Shown here: positions 1-64,000 of the stretch, piece by piece
How positions within the stretch are numbered: position 1 is the stretch's first letter
How the letters are laid out: each line of letters begins with the position of its first letter
DNA from: Thermodesulfomicrobium sp. WS
GTDB taxonomy: Bacteria > Desulfobacterota > Desulfovibrionia > Desulfovibrionales > Desulfomicrobiaceae
DNA: 64,000 nt
Direction of reading: 5' to 3'
NCBI RefSeq assembly: GCF_027925145.1
Contig: NZ_AP027130.1
Coordinates: 62,001 to 126,000 of the forward strand
The notes under the pieces: model-generated
The model's input: only the letters and a program-made list of their open reading frames with translations
Database searches by the model: none
What the model was told of the DNA's origin: nothing
Made by a program: the position numbers and the translations under genes

Positions 1-270
1 CAAACGATTCTTGTCCGCCAAAAGCATGCAGAAGTTGCGCACCATGGGACTGGCAGCGATCTTGTCCAAAAGGGACGCAACCACCCCCCGCTTTTCATCC
101 AAGGAAAAAATAGGATTCCGGAAGATCCGCAAAATCTCGGGCGCCGCTTTCAGGACCTCAGCCAAGGCAGCCAACTCGGCCCCATATTTGGCCACCGCAC
201 CCTCGCCCTCGGACGAAGCCACGGCGAACAGGGCCTTGGCATAGCGTTTCGCAACGATGTTCCCTGTCAA
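1..270 (-). CDS. atpH: ATP synthase F1 delta subunit, N-terminal part (cut by window edge)
   Basis: The first 90 codons of the delta subunit (OSCP homologue), which joins the F1 head to the peripheral b/b' stalk. The start reads TGNIVAKRYAKALFAVASSE, the typical amino-terminal motif of AtpH, and the rest of the visible part is the helical N-terminal domain. The likely start is a TTG at 270 that overlaps the atpF stop codon in a TTGA arrangement, so translation is probably coupled to atpF. The gene runs off the left edge, and the remaining F1 genes should follow outside. Family assignment is secure; the TTG start is inferred from the overlap. Confidence 0.9.
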   Translation of the reverse strand, partial: MTGNIVAKRYAKALFAVASSEGEGAVAKYGAELAALAEVLKAAPEILRIFRNPIFSLDEKRGVVASLLDKIAASPMVRNFCMLLADKNRL

Positions 271-836
271 TTGAGCACCACCCTTTTGAGATATTCGTTG
301 ACCAAATCCTCATGCTCTTTCTTCTTGAGCTGCTTCTTCACCAGATCCTCGGCAGCCAGGGCGATCTCCTCCGCGATGCGTTCCCGCACGGCATCCACCG
401 CCAGCTTGAGTTCCTGAGAAGCCGCAGCCTCGGCCTGAGCCAAAATCTGCGCGGCCTGCTTCTCGGCCTTCTCCACGATGGCCGCCTTGAGCGCCTCACC
501 TTGCTCGCGCGCATCCGCCAAAATCTTGGCCTTTTCCGCCTCGATATTGGCAATGCTCGCCTCCACTTCCAAGAGCCGGCGCTCCGCATCGGCCTTGCGT
601 TCGTCGAGGTCATTGAGATCTGCTTCAATTTGCTTGGTGCGGCCGGAGAAAAAGTCCGCCACCCGTTTGCCGGCGAACTTATACACCAAAAAGGCCACAA
701 TACCGAAATTGATGCAGCGATACACCAAGTCGAGCCACTTATTGTGGCCGCCTGCCTCGCCGCCGCTCGCGAAGGCCGCTGCGGCAAAAAACACCGCCGC
801 AAGGGCCACCACCCCGACAGTCTTCAATCGTTTCAA
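267..836 (-). CDS. atpF: ATP synthase F0 subunit b
   Basis: A 189-residue b subunit of the peripheral stalk. Residues 1-24 are a hydrophobic, signal-like stretch, followed near residues 33-55 by the membrane helix (LVYRCINFGIVAFLVYKF). The rest is a long charged, alanine-rich coiled coil (about 65-180), as expected for the dimeric stalk. The length is above the usual ~160 residues because of the extra N-terminal hydrophobic segment. The start is a TTG at 836, preceded by AAGGAGG. The gene lies 47 bases downstream of the b' gene and overlaps atpH. Having separate b and b' genes is common in deltaproteobacteria, cyanobacteria and alphaproteobacteria. Confidence 0.92.
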   Translation of the reverse strand: MKRLKTVGVVALAAVFFAAAAFASGGEAGGHNKWLDLVYRCINFGIVAFLVYKFAGKRVADFFSGRTKQIEADLNDLDERKADAERRLLEVEASIANIEAEKAKILADAREQGEALKAAIVEKAEKQAAQILAQAEAAASQELKLAVDAVRERIAEEIALAAEDLVKKQLKKKEHEDLVNEYLKRVVLN

Positions 837-883
837 TCTTCAGCCCTCCTTAACTCCACCAAAGTTACGACAAAAATGCCGAA

Positions 884-1306
884 CTACCCCCGGGCCAAGA
901 CCTTGGCCGCCACCTGCTTGGCAAAAGCGGCCACCTGACCTTGCAGCGCCGCGAGAGCAGCATTTTTTTGGGCCTCGATTTCCTGCCGGGCCGCAGCCAA
1001 CTTGGCCGCCGCCTTCTCGGAGGCCGCCGCCAGCGTGTTCGCCTCCACGGCGATCCCCTCTTCTTTGAGGGCCGCGCGCACCGCCTGGGCCTCACTGCGG
1101 GCATCGGCCAAAGCCTGCCGATACCCAGCCATCTTGGCCTCGGCCTGCGCGGTGAAGTCCTCCACGGCCCTCAGCCGCTCTGCCATAACCTCCGCTCGTT
1201 TCTTGAGAATCCCCCGAATGGGGCGAAACAGAAGGAGATTCAGCACGGTCAAGATGATCAGGAAATTCACCAACTGCACAAAAAATGTGGAATCGAGATC
1301 AATCAT
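884..1306 (-). CDS. atpF': ATP synthase F0 subunit b'
   Basis: A 140-residue b' stalk subunit that pairs with AtpF in the peripheral stalk of F0F1. One N-terminal membrane helix (residues about 8-27, VQLVNFLIILTVLNLLLFRP) is followed by an alanine/glutamate-rich coiled coil to the end. The short, helix-first form distinguishes it from the neighbouring, longer b subunit. It is the first visible gene of the atp operon, with GGGGGC just before its ATG and a promoter about 50 bases upstream. Function is by family; the b versus b' label rests on gene order and length. Confidence 0.88.
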   Translation of the reverse strand: MIDLDSTFFVQLVNFLIILTVLNLLLFRPIRGILKKRAEVMAERLRAVEDFTAQAEAKMAGYRQALADARSEAQAVRAALKEEGIAVEANTLAAASEKAAAKLAAARQEIEAQKNAALAALQGQVAAFAKQVAAKVLARG

Positions 1307-1353
1307 GCCGCCCCCTTGTACGAGTATGTGAATTTTTGTTCAAAGTGGGGTTG

Positions 1354-1382
1354 GCCCTAGCCGATTCCCCCGGTGGTGTCAA
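1354..1382 (-). promoter_or_regulatory. Sigma-70-type promoter of the atp operon
   Basis: Read on the minus strand, a perfect TTGACA (1382-1377) is followed by a 17-base spacer and TAGGGC (1359-1354). The -10 matches only in the first TA. Transcription would begin near 1347, about 40 bases before the atpF' ATG. It lies in the 169-base gap between rodA and atpF', which argues that the atp genes are transcribed separately from the rod-shape cluster upstream. Confidence 0.55.
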
Positions 1383-1475
1383 AGGCTTTTTGTCGAAAAC
1401 ACCAGGCTTCGAACCATCCCATGCCCCGCAGCCCCCGGAGGAACCACGAGCAATCGTCCTGTTTTTCACGTAACA

Positions 1476-2582
1476 TCAACGTTTGAACATGAAGCGGCGC
1501 ATGGCCACGTTCACCACCAGCGCTACCATGCAAAAGTTCACCAAGAGGGAACTGCCGCCATAGCTCAAAAACGGCAGCGGGATCCCCACCACCGGCATGA
1601 TGCCCAGAACCATCCCCATGTTGATGAGGATCTGCCAGAAGAAATAGAAAAACACCCCCGCAGCCAGGCAGCGGCCAAAATCATCCTTGGCCTCCACGGT
1701 GACCAAATAGATCTGGTACAGAAAGCAGCAAAACACAGAAAGCACAAAGATGCTTCCCACGAAGCCCCATTCTTCGCCCAAGACAGCGAATGCAAAATCC
1801 GTATGTTTTTCCGGCAAAAAACGTAATTGACTCTGGGTGCCCCGCAAAAAACCCTTGCCCCAAAATCCCCCTGATCCAATGGCGATTTGCGACTGGATGA
1901 TATGATATCCAGCGCCGCGGGGATCTGCAGTCGGGTCCAAAAAGACAAGAATGCGTTGTTTCTGGTATTCCTTGAGAAAAAACCATCCAAAGGGAGCGAG
2001 GACAGGAATGCCTACGGCAAGGGTTTTGAAAACCGCAGGCCGTACCCCCTTGAACACAATCATGCCACCCACGATGAGCAAGATGTTGAGAGCCGATCCC
2101 AAGTCGGGTTGTTTGGCGATCAGCGCCGCCGGCACCAGGGCCACGGCAACGACCTTGGCCAGTTCCCGCCACCCCAAACTCCCCCCCATGCGGGACAAAA
2201 TCTTGGCCACCACAATAATGATCGCGACTTTCACCAACTCCGTCGGCTGGAGATGGAGGGGGCCCAAGTCGAGCCAGCGCTGCGCCCCATACACGGTCTT
2301 GCCCAAAAACCGGACGCCCAAGAGCAGCAGGACGCCCAACCCATATGCCGGCCAGGCCAACGCCTTGAGGTGCCGGTAATGGACCACGACGCCAGCCACA
2401 AACACCCCCGCACCCAGCGCCCCCCACACGAGTTGCTTGCGAAAATACGACTCCACGCCCAGACCGTCTTCGAGCCGCAAGGAACTCGCCGAATACAGGT
2501 TGACCGCGCCGATCCCAAAAAGCAGCGCCAGCGCCACAAGCAATCCCCAGGGCACGTGGCTGAAAAGACGACGATCCATCAT
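1476..2582 (-). CDS. rodA: Rod-shape-determining glycosyltransferase RodA
   Basis: A 368-residue SEDS-family integral membrane protein that polymerises lipid II glycan strands during lateral wall growth, working with PBP2. About ten hydrophobic segments are visible. Conserved SEDS features include LYSASSLRLED near the N-terminus, KQPDLGSALNILLIV in the middle and GIPLPFLSYGGSSLLVNF near the C-terminus. The start ATG ATG (2582) overlaps the mrdA stop codon, so the pair is probably translationally coupled; a longer upstream extension in this frame would lie inside mrdA and is not convincing. It is the last gene of the mre/mrd cluster. Confidence 0.95.
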   Translation of the reverse strand: MMDRRLFSHVPWGLLVALALLFGIGAVNLYSASSLRLEDGLGVESYFRKQLVWGALGAGVFVAGVVVHYRHLKALAWPAYGLGVLLLLGVRFLGKTVYGAQRWLDLGPLHLQPTELVKVAIIIVVAKILSRMGGSLGWRELAKVVAVALVPAALIAKQPDLGSALNILLIVGGMIVFKGVRPAVFKTLAVGIPVLAPFGWFFLKEYQKQRILVFLDPTADPRGAGYHIIQSQIAIGSGGFWGKGFLRGTQSQLRFLPEKHTDFAFAVLGEEWGFVGSIFVLSVFCCFLYQIYLVTVEAKDDFGRCLAAGVFFYFFWQILINMGMVLGIMPVVGIPLPFLSYGGSSLLVNFCMVALVVNVAMRRFMFKR

Positions 2583-4372
2583 GGCGCTTCTCCCAAACCA
2601 AAAAGGGCATCCAGCATGGCACCCACCACCGGCCCGGCCTCGGAGCCGCCGTGGCCCCCGTGCTCCACAAAAGCCACCAACGCGTAGCGCCGCCCATCTT
2701 TTTCGGCAAAAGCGGCAAGCCACGCATGATCTCGATACTTATAGGGAATCTCTTGGGTTTCCTTCTTTTCGTAACGCTCCATGAGCTTGACCACCTGGGC
2801 CGTACCGGTCTTGGCCCCCACCCGAATGCCGGGCCGGGCCACCACCCGGGCAGTACCACCCTCTTCCTGCACCACAGCGACCATGGCGTCGGTGATCAGA
2901 CGGCGCGTGGCATCACTCATGGGCAGACGCCCTTGCTCCTCCGGCATGTCCGAGGCCAGAAGGAGCGGCCGCAGCACGCGGCCCCCGTTGACCAAGGCCG
3001 CCACCAGCCGAGCGATCTGCACAGGAGTGGTGACCACGTATCCCTGACCGATGGACATGTTGATGGTATCGCCTCCCACCCACTTGCGGCCGAAGCGCTC
3101 CTGTTTCCATGCGGGCGAGGGGACCAGGCCGCTGCGCTCATGCGGAAGGTCCACTCCCGTCACCTCCCCAAGGCCGCAGCGCCGGGCAAAATCGCTTATG
3201 GCGTCCGCCCCCAGCCGCTCACCCAGGGCATAGTAGTAGACATCACAGGACTCCCGGATGGACTTGCGCAAATCCACTTTGCCATGGCCGCCGCGGCGCC
3301 AGCAGCGGTATTCACGGTTGCCCACGCTATATTTGCCATTACAATAGACCGTGGTGGACGGAGTAATCGCGCCGGTGCTCAACCCCGCACCCGCCATGAC
3401 GAGCTTGAAGACCGATCCCGGCGGGTAGGCACTCTGGATCGGCCGGTTCTGCATGGGGTGCAGCGGGTCGTCGATGAGGGCGTTCCACCTCTCTTGAGAA
3501 ATGCCGGTCACAAACTCATTGGGGTCGTAGCTCGGCGAGCTCACCATCGCGAGCACATGGCCTGTATCGGCATCGAGCACCACCACGGCGCCTGCCTTGC
3601 CCGCCAGGGCCCGCACCCCTGCCCGCTGCAGCGGCAGTTGCAGCGCCAGGTGTAAGTCTTCTCCCGCAACCGGATCATACAAACGGTGGGAGCCCAGTTC
3701 CCGCCCCGTGGCGTCCACCTCAAACTCCTCAAGCCCCTTGCGTCCCCGCAAACGCCGCTCCAAGGCCAGCTCCACCCCCAGCTTCCCCACGTTGTCGCCC
3801 AAAAGCAGTTCCGGATCCTGGGCGAGCTCTTTGTCGTTGGCACGCGCCACGTATCCGAGCACATGGGCAAGCAAGGAGCCTGTGGGGTAAAACCGCTTGG
3901 GCCGCACCACCACGCTCACTCCCGGCCAATGGTGACGCTCACTCTCGATCCGCGCCACCACTTCAAAGGGGATATTGGGAACGACCACCTGTTCTTCAAA
4001 ACTTTTGGTGCGCCGTTTGCCTTGTTCGAAACTCTTTTGCAGCCACTGCCGATCCTCGCCGGTCCACCAAGCGATCTGATCGAGGGTGGCATTGATGTCG
4101 GGGCACTCCTCCCGCACCACGGCAACGGCATAGGCCGGCACGTTTTCCGCCACCAACGTCCCCAGGGCATCGCGAATCACCCCACGTGGGGCATAGAGCA
4201 CCCGTTGGCGGATGCGATTTTCCTGGGCCTTATCGTGGTAGACATCGCCCTTGACCACCTGCAAGTACCACAGCCGCACCCCAAGCGTTGCGAAAAGGAG
4301 CACACACAACACGACCAGGACATTGGGGCCTGCCCAAAGCGGAAAATCTTGGGAAGGTTTAAACCGCTCCAT
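2579..4372 (-). CDS. mrdA: Penicillin-binding protein 2 (peptidoglycan transpeptidase)
   Basis: A 597-residue class B PBP that cross-links the new wall laid down by RodA in the elongasome. Residues about 14-33 form the single membrane anchor. The N-terminal pedestal domain occupies roughly 55-230. The transpeptidase domain carries the SxxK motif in YPPGSVFK, an S-x-D version of the second motif (SCDVYYY) and KTGTAQ as the third. The start at 4372 (MERFKPSQ) gives the normal length; it overlaps the end of mreD by 14 bases. Order mreB-mreC-mreD-mrdA-rodA is the classical rod-shape cluster. Confidence 0.95.
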   Translation of the reverse strand: MERFKPSQDFPLWAGPNVLVVLCVLLFATLGVRLWYLQVVKGDVYHDKAQENRIRQRVLYAPRGVIRDALGTLVAENVPAYAVAVVREECPDINATLDQIAWWTGEDRQWLQKSFEQGKRRTKSFEEQVVVPNIPFEVVARIESERHHWPGVSVVVRPKRFYPTGSLLAHVLGYVARANDKELAQDPELLLGDNVGKLGVELALERRLRGRKGLEEFEVDATGRELGSHRLYDPVAGEDLHLALQLPLQRAGVRALAGKAGAVVVLDADTGHVLAMVSSPSYDPNEFVTGISQERWNALIDDPLHPMQNRPIQSAYPPGSVFKLVMAGAGLSTGAITPSTTVYCNGKYSVGNREYRCWRRGGHGKVDLRKSIRESCDVYYYALGERLGADAISDFARRCGLGEVTGVDLPHERSGLVPSPAWKQERFGRKWVGGDTINMSIGQGYVVTTPVQIARLVAALVNGGRVLRPLLLASDMPEEQGRLPMSDATRRLITDAMVAVVQEEGGTARVVARPGIRVGAKTGTAQVVKLMERYEKKETQEIPYKYRDHAWLAAFAEKDGRRYALVAFVEHGGHGGSEAGPVVGAMLDALFGLGEAP

Positions 4373-4835
4373 GCCGCTCCCGCCGGCGCAGCAGTACATC
4401 CAGCGCCCACCAGATGAGAAAAAAAACGCCCCATTGCAGGGCGATGTGCGGCCAAGAAGGAAAGGGAAGCTGCATATCATGCAAGGCCGCGACCATTGCA
4501 TAGGCGCCCGGCGTCCATACCGCCAAAAAGGCGGCATACCCCGCCATAAAAAGGATGTTGTGGGGATCCAGGTGCCGGGCAGCCAGAAGAAAGCTTCCCC
4601 ACAAGCCTGCCATGGCCAAGGTTGCCCCCAAAGAAAAAGACGAAAGCCCCTCCTGCACAACCACCACCACGAGGGACGCGGCCAGGGCAGGGGCCCGGCG
4701 CGAGCGCGCAAGCCACGGAAGCACCATGGCGGAGAGGAGGTCGAACCCTCCAAGAAATTCCTGGCCCCACAGCGCAAGGCTTGCGCCCACAAGCCACCAC
4801 AGCGGCGTTGGAAGTTGGGGGATGCGGAGCTTCAT
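4359..4835 (-). CDS. mreD: MreD-like rod-shape membrane protein
   Basis: A 158-residue hydrophobic protein with about five predicted membrane segments, located exactly where mreD belongs, between mreC and mrdA. Family members connect the MreB cytoskeleton with the periplasmic wall machinery. Sequence similarity in MreD is low, so the assignment rests mainly on size, hydrophobicity (for example PALAASLVVVVVQEGLSSF) and gene order. The start ATG overlaps the mreC stop (ATGA), and the end runs 14 bases into mrdA. Confidence 0.8.
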   Translation of the reverse strand: MKLRIPQLPTPLWWLVGASLALWGQEFLGGFDLLSAMVLPWLARSRRAPALAASLVVVVVQEGLSSFSLGATLAMAGLWGSFLLAARHLDPHNILFMAGYAAFLAVWTPGAYAMVAALHDMQLPFPSWPHIALQWGVFFLIWWALDVLLRRRERHGAV

Positions 4836-5674
4836 GGCCGCGTCTCATTGGCAGAAGGGGGCTCAGGCCGCCGCAGCACCACGACCTCCTCCAGCGCGGC
4901 CATGTCCACCACCGGCTGGGCCGTGACCTTCTGGAACAAGGCATCTGCGCTCGGGGCGACAGCGGTCACCCGAGCCACGGGGATGCCGCGGGGAAACCTC
5001 CCGTCCATGCCTGAAGTGACCAGGATCTCTCCCTCGCGCACCTGCTGCCCCAACGGCACGTAACGCACCTCCACGGGGGCATCCGGCCCTTGGCCACACA
5101 CCACCCCAGGGATTCGGCCATCCTGGGACACCACCGGCACCCGGCTCGTGGGAGCGGTGATCAGGGTCACCACGGAAAACGACTGCCCCGATCGAGCCAC
5201 CCGCCCCACAAGGCCTGCAGCGGCGCACACCGGCGCATCACCCCGCACGCCGGAAGAAAGCCCCACGTCCACCACCAGCGCATCCAGGGCCATGCCTGGT
5301 CCGGGACGATGGGCCACCACCCGCGCCCCTTGGCGATCCCAGCCCTGAGGCTCCGGCAAATCCAGGAGATTTGCCAGGCGCCGCGCTTCTGCCGCCTGCT
5401 CACGCAAGCGCACCACCTCTTCCCGCAAGGCATGGACCTGCGCGCGGAGATCCTCGTTTTCCTGACGCACGCCCACCAGATAGATGTAGCGCTCCCAGAT
5501 ATCCCGCACCCCCCGCTCCACGGCCCGGCCAGGCCGGAACACCCACCCGGCCGCGTCCAGCCCCAAGACTGCGGTCAGCCGGTCCACGACCCCGGTCCTG
5601 GCGTTCCAGGTGTAGAGGCCAAAATATGCCACCAAAGGCAGGAGCACCGCCAGGATGATCAAACGCGGACGCAC
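4832..5674 (-). CDS. mreC: Rod-shape-determining protein MreC
   Basis: A 280-residue bitopic periplasmic scaffold protein of the elongasome. Residues 5-23 form the membrane anchor, residues about 70-105 a coiled coil (NEDLRAQVHALREEVVRLRE), and the remainder the beta-barrel domain, with GLVGRVARSGQSFSVVTLI as a typical conserved segment. It follows mreB after a one-base gap, so the two are surely co-transcribed. The length is normal for the family. Confidence 0.93.
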   Translation of the reverse strand: MRPRLIILAVLLPLVAYFGLYTWNARTGVVDRLTAVLGLDAAGWVFRPGRAVERGVRDIWERYIYLVGVRQENEDLRAQVHALREEVVRLREQAAEARRLANLLDLPEPQGWDRQGARVVAHRPGPGMALDALVVDVGLSSGVRGDAPVCAAAGLVGRVARSGQSFSVVTLITAPTSRVPVVSQDGRIPGVVCGQGPDAPVEVRYVPLGQQVREGEILVTSGMDGRFPRGIPVARVTAVAPSADALFQKVTAQPVVDMAALEEVVVLRRPEPPSANETRP

Positions 5675-5675
5675 G

Positions 5676-6843
<1,168 letters not shown>

Positions 6844-6848
6844 AACGT

Positions 6849-7778
6849 ATGCATGAGCCTTACCGTCGTCTCGCACCCTGGCTGCGCCAACGCTTCGGCA
6901 CCGCGGTCCGCGTCATCCCCTTGGACAGTGGCGGCAGCTGCCCCAACCGCGACGGCACCTTGGGCCGCGGAGGGTGCGTATTCTGCAATCCTCACGGATC
7001 AGGCACCGGGCTCGCTGCACGCGGAGTCGGGCTGCGGGAACAATACCTGCGCACGTACGAGCACCTGACCCGCCGTCACTCCCAGGCCCGTGCCATCGCC
7101 TATCTGCAGTCCTACAGCGCCACCCACAAACCGGCCCGGCACCTGGCGGCGCAACTGGCGGAACTCCGCGGCCTCCCCGGCCTTGTGGGCATCACCGTAG
7201 GGACGCGGCCCGACACCTTGGACGCCGACAAATGGGCAGTGCTGCGCGCTGCCCCAGAGCCCGTCCTCTGGCTGGAAATGGGGCTCCAATCGGCCCACGA
7301 CGCCACCTTGCGCCGCATCCACCGCGGCCACGACGCTGCGGCCTTCGCCCGCGCCTGCGACGCGGCCCAGGCCCACGGCTTTGGTGTCTGCGCCCACATC
7401 ATGGCCGGGCTCCCTGGAGAAACCCTACAGCATTGGCGAAAAACCCTGGCCTTTCTCAATGATCTTCCGGTCACCGGGGTAAAATTCCACAATCTTTTGG
7501 TTGTGCGCGGCTCCATCCTGGAAGGGCTGTGGCGGCGCGGCAGCATAGCGCTCCTGTCCCGCGCCGAGACCATCCACTGGATCGTGGAGGGCATTGCATT
7601 CCTGCGAGCGGACATCATCCTGCACCGCCTCACCGCAGATCCGGCCCCCGGAGAACTCATCGCCCCAGGATTCGCCGCAGACAAACGCGGACTGCATGCA
7701 GCCATCCACCTCGCCCTCCGCGAGCAGCGCATCCATCAAGGCTGCCGGCTGCCCGCCAATACCCAGGAGCTCCCATGA
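6849..7778 (+). CDS. Radical SAM protein, TIGR01212 (YhcC-like) family
   Basis: A 309-residue radical SAM enzyme of unsettled function. The cluster-binding region CPNRDGTLGRGGCVFCN (about residues 31-47) has the widely spaced first cysteine typical of TIGR01212 rather than the compact CxxxCxxC. Other family segments are SYSATHKPA, GITVGTRPDTLD and LEMGLQSAHDATLRRIHRGH. The start MHEPYRRL at 6849 matches the usual N-terminus (RRLAPWLRQRFG); it has no visible ribosome-binding site and sits at the predicted transcription start. It overlaps the next gene by four bases. Exact substrate unknown. Confidence 0.88.
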   Translation: MHEPYRRLAPWLRQRFGTAVRVIPLDSGGSCPNRDGTLGRGGCVFCNPHGSGTGLAARGVGLREQYLRTYEHLTRRHSQARAIAYLQSYSATHKPARHLAAQLAELRGLPGLVGITVGTRPDTLDADKWAVLRAAPEPVLWLEMGLQSAHDATLRRIHRGHDAAAFARACDAAQAHGFGVCAHIMAGLPGETLQHWRKTLAFLNDLPVTGVKFHNLLVVRGSILEGLWRRGSIALLSRAETIHWIVEGIAFLRADIILHRLTADPAPGELIAPGFAADKRGLHAAIHLALREQRIHQGCRLPANTQELP

Positions 7779-8227
7779 CCGTCACCGAGACCTTCTCCCA
7801 TCCCCAATTTTCCGCCCGCTTCCATTGGCAAGACGGTCTGCTTGCCTGCATCGAGCTCAGCCCCCCGGCGCCAGCCACGCCGGCGATCTCCCCTTGGGGG
7901 GCGGAACTTGCACGCGTGATCCGCTCCTTGGGCCCAGCCCCCTTTGCCTGGCCGAAACTCCCTTTGGCGCGGCACCGCGTCTCCGCCTTCGCCTGGGAGG
8001 TGCTCCGCTCCCTGGCGCGCACCGTGCCGCCCGGCACGACCACCACCTACGGCGAGCTGGCGCAGCACCTCGGGACCAGTCCGCGCGCCATCGGTCAGGT
8101 CATGGCCCGCAACCCGTGGCCGCTCCTTTTTCCATGCCACCGAGTGCTCGCGCGCAAAGGACTGGGCGGATACGGTCCAGGACTCGCCCTCAAGGCCGTG
8201 CTCCTGCGCCTCGAAGAAGCGATCTAG
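7775..8227 (+). CDS. ogt: Methylated-DNA-[protein]-cysteine S-methyltransferase
   Basis: A 150-residue suicide DNA-repair protein that removes alkyl groups from O6-alkylguanine. The active-site motif is FPCHRVLARKG, preceded by the helix-turn-helix region TTYGELAQHLGTSPRAIGQVMARNP. The length (~150) indicates an Ogt-type or stand-alone MGMT without the Ada regulatory domain. The start overlaps the radical SAM stop codon (ATGA) with AGGAGC just upstream, so the two form an operon. The 3' end overlaps the convergent PilZ gene by four bases. The symbol is by family; paralogues cannot be excluded. Confidence 0.9.
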   Translation: MTVTETFSHPQFSARFHWQDGLLACIELSPPAPATPAISPWGAELARVIRSLGPAPFAWPKLPLARHRVSAFAWEVLRSLARTVPPGTTTTYGELAQHLGTSPRAIGQVMARNPWPLLFPCHRVLARKGLGGYGPGLALKAVLLRLEEAI

Positions 8228-8583
8228 TCCTCCCCAAAGGCCGGGGTGCGAAGTTCTTCGTCCACCTGGTCGGCATCCTCGGCGTAGAGGCGCACCACAT
8301 TGCGCAGGTGGGCGAAGTCCTTCTCTTCCAGGCGCACAAAGTCCACCGCCACCTCAGTGGTTCCGGCCCGCACCACCCGGCCGACGGCATGGATGCGTAG
8401 GCCTGAAGCCAAGGCCAAAGTCACCGCACACTCAGCTCCGACCTGCAATAGGCCATCCACGGAGCAGGAGAGCCCCTTCAGGCTCACATCGTGGAGCATA
8501 CCCTGCACACGGCGGCCATCCTGCACCACAACTACCGGGATTTCCACATGCACCCGGCTGCGTCGGCGTCGTTCCTGACCCAT
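8224..8583 (-). CDS. PilZ-domain protein
   Basis: A 119-residue single-domain PilZ protein, a probable cyclic-di-GMP receptor. The N-terminus QERRRRSRVHVEIPVVV supplies the RxxxR-type arginine patch, and HDVSLKGLSCSVDG corresponds to the D/NxSxxG motif, so both ligand-binding elements are present. The C-terminus (about 95-119) is acidic. ATG at 8583 is chosen because GGGAGG lies five bases upstream; an in-frame GTG two codons earlier is less likely. It is the last gene of the rng-queH-hemW-DEAD operon. Output partner unknown; a diguanylate cyclase is encoded at 41199. Confidence 0.85.
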   Translation of the reverse strand: MGQERRRRSRVHVEIPVVVVQDGRRVQGMLHDVSLKGLSCSVDGLLQVGAECAVTLALASGLRIHAVGRVVRAGTTEVAVDFVRLEEKDFAHLRNVVRLYAEDADQVDEELRTPAFGED

Positions 8584-8600
8584 GCGCACCTCCCGTGGTG

Positions 8601-10472
8601 TTATTCCAAGAAGATCTTCTTGCGTCGTGAACCAAGCGCCGGCGCCTCACGCCGCTCTGGGACAGAGGCCGGTACGGGCGCACCTTTTTGCGGGTCTTCC
8701 GTACCGCTTGCCTGCGCCGGCTTGGCGGTTCCGTTTTTGCGCGGCCGACGACGGCGCCGACGACTCTTGGGCCTCGCCTCAGCCCCCTCATCCCCGCCAG
8801 GCGCATCACCCAAAGCTTCCGCATCCGAAGCCACCAAGGGCTCAGACGCGGCGGACGGATCCGACGGGGCGGCGGTCACGGGAGGCTCCTCCTGGCGGGG
8901 CAGCCCCTCCAAAGGCGCATGCTCCCCTTCCGGCGCGGCCAAAGCCTCGCTGGGGCCGCTTTCGACGACCGGGGCCGCAGGGGCCTTCTTCTTGCGCGAA
9001 CGCCGACGCCGACGTTTCTCACGCGCCGGGGCCTCCTCCGACGATGGCACTTCGCCCGGCGCACTACCGCGGCCTGCGGCAGGCGGCACGCTCGCGGCCA
9101 AAAGCGGTCCTGTGGCAGGAAGTTCCACGGCGTGAAAGACCGATTGGTAGAATTGGTCCACGAGCATGGCCAACAGGATGCGGCCATCCTCGCTTTCGGC
9201 CAAGTCCGCCACCAAGGGTTCAAAGCGCTGCAAGCGTTCTTTCTGGATATTGTCCGCCCGGCGCAACGCGGCCTCCAGCAAGGATACCGCCCGCTGCGCC
9301 ACGGTGGCCTGGACCTCGGCATCGGAAGGCAGGGTGCGGTCTTCGATGGTGATGCCAAAACGCCGGCCGATGGCCGCCAAATCCAGTTCCTCCACCCCAG
9401 AGACCAAAGAAATCGCCACCCCGGCGGCCCCGGCCCGACCAGTGCGCCCGGTGCGATGCACGTACGCCTCGGGGTCTTGCGGCGGCTGGTATTGAAACAC
9501 ATGGGAGAGGTCCGGCACGTCGATGCCGCGGCCCGCCACGTCCGTGGCCACCAAGAATTTGATCCGCCCGCGCCGCAAATCGTCGAGCACGGCCTCCCGC
9601 GCCGACTGCGAAATATCGGCGGACAATTCGCCGGTCTCATAGCCAAAGCGCTGGAGCACCACGGAGACGAAATGCACATCGGATTTGGTGTTGCAAAACA
9701 CGATGGCCGAAGAGGGATTTTCCATCTCGATGATCTTGACCAAGGCGCGGCTCTTCTGCAGCGCCGGCACACGATACTGCACATGGACGATATCGTGGAC
9801 GTGCACTTGATCCTGACTCAAGGAAATACCTATGGGATCCTTGAGGAATTGCGCCGCTAAGCGCTGGACATACCCAGGGTACGTTGCGGAGAACATGGCC
9901 GTCTGCAGCCCAGAAGGCAGGTAGCGCTGCAACTGCTTCATATCCGGATAAAAGCCCATGGAGAGCATGCGGTCGGCCTCGTCAAAGACAAGCACCCGCA
10001 AGGCGTCGAGGTGCAGCGTGCCGCGCAGCAAATGATCGAGAATCCGCCCCGGGGTGCCGACCACCACCTGAGCCCCGGCCTCCAGCGCCTGCACCTGCGG
10101 TCGGAAACCGACGCCGCCGTAAATGGCCACCGGCGTGAGCCCTACATCGGCAAACAGGATCTCCGCATCCCGGCATACCTGCACGGCGAGCTCGCGGGTG
10201 GGGGTGAGCACCAAGGCCTGTACCCCGCCATCTCGGCGAACCATGGAGCCCATGGGCAAAAGAAAGGCCCCGGTCTTGCCACTGCCGGTCCTCGATTGCA
10301 CCATGACGTCCCGGCCAGCGGCCAGGACCGGCAGCACACGGCGCTGCACCGGCATAAGGTCCTGCCAGCCGAGCCGCGTCGCCCCTTGGCGCAATGGCTC
10401 TGCCAAATCTTCCCAGCGGGCCTCACCGTACGAGGCCGCCGCTTCCACATGTTCTATCGATTCCGTATGCAT
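8601..10472 (-). CDS. DEAD-box ATP-dependent RNA helicase with long basic tail
   Basis: A 623-residue DEAD-box helicase. The core covers about residues 10-375: Q-motif region, SRTGSGKTG (Walker A), PTRELA, TPGR, VFDEADRM, SATYP and the C-terminal HRTGRTGRAG. Residues about 375-460 resemble the DeaD/CsdA C-terminal region. The last ~150 residues are low-complexity, with two arginine/lysine clusters (REKRRRRRSRKKK and SRRRRRRPRKNG) separated by acidic proline/alanine-rich sequence, likely an unstructured RNA-binding tail. The start MHTESIEH follows AGGA. It shares an operon with RNase E/G, which suggests a degradosome-like role. DeaD versus RhlE-type assignment is open. Confidence 0.92.
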   Translation of the reverse strand: MHTESIEHVEAAASYGEARWEDLAEPLRQGATRLGWQDLMPVQRRVLPVLAAGRDVMVQSRTGSGKTGAFLLPMGSMVRRDGGVQALVLTPTRELAVQVCRDAEILFADVGLTPVAIYGGVGFRPQVQALEAGAQVVVGTPGRILDHLLRGTLHLDALRVLVFDEADRMLSMGFYPDMKQLQRYLPSGLQTAMFSATYPGYVQRLAAQFLKDPIGISLSQDQVHVHDIVHVQYRVPALQKSRALVKIIEMENPSSAIVFCNTKSDVHFVSVVLQRFGYETGELSADISQSAREAVLDDLRRGRIKFLVATDVAGRGIDVPDLSHVFQYQPPQDPEAYVHRTGRTGRAGAAGVAISLVSGVEELDLAAIGRRFGITIEDRTLPSDAEVQATVAQRAVSLLEAALRRADNIQKERLQRFEPLVADLAESEDGRILLAMLVDQFYQSVFHAVELPATGPLLAASVPPAAGRGSAPGEVPSSEEAPAREKRRRRRSRKKKAPAAPVVESGPSEALAAPEGEHAPLEGLPRQEEPPVTAAPSDPSAASEPLVASDAEALGDAPGGDEGAEARPKSRRRRRRPRKNGTAKPAQASGTEDPQKGAPVPASVPERREAPALGSRRKKIFLE

Positions 10473-10498
10473 ATGATTCCTATGTCGTTTCCATCTAT

Positions 10499-11614
10499 CT
10501 ATCTCTCGAGAATATCCCAAATATGGGCACAGATGGCGTTGCCGAGCAGCATGCCCTGGCGGGAAAGCCGTACCGATATGCCGTCCCATACCACAAGGCC
10601 AGCCTGCACCAAGGGCCCAAGCGCGGCGCCGAACCCGGCCACATCCCGCCCCAGGCCACAGGCCCACGAGGCAACGTCAAAACCGTCCCGGGTGCGCAGC
10701 CCGAGCATGACCCGCTCCCGCAGGGCCACCGCTGGCGACAAGGACTCCGCCTTCGGCGCAAGCGCTCCCTCCACCATCAGACCATAGTCCTCCAGCGAGG
10801 CCGGATTGGTCCACCGGCGCCCCTGCCAGGTGGAGACTGCCGCGGGGCCAAAACCCAGGTAATCCTCCCCCCGCCAATACCCAAGGTTGTGGCGGCAGGC
10901 CGCCCCCGGACGCGCAAAGTTGGCGAGCTCATAGTGCATGAATCCGCGTTCCTCCAAGAACTGACACATCCAATGAAATTGGGCGGAAGCTTCGTCTTCC
11001 GAAGGCCAGGGCACCGGATCTGCGGCCAGCGGGGTGCCCGGCTCCGCGGTCAGGGCGTAGCACGACACATGCCCCACCCCCAAGCCCACGGCCCCGGCGA
11101 GATCCTGCTGCCACTGCGCCAAAGAAACGCCCGGCACATTCCACAAGAGGTCCACACTCACTGCCAATCCTGTCGCCACAGCGGCCTGCACCGCCGCCAC
11201 CGCCTGCGCTCCGTCGTGCGGGCGACCGAGGAAGGCCAAGGTCTGGTCATCAAAGCTCTGCACGCCCAGGCTGATCCGGGTGACCCCCAAATCCCCCAGT
11301 GCGGCCATCCATCCCGGTCGCAGAGCGGATTCCGGATTCGCTTCCACCGTGACCTCCGCTCCGACAGCGATCCCCAGAGCCTGGTCCACCGCAGCAAGTA
11401 TGCGTGCGAGCTGCCGCACCTCCCACATCGACGGTGTGCCGCCGCCGATGTATATGGTGTGCGCCGGACCGATGCCCTGAGCGCTCCAGCGCCCCACATG
11501 CGCCACGATCAAGTCCACCACCCGTGCCGCCGCCTCCGAAGAGAACTCCCAGGAGGTAAAGGCACAGTACCGGCACTTGCGGCGACACAAAGGAAGGTGG
11601 ACATATACCTGCAT
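10499..11614 (-). CDS. hemW: HemW-like radical SAM protein (heme chaperone / CPO-like)
   Basis: A 371-residue radical SAM protein. CRRKCRYCAF near the start is the CxxxCxxC [4Fe-4S] motif. IYIGGGTPSMWE, RISLGVQSFDD and HNLGYWRGEDYLGFGP are characteristic of the HemW/HemN-like group, and the C-terminal HemN domain is present. HemW has a short N-terminus that lacks the extra HemN cysteine arrangement, as here, so heme trafficking rather than coproporphyrinogen oxidation is favoured. The start codon shares one base with the queH stop (TAATG). Assignment to HemW over HemN paralogues is by length and N-terminus. Confidence 0.85.
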   Translation of the reverse strand: MQVYVHLPLCRRKCRYCAFTSWEFSSEAAARVVDLIVAHVGRWSAQGIGPAHTIYIGGGTPSMWEVRQLARILAAVDQALGIAVGAEVTVEANPESALRPGWMAALGDLGVTRISLGVQSFDDQTLAFLGRPHDGAQAVAAVQAAVATGLAVSVDLLWNVPGVSLAQWQQDLAGAVGLGVGHVSCYALTAEPGTPLAADPVPWPSEDEASAQFHWMCQFLEERGFMHYELANFARPGAACRHNLGYWRGEDYLGFGPAAVSTWQGRRWTNPASLEDYGLMVEGALAPKAESLSPAVALRERVMLGLRTRDGFDVASWACGLGRDVAGFGAALGPLVQAGLVVWDGISVRLSRQGMLLGNAICAHIWDILER

Positions 11615-12147
11615 TACGGCCCCAACATGCTCTTGAAGCGCTCTGCCTCGCTATACAGACATCCACAATATTGCTGACGATAGATCCCCATTTCCTTGGA
11701 TCTTGCGATTCCTTCACTCCATCCTTCCCGAAAATCCTCGTAATAGAATGGTATAGATCCGCGCATATCCTCTGCAAGCTGACGGATCTCTTCATGCTTT
11801 TGAAATTTACTATAAAGAAGTGTGGTAGAAAAGGCGTCGAATCCACCGTGTCGGGCGATATGTATAGTCCGCTCCAAGCGTAAAATGTAACACAATTTAC
11901 AGCGACGCTCTTCGCGAAAGGCCACCTGCCGGAAGTACACCGCAGGATCATAACGCTCCGAACAGATAACCGGCACACCAAGAGCCTGGGCGACCTGTTG
12001 CAGGGCCTTCCAGCGGCGGACGTACTCCTGCAAGGGGTGGATGTTGGGATTGAAGAACAGCAGATGGACCTGCACCCCGCGTTCCAGAAGCACACGCAAG
12101 GGATACAGGGCGCAGGGGCCACAGCAGGCATGGAGCAAAAGGCGCAT
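11614..12147 (-). CDS. queH: Epoxyqueuosine reductase QueH
   Basis: A 177-residue DUF208 family protein, the non-cobalamin enzyme that reduces epoxyqueuosine to queuosine in tRNA. The N-terminal LLLHACCGPCALYPL, the central ERRCKLCYILRLERT and the C-terminal YRQQYCGCLYSE provide the four-cysteine iron-sulfur and redox motifs of the family. The length is typical. It sits between rng and hemW with a nine-base gap upstream and a one-base overlap downstream. Function is well established for family members. Confidence 0.9.
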   Translation of the reverse strand: MRLLLHACCGPCALYPLRVLLERGVQVHLLFFNPNIHPLQEYVRRWKALQQVAQALGVPVICSERYDPAVYFRQVAFREERRCKLCYILRLERTIHIARHGGFDAFSTTLLYSKFQKHEEIRQLAEDMRGSIPFYYEDFREGWSEGIARSKEMGIYRQQYCGCLYSEAERFKSMLGP

Positions 12148-12156
12148 GCTCGCCCC

Positions 12157-13623
12157 CTAGCAAAAGGAGCATGGCTCCGATGACGAGGGCAGCACGAGCA
12201 CCCGACGGCCGCAGCGCTGCTCCAGCTCCACGAGTTTTTCCCGCTTGCGGTTCAAAAGGTACACCGCCAGCTCCGGGTCCGTGAAGTACTCCAAAGGCTC
12301 CGATGCCACGCCGGTACGCAAGGCACGAAAGATCTCCTTGAGGGCGCGCATGGCCCGCCATTCGAGATTGCGGCGGCTCCCCGTGCCCTTGCAATGGGGG
12401 CACATGTCCAGACTCGCCGAAAGGGCCGAGGTCCCCAACCGCTGGCGCACGATCTCCATGAGTCCGAACTTGGAGATCCGCCCCACATCGGTACGGGCTC
12501 GGTCCGCTTTGAGGGCCTGGCGCATCTCCTTCTCTACCTCGCGGATATGGGCGGGGTCCTTCATTTCGATGAAGTCCACCACGATTTGGCCGCCAATGTC
12601 CCGCAGCATGAGTTGGTGCGCAATTTCCCGCGCAGCCTCCACATTGGTACGCAAGGCCATTTCTTTGAAGTTTTTCTCCCCGCCGATCTTTCCGGAGTTG
12701 ATGTCAATGGCCGTGAGGGCCTCGGTATGATCGAAGACCAATTGGCCACCGCTGGGCAAATTCACGGTGCGGGACAGCACGGTGGCGAGCTGCTCTTCCA
12801 CCCGAAACCGCTCGAAAAGCGTCTGCTGGGGATCGGTATGGACTTTGACGATGCTCTTGCGCCGGGGGAATACGAGACTCGCGAATTCATTGACTTGGGC
12901 AGCGGTGTCCTCATCGTCCACCCAGCACTCCACGATGTCCGCCGTCAGGTAGTCGCGAATGGCGCGAAAGGCTAGATCCTTCTCTTCATAGACCAACACC
13001 GGCGCTGGCGACTCGTTGGCACGTTTGCGAATGTCCTTCCACAGGCGCTTGAGAAACTGCAGGTCCCGGGACAAGGCCGCCTTGCTCTGCCCTTCGCTCA
13101 CGGTGCGCACGATGACCCCGATCCCTTCCTCGAGCCCCATTTCCTCAACGATCTCCTTGAGCCGGACGCGTTCTTTTTCCTCTTCGATCTTGCGGGAGAT
13201 GCCGAGCTGCTCCCGCCCCGGGGTGAGCACAAAATACCGTCCCGGAATGGAGAGATACGTGGTCAAAAAGGCACCCTTGCTCCCTGTGGGCTCTTTGACC
13301 ACCTGCACCAGCATCTCCTGCCCTGGCCGCAAGGCCTTTTGCAGGGGAGGATACCCACGTGAAGGCGGATCGATGAGATAGTACTCGGGATGCACTTCAT
13401 CCACTTGCAAAAAGCCGTTCTTTTCCGCACCGTAGTTGATGAACGCCGCTTGCAGCGCCTGATCGATGTTATGAATTTTTCCTTTGTAGATATTTCCTTT
13501 TGTTTTGCTTTGATGGAGCATCTCCACGTAGTATTCCACCACCACGCCGTCTTGAGTAATGACGACTTCCACCTGCTCACCAGGAAGGACACTGATAAGC
13601 ATCTTCCGAATCTTCTCTGCCAT
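12157..13623 (-). CDS. rng: Ribonuclease E/G family endoribonuclease
   Basis: A 488-residue RNase E/G catalytic protein involved in rRNA maturation and mRNA decay. Residues about 35-120 form the S1 RNA-binding domain. TAIDINSGKIGGEKNF and VVDFIEMKD carry the metal-binding aspartates, and CPHCKGTGSRR is the zinc-link. It lacks the long C-terminal scaffold of E. coli RNase E, so it is of RNase G size. ATG at 13623 follows GAGGAACGC. First gene of an operon with queH, hemW, a DEAD-box helicase and a PilZ protein. Confidence 0.93.
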   Translation of the reverse strand: MAEKIRKMLISVLPGEQVEVVITQDGVVVEYYVEMLHQSKTKGNIYKGKIHNIDQALQAAFINYGAEKNGFLQVDEVHPEYYLIDPPSRGYPPLQKALRPGQEMLVQVVKEPTGSKGAFLTTYLSIPGRYFVLTPGREQLGISRKIEEEKERVRLKEIVEEMGLEEGIGVIVRTVSEGQSKAALSRDLQFLKRLWKDIRKRANESPAPVLVYEEKDLAFRAIRDYLTADIVECWVDDEDTAAQVNEFASLVFPRRKSIVKVHTDPQQTLFERFRVEEQLATVLSRTVNLPSGGQLVFDHTEALTAIDINSGKIGGEKNFKEMALRTNVEAAREIAHQLMLRDIGGQIVVDFIEMKDPAHIREVEKEMRQALKADRARTDVGRISKFGLMEIVRQRLGTSALSASLDMCPHCKGTGSRRNLEWRAMRALKEIFRALRTGVASEPLEYFTDPELAVYLLNRKREKLVELEQRCGRRVLVLPSSSEPCSFC

Positions 13624-13841
13624 GCGTTCCTCGAAAAAAATAAAGAGAGTTCCATGCAGTTTTCCAGCCGTGCATGCGGGCGGGAATACCGCCGCGCTCG
13701 ACAGCGTCTTTGGGCTCAAGCCGAAAAGACGCCGGAGCAGGCGGCGAAAAAACTGGGCTCCACGGTCGCCTTGCTGTCCTTGACAGGCAAAAACGGCACA
13801 GACTACTGCCCCCAGACCATACGCCACAAGGGGGAAATTTC

Positions 13842-14669
13842 ATGCTCGAGCCAGGCCAATTGGTACTGCTCCAAAGCCCAAAGGACAAGCGCTATTTCAT
13901 GGCAGCCACACCCGGCGCCGTGCTGCATACCAGCGACGGGGTGCTGAGTCTCGACGACGCTCGCCAGGCGGGATGGGGGGGCCGTATCAGCTCCCACAAA
14001 GGGGTTCCGTACTTGGTGCTGCGCCCCACCCTGTATGACCTTGTCAAAAGCGGGGTCAAACGCCGCACCCAGATTATCTATCCCAAGGAAATCGGCTACA
14101 TCGCCCTGAAATTGGGTGTGGGCCCAGGCTGCCGGATCATCGAGGCCGGCTGCGGCTCCGGCGGACTCACCACGGCCCTGGCCTGGTTCGTGGGAGAAAG
14201 CGGCCGGGTTTTCACCTATGAACGCCGCCAGGAATTCCTCGACCTCTGCCAGGCCAACCTTGCGTCCGTGGGACTTGCGCACCGCGTCACGCTCCACCAC
14301 CACGACATCGCCCAGGGCTTTCTCCAAACCGACGCCGACGCCCTGTTCTTGGATGTGCGCACCCCATGGGATTACGTCCCATTCATCCCCCAGGCAGTCA
14401 CCCCCGGCGCCCCAGTGGGCTTTCTCCTGCCCACCACCAATCAGGTAAGTGATCTGCTGCGTGCCCTAGAGTCCGGGCCATTTATCGAGATCGAAGTGCT
14501 CGAGATCCTGCTGCGTCGCTACAAACCCGTGGCAGACCGCCTCCGCCCCGAAGACCGTATGGTGGCCCATACCGGATATTTGGTCTTCGCCCGCACCACG
14601 CCGCCGCAATGGAAAACTCCCGAGGAAACCAGCGCGGAGGCCGAAAAAATTGCCTTAAATTTCGAGTAA
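13842..14669 (+). CDS. trmI: tRNA (adenine-N1)-methyltransferase, TrmI family
   Basis: A 275-residue SAM-dependent methyltransferase expected to make m1A58 in the tRNA T-loop. The N-terminal small domain (about 1-75, EPGQLVLLQSPKDKRYFM) is followed by a Rossmann domain with IIEAGCGSGGLTTAL as the SAM motif. DALFLDVRTPWDYVP and FLLPTTNQV are further conserved segments of this family. ATG at 13842 follows a GGGGG run. It is divergent from rng, and a weak TTGACA lies about 60 bases upstream (13780-13785). Confidence 0.88.
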   Translation: MLEPGQLVLLQSPKDKRYFMAATPGAVLHTSDGVLSLDDARQAGWGGRISSHKGVPYLVLRPTLYDLVKSGVKRRTQIIYPKEIGYIALKLGVGPGCRIIEAGCGSGGLTTALAWFVGESGRVFTYERRQEFLDLCQANLASVGLAHRVTLHHHDIAQGFLQTDADALFLDVRTPWDYVPFIPQAVTPGAPVGFLLPTTNQVSDLLRALESGPFIEIEVLEILLRRYKPVADRLRPEDRMVAHTGYLVFARTTPPQWKTPEETSAEAEKIALNFE

Positions 14670-14683
14670 TTATAAAAAAAATC

Positions 14684-14711
14684 TTGCATCTTCCATTTCC
14701 TTTCCTATAAA
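14684..14711 (+). promoter_or_regulatory. Sigma-70-type promoter of the paaK-like gene
   Basis: TTGCAT (14684-14689), a 16-base spacer and TATAAA (14706-14711) lie in a strikingly AT-rich stretch of otherwise GC-rich DNA. Transcription should start around 14718-14720, which is exactly where a 10-bp hairpin begins. The match to consensus is good in both boxes. Confidence 0.6.
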
Positions 14712-14719
14712 GATGCTAT

Positions 14720-14753
14720 TTTCCGCGGCCGGACATCCCGGATGCCGCGGAAA
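14720..14753 (+). promoter_or_regulatory. Perfect 10-bp stem-loop at the predicted 5' end of the paaK-like mRNA (or terminator of trmI)
   Basis: TTTCCGCGGC (14720-14729) pairs perfectly with GCCGCGGAAA (14744-14753) around a 14-base loop, followed by TCCTTTTTCCC. As the last element after trmI it could be an intrinsic terminator. Because the promoter at 14684-14711 starts transcription at its left arm, it could equally be a 5'-end stabilising hairpin or attenuator in the 60-base leader of the next gene. Confidence 0.55.
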
Positions 14754-14780
14754 TCCTTTTTCCCGGCAGGAGGATCATCC

Positions 14781-16046
14781 ATGACCCGCAAAGACCGCAC
14801 CGAAGGCATCTTCAGCCGCCGCGAGGTGCTCGATTCCACCGAACGGCAAAAATACTATCAGATTCAGCTCAAGGAACTGCTCACCTACGCCTACCGCTAC
14901 TCCGAAGACGTCAAAAAACGCTTCGATCGCGCACAGTTTTCGGTGGAAAAGTTCCGGGATCTCATCGACCTCAAGCATGTCCCCATTCTCAAGAAGAAAG
15001 AGCTCATCTTCCTGCAGTCCATGGGGCCGCGCCTCGGTGGGCTCCTCACCAAGGACTTGGGCGATTTGCGCCGCATCTTTCTCTCCCCTGGTCCCATCTT
15101 CGATCCCGAAGACCGTGGTGACGACTATTGGGGATGGACGGAGAGCTTTTACGCCACTGGATTTCGTTCCGGCGACGTGGTGCAAAACACCTTCAATTAC
15201 CACCTCGCCCCTGCAGGGCTCATGTTCGAAGAACCGCTGCGCGCCTTGGGGTGCGCGGTCATTCCCGCAGGCCCCGGCAACACGGCGACCCAGCTCGATA
15301 TCATGCGGAAACTCCGCGTGACAGGGTACATCGGCACGCCCAGCTATCTCATGCATCTTGCCCAAAAGGCCGAAGAGAAGGGCATGAATCTGCGCAAAGA
15401 CCTCTTCTTGGAAGTGGCCTTTGTCACCGGTGAGCGATTTTCGGAAAAACTTCGCTCCACCATCGAAAAGAAGTTCGACCTCATCATGCGTCAGGGATAC
15501 GGCACCGCAGACGTGGGATGCATCGGCTACGAGTGTTTCCACAAGACCGGACTGCATATCGCCGGCCGCGCCTATGTGGAAATCTGCCATCCTGATACCG
15601 GTATCCCCCTCAAGGATGGGGAAACGGGCGAGATCGTGGTCACGGTGTTCAATAAAACCTACCCCTTGATCCGCCTGGCTACAGGCGATCTGTCGTACAT
15701 CGACCGCTCGCCGTGTCCATGCGGCCGCACCAGCCCGCGGCTGGGGGCCATTGTGGGACGCGTGGACACCACGGCGCGCATCAAGGGAATGTTTGTCTAC
15801 CCGCATCAGGTGGAGCAGGTGCTCTCCGGCTTCGAGGAGATCAAGAGATGGCAGATCGAGGTTACGAACCCCGGTGGTGTGGACGAAATGACGCTCATCA
15901 TCGAGTCCGCCCAGTTCAAACGCGAAGAAGAATTGCAGCTGCTTTTCCGGGAAAAGATCAAGATTCGGCCGGTGGTCAAGGTGGTGCCTCCGGGGACGCT
16001 GCCGCCGCAGATCCGCGCCATCGAAGACAAACGTTCATGGGATTAG
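14781..16046 (+). CDS. Phenylacetate-CoA ligase-like adenylate-forming enzyme
   Basis: A 421-residue member of the PaaK branch of AMP-binding acyl-CoA ligases, which activates an aryl or alkyl carboxylate through an acyl-adenylate to its CoA thioester. Seen here are SYLMHLAQKAEEKG, QGYGTADVGCIGYEC in the nucleotide-binding region, GETGEIVVTVFNKTYPLIR and the TGDLSYID aspartate motif. A cysteine pair, CPCGRTSPRLG, and the C-terminal lid IKGMFVYPHQVEQVL complete the picture. AGGAGG precedes ATG 14781. No phenylacetate catabolic genes are nearby, so the substrate is open; in sulfate reducers such genes often scavenge aryl acids. It overlaps the next gene by ten bases. Confidence 0.82.
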   Translation: MTRKDRTEGIFSRREVLDSTERQKYYQIQLKELLTYAYRYSEDVKKRFDRAQFSVEKFRDLIDLKHVPILKKKELIFLQSMGPRLGGLLTKDLGDLRRIFLSPGPIFDPEDRGDDYWGWTESFYATGFRSGDVVQNTFNYHLAPAGLMFEEPLRALGCAVIPAGPGNTATQLDIMRKLRVTGYIGTPSYLMHLAQKAEEKGMNLRKDLFLEVAFVTGERFSEKLRSTIEKKFDLIMRQGYGTADVGCIGYECFHKTGLHIAGRAYVEICHPDTGIPLKDGETGEIVVTVFNKTYPLIRLATGDLSYIDRSPCPCGRTSPRLGAIVGRVDTTARIKGMFVYPHQVEQVLSGFEEIKRWQIEVTNPGGVDEMTLIIESAQFKREEELQLLFREKIKIRPVVKVVPPGTLPPQIRAIEDKRSWD

Positions 16047-17149
16047 CCTGGGGGCTCCTCGTGGGGCTCCTCTTGAGCCTTGGGGCGTGCGCGCCGCACG
16101 CCCCAAAGCCCCTGCAGGAAACGCCCGAACGCGGCCTTCTCTCCGCCCAAGGGACGCCCCTCAGTGCTTCCGCCCTTACGGCCATGGCCGCGCAGGCCGA
16201 CTACATCCTCATTGGCGAGACCCACGCCAATCCATGTGACCACGCCGCTGCCGCCGAGATCCTCCACGCCTTGGCTGGGGCGGGGATACGCTTCGACCTT
16301 GGGTTGGAGATGCTCCCCCGGGAAAGCCAGCCATTTCTCGACCAGCACCCCTCCCGCGAGGACCTCGCCCGGCATTGGGATGCCGCCTGGGGCTATCCCT
16401 TCACCCTTTACGCGCCCGTACTGGATGCCGCCCGCGCCCACGGGGCTCGGCTGGTGGGCCTCAACGTGCCCTGGGCACTTGTGCAGGACTTCCGCGACGG
16501 TCGCCTCGCCCCAGACCACCCGGCGCTGCCGCGCGCCCTCATCCCCCCCTGCCCGGAACAAGAGCGCGGGCTCGCCGAGCAGTTTGCCCTGCATCAGAAA
16601 ATGCGGCCGGAATCGGCCACCAAGCTGAGCGACTTCCTCCGCGTACAGTCTCTGTGGGACTCGGTCATGGCCGAAACCGCCATCCAATGGCGCCGCCAGC
16701 ACCACAGGCCCGTGGTCATCCTGACTGGCGCCGGCCACGTGGAGCGCGGCTTTGGGATCCCCTACCGTATCGCCGCCTTGGAGCCCGAGGCGAAGATGCT
16801 CGCCATCCTGCCCTGGCGCGATGCCTCGAGCCAAGAGGAGGCCGTGTCCTCCTGCACCCCGCACCTGCGCACGGCCTTCTTCGTCTGCCCGCCCACCCAG
16901 CACAGCCGTCTGGGCATGCTCCTCGACTTCCGGGACACCATCACCGTGCAGCGCGTGGAGCCTGGGTCGCGGGCCGAGGCCATGGGACTTCAGGCAGGCG
17001 ACCGCATCGTTGCCGTCGGCGGCACGCCGGTGCACACGGCCGAAGACCTCCACAGCGCCGCCGCGACTGCCGCACGCCGCGGGGAGGCCATGCGTTTCAC
17101 CGTGGAGCGCCACGGGCAGACCATCACCCTCACCATGCCGCCGCGCTGA
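16037..17149 (+). CDS. ChaN-like lipoprotein with C-terminal PDZ domain
   Basis: A 370-residue predicted lipoprotein. The signal peptide ends in a lipobox LSLGAC (Cys about 18). Residues about 45-270 are the ChaN/DUF399 domain (YILIGETHANPCDH, LEMLPRESQPF, LTGAGHVERGFGIP), a family linked to iron regulation and heme-binding. Residues about 290-370 form a PDZ domain (ITVQRVEPGSRAEAMGLQAG, DRIVAVGGTPV), which binds exposed C-termini in proteases and chaperones. The start at 16037 overlaps the ligase gene by ten bases, and the stop shares a base with mutM. Domain assignments are confident; the biological role is unknown. Confidence 0.78.
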   Translation: MGLAWGLLVGLLLSLGACAPHAPKPLQETPERGLLSAQGTPLSASALTAMAAQADYILIGETHANPCDHAAAAEILHALAGAGIRFDLGLEMLPRESQPFLDQHPSREDLARHWDAAWGYPFTLYAPVLDAARAHGARLVGLNVPWALVQDFRDGRLAPDHPALPRALIPPCPEQERGLAEQFALHQKMRPESATKLSDFLRVQSLWDSVMAETAIQWRRQHHRPVVILTGAGHVERGFGIPYRIAALEPEAKMLAILPWRDASSQEEAVSSCTPHLRTAFFVCPPTQHSRLGMLLDFRDTITVQRVEPGSRAEAMGLQAGDRIVAVGGTPVHTAEDLHSAAATAARRGEAMRFTVERHGQTITLTMPPR

Positions 17150-17997
17150 TGCCCGAACTGCCGGAAGTGGAAACCATCGCCCGGGGCTTGCGGGCCACCA
17201 TCGTCGGCCGCACCATCCACAAGGCCCAGGCCCTGCACCCCCGGATCGTGCGCTTCGCCGCGCCGCACGAAGCCGCAGGGAAAACCATCTGCGCCGTCGA
17301 CCGGCGAGGCAAATTGCTGCGCATCCACCTGAGTGATGCGCGCATGCTCGTGGTCCATCTCAAGATGAGCGGGCGACTCTGGGTGGTGGCCGCAGGCACG
17401 GCACGGCCCGCCCACACCCATTTCGTCGCCGCCCTGGACGCAGGCACAGAGCTCGTCTTCGTGGACCCACGGCGCTTCGGCTTTGTGGGGCTTTTGGATG
17501 AAGCCGCCTGGAATAAATGGGAATTTGCCTGCACCCTGGGGCCAGAACCCCTGGAGAGCACGCCGCAGGACCTCGCCACGCGCCTGGACCTTCCCGCCAG
17601 CAAGCGCGCCATCAAGGCCGCCCTTCTCGACCAGCGCGTCATCGCCGGCGTGGGCAATATCTACGCGGATGAATCCCTCTTTGCCGCCAAAATCCACCCC
17701 ACGACCCCGACAGGCACGCTCTCGGCAGCGCAGCGCCTGCGCCTGGCCTGCGCCGTGCAAGACGTGCTTCACGCCGCCATCGCCGCAGGCGGCAGCACCA
17801 TCAACGACTACCGTAACGCCATGGGCGCGCCGGGCCTCTTTCAGGATCGCTTCGCCGTGTACGGCCGCGCCGGACTCCCCTGCCCGCAATGCGGGGCGCT
17901 TTTGACGCGCCTGCGTGTGGCCGGGCGGGGAACCGTGGTCTGCCCGCGCTGCCAGGGCACCGGTTCCGCCGCCCATGCCACCCCGCGCACCCGCTGA
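17149..17997 (+). CDS. mutM: Formamidopyrimidine-DNA glycosylase (Fpg)
   Basis: A 282-residue base-excision repair glycosylase/AP lyase for 8-oxoguanine and formamidopyrimidines. The mature N-terminus PELPEVETIARGL supplies the catalytic Pro and Glu. GVGNIYADESLFAAKI and GGSTINDYRNAMG belong to the helix-two-turn-helix region, and CPQCGALLTRLRVAGRGTVV followed by CPRCQ is the zinc finger. The length is normal. The start codon shares one base with the stop of the ChaN gene (TGATG), so they form an operon. Together with MutY (39961) and a MutT-like hydrolase (36053) it completes the classical GO system. Confidence 0.96.
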   Translation: MPELPEVETIARGLRATIVGRTIHKAQALHPRIVRFAAPHEAAGKTICAVDRRGKLLRIHLSDARMLVVHLKMSGRLWVVAAGTARPAHTHFVAALDAGTELVFVDPRRFGFVGLLDEAAWNKWEFACTLGPEPLESTPQDLATRLDLPASKRAIKAALLDQRVIAGVGNIYADESLFAAKIHPTTPTGTLSAAQRLRLACAVQDVLHAAIAAGGSTINDYRNAMGAPGLFQDRFAVYGRAGLPCPQCGALLTRLRVAGRGTVVCPRCQGTGSAAHATPRTR

Positions 17998-18019
17998 TCG
18001 TGGAGAAACGCCCACGATC
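17996..18019. terminator. Stem-loop between convergent mutM and tupA
   Basis: GATCGTGG (17996-18003) pairs perfectly with CCACGATC (18012-18019) around an eight-base loop, starting inside the mutM stop codon. There is no clear T-run on either side, so it is at best a weak or factor-assisted terminator shared by the two converging genes. Confidence 0.3.
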
Positions 18020-18030
18020 CGCGCTCCCCA

Positions 18031-18873
18031 TCAATGCGCATTGGGGACGAAGAGCTTCTTGCCGTGGATGCGAAAGTCCCCCACGAACTGCTGCCCGCGC
18101 TCAGAAACGACCCAGTCCTGAAAACGCCGCGCCGCATCCGCCCGAACCTCGGGGCACCGATCCGCATTGACCAAGATGATGCTGTATTGATTGCGCAGCA
18201 ACGGATCTCCTTCCACCATTTCCCCAAGGCCGCTCTGCGCCCCGTCCTTGGCCATGAAGGCGATCCACGTGGCCCGGTCCACCAGCGTGTAGCCTCGACG
18301 CTGGGCAGCCACACGCAAGGTCCCCAGCATGCCTTGCCCGGCGGAAAGGTATCGCCCAGAGTCTGCTGGTTCTGGAACTCCTGCCTTCTGCCACAGCGCC
18401 TTTTCGAGCATATGTGTCCCGGACTGATCGCCGCGGCTCACAAACACTCCTTGGCCCGCAGCCAGCTTGGAAAAGGCGGCCACGATGTCCGAGCCCCCAC
18501 GCAACCCCAACGGGTCTTCCGTGGGGCCCACGAGCAGGAAGTCATTATAAAAGACCTCGCGCCGATCCTTGCCAAATCCATCGGCGATCCATCGCGCTTC
18601 CGCATCCGGAGCGTGCACCAACACCACATCGGCATTGCAATCTCCGGCAATGCGCAGCGCCTGGCCGGTACCCACGGCAACCCAGCGCAGTTCCACGCCA
18701 ATTTCCTGCGCAAGCACCGGGGCCAAGGCATCGAGCAAGCCCGAGGCTTCTGCGCTCGTGGTGGTCGCCAAACGTAATGGTTCCGCCGCCGCCGGGCCTG
18801 CCCCAAGGCCAATGGCAAGCACAAGCATGGTCCACCCGCAGAGCACCCTCGCCCGAAAATCCGTTTTCCACAT
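18031..18873 (-). CDS. tupA: Tungstate ABC transporter, periplasmic binding protein
   Basis: A 280-residue periplasmic binding protein. A signal peptide (residues about 1-30, ending GAGPAAAEP) precedes LRLATTTSAEASGLLDALAP, whose TTTS segment is diagnostic of the TupA tungstate-binding group. FYNDFLLVGPTEDP, FVSRGDQSGTHMLEKALW and QYSIILVN follow the family pattern. ATG 18873 is chosen because AAGGAGG lies just upstream; an earlier in-frame start lacks a ribosome site. It is divergent from tupBC. Tungsten would serve formate dehydrogenases or aldehyde oxidoreductases. Molybdate as substrate is less likely, given the TTTS motif. Confidence 0.88.
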   Translation of the reverse strand: MWKTDFRARVLCGWTMLVLAIGLGAGPAAAEPLRLATTTSAEASGLLDALAPVLAQEIGVELRWVAVGTGQALRIAGDCNADVVLVHAPDAEARWIADGFGKDRREVFYNDFLLVGPTEDPLGLRGGSDIVAAFSKLAAGQGVFVSRGDQSGTHMLEKALWQKAGVPEPADSGRYLSAGQGMLGTLRVAAQRRGYTLVDRATWIAFMAKDGAQSGLGEMVEGDPLLRNQYSIILVNADRCPEVRADAARRFQDWVVSERGQQFVGDFRIHGKKLFVPNAH

Positions 18874-18988
18874 AGCCAACCTCCTTGCGTGCAAAATTGA
18901 ATGTGCCCCAAAAAGCATAATTCATTCGGGCCGTCAACCCATTATTCCCATCTTGACACAACAAGAGCTGCTCCCGCAAAGAAAAGCC

Positions 18989-19690
18989 ATGGATTTTCTT
19001 GCCACAATCTGTATTCAAGCACTCCATCTCCTCTTCTCCGGAGAGCCGGATACCATGGCCGCCATCCGTGCGACGCTGCGCAGCAGTTTTGCCGCGCTGG
19101 CGGCGGCGTTCATGTTGGGAGCGCCCTGCGGTTTTTTCTTGGGCTACGCGCACTTTCCCGGCAAACGGATGCTCCGTCTGCTGGTGGAGACGAGTCTGTC
19201 GATCCCCACGGTGGTCATTGGCCTCGTGGTCTATGGTCTGCTCACCCGGCGGGGGCCGCTAGGAGAGTGGGGGCTGCTTTTCACCGTGCCGGGCATGAGC
19301 CTCGGCCTTACGCTTTTAGCCTTTCCTCTGGTGGTGGCGCATGTGGCCAGTGGTGTCGCCGCCTTGGATCAGAGGCTTCGGCCCACCCTCTGGACACTGG
19401 GCGCATCCCCCTGGAGGGCGTGTTGGACCACGCTGCACGAAGCCCGGCACGCCGTATTCTGCGCCTTGGCCACAGCCTTTGGTCGTGTGGTCTCCGAGGT
19501 GGGTATTGCCATGATGGTGGGCGGTAATATCAAGGGCGTTACCCGCACCATGACCACCGCCATCGCCCTGGAAACCAACAAAGGGGAATTTGCCCAAGGC
19601 TTCGCACTGGGCTTGGTGCTTCTCGGCATTGCCTTGGCCACCAACCTGGCGCTCAGTCTGGTCCGACGTCGCATGGGTGGGGCTGAATGA
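18989..19690 (+). CDS. tupB: Tungstate ABC transporter permease
   Basis: A 233-residue inner-membrane permease with about five membrane segments. The EAA-type cytoplasmic loop appears as GRVVSEVGIAMMVGGNIKG, and TLLAFPLVVAHVASG is typical of TupB. ATG at 18989 matches the usual N-terminus. It overlaps tupC by four bases and is transcribed away from tupA; the 115-base divergent intergenic region (18874-18988) contains a TTGACA at 18953-18958 but no convincing -10 and no operator I can name. Confidence 0.9.
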   Translation: MDFLATICIQALHLLFSGEPDTMAAIRATLRSSFAALAAAFMLGAPCGFFLGYAHFPGKRMLRLLVETSLSIPTVVIGLVVYGLLTRRGPLGEWGLLFTVPGMSLGLTLLAFPLVVAHVASGVAALDQRLRPTLWTLGASPWRACWTTLHEARHAVFCALATAFGRVVSEVGIAMMVGGNIKGVTRTMTTAIALETNKGEFAQGFALGLVLLGIALATNLALSLVRRRMGGAE

Positions 19691-20703
19691 ACGATCACCG
19701 GGCACCATACCGCGCAACGTCCGAGCCATCCCAAGGCACCCCGCCCGGCTGGTCGCTCACCCTGGAGAATATCGTCGTCCACCGCCAAGGCACTCCGGTG
19801 CTCCGCGGCATCCATCTCCACATCCCCTCAGGGTGTGTCCTCGGCATTGCCGGGCCCAACGGTGCGGGCAAAAGCACCCTCGGCCGAGTGCTCACCGGCC
19901 TTCTGGAGCCAGAGGCTGGACGCATCTTGGTCAACGGCATCCCGACGCCGCCGCGCGCCCTGCACGGACGCAGTGTGTTTTTGGATCAAGAACCGTATTT
20001 GCTGCGCCGAAGCGTTGCCGCCAATATCGGCTATGCTCTCGGGCGTCAGGCATCCCCCGAACGCATCCAGCAGGCGCTGGCCCAGGTCGGTCTTCCCCCG
20101 TCCATGGCCGGGCGTTCGTGGCGCGAGCTTTCCGGCGGCGAAGCCAAACGCGTGGCCTTGGCCGCACGCCTCATCCGCAATCCACCAGTCTTGGTGCTCG
20201 ATGAACCGACGGCCAATCTCGACGACGCCGGCATCGCAGCCGTGGAGGCAGTCATCCGCCGGCGCAGCGGCCGCGCCACCACGGTGCTCATCAGCCATGA
20301 CCTGCACTGGCTCTGCACGTGGACGGACCATGTGGAGCATGTGGTGGCCGGAGAGCTCGTGGGCCGTGGGCACATCACCCTCCTGCGTGGCCCATGGGAA
20401 CCCAGCGCCTTCGGCTCCGTGATGCCCCTTGGGGAGCACGGCAGTATCCCTGCCCCCAAGGCCCCGCACCCCAAGGCGCAGGCGGTGCTCCCGGCCCAAG
20501 GCGCGAGCATCGTCGGCGATGAAGACAGCCGGCCTGTGCATGTGCACGGAAGGATACTCGCCCTCTTCCATCACCAAGGGCGCATCATCGCCTCCTGCTC
20601 CGTCGGCGGTCTTCGCCTCTGGGCGCATACCATCCACCCGCTGCCGCCTGGAAGCCCCGTCGGAATCCACATCGAAGCGCAGCGCATCCGGTTTCTTGAA
20701 TAG
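19687..20703 (+). CDS. tupC: Tungstate ABC transporter ATP-binding protein
   Basis: A 338-residue ABC ATPase that powers TupB. Walker A is GPNGAGKST, the signature LSGGEAKRVALAARL, Walker B VLVLDEPTANLD and the switch histidine ISHD. After the ATPase domain (about 20-235) comes a proline-rich linker (about 255-285) and a ~55-residue C-terminal beta-rich domain (VHVHGRILALFHHQGRI, GIHIEAQRIRFL) resembling a TOBE/MOP-type oxyanion-binding module. Such domains in ModC-type ATPases sense the substrate. The start overlaps the tupB stop. Confidence 0.88.
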   Translation: MNDHRAPYRATSEPSQGTPPGWSLTLENIVVHRQGTPVLRGIHLHIPSGCVLGIAGPNGAGKSTLGRVLTGLLEPEAGRILVNGIPTPPRALHGRSVFLDQEPYLLRRSVAANIGYALGRQASPERIQQALAQVGLPPSMAGRSWRELSGGEAKRVALAARLIRNPPVLVLDEPTANLDDAGIAAVEAVIRRRSGRATTVLISHDLHWLCTWTDHVEHVVAGELVGRGHITLLRGPWEPSAFGSVMPLGEHGSIPAPKAPHPKAQAVLPAQGASIVGDEDSRPVHVHGRILALFHHQGRIIASCSVGGLRLWAHTIHPLPPGSPVGIHIEAQRIRFLE

Positions 20704-20946
20704 CCCAGATACCGCACTGGCTTCCTGCGCTGCTCCAGCCCACAGCACACGGAAATTTCTCCGAGAGCACGCCTTCGCAGCGCCCTTCCCAGAAAACCGA
20801 CAAGGGGCACGACGCCTCTCCGGAGCGGCGCCTGGGCCCTTGGCGAGGGTGCTCTGCCCTCCGGCGAAGCCTCGGAGGTCAAAAGGCCGACCTGGAAAGC
20901 GGGCCGTGTTTTGCGGCCCACGGGGAAGGAAGGGGGGATGGTTCGA
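20704..20946. other. Non-coding interval between tupC and the intron remnant
   Basis: No credible reading frame with a ribosome site was found. Two inverted repeats are visible: CCTCCG paired with CGGAGG near 20858-20880, and GGGCCG paired with CGGCCC at about 20901-20919 (loop TGTTTTG). The second may be a terminator for tupC or for transcription arriving on the minus strand. Otherwise I see nothing in it. Confidence 0.5.
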
Positions 20947-21186
20947 ATCGAGGAGGAGGCGGGGTCACCTCCGCCGTGTTCTCACCCCACCGGACGTGCG
21001 GCTGCGCATCCGGCAGTTCATGAAACACCCTGGAGCCGTCGCACGGTGTCGCGCAACGATACCAGTCCCAGACGATCAAAGTACGCCTTGCGGTACGCCT
21101 GGTTCATGTGGCTCGCGCCCCTGTTCCACAGCTCAGGAAATAGCGCCGGTCACGGCGCCGCACCATGGCTGGCACACAACACGAAA
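20947..21186 (-). mobile_element. Group II intron remnant (maturase tail, domains V and VI)
   Basis: Read on the minus strand, a maturase-like C-terminus (21149-21018) stops immediately before a domain V fold. CTGCCGGA (21016-21009) pairs with TCCGGTGG through G-C, A-T and wobble pairs. Between these arms lie the short TGCG/CGCA helix and a two-base CG bulge. A domain VI-like hairpin and the terminal CTCGAT (3' end near 20947) follow. The layout 'stop codon, TGAAC, GCCG...' is that of compact bacterial introns. The catalytic triad position reads TGC instead of AGC/CGC, and no branch-point A is evident, so it is probably inactive. Domains I-IV and most of the maturase are missing. Confidence 0.65.
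21018..21149 (-). pseudogene. C-terminal fragment of a group II intron reverse transcriptase/maturase
   Basis: A 43-codon open stretch, preceded in frame by a stop codon (21150-21152), encodes a basic segment including WNRGASHMNQAYRKAYFDRL and ending RRLQGVS. The AYRKAYFDRLGLVSL pattern resembles the DNA-binding/endonuclease tail end of intron-encoded proteins, and the frame stops just before the domain V structure, as in intact introns. The reverse transcriptase and maturase domains are absent. The identification leans on the adjoining RNA structure as much as on the peptide. Confidence 0.55.
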
Positions 21187-21210
21187 GCGGCGCCCGGAGA
21201 CGGGCGCCGC
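21187..21210 (-). terminator. Intrinsic terminator of the flx/hdr operon
   Basis: GCGGCGCCCG (21187-21196) and CGGGCGCCGC (21201-21210) form a perfect 10-bp GC stem around a four-base loop. On the minus strand it is followed by TTTCGTGTTGTG. It lies 35 bases after the stop of the ferritin-like gene, the last gene of the operon. The group II intron remnant starts directly behind it. Confidence 0.75.
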
Positions 21211-21244
21211 CGCAGCGTGTCGTTTCGAAGTCAGGGGGCCGACG

Positions 21245-21718
21245 TTAGCGCAACAGCCCCGCCAACATGCGCAGGTGCCGGCGTTCTTCCGCCACGCAGG
21301 CCTGCACCGCGTCTCGGTCGCCCTCAGGAACGAATTCCTGCATTTCCATGAAGAATACGATGGTGTCCTTCTCAAATCCCATGGCCGTATGGATGGCCTC
21401 CTCGCGGCTGCCTACGAATTGCCGCAGGGTCTGCACATCGCCCAGGCGAAAGAGGGTGTGGGAATCGATGAGGGCCGTGAGGTAGTCCACGTATTCCTCT
21501 TCCGTGGCCCAGGCCGGAAGCTCCACCTCACCCACCCGGGCGGCCAGGTCATGAAAGACCTGCCAATGTTTTTCCTCTTCTTGGGCCAAGAAGCGAAAGA
21601 TCTGCGCCAAGGACGAATCCGTGGCGGTTTCGGCCAGGCGGGTATAGAATACCTGACCGCGCTGCTCGATCTCTTGTGCCGCGGTCAACACGTCGGAAGC
21701 GGAAAAGATACCTGCCAT
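21245..21718 (-). CDS. Ferritin-like / rubrerythrin-type di-iron protein
   Basis: A 157-residue four-helix protein. The metal ligands of a ferritin-like di-iron site are visible as EIEQRG in helix 1, QEEEKHWQVF (ExxH) in helix 2, a glutamate in GFEKDTIVFFMEM (helix 3) and EERRHLRML (ExxH) in helix 4. It lacks the rubredoxin-like CxxC domain of classical rubrerythrin, so it is an erythrin/YciE-like stand-alone domain. It starts 24 bases after flxA, with GGAGG just upstream, and is the last gene before the terminator. Possible roles are peroxide detoxification or iron handling; not determined. Confidence 0.8.
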   Translation of the reverse strand: MAGIFSASDVLTAAQEIEQRGQVFYTRLAETATDSSLAQIFRFLAQEEEKHWQVFHDLAARVGEVELPAWATEEEYVDYLTALIDSHTLFRLGDVQTLRQFVGSREEAIHTAMGFEKDTIVFFMEMQEFVPEGDRDAVQACVAEERRHLRMLAGLLR

Positions 21719-21742
21719 AATTCCTCCAGGGTCTGGCCCCGG

Positions 21743-22576
21743 CTAGAGTTCCGAGGGAAGTTCCTTGAGCTGGGCATAGGTGAACACCGGACCGTCCACG
21801 CACACGTATTTGGTGCCGATGTTACAGCGGCCGCACAGTCCCACCCCGCACTTCATGCGCTTTTCCAAGGTGGTGATGATCTGGTCGTCCTCGAAGCCCA
21901 GTTTCTTGAGGGCCTGGAGGGTGAATTTGATCATGATGGGCGGGCCGCAGGTCACGGCCACGGTGTTTTCCGGCGAGGGGGCCAAATCCAGAAGCACGTT
22001 GGGGATGAGACCCACCCGATGCTCCCAGCCCGGGTACTCGGCGTCCACGGTGAGCACGGTGCGCACGTCAGAGCGGGCGAGCCACTCGGGAAGCTCCGCC
22101 TTGTAGGTCATGTCCACCGGCGTACGGGCGCCGTACAGCAGGGTGATGTCTCCGAAATCGGCGCGGTTATCGAGCATATAGATAAAAAGGGTGCGCAGCG
22201 GCGCCATACCGATGCCGCCGCCGATGAAGACGATGTTCTTGCCGCGCATGGCCTCCACCGGGAAGCCATTGCCCAGGGGCGCGCGCACCCCCACTTTGTC
22301 GCCCGGCCGCAGTTGATGCAGCCGCGTCGTCACCTCACCCACGCGCATGACGCTGAATTGAAGATAGTCCATGCGGGTGGGCGAGGAATTGATGACAAAG
22401 GTGGACTCGCCCACGCCAAAGACCGACAATTGTCCCACTTGGCCGGGACGAAAGGTGAAGTTTTGCATCTTCTCCTCATCGTCCAGCACCACGCGAAAGG
22501 TCTTGATATTGGGCGTCTCCTCGATGACCTCCACCAGGGTGGCCATCTGTGGCAAATAGGGATTGTGCTGGTTCAT
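21743..22576 (-). CDS. flxA: Flx FAD/NAD(P)H-binding subunit
   Basis: A 277-residue ferredoxin-NADP reductase-like subunit of the kind found in sulfhydrogenase gamma and dihydroorotate dehydrogenase electron-transfer proteins. The FAD-binding barrel contains RPGQVGQLSVFG, the nucleotide domain IVFIGGGIGMAPLRTL, and the C-terminal CGVGLCGRCNIGTKYVC binds a [2Fe-2S] cluster. In the FlxABCD-HdrABC complex it is the NADH oxidation site that feeds flavin-based bifurcation. The start overlaps the flxB stop (ATGA). The name follows the Desulfovibrio vulgaris scheme. Confidence 0.85.
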   Translation of the reverse strand: MNQHNPYLPQMATLVEVIEETPNIKTFRVVLDDEEKMQNFTFRPGQVGQLSVFGVGESTFVINSSPTRMDYLQFSVMRVGEVTTRLHQLRPGDKVGVRAPLGNGFPVEAMRGKNIVFIGGGIGMAPLRTLFIYMLDNRADFGDITLLYGARTPVDMTYKAELPEWLARSDVRTVLTVDAEYPGWEHRVGLIPNVLLDLAPSPENTVAVTCGPPIMIKFTLQALKKLGFEDDQIITTLEKRMKCGVGLCGRCNIGTKYVCVDGPVFTYAQLKELPSEL

Positions 22577-23598
22577 TGCGCGTACTCCTGTGCCGCGTGC
22601 ACAATGGCACGGATGTCCACTCCCGCCGGGCAATGCTTGATGCACCGGCCACATCCACAACACGCGATGACACCGTTATGGATCGAGGGATAATAGCTGA
22701 ACTTATGGCTAACGCGGTTTTTCAAGCGATGGGCCTTGGTCGGCCGAGGGTTGTGACCGCTGGCTTCCAGGGTGAAGGTGTACGACATGCAGTTGTCCCA
22801 GGTACGGATGCGCCGGCTGATGAGACCCAAATCGTCATCGGTGATATTGAAACAGTAGCAGGTGGGGCACATATACGTGCACGCCCCGCAGGAGATGCAT
22901 TTGGCAGACTGCTGCTCCCAGAACTCCTTGTCATCGAAGCGGGCAAGGAGCTTGGCCGGCGCCGAGGAGAAGTCATGGGACGGAGGCATGGCCGCCTGGG
23001 CCTGAGTCACCACGGCATCGGCCTCCGCCCCGCGGGCACCGACGTCTTCAAACAGCGCGTGTTGGAGAAACGCCGCCCCGGCCTCGGTCACCGAACGGGC
23101 GACGAATCCGCCTTGCACCGGGATGAGCAGCACGTCGGAACCGGTGGGATCGGCCGGACCGCCGCCCACGCTGGAGCAAAAGCACGTGGTCTCGGGCCGG
23201 GTGCAGACCAGGGAGATGAAGAGGGCATCCTCCCGGCGCCGGGCAAAGTAAGGGTCATGGGCCACGCCCAAGAACACCGGGCCAAAGATCTCTTTGCCCC
23301 GCGCCCCGCAGGGCCGGCAGCCCAAGACCACGGTGCGGGCCTGCGGCGGAAGGGTGGCCTCGATGACCGGCTGCTTGTGCTCCTCATGCCGCTGGGCCAC
23401 CAAAAGCGGCTCGGTCTGCGGAAACGTGGCGGCTTTGGGAGACGTGGAGGCCATGCGCGAAAACTCGAGGCGCATCCCCGGCCGGTACCACCGGAAGACC
23501 ACGCTGCCCGCATGGGCCACCGGGGCCAGCACATGACACGAACCGGCCAAGTCGTCCGCCAGGGCAGTGAGTTGTGCTGCAGGAAGAAAGCGTTCCAT
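22573..23598 (-). CDS. flxB: Flx iron-sulfur subunit (dicluster ferredoxin, sulfhydrogenase beta-like)
   Basis: A 341-residue iron-sulfur protein related to the beta subunit of sulfhydrogenases and to anaerobic sulfite reductase A. Two [4Fe-4S] motifs are visible near the C-terminus: CISCGACTYMCPTCYC and CCGCGRCIKHCPAG. Upstream are cysteine-containing segments such as VVLGCRPCGARG and TTCFCSSVGGGPAD. ATG 23598 shares a base with the flxC stop (TAATG) and has GAGG upstream. It is expected to relay electrons between the NADH-oxidising FlxA and the rest of the complex. Confidence 0.82.
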   Translation of the reverse strand: MERFLPAAQLTALADDLAGSCHVLAPVAHAGSVVFRWYRPGMRLEFSRMASTSPKAATFPQTEPLLVAQRHEEHKQPVIEATLPPQARTVVLGCRPCGARGKEIFGPVFLGVAHDPYFARRREDALFISLVCTRPETTCFCSSVGGGPADPTGSDVLLIPVQGGFVARSVTEAGAAFLQHALFEDVGARGAEADAVVTQAQAAMPPSHDFSSAPAKLLARFDDKEFWEQQSAKCISCGACTYMCPTCYCFNITDDDLGLISRRIRTWDNCMSYTFTLEASGHNPRPTKAHRLKNRVSHKFSYYPSIHNGVIACCGCGRCIKHCPAGVDIRAIVHAAQEYAQ

Positions 23599-24545
23599 TA
23601 CCAACCTCGCTCGTTGATGCCCGCCTCTTCCACCTGGAAGGTGAGCAGGGGCGGGGTCTGACCAACAGTGGTCCCGGCCTCGTAGGCAAAGAGGTCCTGG
23701 GTCACCCGATTCATGTGCCGGCGCAACAGAAGCAGCGGGATATCCACCGGACAGGCCCGCTCACATTCTCCGCACTCGGTGCAGCGGCCCGCCAGATGCA
23801 TCACGTGGATCATCTGGAACATGAAGTTCTCCGCAGGGGAGTTCTCCTGCCCCAGCCACAGGGGATCGCGGCTGGTGGCGATGCAATGGTCGCGGCACAC
23901 GCACATGGGACACGCATTGCGGCAGGCATAACACCGAATGCACCGGGCCATGGTCTCCTGCCAGAAGGCCTGCTTCTCGGCACTGGACAATGCCTCGAAG
24001 GACTCTTGGCAGGCCACGGGCTGGGGCGAGGCAGTGCGCTCACTGCCCACCAGTACGTCCGCACCCAAGGCATTGGGGTAGCAGCAGGCGATACACTTGT
24101 CGGCCAGGACATCGCTCAGGCGCACCGAAACCTCTTGCCCAGCCACGCGGGCGCGCAGCACATCTGCCTGCCACTGCGCCTCCTCCACAAAACCCAAGTC
24201 CGCCGGCAGCTTTTCCCGCAGCTTGCGGTGGCTCACCACCCCGTCGCAGCAGAGTCCAAACACCGTCACGTCCTCGCGGCGGATAAGGCCCTCATTCGCC
24301 AGTTGGATCACGCTGCGGCTATCGCACCCCTTGACCACGATGCCGACCTTCTTGCCTTTGAGCCCCGGCAAGTACGTGGCGAGGTTGTGCACCGCCCACG
24401 GCCCCACCACGAGGCGCTCCACGTCCGCAGCCTCCCGGATATACAGCGGCGTGGCATGGAAGGGGTCGAAACCCATCTCCCAGCCCAAAACCAGGTCCAA
24501 CTCCGGGAGCCGGCTGGTAATGGCGTCTTTCAATTGCTGTAGCAT
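23598..24545 (-). CDS. flxC: Flx iron-sulfur subunit (coenzyme F420-reducing hydrogenase beta-like)
   Basis: A 315-residue protein with several iron-sulfur motifs: CDSRSVIQLA, CIACCYPN, CIRCYACRNACPMCVC and CTECGECERACPVDIP. Such subunits sit beside FlxB in the electron path of the NADH-dependent bifurcating complex. ATG 24545 is selected because GGAGG lies ten bases upstream; a longer in-frame extension would enter flxD. Genes on both sides are contiguous on the same strand. Confidence 0.8.
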   Translation of the reverse strand: MLQQLKDAITSRLPELDLVLGWEMGFDPFHATPLYIREAADVERLVVGPWAVHNLATYLPGLKGKKVGIVVKGCDSRSVIQLANEGLIRREDVTVFGLCCDGVVSHRKLREKLPADLGFVEEAQWQADVLRARVAGQEVSVRLSDVLADKCIACCYPNALGADVLVGSERTASPQPVACQESFEALSSAEKQAFWQETMARCIRCYACRNACPMCVCRDHCIATSRDPLWLGQENSPAENFMFQMIHVMHLAGRCTECGECERACPVDIPLLLLRRHMNRVTQDLFAYEAGTTVGQTPPLLTFQVEEAGINERGW

Positions 24546-24555
24546 ACCGTCCCTC

Positions 24556-25047
24556 CTAGCCGTGACACGGGCAGCTCTGGCCTGCAGCAGCTGGGGCTGC
24601 GGCGTCGAACCATGCCCCCTCGGATACATGGCTCATGATGGGCGCCGGCCCGAGTTCATGAATGCGGCGGGTAAACTCCGTCACCACATGCTGCCAGCGC
24701 TGGCCTTCCGAAGCGGAAACCCAGGTGTACTCGAAGCGCCGCGGATCGATGCCGGTGGCGGACAGAAACTGCTTGAGCGTCTCCAGACGGCGGCGGGCGT
24801 AGAAATTGCCCTCCGCATAATGGCAGTCCCGCGGGTGGCAACCGGAGACGAGCACCCCGTCCGCGCCGTTGATCAAGGCGCGCACGATGAACAGCGGGTC
24901 GATGCGGCCCGAGCACGGCACCCGGATGATGCGCAAATCCGTGGGTTGGGAAAAACGCGCCACCCCGGCCGTATCCGCCCCGCCATACGAGCACCAATTA
25001 CACAAAAAGCCTACGATGCGTAGTTCACGCGAATCCGAGGCGGACAT
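24556..25047 (-). CDS. flxD: MvhD/FlxD-type [2Fe-2S] electron-transfer subunit
   Basis: A 163-residue MvhD-family protein that couples an electron-donating module to HdrA. The family cysteines are present in GFLCNWCSYGGAD, VPCSGRIDP and GCHPRDCHYAEGN. The C-terminal ~20 residues (AAAPAAAGQSCPCHG) are alanine-rich and add a CPC motif. The start overlaps the end of hdrA by 37 bases, unusually long, but no later start would keep the first conserved cysteine. Its place between hdrA and flxC supports a bridging role. Confidence 0.87.
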   Translation of the reverse strand: MSASDSRELRIVGFLCNWCSYGGADTAGVARFSQPTDLRIIRVPCSGRIDPLFIVRALINGADGVLVSGCHPRDCHYAEGNFYARRRLETLKQFLSATGIDPRRFEYTWVSASEGQRWQHVVTEFTRRIHELGPAPIMSHVSEGAWFDAAAPAAAGQSCPCHG

Positions 25048-26996
25048 AAGGCATTCACCTCCGCGAGGATCTGGTTATCCGTAAAGTGTTCCAATTGGAT
25101 GGCCCCCTGAGGACAGGTGACGGTGCAGATGCCGCAGCCCTGACACACGGTCTCCACCACCTCGGCCTTGGGGTTGCCAAAGCGGTCTTCCACCAGCTTG
25201 ATGGCCCCAAAGGGGCAGGTCTGCACGCATTTGCCGCACCCCACACAGCGCGCAGGCGTGACCCGCGATACCTGCGGATCGGACTCCAACTGGTCCTTGG
25301 AAAGGAGGGCGAGCACCTTGGCCGCAGCCGCGCTGCCCTGGCCCACCGATGCCGGGATGTCCTTGGGCCCCTGGCAGGCGCCGGCCAAAAACACCCCGGC
25401 GGTATTGGTCTCCACGGGCTTGAGTTTGGGATGGCTCTCCACGAAGAAACCGTACTGGTCCGGCACCACGCGAAGCTTCTCGCCCAAGGCCACGGCCCCG
25501 CGCGCCGCCTCGGCGCCCACGGCCAAGACCACCAGGTCCGCCGCCACCTCCACCTGGGTGCCGGCCAAGGTATCCGCCCCACGCACCACCAATTGATCGC
25601 CCTTGGGGTAGATCATGGAGACCCGACCGCGCACATACTGGGCGCCGTACTCTTCCATGGCCCGGCGGGTGAATTCGTCATAGCCTTTGCCTGGCGAGCG
25701 GATATCCATGTAAAAGACGTAACTCTGGGAATCCGGGATATGATCTTTGGTGAGGATGGCCTGCTTGGCGGTGTACATGCAGCAAAAGCCCGAACAGTAC
25801 GGCCGATCCACCGAACGATCGCGGGAGCCTACACATTGGATGAACACCACGGTCTTGGGCTCCTTGCCGTCCGACGGCCGCTTGATATGTCCACCCGTCG
25901 GCCCTGATGCGGAAAGCAAGCGCTCGTACTGCAACGAAGTGATGACATCGGGATAGCGCCCCTGTCCGTACTGCGGATACTTATGCCAGTCGAAGAGGTC
26001 ATATCCCGTGGCCACCACAATGGCGCCCACGTCCACGGTCACGAGTTCGTCCTGCTGATCGAAATCGATGCATTTCACCGGGCAAATCTTGGCACACAGG
26101 CCGCACTTGCCCTTTTGTTTCATGATACAGGTATCCGGGTTGATGGCCGCCTTCTTGGGAATGGCCTGGGGAAAAGGAATATTGATGGACGGCGCGGTGC
26201 ACAGCCCTTCGTTGAAGGGATCCGGCGCCTTGCGGCTGGGGCATTTTTCCATGCACAACCCGCAGCCCGTGCATTTGCTCCAATCCACAAACCGCGCCTT
26301 CTTGCGGATGGTGACCTGGAAGTTGCCCACATATCCGGAAACCGACTCGATCTCCGCCAAGGTGTGCAGGGTGATCTTGGGGTGCTGGCCCACGTCCACC
26401 ATTTTGGGTCCAAGCACACACGAAGAGCAGTCAATGGTGGGGAAGGTCTTGTCCAGCTTGGCCATCTTGCCGCCAATGCTCTGCTCCCGCTCCACCAGCA
26501 CCACTTCCTGCCCGCCGTCGGCGCAGTCCAGGGCGGCCTGAATGCCCGCCACGCCGCCACCGATGATCAGCACCCGCTTGACCACGTCGAAGCGTTTGGG
26601 GATGAGCGGCCGGTTGCGGCGCAGCTTCTCCACCGCCATGCGCACGAGTTCGATGGCCTTGGCGGTATTGCGCTCAGTATTTTTGCCGATCCACGACACA
26701 TGTTCGCGGATATTGGCCATTTCAAAGAAATAGCGATTGATGCCGGCGCGCTCCACGGTGCGGCGGAACGTCGGCTCGTGCATCCGCGGAGTGCATGACG
26801 CCACCACCACGCCGTCCAATTGGAGTTCCTGCACCGCCTGGACGATGCCTTCCTGTCCGGGCTCGGAGCAGGCGTACATGGTGTCCGTGGCGTAGGCCAC
26901 ATCAGGAAACTTCGCCGCAGCCCGGGCCACGGCAGCCACGTCCACCGTACCGGCGATGTTACTGCCACAATGACAAATAAAGACTCCGATTCGCAT
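25011..26996 (-). CDS. hdrA: Heterodisulfide reductase-like subunit A (bifurcating flavoprotein)
   Basis: A 661-residue flavin/iron-sulfur protein, the expected site of flavin-based electron bifurcation. The FAD motif LIIGGGVAGIQAAL is at about residues 144-157. Ferredoxin-type clusters are at about 242-252 (CTGCGLCMEKCP), 298-309 (CGLCAKICPVKC), 584-594 (CVGCGKCVQTCP) and 618-628 (CQGCGICTVTCP). VGSRDRSVDRPYCSGFCCMY is another HdrA hallmark. It would oxidise NADH via Flx and reduce ferredoxin and a disulfide partner (DsrC in sulfate reducers, by published work on the family). It starts nine bases after hdrB. Confidence 0.93.
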   Translation of the reverse strand: MRIGVFICHCGSNIAGTVDVAAVARAAAKFPDVAYATDTMYACSEPGQEGIVQAVQELQLDGVVVASCTPRMHEPTFRRTVERAGINRYFFEMANIREHVSWIGKNTERNTAKAIELVRMAVEKLRRNRPLIPKRFDVVKRVLIIGGGVAGIQAALDCADGGQEVVLVEREQSIGGKMAKLDKTFPTIDCSSCVLGPKMVDVGQHPKITLHTLAEIESVSGYVGNFQVTIRKKARFVDWSKCTGCGLCMEKCPSRKAPDPFNEGLCTAPSINIPFPQAIPKKAAINPDTCIMKQKGKCGLCAKICPVKCIDFDQQDELVTVDVGAIVVATGYDLFDWHKYPQYGQGRYPDVITSLQYERLLSASGPTGGHIKRPSDGKEPKTVVFIQCVGSRDRSVDRPYCSGFCCMYTAKQAILTKDHIPDSQSYVFYMDIRSPGKGYDEFTRRAMEEYGAQYVRGRVSMIYPKGDQLVVRGADTLAGTQVEVAADLVVLAVGAEAARGAVALGEKLRVVPDQYGFFVESHPKLKPVETNTAGVFLAGACQGPKDIPASVGQGSAAAAKVLALLSKDQLESDPQVSRVTPARCVGCGKCVQTCPFGAIKLVEDRFGNPKAEVVETVCQGCGICTVTCPQGAIQLEHFTDNQILAEVNALCPPRIRVNYAS

Positions 26997-27005
26997 GCTT
27001 CCCCC

Positions 27006-27890
27006 CTACCGCACCGGCGCCGGCGCCTTGATTTTCCCCAGGGCCAGACGCGGATCCACACACAGGCGATCCAGCCCCAGCTCGCTACGGGGCACATCCA
27101 GCGCAAGCCCCAAAAGCTGCGTGTAGTAGAACACCGGGATCCGAAAATGCTCGCGCAGCGCCGCATTGATCTGACTCTGCCGCAGGTCCAGGTTCATCTG
27201 GCACAGCGGGCACGCCGTGACCACCGCATCCACCCCAAGGCCGCGGGCGGCGTCCAAAAGCTTGCCGGACAATCGGGCCACGATGTCGCCACGGGGCACG
27301 CCAAAGGAGGCCCCACAGCATTCCACTTTGAGGGGAAAGGGCGCCACTTCGGCGCCAGCAGCCTCCATGAGGCGGTCCATGGCCATGGGATTTTCATGGT
27401 CATCAAAACGCATACGCTCCGGCGGCCGGTTCATGATACAGCCATAATAGCAGGCCACCCGCAGGCCCGTAAGCGGCCGGGTCACCCGCCGGGCCACCTC
27501 GTCCACCCCCACCTGTTCCACCAGCACCTGCAAAACCGATTGCGGGTCCACGCGGCCCGCGCAGGGCCGATCCAGCAACGCATTGACCGTGTCCCGAAAC
27601 GCCTCGTCCTCCATCTCCAGGGCGGCGTTCCGCAGATTGGTGAGGCAGCTGGGGCACGGCGTGGCCACCACATCGAGCCCGAGGCTATGGGCCAAATCCA
27701 GATTGCGCGCAGACAAGGCCGCCGAGAGCACGTGGTTCACGGTATGCGCCGGAGACGATCCGCAGCAGCTCCAATCCGGCACGTCCACCAGTTCCAAGCC
27801 TACGGCCGCGCACACGGCCCGGGTGGAACGGTCGTATTCCAAGGAAGTGCCCTGGCCGGAGCAGCCGGGATAGTAAGCGACTTTAGACAT
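27006..27890 (-). CDS. hdrB: Heterodisulfide reductase-like subunit B
   Basis: A 294-residue HdrB with the two CCG domains that bind unusual [4Fe-4S] clusters at the disulfide-reducing site. The first ends CCGSSPAHTVNHV...CPSC, the second CCGASFGVPRGD...CPLCQMNLD; YYPGCSGQGTSLEYD is the N-terminal hallmark. Both cysteine sets appear intact, so the protein should be catalytically competent. ATG 27890 overlaps the end of hdrC by eight bases. A longer version in the same frame would be mostly inside hdrC. Confidence 0.93.
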   Translation of the reverse strand: MSKVAYYPGCSGQGTSLEYDRSTRAVCAAVGLELVDVPDWSCCGSSPAHTVNHVLSAALSARNLDLAHSLGLDVVATPCPSCLTNLRNAALEMEDEAFRDTVNALLDRPCAGRVDPQSVLQVLVEQVGVDEVARRVTRPLTGLRVACYYGCIMNRPPERMRFDDHENPMAMDRLMEAAGAEVAPFPLKVECCGASFGVPRGDIVARLSGKLLDAARGLGVDAVVTACPLCQMNLDLRQSQINAALREHFRIPVFYYTQLLGLALDVPRSELGLDRLCVDPRLALGKIKAPAPVR

Positions 27891-28443
27891 GGGCCCCTCC
27901 CTTGCGGAAACGCTGGAAAATCCGCTCGATCTGATCCCGGCCAACGACGGTGTGCGGCCGGAAGGGGAGTTTGCGACGCGCCAAGGCCTTGGGGGCCAAG
28001 TCCGCATCCGTGAACACCCGCCCCGAATGCAGGACGTAATCCGCCATCAGCCCCAATTCAAAAGCCCGGCCGTGACGCTCCACGGAACGGAGGAAGGCAT
28101 CGGCAAAGAGCTTGACCTCGCGCTCCGTGGCATATCCTTGCTCTCTGGCCATGTGCCGGCATACATCCATGACCTTGGCCACATCGATACGGTTGGGACA
28201 CCGCGTGGTACAGGATTGACACGAACCGCACAGCCAAATGGACTTGCACTGGAGCACGGCATCGCGCTGGCCGAGTTGAATGAGCCGCATGACTTGGCTG
28301 ACCGAATGATCGTACACGAAGGTGTACGGACATCCCGCGGTACAGTTGCCGCATTGGTAGCATGTCCGCAGATTTTGATGGCTGCGGGCTTCCACCTCGG
28401 CGATGAAGTCCTGGTCCGCGGTGGCGAGATCGACGATGCGCAT
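27883..28443 (-). CDS. hdrC: Heterodisulfide reductase-like subunit C
   Basis: A 186-residue ferredoxin-like subunit with two [4Fe-4S] motifs, CYQCGNCTAGCPYTF and CGSCQSCTTRCPNRID, which shuttle electrons from HdrA to HdrB. It is the first gene of the hdrCBA-flxDCBA operon. ATG 28443 (MRIVDLATAD) is preferred because GGAG lies eight bases upstream; in-frame GTG codons five and four triplets earlier are possible. The C-terminal basic tail is ordinary for the family. Confidence 0.92.
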   Translation of the reverse strand: MRIVDLATADQDFIAEVEARSHQNLRTCYQCGNCTAGCPYTFVYDHSVSQVMRLIQLGQRDAVLQCKSIWLCGSCQSCTTRCPNRIDVAKVMDVCRHMAREQGYATEREVKLFADAFLRSVERHGRAFELGLMADYVLHSGRVFTDADLAPKALARRKLPFRPHTVVGRDQIERIFQRFRKGGAHV

Positions 28444-28723
28444 AGATATCTCCACCACTCAAGTTTACGAAAGGAACGACGCCTTTCTGGTGAAACACGG
28501 GCCGGTGTGTCATGCTGCGCCATCCCCCTCTGGGCATGTGGCGCCCCCGGACACACCCAAGCGCCCACGGAATCGCAAAAAGCCAGGAAAGACCTCGACT
28601 CCTTGCCTTCCGCGGCCATTGCTCTTGCAGCTTGGGTGCCATACGACCAAGGTTTTGGCCTTGTCCAGAACTTGCGGGACGGCACGAAATTTTTTTTCGA
28701 TTATCGATGCAGCGGCTCTCGCA
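28444..28723. other. Upstream region of the hdr-flx operon
   Basis: No convincing gene. On the minus strand a candidate promoter reads TGGACA (28667-28662), an 18-base spacer and TATGGC (28643-28638), with the small inverted repeat CAAGG-CCAAAA-CCTTG lying between the boxes. This could be an operator, but I cannot match it to the known Rex palindrome. It would give a leader of about 190 bases. A short AT-rich run lies near 28687-28705. Confidence 0.3.
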
Positions 28724-28754
28724 CAAAAAAAGCGCTTCCCCGCGGGAAAGCGCT
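28724..28754 (-). terminator. Strong intrinsic terminator after the mepK-like gene
   Basis: On the minus strand AGCGCTTTCCC and GGGGAAGCGCT form an 11-bp stem with a tiny loop, followed immediately by TTTTTTT. It lies 34 bases after the stop of the MepK-like gene and closes the ten-gene minus-strand run 38877-28788. Confidence 0.9.
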
Positions 28755-28787
28755 CCATCGGCCGCAGTCCCTCAAGCGGGATACGGT

Positions 28788-29345
28788 CTACCAGTGGCGC
28801 ACCGGGCCGGTGTCCAGATGCACAAACCCGTCACGCGGATAGAAACCGACCCCGCCCATACGGGCGGCGAGGGCCACATCCCGCAAGCGGGAAAGCGATA
28901 CGCCCGGAAGGCACACATCCACGGCCTTGCCGCGCATGTGGTAGCTATTGCTGGCCACGCCCCGGCTTTTGCGGCGCATCAGCGCATTGGTGGACGGGGA
29001 GCGGTAGCCGCAGATCACCTGGTAGGGGCGCTTCGCCCCCAAGCGAACCCAAAGGGTATGCAGGAGATCAAAAAGTCGGGGATCCATCCGGGTGGTGGCG
29101 CCGTTGATGGGATCGCGCAAAAACTGACTGAGCGTCTTCAAGGCTTCCGGCGTGTAGCGGCCATTGACCGCGTAGGCGACTTCCAGGCGCTTGCCCGTGT
29201 GGAGATTTTCCAACACCAGCACCCGCTTTCTGGGGACTGGCGAGGCCAAGGCTTCGGCCACCACATGAGGGGCGATGGAGCCTACCGCGGAAACCACGGT
29301 CAGACCTGCAAGGCGACGGAGAAACTCACGGCGACAATGGGGCAT
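28788..29345 (-). CDS. MepK/YcbK-like murein endopeptidase (DUF882, M15 fold), Tat-exported
   Basis: A 185-residue exported protein. The N-terminus RREFLRRLAGLTVV has the twin-arginine pair and hydrophobic region of a Tat signal. The DUF882/peptidase M15 domain covers about 45-185, with zinc-binding residues in SNSYHMRGKAVDVCLPG and the terminal FVHLDTGP. E. coli MepK cleaves the 3-3 cross-links made by L,D-transpeptidases, and here too the gene directly follows an L,D-transpeptidase gene (12-base gap), as ycbK follows ycbB. It is followed by the terminator at 28724. Confidence 0.85.
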   Translation of the reverse strand: MPHCRREFLRRLAGLTVVSAVGSIAPHVVAEALASPVPRKRVLVLENLHTGKRLEVAYAVNGRYTPEALKTLSQFLRDPINGATTRMDPRLFDLLHTLWVRLGAKRPYQVICGYRSPSTNALMRRKSRGVASNSYHMRGKAVDVCLPGVSLSRLRDVALAARMGGVGFYPRDGFVHLDTGPVRHW

Positions 29346-29357
29346 AGGGGCACCTCG

Positions 29358-30890
29358 TCATGGGTTGGAAGGAACATGGCGCAGGGCCTGATCCAAGAGA
29401 CGATCCAAACCATACAGATCGGCGAGAAAGGCCACCCGACCGTCCTGGACCCGCACCGTGGAATAGATGAGGACCACACGCGGAGGCCGACGCACCCGCA
29501 GGATCGTGGGAGTACTCTGTCCCATGGCCGCCTGCAGTCGCTCGGCATCCCAAGCTGGGTCATCATCGAGCACGAATTGGGCGAGCCTTACCGGGTCTTC
29601 CACACGAATGCAACCATGGCTGAGGTCGCGACGAGCACGGGAAAAAAGTTGCGGGTTGGCCGTATGATGCAAATAGATGGCATCTTTGTTGGAGATGACG
29701 AACTTGATGTCCCCCATGGGATTCGTGGGACCAGGGCGCTGCCGCAGCCGGATACGTCCCCGTGCCGCATCCTGAAGACGCTCCAGGGTCAAGCTCGATT
29801 CCACATGTCCGTCCCCAAGGACGAATTCGAAACCTTCCCGGGAAAAGGCCTCGGGGTCTTTGAGGAATTTCGAGGTCAGTTCGTCCCGGACGATGGAGAC
29901 GGGGACATTCCAATACGGGCTGAGTTCAATGGCCCGGATGGTATCTTCCAGCAGCGGGGTGGGGGTTTGGGCGGCATTGCCGGTGATGACCCGCATACGC
30001 AGGTGCACGGCCACGGTTCCGGCAGCGTCCACCGTGGAGGCCTCGAGGACGTTCTCCGGCAAGTACACGGCGATAATGCGGCTACTGTCGAAATCCACCC
30101 ACCGCAATCGTTCCATGGTAAGCTCCATCTGCCGCACCCCAGCCGCAGGCGAAACATTGAGCCGCGCCACGGTACGCCCCCCCAAGACGCCATCCGCCAA
30201 GAGCCCATGGCGTTCCTGGAACTGGCGGAGCCCCCGGACAATGGATGGCGTCAGCACCGAAGACTCGGGCACATCCGGCGGCAAATCTCCGAGGGCCTTG
30301 AGGCGGCGCACCACGAGAGGAAGGCCGAGATAGCTCTGGCCAGGGGTGACCTTGTCCGCCGGAAGCGCTGGCAATGGTTGCGCCCACAAGGCCATCACCT
30401 GGGGATCGGCCGCCATGCGCCGGTACCGGCCCAACGCTTCCCGAATCTGCCGATACAGAGGGACCTTGGGGGTCACTTCCTCCACGAGCTGGGCCAGTTG
30501 CCCCTGGGAGAGCGCCGCACGGAGACGCTCTTGGGAGACCACCGCCCGCCGCCCGATACCCGAAAAATGCACCTGCACCGAAGCTGGGTCCACCCGGCCC
30601 AGTTGCAGATGCCTCAGGAACCGGAGCACGGCCTCGGTAAGCTCCGCATCCCAGCGAAAAATATCTGCGGAACGCTCCCTACTCCAGAGGATGTTTTCCA
30701 ACGCCCCCCGCAGTCGGTCCACTCCGTAGTCTTCAGGGGCCAACCCCTCGTCCTCGGCCGAGGCCAAGATATGGAGCGCTTCCAAGGCCTGGGGCGTGGG
30801 ACGCCCATCGGAAAACCACAAAAGCTCCGTATCCGCCGCCGCCTGCCCCAACATCAGGAAAACGGCGGCCAACGCCAGCCCAAACTTCAT
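29358..30890 (-). CDS. L,D-transpeptidase, YcbB/LdtD-like
   Basis: A 510-residue periplasmic enzyme that makes 3-3 peptidoglycan cross-links. It has a signal peptide (1-20, ending QAAAD), a scaffold region, a peptidoglycan-binding module near 240-275 (IVRGLRQFQERHGLLADGVL) and the YkuD domain near 290-480. The catalytic motif is RDLSHGCIRVEDP with the active cysteine, preceded by IYLHHTAN. ATG 30890 follows GGAGGCGTTCCT. It pairs with the MepK-like hydrolase downstream; 68 bases separate it from the glycosyltransferase upstream. Confidence 0.9.
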   Translation of the reverse strand: MKFGLALAAVFLMLGQAAADTELLWFSDGRPTPQALEALHILASAEDEGLAPEDYGVDRLRGALENILWSRERSADIFRWDAELTEAVLRFLRHLQLGRVDPASVQVHFSGIGRRAVVSQERLRAALSQGQLAQLVEEVTPKVPLYRQIREALGRYRRMAADPQVMALWAQPLPALPADKVTPGQSYLGLPLVVRRLKALGDLPPDVPESSVLTPSIVRGLRQFQERHGLLADGVLGGRTVARLNVSPAAGVRQMELTMERLRWVDFDSSRIIAVYLPENVLEASTVDAAGTVAVHLRMRVITGNAAQTPTPLLEDTIRAIELSPYWNVPVSIVRDELTSKFLKDPEAFSREGFEFVLGDGHVESSLTLERLQDAARGRIRLRQRPGPTNPMGDIKFVISNKDAIYLHHTANPQLFSRARRDLSHGCIRVEDPVRLAQFVLDDDPAWDAERLQAAMGQSTPTILRVRRPPRVVLIYSTVRVQDGRVAFLADLYGLDRLLDQALRHVPSNP

Positions 30891-30958
30891 AGGAACGCCT
30901 CCCCGTCGTATGGGCGGCGTGGGTAACGCCCCTTGTCGGCAAAAACAAGGGCCCCCGC

Positions 30959-31999
30959 TCACACGCAGTATCCCAGCGCGCCGTAGTGACGAAGATACGC
31001 CGCCCCCATGACCGGCACATCATACGCCGTCACCCGTGCGCGCCCGCCTTCCACCAGCCGGGCCGCCAGGCTGCGGTTGTGCAGGACGTCATGGAGAGCG
31101 CGCGCCAGGGCCTGGGCATCCCCCACCGGGGCCACCATCCCGCAGACCCCAGCCTCCACGAGCTCCACATTGGCAGGCAAGTCCGAACACACCACCGGCA
31201 CCCCGCACGCCCAGGCCTCCTTGATGACGCCACTTGAGCCTTCCCCATGGGGCGAGGGGACGGCCACGGCATCCAACTGCGGCAGCACCTGGGCCGCCGG
31301 CACCCACCCCTTCCAATGCACCCGGTGGGCGATACCCAGCGCATGCGCCCGCTGCATGAGCCGCTCCCGCAAAGGGCCTTCGCCCACCACCCAGAGCTCC
31401 ACGGACGCATCCAGACCGCGTACGGCCTCAAGAAGGATTTCGTGGCCTTTTTGCGGCGTCAGGGCGCCGATGATGCCGATGCGTCCGCCATGCCACCCGG
31501 TGCGCGGCGGATACTCGGCCACAGGAATGGCGCTGGGGATGACCGCCGCCACCGGCACCCCCGAGTCCTCCACCACCCGGGCCACATCCGCCCCCACGGC
31601 CACCACCGCGTCGGCCCGGGCATATTTCCAGCGGCTCCAGCCTCGTCCCAAGGGATACGACACGCGACGGGTGTGCACCAGCCGCACATCCGGCCGCAGA
31701 AGACGCACCACAGCGCCCAAGGACGCGGCCCGCGCTTCGTGCGTATGGAGGATGGCCTTTGGGGGAAGGCGCCGCGCCAGTAGCAGCACATTGCGGGGGT
31801 CCAGGCCACGACGGGACGGCAGCAGGACCACCGGCACCCCTGCTGCAGCAAGCGCGTCCACGAGCGGGGCAGCGCGGGGAACCCCCACCGCCACCGGCAG
31901 GCCTTCGGCCGCAAGCCACGAACCAAGGAGCAGCACCTGGCGCTGGCCGCCGCGCAGCTCCAGGCCCAAATCAAGATGGACAATGGAGGGGAGTCGCAT
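30959..31999 (-). CDS. Glycosyltransferase family 4 (GT-B)
   Basis: A 346-residue GT-B glycosyltransferase. The N-terminal domain starts PSIVHLDLGLELRGGQRQVL, the glycine-rich donor-proximal loop of GT4 enzymes. The C-terminal nucleotide-sugar domain has IGIIGALTPQKGHEILLEAV and the EX7E-like segment around EGSSGVIKEAWACGVPVV. It probably adds a hexose to a cell-envelope glycan, but acceptor and donor cannot be read from sequence. ATG 31999 overlaps the aminotransferase gene by 29 bases. No lipopolysaccharide cluster is nearby. Confidence 0.82.
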   Translation of the reverse strand: MRLPSIVHLDLGLELRGGQRQVLLLGSWLAAEGLPVAVGVPRAAPLVDALAAAGVPVVLLPSRRGLDPRNVLLLARRLPPKAILHTHEARAASLGAVVRLLRPDVRLVHTRRVSYPLGRGWSRWKYARADAVVAVGADVARVVEDSGVPVAAVIPSAIPVAEYPPRTGWHGGRIGIIGALTPQKGHEILLEAVRGLDASVELWVVGEGPLRERLMQRAHALGIAHRVHWKGWVPAAQVLPQLDAVAVPSPHGEGSSGVIKEAWACGVPVVCSDLPANVELVEAGVCGMVAPVGDAQALARALHDVLHNRSLAARLVEGGRARVTAYDVPVMGAAYLRHYGALGYCV

Positions 32000-32927
32000 G
32001 AGCGCGGCGGTCCGCCTGAAGGAGGGTGCGCAGGCGCTGCGCCACCGGCCCCGGAGCGCCGCCGCCCACGGGCGTATCATTGTAGCGCACCACGGCCACG
32101 GCATCGATGCTCGTACCCAAAAGCAGCACCTCGCGGGCGGAGAAGAGCTCCGCCTCGGGCACCGGCCGCACCACCACCGGCATTTGCCCCTCCACCAAGG
32201 TCATGACCCGCTTGAGGGTAGTACCCAAAAGGGCGTGTTTGAGCTCCGGGATCACCAAATGTCCGGCAGCGTCCACGAGGGCCACGTTCTCCGTGGCGCC
32301 TTCGGCCAAATTGCCGTCCTCGTCGAAGCACAGGGGATACTCGGCGCCGTGGGCCACGGCCTCCATCTTCATGAGCACATTGGGAAGATAATTGACGCTT
32401 TTGATCCCAGCCAGCCAGGAAGGCTTGGGTGGGATGGACACCCGCCAGGCGTGCACCCCTTCCTCCCAAAAGCGCTCGGGCTTGGGGGTGAAGCGCCGCA
32501 CCACCACATAGAGGCTTGCGCGCGGGCATTCCCGCGGGTCCAGGGAAAAACCACCCGGCCCCCGGCCCACGAGCACGAAGACGTGGCCGCAAGGCTCGCC
32601 CGCGGCCCGACACACATCGAGGATGCGCCCGCGCACCACGGTCAAAGGCTCGGGCGGGACAAGCCCAATGGCGGCGCAAGAACGCTCCAGACGCGCCAGA
32701 TGGGCATCCAATTGGTAGATACAGCCATCCTCGAAGCGCAAGGTCTCGAAGACGCCGTCGCCGCGGTGCACCAGATGGTCATCCATGGGCATGAGCATCA
32801 GGCGGGGGTCTGTGCAGATCACGCCCAGGCGATGCTCATAGAAGGCGAGGATCGTTTCCTCCCCAGGGCGAGGGGTGGCCAGGATCCTGGCCACCACCTC
32901 GTCGCGGCTCGCCACCGGAGTGGTCAT
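31971..32927 (-). CDS. Class IV PLP-dependent aminotransferase / aminodeoxychorismate lyase-like
   Basis: A 318-residue fold-type IV PLP enzyme. GDGVFETLRFEDGCIYQLDA, the catalytic lysine in GIKSVNYLPNVLMKMEA, NLAEGATENVALVD and LLGTTLKRVM are the family signatures. Candidates are branched-chain aminotransferase, D-amino-acid aminotransferase and 4-amino-4-deoxychorismate lyase (PabC). The short length and the HRGDGVFET start are compatible with PabC, but I cannot decide. The start overlaps the asd stop (ATGA). Placement after asd and metF suggests amino-acid or folate metabolism. Confidence 0.8.
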   Translation of the reverse strand: MTTPVASRDEVVARILATPRPGEETILAFYEHRLGVICTDPRLMLMPMDDHLVHRGDGVFETLRFEDGCIYQLDAHLARLERSCAAIGLVPPEPLTVVRGRILDVCRAAGEPCGHVFVLVGRGPGGFSLDPRECPRASLYVVVRRFTPKPERFWEEGVHAWRVSIPPKPSWLAGIKSVNYLPNVLMKMEAVAHGAEYPLCFDEDGNLAEGATENVALVDAAGHLVIPELKHALLGTTLKRVMTLVEGQMPVVVRPVPEAELFSAREVLLLGTSIDAVAVVRYNDTPVGGGAPGPVAQRLRTLLQADRRAHATPLHCPS

Positions 32928-33952
32928 CGCGGCACCCGCAAAAGGTCCCGGCGCAAGAGCTCTTCGGCGATCTGCACCGCGTTGAGGGCTGCGCCTTTAC
33001 GAATGTTGTCGGCAACGATGAACATGTTGAGGCCGCAGGGGATGGTCTCGTCCTCGCGAATGCGGCCCACGAGCGTGTCGTCCTGTCCGGCGGCGAGGAT
33101 GGGCATGGGGTAGATCTTCTCTCCAGGATTATCGAGCACCCGCACCCCAGGGGCCTGGGAGAGGATGGCCCGGGCCTCCTTGGCGGAGAGCTTCTTCTCG
33201 GTCTCGATGTTCACACTCTCGCTATGCCCATAAAACACCGGCACCCGCACGGTGGTGGCCGTGACCCGGATGGAGTCGTCGCCCATGATCTTTTTGGTCT
33301 CCAGCACCATCTTCATCTCTTCCTTGGTATATTCGTTCTCCAAGAAGACATCGATGTGCGGCAGGCAATTGAAGGCAATGCGGTGCGGGTACACCGCCAC
33401 CGTGGGCTCCTGACCGTTGAAGAGCTCGCGCACCTGGCGTTCCAACTCGGCGATGGCCTTCTGACCGGTACCGGACACCGCCTGGTAGGTGGAGACCACC
33501 ACGCGCTTGATACGGGCCACGTCATGCAGGGGTTTGAGGACCACCACCATCTGGATGGTGGAACAATTGGGATTGGCGATGATGCCTTTGTGCCAGGCAA
33601 GGTCATCCGGGTTCACCTCGGGCACTACCAAGGGGACCTGAGGGTCCATGCGCCAGGCGCTGGAGTTGTCCACCACCACACAACCCGCGGCCACGGCGTG
33701 AGGGGCGAATTTTTCCGAGGTGGAGCCACCGGCGGAAAAGAGGGCGAGATCAATGCCGGCAAAAGAATTTTCGGTGAGTTCCTCCACCGTGAGCTCGGTA
33801 TTGCCAAAAGGCACCAAAGAGCCCGCAGAGCGCGCCGAGGCAAAGGCGCGGACCTCGGCTGCAGGAAAATGACGACGGGCCAAGGTATCGAGCATTTCCC
33901 GGCCCACAGCGCCGGTCGCCCCCACCACGGCCACAACAGGACGCGTACTCAT
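32924..33952 (-). CDS. asd: Aspartate-semialdehyde dehydrogenase
   Basis: A 342-residue NADPH-dependent dehydrogenase that converts aspartyl phosphate to aspartate semialdehyde, feeding lysine/diaminopimelate, threonine and methionine synthesis. VAVVGATGAVGREM is the dinucleotide motif, ANPNCSTIQMVV holds the catalytic cysteine, and STYQAVSGTGQKA and VPVFYGHSESVNIET complete the family pattern. ATG 33952 shares a base with the metF stop; a longer upstream version would be inside metF. Length is typical. Confidence 0.96.
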   Translation of the reverse strand: MSTRPVVAVVGATGAVGREMLDTLARRHFPAAEVRAFASARSAGSLVPFGNTELTVEELTENSFAGIDLALFSAGGSTSEKFAPHAVAAGCVVVDNSSAWRMDPQVPLVVPEVNPDDLAWHKGIIANPNCSTIQMVVVLKPLHDVARIKRVVVSTYQAVSGTGQKAIAELERQVRELFNGQEPTVAVYPHRIAFNCLPHIDVFLENEYTKEEMKMVLETKKIMGDDSIRVTATTVRVPVFYGHSESVNIETEKKLSAKEARAILSQAPGVRVLDNPGEKIYPMPILAAGQDDTLVGRIREDETIPCGLNMFIVADNIRKGAALNAVQIAEELLRRDLLRVPR

Positions 33953-34848
33953 CAGCGTTCTCCTCCCAGTCCCAAGTATTGGGCCACATGACGCCCGATC
34001 TCCAGGCATGCATCGGCCTTGTTGAGGGTATACAAATGCACCCCAGGGGCCCCCTTTTGCAAGAGGTCCGCGGCCTGGCGCATGGCGTAGCCGAGGCCAA
34101 GCCCGCGCACACCGGCGTCGCCGTAGCGTTCATGGGCGCGGGTGAGGTCTTCCAAAAAGTCCTGCGGGATGCTCGCCCCGCAAAAGGAAAGCATGCGATG
34201 GAGCGCGGGCAGATTTTGTACCGGTAGCACCCCGGGGATGATGGGCACATCGATGCCAATGGCGCGGGCGCGGTCCACGAAGCGGAAATAGATGTCGTTG
34301 TCGAAGAAAAGCTGGGTGATGACAAAACTCGCCCCGGCCTCCACCTTGTGCTTGAGAAACACCAAGTCCTCTTCCATGGAGCGGGCCTCGGGGTGCTTTT
34401 CCGGGTATCCCGCCACGCCGATGCATACCCCAGGATACTCGCTCACGATAAAGCGCACCAAATCCGAAGCGTGCTGGAATTGGTCGCTCTCGGGCCGAAA
34501 TTGGCTCTCCCCCCGCGGCGGGTCCCCGCGCAGGGCGAGGACATTCTCCACGCCGTTTTCCACAAGCGGCCCCAAAAAGGCCCGCAACCGGGCCTCGCTC
34601 GCCCCCACACAGGTGAGATGCGTCAGCGGCTCCACCCCATACTCCTGCTTGAGGCGCACCCCGATCTCCAGGGTGTTATGCTGGGTGGAGCCACCGGCCC
34701 CATACGTCACCGAACAGAAAAGCGGGTTCAGCGGCGTCAGGGCGCGGACCGTATCGAAAAAACCCGGCCACAGCCGCCGATCCTTGGGAGGAAAAAACTC
34801 CAAGGAGAGAAACGGCCGGCCGCTTGCCAGAAGCTCGTCAATGCGCAT
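33952..34848 (-). CDS. metF: Methylenetetrahydrofolate reductase
   Basis: A 298-residue flavoenzyme of one-carbon metabolism, reducing methylene-THF to methyl-THF for methionine synthesis and the acetyl-CoA route. FLSLEFFPPKD holds the catalytic glutamate region, VTYGAGGSTQHNTL and LALRGDPPRGESQF the FAD-contacting residues, and FVITQLFFDNDIYFRFV the folate-binding segment. Length and order match bacterial MetF. It lies 20 bases after pilC and overlaps asd by one base. Confidence 0.96.
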   Translation of the reverse strand: MRIDELLASGRPFLSLEFFPPKDRRLWPGFFDTVRALTPLNPLFCSVTYGAGGSTQHNTLEIGVRLKQEYGVEPLTHLTCVGASEARLRAFLGPLVENGVENVLALRGDPPRGESQFRPESDQFQHASDLVRFIVSEYPGVCIGVAGYPEKHPEARSMEEDLVFLKHKVEAGASFVITQLFFDNDIYFRFVDRARAIGIDVPIIPGVLPVQNLPALHRMLSFCGASIPQDFLEDLTRAHERYGDAGVRGLGLGYAMRQAADLLQKGAPGVHLYTLNKADACLEIGRHVAQYLGLGGER

Positions 34849-34868
34849 GGGACAACTCTTCCTTCCGG

Positions 34869-36077
34869 TTATTTGGAGACCACATCCGCGATGGAGAAGA
34901 TGGGCAGATACATGCTGATGACCAGACCGCCCACCACCACGCCCAGAAACACGATCATCACCGGTTCGATGAGCGAGGTGAGGGATTCCACGGCCACGTC
35001 CACCTCGTCGTCATAGAAGTCGGCGATCTTCCCGAGCATGGTATCCAAAGCACCCGTCGCCTCACCGATGGAGACCATATGGATGACCATGGGCGGAAAC
35101 ACCCCAGTCTCTTCCAAGGGTTCCGCCAAAGTCTGACCTTCGGCAACGGCCCTGCGCGCCTCGTTCACCCCAAGTTCCACGGTCTTGTTCCCTGAGGTCT
35201 TGGAGACGATGTCGAGGGCGTTCAAGATGGGCACACCACTGGAGACCATGGTGGAAAGGGTGCGGCTGAACTTGGCCACCGCGGCCTTGCGAAGGAGCGG
35301 ACCAAACACCGGCAAAAAGAGCACCCACCGGTCCACCAGGATCTGGCCTTTTTCCCAGCGGTAAAAGAACTTGAAGGCCACAAAGGCGGCCACGGCGCCG
35401 CCGAGGAGCAGGAGAAAGTTGTTGATGACAAAATTACTCAAGTTGATGACGAACACTGTGGGGGCCGGCAGGCTGCCGCCCATGGACTCGAACATGGTCT
35501 TGAATGTGGGAATGACGAAGATGAGGATCACGGCGATGACGGCAATGGCTACGGTCACCACCACCGCAGGATAGATCATGGCGCCTTTGATCTTGGCCTT
35601 GAGCTTGGCGGCCTTTTCGATGTAGTCGGCCAGGCGCAAGAGCACCTGATCCAAAATACCGCCGGCCTCGCCCGCGTTGACCATGTTGGTGTAGAGGGAA
35701 TCGAAGATATCGGGATACTTTCTCAGGGCATCGAACAGCGAGCTTCCGCCCTCGATATCGGCGCGAATGCCGTAGAGCCGCCGCCGCAGCTTGGGATTTT
35801 CCGTCTGCTCGCTCAAAATCTGCAGGGATTGGAGGATGGGCACGCCGGCATTGATCATGGTGGCAAATTGCCGGCTGAAGACCACCATGTCGCGGTCGCT
35901 GACCCCACCTTCCAGGAAGGTGCCCTCCAAGAGGTCCTTGGGCTTGGGCTTGACCTTGATTTCCTGGTAGCCTTTGCGCCGCAGGGCGGCTTCCACGATA
36001 TCCGCGGACGGGGCGTCCATTTCTCCCTTGAGGGTCCGCCCGCCGCGGGTCTTCACCCGGTACAGAAAAATGGCCAT
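34869..36077 (-). CDS. pilC: Type IV pilus / type II secretion inner-membrane platform protein PilC (GspF family)
   Basis: A 402-residue polytopic platform protein. Two GspF domains are present (about 70-190 and 270-395), each with the DRDMVVFSRQFATMINAGVP / KFSRTLSTMVSSGVPILNAL type repeat, and hydrophobic segments near 170-190, 220-245 and 375-395. It should transmit ATPase motion to pilus assembly. ATG 36077 follows AGGAGG. It stands alone: no pilB, pilT, pilin or gsp genes are in the window. It overlaps the NUDIX gene upstream by 25 bases. Confidence 0.92.
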   Translation of the reverse strand: MAIFLYRVKTRGGRTLKGEMDAPSADIVEAALRRKGYQEIKVKPKPKDLLEGTFLEGGVSDRDMVVFSRQFATMINAGVPILQSLQILSEQTENPKLRRRLYGIRADIEGGSSLFDALRKYPDIFDSLYTNMVNAGEAGGILDQVLLRLADYIEKAAKLKAKIKGAMIYPAVVVTVAIAVIAVILIFVIPTFKTMFESMGGSLPAPTVFVINLSNFVINNFLLLLGGAVAAFVAFKFFYRWEKGQILVDRWVLFLPVFGPLLRKAAVAKFSRTLSTMVSSGVPILNALDIVSKTSGNKTVELGVNEARRAVAEGQTLAEPLEETGVFPPMVIHMVSIGEATGALDTMLGKIADFYDDEVDVAVESLTSLIEPVMIVFLGVVVGGLVISMYLPIFSIADVVSK

Positions 36078-36496
36078 ACGCCCTCCTGGTCCCAAAGTCG
36101 CGCCAATTGTGCAAGGAGTGCCGCATCCATGTCCACCAGCGGCAAATCCAGGGCCTGGCGGGGCGAAAACCACCCCAATTGCTGCCCTTCCCGGCCCACA
36201 GGCTCCCCCTGCCAGAAAGCAACGTGAAACACGGTAAGCCTCAAGACCGAATCCCTACGCCGTTTCTCCACAGTTTTCCAGAGGCAAGCAGCGCGAACCG
36301 TGATTCCCAATTCTTCGGCCAACTCGCGGGAGAGCGCGTCCTTCAGGCCCTCGCCTGCATCCACCTTGCCGCCGGGAAACTCCCATAGCCCGCCCAGGTG
36401 TTTGTGCTCCGGCCTGCGCGCAAGCAAGATCTCATGCCCGCGGGTCAAGATCCCGGCGACCACGAGCACCGCGTGCGCGTCTATCCCGGCAGGCAC
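36053..36496 (-). CDS. mutT: NUDIX hydrolase, MutT-like
   Basis: A 147-residue NUDIX protein. The box begins GGKVDAGEGLKDAL and continues RELAEELGI, matching Gx5Ex7REuxEExGu. The N-terminus LLARRPEHKHLGGLWEFPGG is the arrangement typical of 8-oxo-dGTP diphosphatases. The start is probably GTG at 36496, overlapping the ABC-F stop by 16 bases; a later GTG ten codons in is possible. With mutM (17149) and mutY (39961) it would form the GO repair trio, although scattered. Substrate is inferred. Confidence 0.82.
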   Translation of the reverse strand: MPAGIDAHAVLVVAGILTRGHEILLARRPEHKHLGGLWEFPGGKVDAGEGLKDALSRELAEELGITVRAACLWKTVEKRRRDSVLRLTVFHVAFWQGEPVGREGQQLGWFSPRQALDLPLVDMDAALLAQLARLWDQEGVWPFFCTG

Positions 36497-38445
36497 TGCT
36501 CCAGCTCCTGAATCTCCCGCTCCAAATAGGCAAGATCCGTCATCAAGTCTTCGGCAGCGCGGGAGAGTTCGGCAAAGCGGCGGCCAAGCTCCTGGGAGCG
36601 GGCGGCATCGGCGTAGGTGGCCGGGTCGGCCAGCTGGATTTCGACCTCTCCGTGTTCCGCAAGGACTGCGTCGAGCTGCGCCTCCAAGGCCGCGTAGCGT
36701 TCCCGCAGGGGTTTGAGTTGCCGGGAGATGCGGTTGCGCGCCTCTGCCTGCTGGCGGCGCTGCGCCTTGAGGTCCTCCCGGCTGGCTGGCCGCGACGCGA
36801 CTTTGGCCGCAGCAAGAGCGCCGTCCGCCGGCGCCGGGCTGGCGGCCTCCGCCTTGCGGCGCATGTATTCTTCAAAGCCGAAATGATGCGCCACAATGCC
36901 GGAAGGCGTGAGTTCCCAAATCTCGTCCGTGACTTGAGAGAGGAGGTAGCGGTCGTGGGCCACCACGAGCACGGTGCCGGGGTAGCTCTCCAAGGCCTCC
37001 ACCAGCGCCTCGCGGCTTTCCATGTCGAGGTGATTGGTCGGCTCGTCGAGCACCAAGAAATTGGCGCGCTTGAGAAAGAGATGGGCAAGCACCAGGCGGT
37101 TCTTCTCCCCGCCGGAAAGGGCCTCCACCTTCTTGTCCCAATAGCTCTCGCCCAAAAGAAAAAGCCCGAGCACGGACTTGAGCTGAAAATCCGTGCACGC
37201 CGGGGATGCCAAACGTTTGAGTTCCGCCAATACCGGAAAATGCGGACGCAAAATTTCCGTTTGATGCTGGCTGAAATAGCCGATGGTAATGGACGAGCCC
37301 ACGCTCACCGTACCGGCGGTGGGCTCCAAATGCCCGGTGATGAGCTTGAGGAGCGTGGATTTGCCCCGACCGTTGGGCCCCACCAAGGCCACCTTCTGCC
37401 CGCGGTAGAGATGGAAATTGAGGTGGGCGAAAAGCGGCGCATCGGCAAAAGCAAATCCCAAATCCACCGCAGCGACCACGGTCTGGTTGCCGGGGTCCGG
37501 CTCCGGCCAGGAAAAGGAAAGGGAGCGCGCCCGGCGCGCTGGCTCCATGTCCTGGAGCTGATCCTTGAGGCGGGCGATCTGCCCGAGCCGGCTCTGCGCC
37601 TGACGGGCCTTGGTGGCCTTATAGCGGAAACGATCCACAAAGGCCTGTTTGCGGGCGATCTCCTCGCGGAGCTTGGCAGCCTCGCGCTGCGCCTGGGCGG
37701 CCCGCTCCTCGAACCACTCGACGAATTGGCTGAAATTACCGTCCCGGAGCATGGGCTTGCCACCGCCAAGAAAAAGCGTCTTGGTGGCCACCCGGTCCAA
37801 AAAGTAGCGGTCATGGGCCACAAACAGCACCACGCCGGGAAACTGGGTCACGTAGCCTTCCAGCCACTCCACGGCGTCGAGGTCCAGATGGTTGGTCGGC
37901 TCGTCGAGCAGCAGAATGTCCGCGCCGGCCACCAAGACCCGGGCCAACTTGGCCCGTTCCCGCCACCCGCCGCTGAGCGCCTCCACCGGCCGCCGCAACA
38001 TCTTGGGCGCGAATCCCAAACCCGCCAAAATGGCATGGGCCCGGTGCTCCGGGTTGTACCCGTACTGGGCCTCCAGCTCCGCCTGACGCACGGCAAGACG
38101 CTCCAATGCCGTGGTGTCGCCCGCGTCCACGGCAGCCCGCCACTGGTGCCAAAACTCCCCCCACGAGGGGATGGTCTCCAAAACGAAGTCCTCCAAGGCC
38201 ATGGCCAATTGCTCGGCCGAAAGTTCCTGCTCCACATAGCCGACGCGGCTTCCGCGGGGGATATGCACGCTTCCGGCGTCGGGTTCCACTTCCCCGGCCA
38301 CGATCTTGAGCAGCGTGGATTTCCCGCAGCCATTGGGCCCCACCAAGGCCAAGCGCGTCCCGGCGTGGATCTCCAGAGAAAGCTCGGAAAAGAGGTCGCG
38401 GCCGCCAAAAGACTTGGAGACCGCTTGGAGCGTAATCCGTGCCAT
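36481..38445 (-). CDS. ABC-F family ATPase (Uup/YheS-like)
   Basis: A 654-residue soluble tandem ABC ATPase with no membrane domain. Walker A sequences GPNGCGKST and GPNGRGKST, signatures LSGGWRERAKLARVL and LSGGEKNRLVLAHLF, and Walker B motifs LLLDEPTNHLD and LVLDEPTNHLD are intact. A charged linker (about 245-300) separates the two halves, and a C-terminal coiled-coil extension (about 555-650) follows. ABC-F proteins act on ribosomes. The C-terminal coiled coil favours a Uup-like assignment over an antibiotic-resistance subtype. Start directly abuts the preceding stop. Confidence 0.9.
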   Translation of the reverse strand: MARITLQAVSKSFGGRDLFSELSLEIHAGTRLALVGPNGCGKSTLLKIVAGEVEPDAGSVHIPRGSRVGYVEQELSAEQLAMALEDFVLETIPSWGEFWHQWRAAVDAGDTTALERLAVRQAELEAQYGYNPEHRAHAILAGLGFAPKMLRRPVEALSGGWRERAKLARVLVAGADILLLDEPTNHLDLDAVEWLEGYVTQFPGVVLFVAHDRYFLDRVATKTLFLGGGKPMLRDGNFSQFVEWFEERAAQAQREAAKLREEIARKQAFVDRFRYKATKARQAQSRLGQIARLKDQLQDMEPARRARSLSFSWPEPDPGNQTVVAAVDLGFAFADAPLFAHLNFHLYRGQKVALVGPNGRGKSTLLKLITGHLEPTAGTVSVGSSITIGYFSQHQTEILRPHFPVLAELKRLASPACTDFQLKSVLGLFLLGESYWDKKVEALSGGEKNRLVLAHLFLKRANFLVLDEPTNHLDMESREALVEALESYPGTVLVVAHDRYLLSQVTDEIWELTPSGIVAHHFGFEEYMRRKAEAASPAPADGALAAAKVASRPASREDLKAQRRQQAEARNRISRQLKPLRERYAALEAQLDAVLAEHGEVEIQLADPATYADAARSQELGRRFAELSRAAEDLMTDLAYLEREIQELEQCLPG

Positions 38446-38877
38446 TTACTGCGCGCCGAAGAATATATCCAATTGGGTCAGCAGCGACTTGATGGCTGAC
38501 AGCATGCGGGCCTCGGAAAAGTCCTTGGCCAAAAACTTGGTCTGGATGAGGAAGTATTCCTCGCCCTCTTCGCCGATGGGCGGCGTGATGGTCATACACG
38601 CATCCAGCAACTGGGCACTGATGGCCAGCATGTCCAGGACGTCCTCCCGGTCCGCCTCGCTCACCGGCCCCAGGGACAAGGACACGCTCACCGTAGGCAC
38701 GTCGTACGTCCCTACATTGGATTCCAGCACCACAAAACCACTGGCGTCATCCTCTTCGATATCAAACCCCCATACGGCGCCTTCTTCCGTCACATCTCCC
38801 AAAAGTTCCCATTCGGAAACCACGCGGGGAAGCACCTGTTCGATGGTTTCCACATACTGCTGCAATGCTGTGCTCAT
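38446..38877 (-). CDS. Small acidic protein, YbjN/secretion-chaperone-like fold
   Basis: A 143-residue soluble acidic protein without membrane segments. The alternating pattern (VWGFDIEEDDASGFVVLESN, then a beta strand, then helices ending LLTQLDIFF) is reminiscent of YbjN or CesT-type chaperone folds, but I do not recognise a definite family. ATG 38877 is preferred to one three codons upstream because AAGGA would be too close to the latter. The stop is immediately followed by the ABC-F start. Function unknown. Confidence 0.65.
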   Translation of the reverse strand: MSTALQQYVETIEQVLPRVVSEWELLGDVTEEGAVWGFDIEEDDASGFVVLESNVGTYDVPTVSVSLSLGPVSEADREDVLDMLAISAQLLDACMTITPPIGEEGEEYFLIQTKFLAKDFSEARMLSAIKSLLTQLDIFFGAQ

Positions 38878-38901
38878 TGGTATCATATCCTTGATAAGGG
38901 T

Positions 38902-39915
38902 TTATGCCGCCAAAATATAGTGGCGACCTGCCTCGTAGCCGCGGCGTTCCAAAAACGCGGCCACGCGTTCCCGTCCTCCACGGCCTCCCACATACGATAC
39001 AAGGAAGTCCTGCCCGGCAGACTCCATTGCATACCACGAAAATACGGGCTTTCCCGCAAGCGTCTTGCCGATTTTTGCCGGATCCACATCGAGAAAATAC
39101 CGGATCTCCACCCCATGGGCCTCCAAAAGCAGGGCCCGCCGCCGGGAAAGCCGCCCGGCACCCACCACGGCGACGCGCTCGTGTCCTTGGCTATGGAGCC
39201 AACGGGCCAAATACCGGGCCTTGATGGCGTAAAAGGCCTCGGAATCATAGCGCGGATCCGTGCGCGACAGCCGCGTGGGCGGGTCGTTCCAGACAAGGAG
39301 CTCCTGCGGCACCTTGGCCATGCGGACCCCCGCATCGAGCCAGCGCAAGATGGGCTCGTAATCCTCGGGGAAGGGCCCCTCATAGAAGCCCCCCAAGCGG
39401 CTGACAAGAGGCCGACGCCACATGAGGCTGGGATGGGCGAAGGGAGATTCGATGAAGCGGGAGCGGGAGATGGACTCCTCGTCCACCACCGAGTTGGTCC
39501 ACTCCACGTACGCCTGGTACCCACGGGCACGCACCGCGTCCCCGCCAAAACGCACCAAACACCCCACCAGGCCGATATGCGGGTGCGCATCCAAAAAATG
39601 CGCCTGCTCGGCCAACCGCGCCGGCAGGCACACGTCATCGGCGTCCATGCGGGCGACAAACTCCCCCTGACTTTGGGCCAAACCAAAATTGACCGTGGCC
39701 ACGAATCCCTCGTGGGGTCGGAAAAACGGCCGCACGCGAGTGTCCCAGCGGGCGTAGCGCCGCAAGACCTCGGCCGTGGCATCCCTGGAACCATCGTCGA
39801 CGGCGATAACTTCCAGGTCGCCCAAGGTCTGTGCAAGGAGGCTCTCGAGACACGCCGGCAAGGTGTCCTCGGCCTGGTAGCATGGCAACACAACGGAAAC
39901 ACGAGGTTTTCCCAT
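38902..39915 (-). CDS. Glycosyltransferase family 2 with C-terminal nucleotide-binding-like domain
   Basis: A 337-residue GT-A enzyme. VSVVLPCYQAEDTLPACLES, IAVDDGSRDATAEVL and ARMDADDVCLP (DxD) are the GT2 motifs, and MWRRPLVSRLGGFYEGPFPE and PEDYEPILRW follow. After about residue 240 there is a separate Rossmann-like segment, VAVVGAGRLSRRRALLLEAH and IRYFLDVDPAKIG, resembling a small CoA/NAD-binding domain sometimes fused to these enzymes. GGGAGG precedes ATG 39915. Sugar and acceptor unknown. It is separated by 24 bases from the gene at 38877 and is probably co-transcribed with it. Confidence 0.83.
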   Translation of the reverse strand: MGKPRVSVVLPCYQAEDTLPACLESLLAQTLGDLEVIAVDDGSRDATAEVLRRYARWDTRVRPFFRPHEGFVATVNFGLAQSQGEFVARMDADDVCLPARLAEQAHFLDAHPHIGLVGCLVRFGGDAVRARGYQAYVEWTNSVVDEESISRSRFIESPFAHPSLMWRRPLVSRLGGFYEGPFPEDYEPILRWLDAGVRMAKVPQELLVWNDPPTRLSRTDPRYDSEAFYAIKARYLARWLHSQGHERVAVVGAGRLSRRRALLLEAHGVEIRYFLDVDPAKIGKTLAGKPVFSWYAMESAGQDFLVSYVGGRGGRERVAAFLERRGYEAGRHYILAA

Positions 39916-39960
39916 ATCCCTCCCTTTACAAAAGACCGGACGTCGCGTCATGCATGCGGC

Positions 39961-41046
39961 ATGACGCCCTTTGCGCATACCCTCATTCATTGGTTTGCAG
40001 AAAACGCCCGGCCGCTTCCCTGGCGCACCACCAACGATCCGTACCACGTATGGCTGGCGGAGATCATGGCCCAACAGACGCAAATGGATCGGGTCGTGCC
40101 TTATTTTACGCGCTTTGTCGCCCAAATTCCCCATATCCCGGCCTTGGCCGCCGCGCCAGAGGCGCTGGTGCTCAAACTCTGGGAAGGGCTTGGCTATTAC
40201 CGCCGCGCCCACCACCTCATGGCCTGTGCCCGCGTCCTGTGCCAGGATTTGGACGCCCAACTCCCCTCCCACCCGCGGCTGCTCTGCCGTCTTCCCGGCA
40301 TCGGCCCCTATGTGGCCGCAGCCATTGCCAGCATCGCCTACAATCAGGACGTGCCTGTGGTAGACGCCAATGTACTGCGGGTGGTGACGCGGCTTCGCGC
40401 CATCCGGACTCCTGTCACCGCCACGGATACCCGGCAGGCCGTGGCGGCCTTCTGCCGCGAACATCTGCCCTCTGGCCAGGCACGCTTCTTCAACCAAGGA
40501 CTCATGGAACTGGGGGCCCTCATCTGCACCCCGCGGCAGCCCCGCTGCGAGGGCTGCCCGATGGCGCCGCAATGCCGCGCCGCCCAGGACGGCACCACCC
40601 AGGAGCTCCCCGTACGGCTGCCACGGCCCCAGGTGATCCGCATCACCATGGCCACAGGCCTCATCTGGCACCAAGGCCGGGTGCTCGTGCAGCAGCGACG
40701 CCGAGACGACGTGTGGGGCGGGCTGTGGGAATTTCCCGGCGGCGTGGTGGAGGCGGGCGAGCGGCCGGAAGCCGCCGTGTGCCGGGAGATCGCCGAAGAA
40801 ACCGGCCTGACGGTGCAAGCGCCTCGACTGCTGGGTGTCTTCCGGCATAGCTATATGCAGTACCGCGTCACGCTGCACGCCTTCGAAGTGCGCCTTGCAA
40901 GCGACCCCAACCACCTGACCCTCACCGAGGCGGAAACCGCCCGCTGGGCCACCTGGGACGAGGTGCGCGCCCTGCCCTTTCCCGCCGGACACCGCAAATT
41001 GGTGGAGGCCTTAAGCCGCGAGCAGGATCATCCCCATCGGGGCTGA
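39961..41046 (+). CDS. mutY: A/G-specific adenine DNA glycosylase
   Basis: A 361-residue base-excision enzyme removing adenine opposite 8-oxoguanine. WLAEIMAQQTQMDRV holds the catalytic glutamate, LPGIGPYVAAAIASIAY and VPVVDANVLRV the helix-hairpin-helix and aspartate, and CTPRQPRCEGCPMAPQC the [4Fe-4S] cluster. The C-terminal half (about 225-355) is a NUDIX-like 8-oxoG recognition domain (GGLWEFPGGVVEAGERPE). The start MTPFAHTL at 39961 is the only sensible ATG. It is divergent from the GT2 gene. Confidence 0.95.
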   Translation: MTPFAHTLIHWFAENARPLPWRTTNDPYHVWLAEIMAQQTQMDRVVPYFTRFVAQIPHIPALAAAPEALVLKLWEGLGYYRRAHHLMACARVLCQDLDAQLPSHPRLLCRLPGIGPYVAAAIASIAYNQDVPVVDANVLRVVTRLRAIRTPVTATDTRQAVAAFCREHLPSGQARFFNQGLMELGALICTPRQPRCEGCPMAPQCRAAQDGTTQELPVRLPRPQVIRITMATGLIWHQGRVLVQQRRRDDVWGGLWEFPGGVVEAGERPEAAVCREIAEETGLTVQAPRLLGVFRHSYMQYRVTLHAFEVRLASDPNHLTLTEAETARWATWDEVRALPFPAGHRKLVEALSREQDHPHRG

Positions 41047-41131
41047 CATCTCTGCACGTCTCGGGGCACACGCTTCCCACCGTCAGGCCCCTGACACGCC
41101 CCACGGCCCCATCGTCACCCCATCATCCATC

Positions 41132-41147
41132 CTTTGGATATCCAAAG
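41132..41147. promoter_or_regulatory. Perfect 16-base palindrome upstream of the diguanylate cyclase gene
   Basis: CTTTGGATATCCAAAG is a perfect dyad without a loop, located 12 bases upstream of a sigma-54-like element and 52 bases upstream of the ATG. With ATCTTTTTC after it, it might also help terminate mutY transcription. The absence of a loop favours a protein-binding site. Confidence 0.4.
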
Positions 41148-41158
41148 ATCTTTTTCTG

Positions 41159-41174
41159 CGGCAACCTTTTTGCA
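41159..41174 (+). promoter_or_regulatory. Candidate sigma-54 promoter of the diguanylate cyclase gene
   Basis: CGGCAACCTTTTTGCA fits the -24/-12 pattern: GG and GC are separated by exactly ten bases and the TTGCA part is perfect; the first T and the CG after GGCA are not. Transcription would start around 41185, leaving a very short leader that still includes AGGAGG. Confidence 0.4.
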
Positions 41175-41198
41175 TACTCCTTGCCCAGGAGGTATCTC

Positions 41199-42629
41199 AT
41201 GCCGCAGTCCTATTGGTCTCTTGGACTTCCTTTGGCCATCGCCCAGGCCCTCGAAGTCATGCTGACCGCCCCCTTGGCCGCCGCCGAGCCTGCAAAGCTC
41301 GCGGATCTTCGTGAAGATGCGGTCGTTTTCGTGGCAGCGTCCACGTGGGACTCCGTACCGCGCAACACCCGCCGTATCCTGGAACAGGGCGGGCTTGCCT
41401 GCGTGCTGGTGGCGGACACCACCGCCGAGCACGCCCTGGAACTTTTTGCCGCCGGCCGCTTCGTGGCGGTGGTGACGCTTCCCTTGACCACGGAAAAGAT
41501 CACCGTCCTCATCACGCAACTGCGGGAGATGTTCCAGATCAGCGCGGACATGCGCAATATGGCCAAAGAGATCACCCTGGAGCGGGAACTCTTGGTGCGC
41601 AAAAACGAAGAACTCGCCTTTCTCAACGGCGTGCTGCGCAACGCATCGGCCACCCTGGAGATCCAGCAGGTGCTCGCCTCCTACCTCCATGCCCTCACCA
41701 CCCTGGTGCCCGTGCACCAAGCCGCCGCAGTTCTTTGGGAATCCACGGAAAATGGCCTGGAAGCGGATTTCCTCCTCCCCCACGGGGCCCCGGAACTCCA
41801 GGAGCAATGGATCAATCATCTCGGCCACGTCATGGAACGGCTAGGCGGCGGCATCGCCACGGCCTTTCGGCGGGAAGTCCTCAGATGGGGAGAGCCTTTG
41901 CAGCACCCCCCACACAAGGCCGAACTCTTTACCCAGACCCTCCAGACGACCCAGGGGGGGACCTTCGGCGCCCTCGTACTCTGCACCCAAGGGGCCCACA
42001 CCTTGGGGCGAGATCGATTGCGCACCCTGCACGCCGCAGCCAACCACGTGGCCCTGGCCCTGCACAACGCCCTGCGCTTTCGCCGCGTCAAGGCCATGGC
42101 GGACCACGACGGCCTGACCCACATCGCCAACCGCCATGCCTTCGACAAACGGCTGCGGGAGGAGATGAAACGTCACCAGCGGCACGCCCAGGAACTCAGC
42201 CTGCTCATGCTGGACCTCGATTTCTTCAAGGCCGTCAACGATACTTACGGCCACTTGGCTGGAGACATGGTGCTTGCCCGCGTGGGGCAATTGCTGCAGC
42301 GCACCTTACGGGAATCGGACTTCCCGGCCCGGTTCGGCGGCGAAGAATTCATCGTCCTCTTGCCGCAGACCGGTGAAGAGCAGGCGTGGATTCTCGCCGA
42401 GCGCATCCGCAGCCTCATTGCCCAGGAACGCTTTTCCTTCGAGGGCAAGACCTTCCGGGTGACGGCCTCCATCGGCGTCGCCGGCATGCGCCCCGGGGCT
42501 GTCACCCCGCCGGAGGCCCTGGTGCACGAGGCCGATCAGGCCCTCTACCGGGCCAAGACCAGCGGCCGCAACATGGTGTGCGTCTCGTCCGTGTGCGACG
42601 CCTCGACCCCGATCTGCGCCCACTCGTAG
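41199..42629 (+). CDS. Diguanylate cyclase with degenerate N-terminal and GAF-like sensory regions
   Basis: A 476-residue GGDEF protein. Residues about 15-110 look like a degenerate receiver or similar alpha/beta domain (VVFVAASTWDSV), about 110-140 a coiled coil, and about 145-290 a GAF-like domain. The C-terminal GGDEF domain (about 300-460) has MLDLDFFKAVNDTYGHLAGD and RFGGEEFIVLL. The active-site GGEEF is intact and RESD five residues before it is the inhibitory I-site, so an active, feedback-regulated c-di-GMP synthase is expected. AGGAGG precedes ATG 41199. It could act with the PilZ protein at 8224. Confidence 0.88.
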   Translation: MPQSYWSLGLPLAIAQALEVMLTAPLAAAEPAKLADLREDAVVFVAASTWDSVPRNTRRILEQGGLACVLVADTTAEHALELFAAGRFVAVVTLPLTTEKITVLITQLREMFQISADMRNMAKEITLERELLVRKNEELAFLNGVLRNASATLEIQQVLASYLHALTTLVPVHQAAAVLWESTENGLEADFLLPHGAPELQEQWINHLGHVMERLGGGIATAFRREVLRWGEPLQHPPHKAELFTQTLQTTQGGTFGALVLCTQGAHTLGRDRLRTLHAAANHVALALHNALRFRRVKAMADHDGLTHIANRHAFDKRLREEMKRHQRHAQELSLLMLDLDFFKAVNDTYGHLAGDMVLARVGQLLQRTLRESDFPARFGGEEFIVLLPQTGEEQAWILAERIRSLIAQERFSFEGKTFRVTASIGVAGMRPGAVTPPEALVHEADQALYRAKTSGRNMVCVSSVCDASTPICAHS

Positions 42630-42953
42630 CTAGGACGGGATCTCGGTGAGATCGAGGATGGAGTTGTCCGCAGCGGCAAAGGGACAATACCGGTAGGCGT
42701 CGGCCTTCCAATCGTTTTCCCAGCGACTGCCATCGAGCAGATAGCGGAAGGCATACCGCCGGCCGCCGGGGAGCTCCACCACGGCGCGAAAATTCCCTTG
42801 CTTGTCCCGCTGCATGGGCAAGGCCCCGTCCATCCACCGGGTAAATTCCCCCACCAGGGCGGCGCTCGTCGCCCCGCCGCTCTCTTCTGCGGAAAGCGTA
42901 AAGGTGACCTTAAATTTCTTTTTGGACTTCAGGTACTTCTTTTCAATAGCCAT
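42630..42953 (-). CDS. Small CBM48 / AMPK-type glycogen-binding domain protein
   Basis: A 107-residue protein consisting of little more than an isoamylase N-terminal (CBM48-like) beta-sandwich. KKFKVTFTLSAEESGG leads to AALVGEFTRWMDGALPMQRD and FRAVVELPGGRRYAFRYLLD, followed by RWENDWKADAY, a pattern seen in glycogen-branching enzymes and AMPK beta. A lysine-rich N-terminus (KKYLKSKKKFK) precedes it. It has no catalytic domain. ATG 42953 overlaps the glgA stop by 11 bases, so it is co-expressed with glycogen synthase and may target it to glycogen. It ends next to the convergent cyclase gene. Confidence 0.8.
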   Translation of the reverse strand: MAIEKKYLKSKKKFKVTFTLSAEESGGATSAALVGEFTRWMDGALPMQRDKQGNFRAVVELPGGRRYAFRYLLDGSRWENDWKADAYRYCPFAAADNSILDLTEIPS

Positions 42954-44460
42954 TGGGATCCCCCTTTGGTGACACCTTCTTCGCCACCGACGTACACTCC
43001 AAATCGGGACAAAGCTCTTGGTACAGCGCCACGTACTGCCGCGCTGAACGTTCCCAGGAAAAATCACTCCCCATGGCTCGGCGCTGCATCTCTCCCCAGG
43101 TGTCGCGATCGTACCACACCTGGACGGCCTCCCGCACCGTTTCCACCAAGCGGTCCGCCGTGGCGGGGGCAAACATGAATCCCGTAGCGTCCTCCAGCGG
43201 ATAGGGGACGATGGTGTCCCGCAAGCCTCCCACGGCAGTGGCCACCGGGATCGTGCCGTAGCGCAGGCTATACATCTGGGTAAGCCCGCACGGTTCATAG
43301 CGGGAGGGCATGAGAAAGATGTCCGTCCCTGCCTGGATGACATGGGCCATCTCTTCCGTATACCCCACCACCGCGGCCACCTGGCCGGGATAGTCTTCCA
43401 CCGCCTGAAAAAGCCGGGCCTCGTGCGAGGGATTGCCTTCCCCCAAGACCACCAAACCCACGTCGAGGGCCATGAGCATGGGCAGGGCATCGAGCACCAT
43501 ATCGATGCCTTTTTGCCCGCGCAGCCGCCCCACAAACCCGAGCACAGGCCGGTCCAGAAAATACGCCGAAAGCCCCACCCGCTCCAGCATGTATGCCTTA
43601 CACTGCATTTTTCCGTTCAGATCTGCAGCATCGTAGCAGCAAGGGAGAAACGGATCTCGAGCCGGATTCCAGACTTCCCCATCCATTCCGTTGAGGATTC
43701 CGCGCACCACGGCCCGGCGGCGCTGGAGCAGACCTTCCATACCGCAGCCAAACTCATGGGTCAGGATCTCCTCCGCATAGCTCGGGCTCACCGTGGTGAT
43801 ACGATCCGCGTAGGCGATTCCTGCCTTCATATAATTGAAGCTGCTATAAAACTCGACACCATCCATATGCCATGCCTCCAAGGGGAGACCAGACATGGCA
43901 AAAAGCCGGTAGGAAAACCGGCCCTGATACGCCAAGTTGTGGATAGTAAATACCGTATGCACATTCCTCCAAAATGGATCCACAGTCCTCGCGAAATGGA
44001 TATACGCCATGGTAAGTGCCGCGTGCCAATCATGGGCATGGACGATACGGGCACCCAAATTCATATTTCGGATAATGGAAAGCGCCGCCCGGCAGAAAAA
44101 GATGAAGCGTTCCCCATTATCGAAATAATCGCCTTTGGAAGTGCAGTAGTACCCCCGGCGGTCAAAGTATTCCGGTCGATCGATAAAGTACACGGCCACA
44201 CCGTGATAGTCCGCCGCATACACGTCAAAGGTCGTCTCCGGCCAGGGAAAGCCTACGGGACAATCTTCGGACACCAAGTGCACAGGATATTTTCCCGTGC
44301 TCAGACGGCCATACAGGGGGGTGATCACCGCCACCCGCACCCCCAACTGCCGCAAGGCCACCGGCAAGGCACCCAACACATCCGCCAAACCACCGCTTTT
44401 GGAAAACGGAAAGATTTCCGACGTGATGAGCACGACATCATGCGGCGGTGAGGGCATCAT
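42943..44460 (-). CDS. glgA: Glycogen synthase (ADP-glucose type)
   Basis: A 505-residue GT5 glycogen synthase. ITSEIFPFSKSGGLADVLGA carries the donor-binding KxGGL motif, VHAHDWHAALTM and TIHNLAYQGRF are N-domain signatures, and FVGRLRGQKGIDMVLDALP and MPSRYEPCGLTQMYSLRYG the C-domain ones. AAGGAG lies close before two adjacent ATGs (44460 and 44457); the second has the better spacing. It overlaps the small CBM48 gene at its 3' end and the NUDIX gene at its 5' end by 23 bases. No glgB, glgC or glgP is visible. Confidence 0.94.
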   Translation of the reverse strand: MMPSPPHDVVLITSEIFPFSKSGGLADVLGALPVALRQLGVRVAVITPLYGRLSTGKYPVHLVSEDCPVGFPWPETTFDVYAADYHGVAVYFIDRPEYFDRRGYYCTSKGDYFDNGERFIFFCRAALSIIRNMNLGARIVHAHDWHAALTMAYIHFARTVDPFWRNVHTVFTIHNLAYQGRFSYRLFAMSGLPLEAWHMDGVEFYSSFNYMKAGIAYADRITTVSPSYAEEILTHEFGCGMEGLLQRRRAVVRGILNGMDGEVWNPARDPFLPCCYDAADLNGKMQCKAYMLERVGLSAYFLDRPVLGFVGRLRGQKGIDMVLDALPMLMALDVGLVVLGEGNPSHEARLFQAVEDYPGQVAAVVGYTEEMAHVIQAGTDIFLMPSRYEPCGLTQMYSLRYGTIPVATAVGGLRDTIVPYPLEDATGFMFAPATADRLVETVREAVQVWYDRDTWGEMQRRAMGSDFSWERSARQYVALYQELCPDLECTSVAKKVSPKGDPNGY

Positions 44461-44899
44461 AGGCTCCTTGTTCGAGATGACGCACAAAATCCTCAAGGAT
44501 CTGGCGGTGGTCAAAGGCCAGGGGAGGAAGTGCCTGAAGCGGGAAAAAACGGGCACAGCGGGCGTCATCGCCGCCCCTGGGGGAAGCGTGATCCGAAACC
44601 CGCGCCACGAACACGGTGCTCATGGTATGGAAGCGGGGGTCCCGGCCCGGGTCCGAGTACACCCCCAGCAAAACAAGCCCCTGCACCTCAATGCCCGTTT
44701 CCTCGAGCACTTCCCGCCGCGCCGCGGTCTCCACACTCTCGCCGTAATCCACGAACCCGCCAGGCAAGGCCCAGCCATGGGGGGGATTGGCGCGCTCCAC
44801 CAGCACCACGCCCCGCTCAGGATGGTAGAGAACGACGTCCACGGTAGGATAGGGGTTGCGCGGGGGAATTTCCCTGCCGCAATAGGGGCACGCAGGCAT
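44438..44899 (-). CDS. NUDIX hydrolase with N-terminal CxxC segment
   Basis: A 153-residue NUDIX protein. The box reads GGFVDYGESVETAA then REVLEETGI. The N-terminus PACPYCGREIPPRNPYPTVD contributes a single CxxC and the PRNPxPTVD segment seen in a group of ADP-ribose / dinucleoside hydrolases. GGAGG lies nine bases before ATG 44899. The 3' end overlaps glgA by 23 bases, so it is the first gene of a NUDIX-glgA-CBM48 operon. An ADP-sugar substrate would fit glycogen metabolism, but this is conjecture. Confidence 0.82.
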   Translation of the reverse strand: MPACPYCGREIPPRNPYPTVDVVLYHPERGVVLVERANPPHGWALPGGFVDYGESVETAARREVLEETGIEVQGLVLLGVYSDPGRDPRFHTMSTVFVARVSDHASPRGGDDARCARFFPLQALPPLAFDHRQILEDFVRHLEQGAYDALTAA

Positions 44900-44996
44900 C
44901 GTTGGGCCTCCTTTTGTATTCATGCCTACCAAAACCGACCAAGAAAGCAAGCTGGGAGCGAGATTTCGTCACGGCATTGCCACAAGGCCTTGAGCT

Positions 44997-45057
44997 CCCC
45001 AAAGCAAAATCGGCCAAGGCATCACACTGCACAGGCCGATTTTGGCAAAAGCGAGGA
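44997..45057. repeat. Left copy of a hairpin-bearing direct repeat flanking the AAA-ATPase gene
   Basis: About 60 bases that match 46853-46914 in the same orientation; 45 of the first 55 ungapped positions agree. AAAATCGGCC (45006-45015) pairs perfectly with GGCCGATTTT (45034-45043). On the minus strand the hairpin ends in TTTTGCTTTGG, about 60 bases after the AAA-ATPase stop, so it can act as its terminator. The inner arms have decayed compared with the right copy. Confidence 0.75.
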
Positions 45058-45105
45058 AACTTGATCTGTTTGAGGAAGCACAGAGAATATCCAAAAAACA
45101 CCGAG

Positions 45106-46671
45106 TTACGCTACCTCCCAGCCCACGATCTGACGTTTTACCGTGCTGAACTCCACGCCCACCTCGATGACGGTGATCCCCGGGGCCCGGTATTTGGCAG
45201 CGTAGTCTTTCTTCTTGAGCTGGGCGAGGGCCGCGCCGGTGGGGGCTTCGCCGTCCACCACTTTGAATTCCAGGACCCAGGCGACGTCTCCTGCCCGCAC
45301 GGTGAGGTCGCAGCGGCCCAGGTGGCTCACGTCCTCCGGGATGATGGTGACCCCCACCGCCGCCAGGTGACTATAGAACACGCTGGCAAAATAGCCTTCG
45401 TACCGGGCCATGGGGTTTTTGCGGTACCAGTCCGCGGGGATGCCCGCAAAAAGGCGCATCATGTGCTCGCCCAGGGCGTGGGCGTCGCCGCTTCGCAGGA
45501 TGCGCAGCACGAAAAGCGATGCTTCGTCGCGAAAACCGGGCACCAAGGCGCGGGTCAGGGCCGTATTGAGGGCCATGCGCACCTCGCGGTTGGGGAGGGT
45601 GAGTCCATAGAGGAGGAGGTCCCCTTCGCGCAGCACCTCGCCGATGGTGAGATACCCGGTCTGCCACAAAAGCGCCTCAGGTTCGATACCATCCACATCG
45701 AAGGCGGAGAGCAGGGCCTCGCTGGCATAAAGGCGCTCGAGACGCGGGGTGAAGAACTGATGGCGCATGAGCCGCTCCACGAGAAAGGTGGGCGTGGCGG
45801 TCTCGAACCACCAGGCGCGAAATTCCCGTTGGCGCAGGAGCAGCAGCACATCGAAGGGATTGTAGACGCTCGCTTCGCTTCCCCAGCGGTAGCCGTTGTA
45901 CCAGGCGCGCACGGCATCGCGATCAAGGGCGCGGCCTTCCTTGGCGGCCGCAGCGAACTCCGGGGCAAAGACCGTGTCCAGATCGTCTTCGGTGTAGCCG
46001 CAAATGGTGGCCACCGAGGCATCCACGGTGAGGTCATAGAGGTTGTTGAGCCCGGAAAAGAGGCTCACTTTGCTGAACTTGGAGACTCCGGTCAAAAACA
46101 CGAAGCGCAGGTCTGCATCCCGGCCCTTGAGCACGGAGTAGAGGTTGCGCAGGCCCTCGCGCATGGCCCGCGCCGTGTCCGGATCGGTGAGGTTATCGAG
46201 GATGGGTTTGTCGTACTCGTCGATGAGCACCACGGCCTGGCGCCCATGCTGTTCTGCAGCGCGGCTGATGAGCTGACCGAAGCGCAGATGGACGTCTTTG
46301 GGCGCAGGATCGATGGACACCCCGAGGCGCCGCGCATTTTCCGTCAGGATCTCGTGGATGTGTTCTTCCAACTGGGCTTCCTGCTGCAGCCGCCCCTCGG
46401 CAAAGGAGAGCCGGATCACCGGATGGCGCTTCTCCCAGTCCCAATGATTTTCCAGATAGAGGCCGGAAAAGAGCGCACGGTTTGCCGCAAAGGCCTCGGC
46501 CAGGGTATCGAGGAAGAGGCTTTTGCCGAAGCGCCGCGGCCGCGAGAGGAAGTAGTACTTCCCGCTTTCGGCAAGGCGCGCCACAAAAGGCGTCTTGTCC
46601 ACGTAGTAATATCCTTCGCGCCGGATCTCGGCAAAGGTCTGGATGCCGATGGGCAGTTTCTTGCGCTCCAT
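45106..46671 (-). CDS. AAA-ATPase-like / PD-(D/E)XK nuclease-like protein (PF09820-PF08011 type)
   Basis: A 521-residue protein of uncharacterised function. The N-terminal domain (about 1-300) starts IGIQTFAEIRREGYYYVDKT and has YFLSRPRRFGKSLFLDTL as its unusual P-loop and AVVLIDEYDKPILDN as Walker B. The middle includes WYNGYRWGSEASVYNPFDVL. The C-terminal DUF1703-type domain ends in DLTVRAGDVAWVLEFKV, the D...ExK pattern of PD-(D/E)XK nucleases. GAGGTGG precedes ATG 46671. It is a single-gene unit with its own promoter, bounded by direct repeats. Members of this family are often multicopy in bacterial genomes. Defence or mobile-element roles are speculation. Confidence 0.85.
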   Translation of the reverse strand: MERKKLPIGIQTFAEIRREGYYYVDKTPFVARLAESGKYYFLSRPRRFGKSLFLDTLAEAFAANRALFSGLYLENHWDWEKRHPVIRLSFAEGRLQQEAQLEEHIHEILTENARRLGVSIDPAPKDVHLRFGQLISRAAEQHGRQAVVLIDEYDKPILDNLTDPDTARAMREGLRNLYSVLKGRDADLRFVFLTGVSKFSKVSLFSGLNNLYDLTVDASVATICGYTEDDLDTVFAPEFAAAAKEGRALDRDAVRAWYNGYRWGSEASVYNPFDVLLLLRQREFRAWWFETATPTFLVERLMRHQFFTPRLERLYASEALLSAFDVDGIEPEALLWQTGYLTIGEVLREGDLLLYGLTLPNREVRMALNTALTRALVPGFRDEASLFVLRILRSGDAHALGEHMMRLFAGIPADWYRKNPMARYEGYFASVFYSHLAAVGVTIIPEDVSHLGRCDLTVRAGDVAWVLEFKVVDGEAPTGAALAQLKKKDYAAKYRAPGITVIEVGVEFSTVKRQIVGWEVA

Positions 46672-46703
46672 AACCACCTCGGGATAAGCAAAGATATGGC
46701 CAC

Positions 46704-46731
46704 TGGATACCCTGGCCAAGGGAAAAGTCAA
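46704..46731 (-). promoter_or_regulatory. Promoter of the AAA-ATPase gene
   Basis: Read on the minus strand, TTGACT (46731-46726), a 16-base spacer and TATCCA (46709-46704). Transcription should start near 46697, giving a leader of about 26 bases that includes the GAGGTGG ribosome site. The -10 box and spacer are covered by the left arm of the inverted repeat 46705-46751. Confidence 0.55.
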
Positions 46732-46751
46732 AGCACTTGGCCAGCGTATCC
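46705..46751. repeat. 16-bp inverted repeat overlapping the AAA-ATPase promoter
   Basis: The left arm is GGATACCCTGGCCAAG (46705-46720) and the right arm CTTGGCCAGCGTATCC (46736-46751), with a 15-base centre. Fifteen of sixteen positions pair; the single mismatch is C opposite C. The centre holds the -35 box and the left arm covers the -10, so it looks like a repressor operator or cruciform control element rather than an RNA terminator. Confidence 0.75.
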
Positions 46752-46852
46752 GCAAGGGACTCCAAGCGATACACCACACGAGACTCCGTATGCTGCAGGA
46801 ATCTATCCCTATAGGGGCCATGGACGACGCGGCACACCGCGCCCTCCCTAAT

Positions 46853-46914
46853 CCCAAAAGCAAAACCGGCCTGTGCATCATACCACACAGGCCGGCTTTG
46901 GCAAAAGGAGGAAG
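46853..46914. repeat. Right copy of the hairpin-bearing direct repeat
   Basis: Matches 44997-45057. Here the inverted repeat is longer and intact: CCGGCCTGTG (46866-46875) pairs perfectly with CACAGGCCGG (46886-46895), with AAA/TTT outer pairs. On the minus strand it is followed by TTTTGCTTTTGGG and lies about 30 bases after the small reading frame that follows tsaC, so it probably terminates that operon. Confidence 0.75.
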
Positions 46915-46926
46915 TTCGTTTTTTTT

Positions 46927-47073
46927 CTAGCAAGGGTTGGGCCAAAGGACCCGTTCTCCCTGCAACCAAGGGCACATGGGCACTTCCGGAGCCGTGTCTG
47001 GGATGATGACGTACAAACTTTTGTACCCAGCCCCTTTGCCATCTTGATTCACCGTAAAAATATTAAACCACAT
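46927..47073 (-). CDS. Small hypothetical protein (48 aa) overlapping the end of tsaC/sua5
   Basis: A 49-codon frame starting with an ATG inside the last codons of the tsaC gene (11-base overlap) and ending before the right hairpin repeat. The predicted peptide starts MWFNIFTVNQDGKGAGYKSL and ends ERVLWPNPC, with two prolines around CPW in the middle. It is not of low complexity and looks protein-like. There is no strong ribosome site (GTGGGGCG only), so translation would depend on coupling. I do not recognise a family. It explains the 133-base gap between tsaC and its terminator. Confidence 0.45.
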   Translation of the reverse strand: MWFNIFTVNQDGKGAGYKSLYVIIPDTAPEVPMCPWLQGERVLWPNPC

Positions 47074-47692
47074 CGCCCCACGCCGCCAATTGCGCCCGCG
47101 CCACGGCCCCTTCCCGCAGCACCCGGATCGTGCCGTGCTCCACGGCCACGATGGTGGAGGGCTTGCCCCCTGCCGGCCAGGGGCGGGTGGTCACCAGCGG
47201 GATGTCTTCGCCCAGCACCGCCCGGTCCACCTCTTCGGGCCGCGCCGGAGCAGGAGCTCCGCTCATGTTCGCGCTAGTGGCCACCAGCGGCGCGTTGCAG
47301 CCCAGACACAAGGCTGCCGCCACAGGGTGCGGGGTCATGCGTACCGCCGCCCGGCCTTGCGCGTCCATGGTCTCAGGTGCCAGCGCCTGACGGCACGCAA
47401 GCACCATGGTGAGTGGTCCTGGCCAAAAGGCCCGGGCAAGGGCGCGCGCCGCTTCCGGCAAGAGAAAAAATTTCTGAACCATCTCCCAGCCCGAAACAAT
47501 GAGGGGAAACGGCTTGCCTTCCGGCCGGCTTTTGCGCCGCGCCACCATGGCGCAGGCACGAGATTCCGTGGCCAAACACCCCAGGGCATACAAGGTCTCC
47601 GTGGGATATACCACGCATCCGCCCCCGCGCAGCCAGGCCACGGCCTGATCCACAGAATCCCACTGCATCGCTTCTTCCATCGGTACCGTCAT
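47063..47692 (-). CDS. tsaC: L-threonylcarbamoyladenylate synthase (TsaC/Sua5 family)
   Basis: A 209-residue YrdC-domain protein making threonylcarbamoyl-AMP for the t6A modification of tRNAs that read ANN codons. GGCVVYPTETLYALGCLA, the KxR motif in KSRPEGKPFPLIVS, WPGPLTMVLA and the SxN motif in TSANMSGAPA are all present. It lacks the extra C-terminal Sua5 domain. ATG 47692 (MTVPMEEAMQ) is preferred, with GGGGAGAAGG upstream; another ATG lies four codons in. It is followed by the overlapping 48-residue frame. Confidence 0.9.
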   Translation of the reverse strand: MTVPMEEAMQWDSVDQAVAWLRGGGCVVYPTETLYALGCLATESRACAMVARRKSRPEGKPFPLIVSGWEMVQKFFLLPEAARALARAFWPGPLTMVLACRQALAPETMDAQGRAAVRMTPHPVAAALCLGCNAPLVATSANMSGAPAPARPEEVDRAVLGEDIPLVTTRPWPAGGKPSTIVAVEHGTIRVLREGAVARAQLAAWGDVV

Positions 47693-47838
47693 CCAGAGTG
47701 CCTTCTCCCCTTGCCAGAACATGCGGCAAAATTTACCGGCATACCCGTCCATCCCAGCACAGCAGCCGCAGCCATCAAGGCATGAAGCGCCCTGGCAAGA
47801 TCTTTGCTATTTTCCGAGCATCTTCCAAGGAGACGGCC

Positions 47839-48258
47839 ATGAAAATCACTGCCATCACCGCCACCCAGCAGCAGTCCCCCGCGGCCAAGACCAAGGCCAG
47901 CGACGATTTCGCCTCGGTACTTGCGCAGCATACGCAAGCCCCAGCCGCAGCCCAGCCGCCCATGCCCCCGGCGGTCCTCGGAATTCAAGCCGCCCTGGCG
48001 CAGGAGACGGAGCGTACGGTCATGAAGCAGCTCACCGCACTCATGGATCAATGGGACGCCTATGCCTCCTCCGTGGAGCAAGCGGATCTCAAGCAGGGAC
48101 ATGCCATCTTGAGCGCCATCCACCACAACCTCGCCGCGGTCAAAGAAACCGCCAGTGCTGCCCCCAACCTAGACGCCCGGCTGCACGAGATGGTCAACGA
48201 ACTAGAAGTGCTCGGCGCCGCAGAAGAAATCAAGTTCAACCGCGGGGACTACCTCTAA
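47839..48258 (+). CDS. Hypothetical alanine/glutamine-rich helical protein
   Basis: A 139-residue soluble protein with a clear ribosome site (AAGGAGACGGCC) before ATG 47839. The first ~45 residues are low-complexity and rich in Ala, Gln, Thr and Pro. The remainder (about 50-130) is predicted helical, with MKQLTALMDQWDAYASSVEQ and LHEMVNELEVLGAAEEIKF. No family recognised; a secreted, scaffold or flagellum-associated role cannot be read from sequence. It is divergent from tsaC and converges on pncC with a four-base overlap. Confidence 0.7.
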   Translation: MKITAITATQQQSPAAKTKASDDFASVLAQHTQAPAAAQPPMPPAVLGIQAALAQETERTVMKQLTALMDQWDAYASSVEQADLKQGHAILSAIHHNLAAVKETASAAPNLDARLHEMVNELEVLGAAEEIKFNRGDYL

Positions 48259-48734
48259 AGCCGCTCTCCAAGCCCGACAAGTGCCGCCCGCACGGCGGCG
48301 GCACGCACAGCGGCGCGGTCTCCGGAAAAATGAAAGGAACGCGCCGCACAGGCTCCGTCCACAACCCACGCCATCCACACCAAGCCCACCGGCTTGACGG
48401 GAGTTCCTCCTCCCGGGCCGGCGATGCCGGAAATGGCCACGGCAGCAGACGCCCCAAGCAACCGGCATACCCCTTGGGCCATGGCGGTGACGCACTCGGA
48501 GCTCACCGCGCCATGGACGGCAAGAACTTCCTGCGGCACCCCCAGCACCGCGGTCTTCACGGCATTGGCATAGGCCACGATCCCACCGGCGAACCACTCC
48601 GAGCTTCCCGGCACTGCCGTAAGCGCCCCTGCCACCAAGCCGCCGGTACATGACTCCGCGGTAGCCAGCATCGCCCCATGCCGGCGGGCGATCTCGCCAA
48701 CCTGCGCGGCCAATGAATACCACAGATCATCCAT
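48255..48734 (-). CDS. pncC: Nicotinamide-nucleotide amidohydrolase (CinA C-terminal family)
   Basis: A stand-alone CinA C-terminal domain that deamidates NMN to nicotinate mononucleotide in pyridine nucleotide salvage. LATAESCTGGLVAGALTAV, FAGGIVAYANAVKTAVLGV and ISGIAGPGGGTPVKPVG are the family signature segments with the catalytic serine/threonine region. ATG 48734 gives 159 residues; an in-frame TTG at 48758, preceded by GGAGGA, would add eight. It overlaps the convergent gene by four bases. Confidence 0.9.
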   Translation of the reverse strand: MDDLWYSLAAQVGEIARRHGAMLATAESCTGGLVAGALTAVPGSSEWFAGGIVAYANAVKTAVLGVPQEVLAVHGAVSSECVTAMAQGVCRLLGASAAVAISGIAGPGGGTPVKPVGLVWMAWVVDGACAARSFHFSGDRAAVRAAAVRAALVGLGERL

Positions 48735-48758
48735 GCGCGCGTACCTCGCCAATCGCAA

Positions 48759-49035
48759 AATTTCCTCCGCTGCTCGGCCTTCAACTTCCTCATGCCCCCA
48801 AGGGGGGAGCAGGACAAGCGCATTTCAAAATAAACCATTTAAAATCAATAATATGACAAAATATGCCCAACAGGACAACGTCCATGAATATAAAGCAATG
48901 CCTGCCCGAATGCGATTGCCCTAGGGGTGGAAGGCTGTACCAGAAATACCCTTGACTTCGCCTAGCAATCTCTCAAAAAAAAGACATCTCGCGTGATGTC
49001 CTCCATGTCCTCGCAATTCCCCAAGGAGCTTACCG
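48759..49035. other. Intergenic region with an AT-rich island upstream of pncC and the nitroreductase gene
   Basis: Positions about 48825-48880 are markedly AT-rich, unlike the surrounding DNA, and could hold the pncC promoter on the minus strand. A TTGACT lies at 48952-48957, and a small dyad GACATC-TCGCGT-GATGTC (48983-49000) lies 36 bases before the nitroreductase ATG. I found no credible gene. Confidence 0.4.
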
Positions 49036-49560
49036 ATGAACGTCTTCGACGCCATTCGCACCCGGCGCAGTATTCGTAAATTCACTCCTGAGCCTGTCAG
49101 TCCAGACCAGATCCGGACGCTCCTTCAGGCCGCCATGATGGCGCCCAGTGCCGGCAATGCCCAGCCATGGCAACTCATTGTCGTGGATGACCGCAACATC
49201 TTGGCGCAAATCCCCGAGATCCATCCCTACGCCGCCATGAGCCGGGAGGCCGCGGTGGGGATCCTTGTATGCGGAGACCTCTCGCGCGAAAAGTACCCGG
49301 GATTTTGGGTCCAGGACTGCGCCGCGGCAGTACAGAATCTCCTCCTGGCAGCCCATGGCCTTGGGCTGGGTGCGGTATGGACAGGCATCTACCCCGACGA
49401 AGGCCGGGTGGCCCGCTTCCGGGAGCGCTTCTCTTTGCCGCAGCACATCGTTCCCCTGGCCTTCATCCCCGTGGGGCACCCGGCGCAACATCCCAGCGCC
49501 GCGGATCGCTTCGACCCCGCCCGCGTGCACCACAATAGCTGGAATACTCCGTGGAAATAA
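49036..49560 (+). CDS. Nitroreductase-family FMN oxidoreductase
   Basis: A 174-residue single-domain nitroreductase. RTRRSIRKFTPEPV is the FMN phosphate-binding start. MMAPSAGNAQPWQLIVVDD, DCAAAVQNLLLAAHGLGLGA and IPVGHPAQHPSAADRF are family landmarks. Such enzymes reduce quinones, nitro compounds or flavins with NAD(P)H; the physiological substrate is not deducible. AAGGAG precedes ATG 49036. The following gene starts 28 bases after its stop. Confidence 0.9.
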   Translation: MNVFDAIRTRRSIRKFTPEPVSPDQIRTLLQAAMMAPSAGNAQPWQLIVVDDRNILAQIPEIHPYAAMSREAAVGILVCGDLSREKYPGFWVQDCAAAVQNLLLAAHGLGLGAVWTGIYPDEGRVARFRERFSLPQHIVPLAFIPVGHPAQHPSAADRFDPARVHHNSWNTPWK

Positions 49561-49588
49561 CGAAAAAAAGATCATATCGAGGCTTTTC

Positions 49589-52500
49589 ATGACGCCCTCC
49601 TCTCACGGCCCGACTCCCGGGCCGTTCGTCTTTCTGGATCCCCAAGGCCGCAGGTGGCGCCGCATCCGCCTGGGTCTTGGCCTTGCCGTGACGGTCTGTA
49701 TCGTCGCCCTGGGGATCTTTATCCAGGCGATCCTGCATCCGTCCCCGCTGGCGCCGCTCCCCTTGCATACGCCGCATTTCAACCACGGAACCCCCATTAC
49801 CGAGGCGCCCCTGCGGCCGGATTGGCCTGCTGTCCACACGCCGCCGTCCCTGTCCGCGGGCGTACGAAAACCCGCCGCGACCATGCGCGTGGCATGGCAT
49901 GCTCCATGGGATACCCGCGCTTGGGATGTCCTGCGCAGGCACACCAGCGATCTCGATGCCGTGGTCGTAGAATGGATGAGCCTTGTGGACGTCGAGGGCC
50001 ATGTGCGCATGGAATCTGACGAGCGTTTGGATACACTCTCCAGCGCCGACGAAGCGCTCGGCATCTATCTGGTACTCAACAATCTCGCGCAGGACCGATG
50101 GCAGCCCGAGGCCGTGGAAGAATTGGCCCGCTCCTCGCCCGCCCGCCAGGCGGAAGTCCTCGCGCCGGTATGGGCAGAAATGGAGCGAGTCCGGGCTCGA
50201 GGGCTGGTGCTCCACTTCGAAGGTCTGGATCCGGACCTCGCCGAGAGCATCACCGCCCTCATCTGCAGCATGGCGCAAACTCTCCACGCCCAAGGCCGAG
50301 AGCTGTGGCTCGCCGTGCCGGCTTCCCGGGATGCCAACGCCCTGTCCTGCGCCGCCCTGGCCTCCTCGGTGGACCGTTTCATAGCCCTCCTCCACACCGA
50401 GACCGCAGCGGATGAACCGCCCGGCCCCATCGCCTCGCAGCCATGGTTCCAAGGATGGCTCGACGCCCTGCTGGAAAAAGGCGGCCAGCCCGAGCAGTGG
50501 ATCATCGCCATCGGCAACCACGGCTACGAATGGCAGCCCCAAGGCGCGGGCAAAGAAATCTCCTTCGTCGATGCCATGGAGCGGGCCCGCCGCGCCGACA
50601 GCCCCCAGCTCACCATGGACCTTCCCCTGCTGCAGCCAGGCTTGCGGTACGACGTCAACGGCGAGGAGCGCATCGTCTGGTTCCAGGACGTGGTCACCTT
50701 CGTCAATCAGGTGAAGTATGCCTTATCCCGCGGGGTGAGCGGTATCCTTCTCTACCGCCTTGGCACCGAAGACCCGGGGGTGTGGAGCATCGTCTGGGAC
50801 CAGCCAGGCGAGCCGCCGACCACCATCGCCCCAGAGGGACGAGTGGCCCACGTGGGCGAAGGCGACAGCATCCTGGCTGAAGACGAGGAAACCCCGGGCC
50901 TGCGGGAACTCGTCCCGCTTGCGGACGGCACATGGAAGTCCCGCTTCGTCCTGCTGCCCCGCTGCGCCACGGTGGTGCATTCCGGCGCATCCACGATGCC
51001 TGGCCAGGTGGTGCTCTCCTTCGACGACGGCCCAGATCCCCGCTGGACCCCGGCCATCTTGGACATCCTCAAGAAATGGCGCGTTCCTGCGGTCTTTTTT
51101 GTCACCGGCAGAAATGCCGAACGCTACCCCGAACTCATCCGCCGCATGGCCGACGAAGGGCACCTGGTCGCCAACCACAGCTTCTTCCACCCGGATATCG
51201 CCCGCATATCCGGCCCCCATGCCGCCTTGGAACTCGTCTCCACCACGAGGATCATCGAAACCCTTACCGGCCGCTCGCCCCGACTCTTCCGGCCTCCGTA
51301 TCTGCGCGATTCGCTCCCAGCCACCCGAGAAGAACTCACGGCACTCGTGCGCGCCCAGAAACAAGGGCTCATCGTGCTTGGCCAAAGCATCGACCCCCGT
51401 GACTACGAACGGCCCGAAGCCCAGGAGATCGCCCTGCGTGTGGCGGAGCAACTGAGCCAAGGCCGCGTGCTCCTGCTGCATGACGGCGGTGGCGACCGCA
51501 GCGCAACCGTAGCCGCGCTCCCCCAGATCCTCGAAGCCATCCGCGACCGCGGCGGGCAAGTCGTGCCCGTGTGGGAGCTCCTCAATACCGATGCCGCTGC
51601 CCTGGCCCCTCCGGCGCCGCCTGCACCCGACACCGTGGTGGCAGGGATCGGGTTTTCCCTGTGGCGCATACTGGAAACGGGCCTGTGGTGGGTGGTGGCA
51701 GGATGCACGGTGCTCGTGCTCGTGCGCACCATGGTGCTCCTGGTCCTCGCCACCTGGCAGATCCGCCGGGAAACACCACACACCCCCTGGCCCCTGCCGG
51801 TATCCATCCTGGTGCCTGCGCACAACGAGGCCCTGACCATTGGCGCCACAGTCCAAAGTCTCCTGGAACAAGAACATTCCCCAGGAATCGAAGTCCTCAT
51901 CCTCGACGACGGCAGCTCTGACGGCACTGCGGAGGCCGCCCAAAAGGCCGGTCAAGGCGACCCTCGACTGCGGGTGCTGCGCCTGCCGCATGGGGGCAAG
52001 GCAGCCGCGCTTAACCAAGGCATCGCCGCAGCCCGCCACGAAGTGCTCGTGATGCTCGATGCCGATACGCAACTGGCCCCAGGGGCAGTGGGAGAACTTG
52101 CCGCGTACTTTCATGACCCAAGCGTTGGCGCGGTCTCCGGCACGGCCCGGGCCAGCAACCGACACCGGGCCCTTACCCGCTGGCAGGATTTGGAATACCT
52201 CTGCGGCTTCAACCTGGAGCGCCGCGCCTGCCACCACATCGACGGCATCCTGGTGGTCCCCGGCGCCATCGGCGCCTGGCGCAAAGCGGCCCTGACCGCC
52301 ATTGGCGGCTTTGCCACCGATACCCTGGCCGAAGACACCGACGCCACCATCGCCCTGCAGCGCGCCGGCTGGCGCGTGCGGCATCAAGGCCGGGCCGTGG
52401 CGTGGACCCAAGTCCCCGCCGATATGTCCTCCTTCATTCGACAACGCTTCCGTTGGGCCTTCGGCACCATGCAGGCGCTCTGGAAACACCGCGCCGCCAT

Positions 52501-52873
52501 GGGCGATACCCGGCTGCGCGGCCTGGGGCTCTTCACCATGCCCGGGACGTGGTTTTTCCAGATAGTGCTGGTGCTTGGAGGTCCTTTGCTCGACCTTGGC
52601 CTGATTCTGAGCGCCGCTTCAGGCGTCACCACCGCGGCAGCCCTCGCCCTTACCGTGTTTCTGCTCTTGGATTTGAGCCTGGCGGCCTTTGCCCTCTGCG
52701 TCGAAGGGGAACGTCTGCGGGATGCCTGGCAGGTCATCCCCATGCGCCTTGTCTACCGACCGCTTCTTGCCTGGGCGGCATGGAAAGCCACCATCGCCAT
52801 GGCTCGGGGAGTCTGGCAAGGCTGGACCAAGGCCGAGCGTCACGCCATCACCCTTGCCCGGAGCACCTCATGA
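49589..52873 (+). CDS. Fusion protein: GH18-like domain, NodB polysaccharide deacetylase and processive GT2 synthase
   Basis: A 1094-residue membrane protein. An N-terminal membrane helix (about 28-50) is followed by a YaaH-type GH18-like domain (about 95-420). The NodB deacetylase lies at about 470-655, with SFDDGPDP, NHSFFHPDI, RPPYL and LLLHDGGGD, so its metal and base residues are intact. A membrane helix (about 690-725) leads to a GT2 synthase (about 735-960) with VPAHNE, LDDGSSDGT, LDADTQ, EDTDATIA and QRFRW, plus C-terminal membrane segments. It probably polymerises and deacetylates an amino-sugar polymer, by analogy to Pga/Ica systems; product unknown. The GH18 catalytic motif reads GLVLHFEGL, missing the usual aspartates. 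It overlaps the GH26-like gene by four bases. Confidence 0.88.
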   Translation: MTPSSHGPTPGPFVFLDPQGRRWRRIRLGLGLAVTVCIVALGIFIQAILHPSPLAPLPLHTPHFNHGTPITEAPLRPDWPAVHTPPSLSAGVRKPAATMRVAWHAPWDTRAWDVLRRHTSDLDAVVVEWMSLVDVEGHVRMESDERLDTLSSADEALGIYLVLNNLAQDRWQPEAVEELARSSPARQAEVLAPVWAEMERVRARGLVLHFEGLDPDLAESITALICSMAQTLHAQGRELWLAVPASRDANALSCAALASSVDRFIALLHTETAADEPPGPIASQPWFQGWLDALLEKGGQPEQWIIAIGNHGYEWQPQGAGKEISFVDAMERARRADSPQLTMDLPLLQPGLRYDVNGEERIVWFQDVVTFVNQVKYALSRGVSGILLYRLGTEDPGVWSIVWDQPGEPPTTIAPEGRVAHVGEGDSILAEDEETPGLRELVPLADGTWKSRFVLLPRCATVVHSGASTMPGQVVLSFDDGPDPRWTPAILDILKKWRVPAVFFVTGRNAERYPELIRRMADEGHLVANHSFFHPDIARISGPHAALELVSTTRIIETLTGRSPRLFRPPYLRDSLPATREELTALVRAQKQGLIVLGQSIDPRDYERPEAQEIALRVAEQLSQGRVLLLHDGGGDRSATVAALPQILEAIRDRGGQVVPVWELLNTDAAALAPPAPPAPDTVVAGIGFSLWRILETGLWWVVAGCTVLVLVRTMVLLVLATWQIRRETPHTPWPLPVSILVPAHNEALTIGATVQSLLEQEHSPGIEVLILDDGSSDGTAEAAQKAGQGDPRLRVLRLPHGGKAAALNQGIAAARHEVLVMLDADTQLAPGAVGELAAYFHDPSVGAVSGTARASNRHRALTRWQDLEYLCGFNLERRACHHIDGILVVPGAIGAWRKAALTAIGGFATDTLAEDTDATIALQRAGWRVRHQGRAVAWTQVPADMSSFIRQRFRWAFGTMQALWKHRAAMGDTRLRGLGLFTMPGTWFFQIVLVLGGPLLDLGLILSAASGVTTAAALALTVFLLLDLSLAAFALCVEGERLRDAWQVIPMRLVYRPLLAWAAWKATIAMARGVWQGWTKAERHAITLARSTS

Positions 52874-53964
52874 GCCGAACCCATGCTGCCATCGCTGGAT
52901 TTTGGATCGCCATGATCGCGAGCCTCCTTGGGCCCGCCCTTGGCCGAACGGAAACTGTGCCCGAAAACGCCACCTTGGCCATCCCCCCGCAAGGCATCTA
53001 CTTTGGGGCCTACATCGATGCCGGGCCGGCGGAAGATGACGTCTCGCACGAGAGTATCGCCGCCTTCGAAACCATGGTGGGCAAGCGCGTGGCCATTCTC
53101 GCCTTCTCGAGCTACTGGGGCCGCAACACCTTTCCCGAGGCCCAGGTGCGCATCGCCCACCACCGCGGCATGGTCCCCCTCATCTACTGGTCCCCCTGGG
53201 AATATCCCTTCCCTGGGCTCAATGCCCCCAACCCATACTCCCTGCACGCCATCATCCAGGGCCAGTGGGACGACTACATCCGCCGCTGGGCCAAAGCTGC
53301 CGCAGCCACCCGCCGCCCCATCTTGGTGGCCTTCGGCATCGAGATGAACGGCGAGTGGTTTCCGTGGTCCGGCATCTTCCATGGGGCAGGCACCCCCACC
53401 GCCCCCGGCGCCTTTTCCCCATGGGCCGGGCCCGATGCCTATATCCGCGCCTACCGCCACGTGGTGGACCTGGCCCGAGCCCAAGGGGCGAAGAACATCC
53501 GCTGGGTCTTTCACGTCAACAACACCTCCAACCCCGATGCCCCCTGGAACCAACCGGCAGCCTACGACCCTGGCGACGACTACGTGGACATCCTCGCCAT
53601 GAGTGCCTACGGGAAACAGTATCCCGGCCCAGGCGGCTGGATTCCCTTCCGAAAAACCATCGATCCTTTCTATCCTGCGCTCGCCGCCATCCATCCCCAC
53701 AAACCGATCCTCCTGGCCGAATGGGGGATCGGAGAATTTCCCGCCTCTGGCGACAAGGCAAGCTATCTGCGCGAAGCCCTTGCGCTCCTGCCCCGCGCCT
53801 ATCCCCGGCTCATGGGTGCGGTCTTCTGGCACGAACGCTGGGAAAATAGCGATGGCCGCCACTCCAATCTCCGCGTCAACTCCTCCCGCGCATCCCTCGA
53901 TGCCTTCCGCCAAGGCATCGCCGATCCATTGTGGCTTGCCCGCCCCATCTGGAAGACGCCCTAG
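52870..53964 (+). CDS. Exported GH26-like glycoside hydrolase
   Basis: A 364-residue protein with an N-terminal signal peptide (about 1-26). The TIM-barrel contains AFGIEMNGEWFPWSG, matching the acid/base motif of GH26 mannanase/lichenase-type enzymes, and KPILLAEWGIGEF, matching the nucleophile strand, so the active site looks intact. WSPWEYPFPGLNAPNPYSL and NIRWVFHVNNTSNPDAPW support the family. Its start overlaps the stop of the synthase fusion (ATGA), so it likely trims or releases the same exopolysaccharide. Substrate unknown. Confidence 0.85.
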   Translation: MSRTHAAIAGFWIAMIASLLGPALGRTETVPENATLAIPPQGIYFGAYIDAGPAEDDVSHESIAAFETMVGKRVAILAFSSYWGRNTFPEAQVRIAHHRGMVPLIYWSPWEYPFPGLNAPNPYSLHAIIQGQWDDYIRRWAKAAAATRRPILVAFGIEMNGEWFPWSGIFHGAGTPTAPGAFSPWAGPDAYIRAYRHVVDLARAQGAKNIRWVFHVNNTSNPDAPWNQPAAYDPGDDYVDILAMSAYGKQYPGPGGWIPFRKTIDPFYPALAAIHPHKPILLAEWGIGEFPASGDKASYLREALALLPRAYPRLMGAVFWHERWENSDGRHSNLRVNSSRASLDAFRQGIADPLWLARPIWKTP

Positions 53965-54037
53965 CGATGCCGGACATCACCGGGCGGCTCCCCGCTGCAG
54001 GACGCCCCGCGTCACCCCCTCCCCAGACAGCTCCCCA

Positions 54038-54073
54038 AAAAGTTCGGGCCGGGAAAACCCGGCCCGAACTTTT
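54038..54073. terminator. Bidirectional intrinsic terminator, 16-bp perfect stem
   Basis: AAAAGTTCGGGCCGGG (54038-54053), loop AAAA, and CCCGGCCCGAACTTTT (54058-54073) pair without mismatch. The A/T ends give a T-run in both directions. It lies between the convergent GH26-like gene and secA and should stop transcription from both sides. Confidence 0.93.
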
Positions 54074-54106
54074 GCGACGAGGCTTCCGCCCCGAGAGCAT
54101 CCAGGG

Positions 54107-56647
<2,541 letters not shown>

Positions 56648-56668
56648 ACGTCTCCTTGCAGGAACGCG

Positions 56669-57130
56669 CTAGCGGACAAAGTCCCGCTCCATGTCGCGGG
56701 CAATGGCCCGACGCCGCAATTCCTCACGGCGGTCGTGCACGCGCTTGCCCCGGGAAAGCGCCAATTCCACTTTGATTTTTCCGTTTTTGAAATACATCTT
56801 GGTGGGCACCAGCGTCAGGCCCTTTTGCTCCACCTTGGCGGCCAGGCTCGCAATCTCCCGGCGGTGCAGAAGCAGCTTGCGCGCCCGGTCCGGGTCGTGC
56901 TGGGCATAGCCCGCATTGGGATAGGGCGAGATATGCACGCCCGTCAGCCACGCCTCACCGGCGTGAAACACCACATACCCATCGCCCAGGTTCACCCGGC
57001 CTTCGCGCAAGGATTTGACCTCGGAGCCGGAAAGCACCAGGCCGGCCTCCACAAAATCGAGGAACTCATACTCATGCCGGGCCTTGCGGTTGGCCGCCAC
57101 CAGCTTGATCCCTTGGGGTTTGGCGCTCAT
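56669..57130 (-). CDS. smpB: SsrA-binding protein SmpB
   Basis: A 153-residue RNA-binding protein that delivers tmRNA to stalled ribosomes. ANRKARHEYEFLDFVEAGLV, LSGSEVKSLREGRVNL and RKLLLHRREIASL are the conserved segments, and the C-terminal tail (GKRVHDRREELRRR) is the helix entering the mRNA channel. The start overlaps the ptsI stop (ATGA). The tmRNA gene itself was not seen in the window. Confidence 0.97.
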   Translation of the reverse strand: MSAKPQGIKLVAANRKARHEYEFLDFVEAGLVLSGSEVKSLREGRVNLGDGYVVFHAGEAWLTGVHISPYPNAGYAQHDPDRARKLLLHRREIASLAAKVEQKGLTLVPTKMYFKNGKIKVELALSRGKRVHDRREELRRRAIARDMERDFVR

Positions 57131-58905
57131 CCCCCCACCTCCTCTCCCAACAGGGAGACCGAAAACAAAAGTTCATCGGGGACATGCCGGTAGATCATCT
57201 CCCGCACCAAGCGGTTGCTGCGCGCCACCGACTGACTGGCCATGACCTGCTTGAGCAGGGCGTCACATTCTTCCATGGTGGTCTGCCGGACCAAGCGTTT
57301 GATGCTCGGTATGGACCGTGGATTGAGGCTAATGGCGTCCACGCGCATTCCCAAAAGCACCGGGACACAAAATGGATCCGCTGCCAATTCACCACAGACG
57401 CAGACATCGATCCCAGCGCGGTGCCCCGAATCCACGACCCACTTGATGGAGCGCACAATAGCGGGATGGAGCGGTTGGTACAGCGCGGAGACATCCTTGT
57501 TGGTACGGTCGATGCCCAAGGTGTATTGAATGAGATCATTGGTCCCAATACTAAAAAAGTCTACCTCCTGGGCGAGGACGTCGGCCGTCATCACGGCGCT
57601 GGGCAGTTCCATCATGATGCCCAAGGGCATATCCTCTCGGAAAGGCACACCTTCCGCCGCCAGTTCCCGCTGTACCTCGCGGTAGAACTTCTTCACCTCC
57701 ACCAATTCCTCGATGCCGGAAATCATGGGCAGCAGCAGGTGCACATTGCCCACCACACTGGCCCGCAAAATGGCCCGCAGTTGGGCCCGGAATACATCGC
57801 GGTGGTGCAAACAGTAGCGGATGGCCCGAAGTCCCAGGGCGGGATTGGCCTCCCGACGGTGGCGCAAGGTGGGGGTCAGTTTGTCCGCGCCCACATCCAG
57901 GGTGCGGATCACCACCTTGTGCGGGGCCATGAGGCTTGCCAGATCCAAATACTGCTCCGCGAGCTCCTCCTCGCTGGGAGGGGTCTCCCGGTTCATGTAC
58001 GTGTACTCGGTGCGATAGAGGCCGATGCCCTCGGCCCCCAAGTCGCGCACCGCCACCACTTCTTCGAAAAGTTCGATGTTGGCCAAGGTCTGCACCTCGA
58101 ACCCATCGCGCGTCTGGGCCGGCAAATGGCAGGAACGCAGCACCACGGCCTGGTAATCGTCGAAGCGCGCCGCCAGTTCTGTAGAGCGGGCAAGCTCGTC
58201 TTCATCAGGGTCCACGAGCACCCGGCCGTGGAAGCCATCGAGGATGATGAGTTCCCCCGCCAAGGTGCCGTCGAGGCCTTCCACACCCACCACGGCCGGA
58301 ATTTGCAGCGATCGGGCAAGGATCCCCACATGCGAGGTCTTGCCGCCCGAAGCCGTGGCCAGGGCCAGGACCTTGGCGAAATCGATCTCCACCAAATCTG
58401 CGGGGCTCAAGTCCCGGGCCAGGAGCACCCCCCGCTGGGTCATGGGCGCGGCCCCCGCCTGCCCCACCAACACCCCGAGCACCCGCTCGGCCGCCTGGCG
58501 CACGTCCTGCATGCGGCTGCGCAAGTACTCATCCTCGATGGCCGTGAACGTGGCCTCCACAGCAGCCACCGCCCGCTCCAGGGCCCATTCGGCGTTGATG
58601 TGCTGCGCAGCGATGGCCGCAAGGGCCTGTTCCTGAAGCTTGCGGTCGCGCACCAAAAGCAGATGCGCCTCCACCATGGCGGCGTGGTCACGCAAGTCTT
58701 CGGGCACTGCGGCCAGCACCCGCTCAAGGTCCTGGGCGGCCACCGCAAAGGCCTGCCGCAAACGCTCCTGCTCCTTCTCCACGGCATCCGGGGCAATGGG
58801 ATGGTACGAGGCGCGGGCAAACCAATCCCGATCCAAAAAATGGGCCCGTCCAACGGCGATGCCTGCAGCCACGGGGATGCCATAGAGCACTTGGCGCGCC
58901 ATCAT
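57127..58905 (-). CDS. ptsI: PTS phosphoenolpyruvate-protein phosphotransferase (enzyme I)
   Basis: A 592-residue enzyme I that transfers phosphate from PEP to HPr. The phosphorylated histidine is in ASGGKTSHVGILARS. LGAEGIGLYRTEYTYMNRE, MMELPSAVMTADVL, FFSIGTNDLIQYTLGIDR and VCVCGELAADP form the PEP-binding TIM barrel. The N-terminal helical HPr-binding region occupies about 30-145. The start ATG ATG overlaps the ptsH stop. In these organisms the PTS is often regulatory or for mannose-type sugars, since only IID is encoded here. Confidence 0.96.
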   Translation of the reverse strand: MMARQVLYGIPVAAGIAVGRAHFLDRDWFARASYHPIAPDAVEKEQERLRQAFAVAAQDLERVLAAVPEDLRDHAAMVEAHLLLVRDRKLQEQALAAIAAQHINAEWALERAVAAVEATFTAIEDEYLRSRMQDVRQAAERVLGVLVGQAGAAPMTQRGVLLARDLSPADLVEIDFAKVLALATASGGKTSHVGILARSLQIPAVVGVEGLDGTLAGELIILDGFHGRVLVDPDEDELARSTELAARFDDYQAVVLRSCHLPAQTRDGFEVQTLANIELFEEVVAVRDLGAEGIGLYRTEYTYMNRETPPSEEELAEQYLDLASLMAPHKVVIRTLDVGADKLTPTLRHRREANPALGLRAIRYCLHHRDVFRAQLRAILRASVVGNVHLLLPMISGIEELVEVKKFYREVQRELAAEGVPFREDMPLGIMMELPSAVMTADVLAQEVDFFSIGTNDLIQYTLGIDRTNKDVSALYQPLHPAIVRSIKWVVDSGHRAGIDVCVCGELAADPFCVPVLLGMRVDAISLNPRSIPSIKRLVRQTTMEECDALLKQVMASQSVARSNRLVREMIYRHVPDELLFSVSLLGEEVGG

Positions 58906-59186
58906 TCCTCCCCAAAACGTTCCACAAAAAGCCGCGCCACGGCCTCCACCGCTTCCTGGGCGTCCGGACCATGGGCCCGAATCCGCACCATGGCGCCCTG
59001 AGGTGCCGCCAGCGTGAGGATATCGAGGATGGACTTGGCATCCACCGCCCCGGCATCCGTCTCCAAAAACACCTGCGCGGCAAAGCGGGCCGCCGTCTGG
59101 CAGATCTTCCCTGCCGGCCGAGCATGGATCCCCAAGGTGTTGACCACCTGCACCTCACGTGTCCACGATCCGTTTGCGTGCGTCAT
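58902..59186 (-). CDS. ptsH: PTS phosphocarrier protein HPr
   Basis: A 94-residue HPr. The active histidine lies in NTLGIHARPAGKICQTAA and the regulatory-site serine in DAKSILDILTLAAPQG. The start MTHANGSW at 59186 overlaps the IID stop codon (ATGA); the N-terminus is about eight residues longer than in E. coli HPr. Whether an HPr kinase phosphorylates the serine cannot be seen here. Confidence 0.95.
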   Translation of the reverse strand: MTHANGSWTREVQVVNTLGIHARPAGKICQTAARFAAQVFLETDAGAVDAKSILDILTLAAPQGAMVRIRAHGPDAQEAVEAVARLFVERFGEE

Positions 59187-59908
59187 GCCCACTGCCCCAC
59201 GATCCACGCCAGCCCAACGCCTGCCAGCACGACCAGGCGCCACGGGCCGCCCGGGGCGAGCAGTCCGGACACGCCTGCACCGGTCCCCATCAGCACCACG
59301 GCCCACGGCCCCAAAGGGGCTGCCACCGCGCCCAACACCGCCGCCAGCGCCACCGCGCACACCACCTTGATATGCCGCGCCCAATTGATGAGGTCCCAGC
59401 GTTTGAGGTCCTGAAGAAAGGCGAGCCCACGGGAATACGCCCGAAAAAATGTCACCATTTTCATGACCTGCACCGCGGTCAAGGCCGCCACGGTCCACAC
59501 GCCTGCCCACAACCACAACCCGCGCACGAGCAAAAAACACTGGACGAGCGCCCAAAGCACGAACACCCCGCCGCTGAAAAAGGCGTCTCCCAACCCCGAA
59601 AGGGTAAAGACCACCGTGGAACGCACGGCGGCCAAGGCCTGCGGCGCGAGAAGGCCCCGAGCGATACGCTCCTCCAAGGAGAGAAAAAGGCCCACCAGAG
59701 CCGGCGTCCAGCACGGATGCGTATTGTACAGCCCCAAGTACCGATGCCGGGCCCGCTGCAGCGCCGCAGGGTCATGGGCATACAACGCGCAGAGGGCAGG
59801 ATGGAGGATAAACACCATCCCCACGTTCTGCAGCCCCCGCATGGTGTACACCGCGCCCACCAAATAAGTGCGCCAGAAGGTCCGCCACAACAGGCTCTTG
59901 GGGATCAC
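59183..59908 (-). CDS. PTS mannose-family IID component
   Basis: A 241-residue membrane protein of the ManZ/IID family. RTYLVGAVYTMRGLQNVGMV, RHRYLGLYNTHPCWTPALVG and STVVFTLSGLGDAFFSGGVF are recognisable family segments. Two or three membrane helices follow in the C-terminal half (for example VVCAVALAAVLGAVAAPLG). The start is probably GTG at 59908, overlapping the rsmI stop, with GGAGG upstream. IIA, IIB and IIC partners are not in the window, so a complete sugar permease must be encoded elsewhere if it exists. Confidence 0.85.
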   Translation of the reverse strand: MIPKSLLWRTFWRTYLVGAVYTMRGLQNVGMVFILHPALCALYAHDPAALQRARHRYLGLYNTHPCWTPALVGLFLSLEERIARGLLAPQALAAVRSTVVFTLSGLGDAFFSGGVFVLWALVQCFLLVRGLWLWAGVWTVAALTAVQVMKMVTFFRAYSRGLAFLQDLKRWDLINWARHIKVVCAVALAAVLGAVAAPLGPWAVVLMGTGAGVSGLLAPGGPWRLVVLAGVGLAWIVGQWA

Positions 59909-60729
59909 GCTTCCTCCACCAGCATCCGGTACACCGCCTTGGCAGGCCAACCAGAAACCCGGGCCACCCGCCGGGCCACTTCCCGGGGCGCAAGGCCCGT
60001 GGCCGCCAAGGCTGCCGCCTCTGCTGCCACCCGCGGCGCGTCCCAGGCCGCGGGCGTTACCTCCGGCGGGCCCACCACCACCGTGACCTCGCCCAAAAGC
60101 TCGGAGAGCTCCGGTACATCCTGGCCAAGCCGGCCATGGATAAAGGTCTCGTGCACCTTGGTCAATTCCCGGGCGACACAAAAGGACCTTTCTCCCAACA
60201 CCTGATGCGCAATCCGCAAGGAGGCGGGCACCCGATTTTTGCGCTCGTACCACACCAATGTCAGAGGAATGGCAGCATAAAGCGCCAGGGCGGCGGCCAC
60301 GTCACCCGGCCTTCGCGGCAGAAACCCCAAAAAGGCAAAAGGGTACGGGGGAAGGCCGCTGGCGGTGAGCGCTGCCAGCGCCGCACACGGGCCGGGTACC
60401 GGCGACACGGCGATGCCTGTCTGCCAACAGGCCGCCACCAAGCGGTAGCCTGGGTCTGCCACCAACGGGGTCCCGGCGTCGGAAACCAGGGCGGCGTCCT
60501 CGCCCGCCTGCAGCCGGGCAAGGACAGAGGGCAGGCGCTGGCGCTCATTGTGTTCATGGAGGCTTACCAGCTCCCGCGCCGTCACCCCGCAGCTGGCAAG
60601 GAGTTGGCCGGTGCGCCGGGTGTCCTCGCAAAGCACGAAATGCGCCGCAGCCAGCGTTTCCCGGGCCCGCGGCGAGAGATCACCACGGTTGCCAAGGGGA
60701 GTGGAGACGATCCACAGCATACGATGCAT
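59905..60729 (-). CDS. rsmI: 16S rRNA (cytidine-2'-O)-methyltransferase RsmI
   Basis: A 274-residue tetrapyrrole-methylase-fold enzyme that 2'-O-methylates C1402 of 16S r[56 protein letters not shown] and FLGFLPRR are diagnostic. It overlaps yraN by 50 bases if started at 60729, with an alternative ATG three codons later. The yraN-rsmI adjacency is common across bacteria. Confidence 0.95.
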   Translation of the reverse strand: MHRMLWIVSTPLGNRGDLSPRARETLAAAHFVLCEDTRRTGQLLASCGVTARELVSLHEHNERQRLPSVLARLQAGEDAALVSDAGTPLVADPGYRLVAACWQTGIAVSPVPGPCAALAALTASGLPPYPFAFLGFLPRRPGDVAAALALYAAIPLTLVWYERKNRVPASLRIAHQVLGERSFCVARELTKVHETFIHGRLGQDVPELSELLGEVTVVVGPPEVTPAAWDAPRVAAEAAALAATGLAPREVARRVARVSGWPAKAVYRMLVEEA

Positions 60730-61087
60730 CCACGATGTGACGGTCGTGACTCAAAGAAAAGTGCGGCGGCGAGCCCACCACGGCCACCAAGTCGAACCGG
60801 CACGGGAGCCCCCAGCCCCCGATCTGCGAAAGGTATGCGCTCGCGGCCCGAAGCAGACGCGCCGCCTTGGCCGGGGTCACGGCCTCACCCGGCGTGCCGC
60901 GGCGGGTAGATGCCCGAGTCTTCACTTCCACGAAGACGATGGTATCCGCCTCCTGGCAGATAAGATCGATCTCTCCACCAGGCACGCGAAAATTGCGCTC
61001 CCGAATCCGCCACCCCAGCCCCTGAAGATAGCGGGCCGCGGCTTCTTCGCCCAGGCGCCCCATCTCCTGGGAAGATATGGAGGTCAT
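60680..61087 (-). CDS. yraN: YraN/UPF0102 endonuclease-like protein
   Basis: A 135-residue UPF0102 protein with a restriction-endonuclease-like fold. [19 protein letters not shown] and [20 protein letters not shown] carry the catalytic Asp, and FVEVKTRAS the ExK motif. Family members are linked to DNA processing or replication-related Holliday-type substrates, but function is not settled. The start overlaps the rnhB stop (ATGA), and the 3' end overlaps rsmI by 50 bases. Confidence 0.92.
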
Positions 61088-61692
61088 CTTTCGACTCCGG
61101 GCAGACGAAGCTGCGTGCCCCTCGGGAACGTTCCCCGAAAGGTATGGCGGTGCAGAGGGCTTGCCCCCAAACGCGCAATGGCCGCCCGGTGTTCGGCCGT
61201 GCCGTAACCTTTGTGGCGCTCCAAGCCATAGCCCGGATAGCGCTCCGCCAAGGCCTCCATGAGGCGGTCCCGGAAGGTCTTGGCCAAGATCGAGGCCGCA
61301 GAGATGGCAGGCACCGACACATCCCCCCCCACAATGGCCTCCACCGGCATGGGCGCGGGAAAGACCTGGTTGCCGTCCACCAGCACCCGCGCCGGCGCCA
61401 TGGCCAAGGCCTCCACGGCCCGGGCCATGGCCCGCAAGGTGGCCTGAAGGATGTTGACGGCCTCAATCTCCCGCGGCCAGGAAAAACCCAAGGCCCAGGA
61501 CACAGCCTGGGCCTTGATCTGACGGGCAAGGAACTCTCGACGCCGCGGAGAAAGCTTCTTGGAGTCCGTAAGCCCCGGCAGGCTCCACGGTACGGGCACA
61601 AGCACCGCAGCAGCCACCACAGGCCCCGCAAGACACCCTCGCCCGGCCTCATCCACCCCTGCCACCAGGACAGAGGCTTCACGCTCGGCCAT
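61084..61692 (-). CDS. rnhB: Ribonuclease HII
   Basis: A 202-residue RNase HII that removes ribonucleotides and RNA primers from [22 protein letters not shown] holds two catalytic acidic residues, [13 protein letters not shown] the substrate-recognition segment, VLVDGNQVF the third aspartate, and [14 protein letters not shown] and [11 protein letters not shown] the rest of the signature. It lies 15 bases after rplS in the usual trmD-rplS-rnhB-yraN order. Confidence 0.96.
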
Positions 61693-61707
61693 CGGCGCCC
61701 CCGCAGC

Positions 61708-62058
61708 CTATACCCAATCCTTCTTGGTCTTGATGCGCGCGGCCTTGCCTTTGAGGTTGCGCAGGTAGAAAAGACGGCTGCGGCGCACCACGCCCTGGGA
61801 GACCACCTCGATGCGGTCGATGCACGGGGCGTGCAGCGGGAAGATACGTTCCACCCCCACGCCGTCGGAGACCTTACGCACCACAAACGAGGCATCCGTG
61901 GTCCCCTTCTTGTAACGAATCACCACACCCTCGAAGATCTGGATACGCTCCTTCTCGCCTTCCACGATACGGGTGTGGACCTTCACCGTATCGCCGGGCC
62001 GAAACGAGGGGATATCGGCGCGCAGGTGCTCGCTCTCAATGTTGCGGATGATGTCCAT
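61708..62058 (-). CDS. rplS: 50S ribosomal protein L19
   Basis: A 116-residue L19, located at the 30S-50S interface. [34 protein letters not shown] and [20 protein letters not shown] are the conserved core, and the basic C-terminus [19 protein letters not shown] contacts rRNA. GGAG-type ribosome site upstream. It follows trmD by 48 bases. Confidence 0.98.
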
Positions 62059-62106
62059 ACTGATTCTCCTTCAAAACTCCTCCTGCAACGATGCACAGGA
62101 GGGGAC

Positions 62107-63378
62107 TTATCCCAGGTCGCCCACCAGCCGATCCACCATGATGGCGGCTGCCGAACGCACCGAGAGATGATTGTACGTTTCCAAAAAACGCACCGGTCGC
62201 AGACAGGCATGCGCCTGCTGGAGGACCTCCGGGGCCAAGCCGTGGCCCGTACCCAACACGAGGAGCACCGGCATGGAGCTGAGCCATTGTCGCACCACCG
62301 ATGCCGTTGTCGTGCCTTCCCGGGCAGAGGTCACCACGATCCGGGGAGGCTGCCCCGTACGCACACGCACCGCCGCCTCCGCCTCCTCCAGCGAGGAAAC
62401 CACGTCCACAAGGCGGAGCGCCTCGCGACGGCACGGATTGGCCGCAGCACCCGCGCCGTCCCGCCAATGGGCCAAAAGCTCCCGCGCCAGGGCTTGTTGG
62501 TCCTCCACGGGGGTGCAGACCCAATAGCCCCCCAGCCCGTAGGTACGGGAAAGGCGGGCAATATCGTGGAGGTCCAGGTTTGTCAAAGAGGTGGCGATGG
62601 TGCGCCCTGTCTTGTCGAGCACCGGATAATGCACCAAGGCGACAAAGAGATTGCGCCCCAGGCGCGGCCGGGACATGCCCTGCAAAAGCCTTTGGTCTGC
62701 AGGATCGAGCTCGGCCGTGTCCAGCAAGTCGGGGCGCAAGGCAAGCGTCTGGCGCAGACTCTGCTCCCGTCGCCAGGCACGGATGCGGGCGTGATCTCCG
62801 GAGAGCAAAATCTCCGGCACCTGGAGTCCGGCATAGACCTCAGGCCGGGTATAGTGCGGATATTCCAGCAGCCCGGCACTAAAACTCTCTTCTTCTGCGC
62901 TCTCTTCCTTGCCCAAGAAATCCGGCACCAAACGCGAGACCGCCTCCAGGAGACACAAGGCCGCACTCTCGCCGCCATTCAAGACCACATCCCCCACCGA
63001 GACGGCCTCCATAGGGAAAAGGGCTTCCAAACGGGCGTCGATCCCCTCGTAACGGCCACAGATCACCACGAGCTCTTCTTCCTGGGCAAGTTCCCGCGCC
63101 AGGGCTTGGGTAAGCGGTCGTCCCTTGGGGGCCAGGAGGATGCGCCGGGCGTTGGGGGCGTCCTTGAGGGCGCGTGCTACCGGGTCCACGGTCATCACCA
63201 TGCCCGCGCCGCCGCCATACGGTCGGTCATCCACGTGGCGGTGCTTGTCCTGGGAATAGTCCCGTGGGTTACGAAACTCCACCTGCACCAGCCCTCGCTC
63301 CACCGCCCGGCCCAGCAAGCCGCAGGAGAGGGGGGAGGCGAAAAATTCCGGGAAAAGGGTAACCAGGGTAAAACGCAT
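62107..63378 (-). CDS. trmD: tRNA (guanine37-N1)-methyltransferase TrmD with extra C-terminal SPOUT-like domain
   Basis: A 423-residue fusion. Residues about 1-240 are TrmD, making m1G37 (TLFPEFFASPLSCGLLGRAV, DDRPYGGGAGMVMTVDPV, VICGRYEGIDARL, SVGDVVLNGGESAA). Residues about 250-423 add a second alpha/beta domain of RNA-methyltransferase type (FVALVHYPVLDKTGRTIATS, LLVLGTGHGLAPEVL), similar to the PF09936 SPOUT-like domain that stands alone in some bacteria. The usual TrmD is about 240-250 residues. No stop or frameshift separates the two parts. The second domain's target is unknown. Confidence 0.93.
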   Translation of the reverse strand: MRFTLVTLFPEFFASPLSCGLLGRAVERGLVQVEFRNPRDYSQDKHRHVDDRPYGGGAGMVMTVDPVARALKDAPNARRILLAPKGRPLTQALARELAQEEELVVICGRYEGIDARLEALFPMEAVSVGDVVLNGGESAALCLLEAVSRLVPDFLGKEESAEEESFSAGLLEYPHYTRPEVYAGLQVPEILLSGDHARIRAWRREQSLRQTLALRPDLLDTAELDPADQRLLQGMSRPRLGRNLFVALVHYPVLDKTGRTIATSLTNLDLHDIARLSRTYGLGGYWVCTPVEDQQALARELLAHWRDGAGAAANPCRREALRLVDVVSSLEEAEAAVRVRTGQPPRIVVTSAREGTTTASVVRQWLSSMPVLLVLGTGHGLAPEVLQQAHACLRPVRFLETYNHLSVRSAAAIMVDRLVGDLG

Positions 63379-63397
63379 ACCGGTGTCTTCGCAGGCC

Positions 63398-63934
63398 TCA
63401 AGGGACTCCGTCTTCCTGACGGCAGAGATCCAAAAGCCCTTCGGGGGGATCGATGACCAAGCGATCGGTTACCGCCTGTACCCGCAGCGCTGCAGGCAGG
63501 ACGTACCGGCTCCCGTCCGCCCCAACCACAGTCCAGAGCTCTTGGCCGGCCACCAAGGCCACGGAGCGCAGTTCCCCCAAGATCTCCCCCTGGGAAAGCT
63601 CCACCGTCGCCCCGATCCATGCCAAAGCGCCCCAGCGTTGCGGATCCGCCGCAGCCACATCCCGGGCACGCCCCAAAACCGCAGCATCCCGCCAAGGCTC
63701 TGCCTTGTCCCGGCCATCCAGACCGTCCACGGCCATGAGCACCCGACCGGAGTGCATCCGGCAGGCAAGCACCGGCCACGGTTTGGCTTTGGCGTCTTGA
63801 CGGCGCAAATACACGCGCGAGATCCGGAGCAAGGCCTCCTGACAGCCGCCATGAGGGGCGACGAGAATTTCTCCCCGCAGCCCGTGCGCCTTCACCACCC
63901 GGCCCAACTCCACGAGTTCCAGGCCACCAGGCAC
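63398..63934 (-). CDS. rimM: 16S rRNA processing protein RimM
   Basis: A 178-residue 30S maturation factor that binds ribosomal protein S19. LVELGRVVKAHGLRGEILVA is the N-terminal RimM-domain signature, and ELWTVVGADGSRYVLPA with LVIDPPEGLLDL is the PRC-barrel. The start is probably GTG at 63934, one base after the khpA stop codon. Length is normal, and the order khpA-rimM-trmD-rplS is canonical. Confidence 0.95.
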   Translation of the reverse strand: MPGGLELVELGRVVKAHGLRGEILVAPHGGCQEALLRISRVYLRRQDAKAKPWPVLACRMHSGRVLMAVDGLDGRDKAEPWRDAAVLGRARDVAAADPQRWGALAWIGATVELSQGEILGELRSVALVAGQELWTVVGADGSRYVLPAALRVQAVTDRLVIDPPEGLLDLCRQEDGVP

Positions 63935-63935
63935 G

Positions 63936-64000
63936 TTACTCGAGAATCTCCAGCACGCAACGTTTGCCGGCCTTCATGGAGGCCGCAGCCAGCACCGTAC
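63936..64000 (-). CDS. khpA: KhpA-type KH-domain RNA-binding protein, C-terminal end (cut by window edge)
   Basis: The last 21 codons of a gene that enters from the right edge. The visible end reads TVLAAASMKAGKRCVLEILE, closely matching the C-terminus of small KH-domain proteins (YlqC/KhpA) that lie between rpsP and rimM in many bacteria. KhpA binds RNA broadly, often with KhpB/Jag. The call rests on this short end plus gene order. Confidence 0.75.
   Translation of the reverse strand, partial: TVLAAASMKAGKRCVLEILE

Follow-up and report, generated by a model that had tools for sequence, protein, structure and literature searches.

What distinguishes the locus described here is the pairing of a polysaccharide synthase fusion with a GH26 gene; the three-domain fusion itself is widespread and ordinary. 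In the window, by which we mean the whole 64,000-nucleotide stretch of the Thermodesulfomicrobium sp. WS contig NZ_AP027130.1 that was analysed, both genes lie on the forward strand. The fusion gene (49589..52873, ATG at 49589) encodes a 1094-residue protein with a putative membrane anchor, a GH18 fold, a NodB/CE4 deacetylase and a processive GT2 synthase, and the ATG of the GH26-subfamily gene (52870..53964, 364 residues) overlaps the fusion stop codon by four bases (ATGA at 52870). A first-pass annotation had recognized both the GH18-like, NodB and GT2 domains on one protein and the overlap; the latter is as described, and the domains are confirmed by Pfam, the AlphaFold model and fold matches. 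Our preferred reading, which we consider probable though by no means certain, is that the pair forms a two-gene surface-polysaccharide module, in which a PNAG-like synthase/deacetylase carries a GH18 pseudo-enzyme and the GH26 has taken over trimming.

The AlphaFold model of the fusion (mean pLDDT 87.2) begins with a helix at residues 21-49 (49649..49735), a putative membrane anchor, followed by the GH18 fold at residues 97-408 (49877..50812) and the NodB/CE4 domain at about residues 471-668 (50999..51592). A long helix at residues 680-727 (51626..51769) putatively crosses the membrane and leads from the periplasmic domains to the GT2 catalytic domain (about residues 738-966, 51800..52486), in which the processive DxD, ED and QxxRW motifs are present as LDADT, AEDTD and QRFRW. 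The C-terminal helices at residues 978-1073 (52520..52807) may be the membrane helices of the synthase. This layout of helices implies that the GH18 and NodB domains would be on the periplasmic side, with the GT2 in the cytoplasm. NodB and GT2 are readily detected by Pfam (PF01522, E 4.4e-32, residues 471-573; PF00535, E 1.6e-33, residues 739-876), and the GT2 part of the model matches hyaluronan synthase 8snc with a Z of 34.2. The GH18 family PF00704 gives E 0.0095 at residues 182-392, under the Pfam cut-off; the assignment is upheld despite this, because residues 97-408 of the model match chitinase 5jh8 (Z 33.3, rmsd 2.3 over 304 residues), and the domain is, as modelled, a TIM barrel of the GH18 fold.

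The scan for relatives of the fusion used patterns placed in NodB and GT2, so that the state of the GH18 was not selected for, and the 574 relatives need not carry all three domains. Nevertheless, all of the best 80, on named genome contigs, match from residue 159 or earlier through residue 959 or later, thus spanning the three domains. They come from Verrucomicrobia, Alphaproteobacteria, Bacteroidota, Acidobacteria, Gemmatimonadetes, Bacillota, one cyanobacterium and others, and the triple fusion was rejected as a novelty on the strength of this span. A GH26 gene like that of the window lies downstream of the fusion in only six of the best 80 loci, at ranks 1-5 and 9: four from Verrucomicrobia, one from Thermodesulfobacteriota and one from Desulfobulbus.

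The extent of the pairing was assessed by profile searches of two phyla, apparently on the same genome samples for both proteins. Fusions of this clade were found at E<=1e-150 in 13 of 345 genomes from the phylum of the window and in 8 of 337 from the phylum to which G151, the source of a Verrucomicrobia locus, belongs. GH26 matches at E<=1e-60 were found in 15/345 genomes of the first phylum, 13 of them at E<=1.3e-152, and in 8/337 of the second, all eight reaching E<=2.5e-146. Taking E<=2.5e-146 as the limit for a strong GH26, a cut-off chosen after the score gap was seen, the genomes with a strong GH26 are exactly those with a clade fusion (13 + 8 = 21). The two remaining genomes, G667 and G811, have the weaker GH26 (E<=1e-60) without a fusion. 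The two genes are same-strand neighbours in 19 of the 21; G435 and G737 have them on separate contigs. The first-pass annotation had regarded a GH26 with an amino-sugar-type deacetylase as an unexpected pairing and had named lack of joint conservation as grounds for dropping the idea; the pairing proves both distinct and conserved. Chance adjacency was rejected, as the pair recurs in the same order and orientation in distant genomes. Of the 24 adjacent pairs, 22 were measured for stop-to-start spacing (starts picked by eye; L162 and L164 left out), which ranges from -4 to 114 bases, and in one locus, L160, the whole pair is tandemly duplicated.

Sister fusions appear to be without this partner. 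A search of 24 whole sister-fusion genomes (the L086 genome left out) with the window-type GH26 profile gave no match at E<=1e-10; the set held no positive control of its own, and the same profile did match in the searches of the two phyla. Likewise, no convincing GH26 match could be detected beside the sister fusions, with 1200 or more downstream bases available in 63 of 73 loci. Nor, apart from the two genes and frames overlapping them, was any further gene widely common to the pair loci: ABC-type ATPases, the most frequent neighbours, occurred in 7 of the 24 loci and at no fixed place (several loci being short), and a larger operon around the pair was rejected for want of another widely shared neighbour. 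Control by c-di-GMP, earlier put forward for testing because of a cyclase and a PilZ protein said to be nearby, is unsupported. The GGDEF gene (41181-42629) is about 7 kb from the pair; of 34 window frames scanned, only that at 8224-8589, about 41 kb away, encodes a PilZ protein. No other gene is common to most loci of the pair, and Pfam found no PilZ domain in the fusion.

Two trees were built, one of 66 rows with 42 of the 78 sister fusions and one of 104 rows with all 78. Both, based only on NodB and GT2 columns, place the GH26-bearing fusions in a single clade (SH-aLRT 99); in the larger tree the window row is a long branch (1.38). The 26 clade rows take in L218 and L219, from the genomes G435 and G737, and leave out G002, of the same genus as the window, in which the fusion appears in two reading frames; L100 was left out of every motif count, the frame used being a wrong one of 186 residues. 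The catalytic residues of NodB and GT2 are intact throughout. Seven NodB residues (D479, D480, H530, H534, R568, D602 and H631), which we take to fill the NodB/CE4 motif roles (Asp, His, His, Arg, Asp, His), are present in 26/26 clade rows and 78/78 sisters, and together with eight GT2 residues they make up fifteen positions identical in all 104 rows. Distances among the GH26 proteins correlate with those among their fusions (r 0.655 over 25 pairs; 0 of 2000 permutations as high), a correlation that shared species history alone could yield; nearest neighbours agree in only 10 of 25.

The GH18 active site, as the alignments show, has decayed within this clade. In the window protein the catalytic D-x-E and Y-D motifs read H-F-E and H-T: His209 replaces the Asp, Glu211 is kept, and HTET (269-272) stands in place of YDEH. 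The site of Glu211 was equated with the Glu of the chitinase DFE motif through an alignment of the sister protein L005, and a relative from the same genus as the window likewise keeps the Glu, with His for Asp two residues earlier. The first-pass annotation had reported the GH18-like domain without mention of its degenerate active site. Across the 26 clade rows, position 211 is E in 13, Q in 5, G in 4, N in 2, S in 1 and A in 1, whereas the 78 sisters have E in 74 and D in 4 and are thus acidic in every case. Tyr of the YD motif (position 269) is kept in 3/26 clade rows vs 72/78 sisters, and all four GH18 catalytic residues are intact in 2/24 vs 72/78; a Fisher test on this intactness gives p 7e-15, a value that ignores the kinship of the rows and is not to stand alone. 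Mean identity over the GH18 domain is 0.44 among 24 clade rows and 0.35 among the 78 sisters. With no drop in conservation over the full domain in the clade, the pattern looks like targeted catalytic loss and not general decay.

The acidic or non-acidic state at position 211 changes at least six times on the tree, always within the GH26-bearing clade, a count that cannot separate loss from regain. This clade holds 13.8 of the 44.2 units of tree length, so that under equal rates the probability would be 0.31^6, or about 0.001 as a rough figure. The tree has a single gain of the GH26, whose link to the GH18 decay rests on one clade, though the changes recur inside it. Loss of the catalytic Glu marks non-catalytic chitinase-like lectins, and its replacement by Gln, Gly, Asn, Ser or Ala in 13/26 rows, with the YD Tyr replaced in 23/26, argues against a GH18 that is still active through a rearranged catalytic site, the GH26 adding a second cut. 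We consider such an arrangement very improbable. What it has in its favour is that half of the clade, the window protein included, keeps the Glu and that position 271 is Glu in 25/26 rows; some of these 13 proteins may therefore still cut.

The partner protein belongs to GH26 by Pfam (PF02156, E 4.7e-9, 36.5 bits against a gathering score of 20.2) and by fold. Its model (pLDDT 91.5) is closest in the PDB to the lichenase CtLic26A of Clostridium thermocellum (2bv9; Z 35.2, rmsd 1.8 over 274), and a mannanase as the nearest relative was rejected, the lichenase being closer both by sequence (E 3e-40 vs about 1e-9 for the best mannanases) and by fold (Z 35 vs 26). In the 25 subfamily members compared (L033, cut by a contig end, left out) both catalytic Glu residues, acid/base Glu158 and nucleophile Glu284 in the window, are present and align with those of CtLic26A. 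Unlike in CtLic26A, the R..HE motif has both its Arg and its His replaced in 25/25: the His site is L in 13, N in 4, I in 3, V in 3 and C in 2, such that HE reads IE in the window, and the Arg three residues earlier is gone as well. The earlier label of mannan/glucan type was imprecise: the closest solved relative is a lichenase, but none of the 25 has the HE motif. PMC6556568, in a comparison of GH26 mannanases, describes the HE His and the Arg as conserved -1 subsite residues of these enzymes; the same source terms the HE motif defining for GH26, yet missing in a xylanase branch and in a branch of unknown function. Other GH26-like proteins that lack the fusion also have no His before the acid/base Glu, which weakens the loss as a mark peculiar to the cassette; it would therefore mark a changed substrate and not the cassette alone. 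In the light of clan GH-A structures, loss of the Arg and His might make room for a 2-amino sugar.

CtLic26A belongs to a degrader of plant polysaccharides, whereas the cassette gene is coupled to a synthase. That the closest solved relative of the GH26 cuts a beta-glucan and not an amino-sugar polymer is a counterweight to the module proposed above. The kinship of the GH26 to a lichenase keeps a glucan-like product in contention: the clade synthase would make a different polymer, such as a Glc/GlcN copolymer or a glucan of mixed beta-1,3/1,4 linkage, on which a chitinase-type site is useless and for which a lichenase-type enzyme was recruited, the GH26 then being no replacement for the GH18. 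In favour of such a change of product, clade and sisters are nearly fixed apart at two GT2-domain positions (850 and 874) and at position 1052 of the C-terminal helices. Nevertheless, the main GT2 motifs are those of the sister fusions, the NodB residues, needless for a plain glucan, are invariant, and the top GT2 equivalog in NCBIfam is PgaC/IcaA (TIGR03937), though far below its cut-off (167.4 bits vs 422.3). We therefore hold a different polymer to be unlikely. CE4 enzymes act mostly on GlcNAc polymers, and this habit, taken with the sub-threshold PgaC match, tentatively suggests a GlcNAc-type sugar.

Export of the GH26, which the first-pass annotation had taken as given, is only probable; its N terminus resembles a signal sequence when judged by eye. 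A pattern search found a lipobox-like motif in 12 of the 25 subfamily members, so the enzyme may sit apart from the synthase. This would suit an enzyme secreted for dispersal or foraging and linked to the synthase only by a common operon, with the GH18 decay as unrelated drift. General drift would be expected to leave the entire GH18 domain less conserved, contrary to what is observed, and the identical genome sets at the strong cut-off, the short spacing and the lack of any other widely shared neighbour fit an obligate partner, leaving this explanation quite unlikely in our view.

Other than the sister fusions, several known systems resemble the pair in part. The sisters, from Sphingomonas, Caulobacterales, Bacteroidota, Acidobacteriota, Bacillota and others, share its domain order and main NodB and GT2 motifs, but differ in having an acidic GH18 catalytic site and no window-type GH26 alongside. 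PgaABCD of E. coli and Bordetella, as described in PMC5933820, also combines a deacetylase, a hydrolase and a PgaC-type GT2, with PgaB joining deacetylase to hydrolase; in the pair, by contrast, synthase and deacetylase are one protein and the separate hydrolase is GH26-like where that of PgaABCD is GH153. MatB of Streptomyces has a CE4 joined to a GT2 in one membrane protein, as in the window fusion, and a PNAG-like product has been shown; the available text of PMC5972031 describes two functional domains only, with no GH18, and a partner, MatA, without known domain. Gram-negative PgaB-like proteins fused to a GT, without PgaA and PgaD, are reported in PMC7112194, where a supplementary legend lists putative hydrolase fusions. 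They share with the pair a deacetylase fused to a GT and the lack of a known porin, and relatives of the window fusion may be among them, but a GH26 partner is not described in the accessible part of that source. The earlier statement that Pga/Ica-type activities are on separate proteins is too strong in view of these cases. The pair itself is not a classical Pga/Ica system. Not only is TIGR03937 below its cut-off, but PgaB (TIGR03938) and the PgaA porin (TIGR03939) exceeded theirs in 0/21 pair genomes each, against 1/14 controls for PgaA; weak TPR-type matches in 21/21 leave room for another TPR porin. By these curated criteria the pair lies outside Pga/Ica; it would work like a synthase-dependent polysaccharide system with a partner hydrolase. 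We found no publication on the pair among the papers listed from the open-access library searched, and no characterised member among the sister GH18-NodB-GT2 fusions. The authors of PMC13390465 state that, to their knowledge, no characterised Wzx/Wzy-pathway cluster has a GH26.

In the trimming module that we prefer, the cytoplasmic GT2 would polymerise and extrude an amino-sugar polymer, PNAG- or chitin-like and presumably of GlcNAc, and the protein's own NodB domain, facing the periplasm, would strip some of the acetyl groups. The GH18, a trimming hydrolase by ancestry, would be degenerate and probably serve as a polymer-binding or guiding domain, while the exported, often lipoprotein-like GH26 would now cleave the deacetylated chain made by its own synthase, a role analogous to that of BcsZ, AlgL or the PgaB hydrolase domain elsewhere. 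Trimming after deacetylation has precedent, since the PgaB hydrolase cleaves deacetylated PNAG, with deacetylation followed by limited hydrolysis as the proposed order (PMC5933820). A more specific version is that the GH26, its -1 subsite rebuilt, works on a hexosamine polymer that has lost part of its acetyl groups, and that its acquisition is what made the GH18 a binding or guiding pseudo-enzyme; we offer this hand-over tentatively, at clearly less than an even chance. We know of no GH26 with activity on such a polymer.

In several synthase-dependent polysaccharide systems it is unsettled what the accompanying hydrolase does in synthesis and export (PMC5933820). The pair appears to be a natural exchange experiment on this point, in which one hydrolase decays and an unrelated one becomes the constant partner. 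With its two genes and no recognised porin, it also offers a compact system for the question of polymer export that was raised for the GT-PgaB fusions (PMC7112194). Finally, the pair draws attention to a GH26 subfamily whose substrate is probably new.

Tandem duplication of the pair was seen at one locus, L160 of genome G412, where the fusion and its GH26 are present twice in succession, which supports the view of the pair as one unit. In G002, a relative from the same genus, the fusion (L004/L190) is made up of two reading frames with the junction near residue 415, and a GH26 with about 84% identity is found downstream. This split may reflect either a real break or an assembly error. L179 (G776) has a second GH26-like gene, located apart from the fusion, in which the nucleophile Glu and the WF motif are altered; it is perhaps a decayed copy.

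The window also has a minus-strand gene (45106-46881) encoding a protein with AAA-ATPase_like and PDDEXK_9 domains, and several copies of genes resembling it, as judged by eye, are found near the fusion in L219. An open frame of 770 residues on the plus strand (61144-63456) gave no match in a Pfam scan at E<=0.001.

In six genomes of the same order as the window (L184-L189), a different GT2 is followed closely downstream by a second GH26, for example at L185:7840-14395, where the cluster also includes TPR proteins, a STAS protein and a HATPase, with a PilZ protein nearby. This second GH26 is distant (about 30% identity) and retains the HE motif, the His preceding the acid/base Glu. The association of GH26 proteins with polysaccharide systems of the synthase type may be more general.
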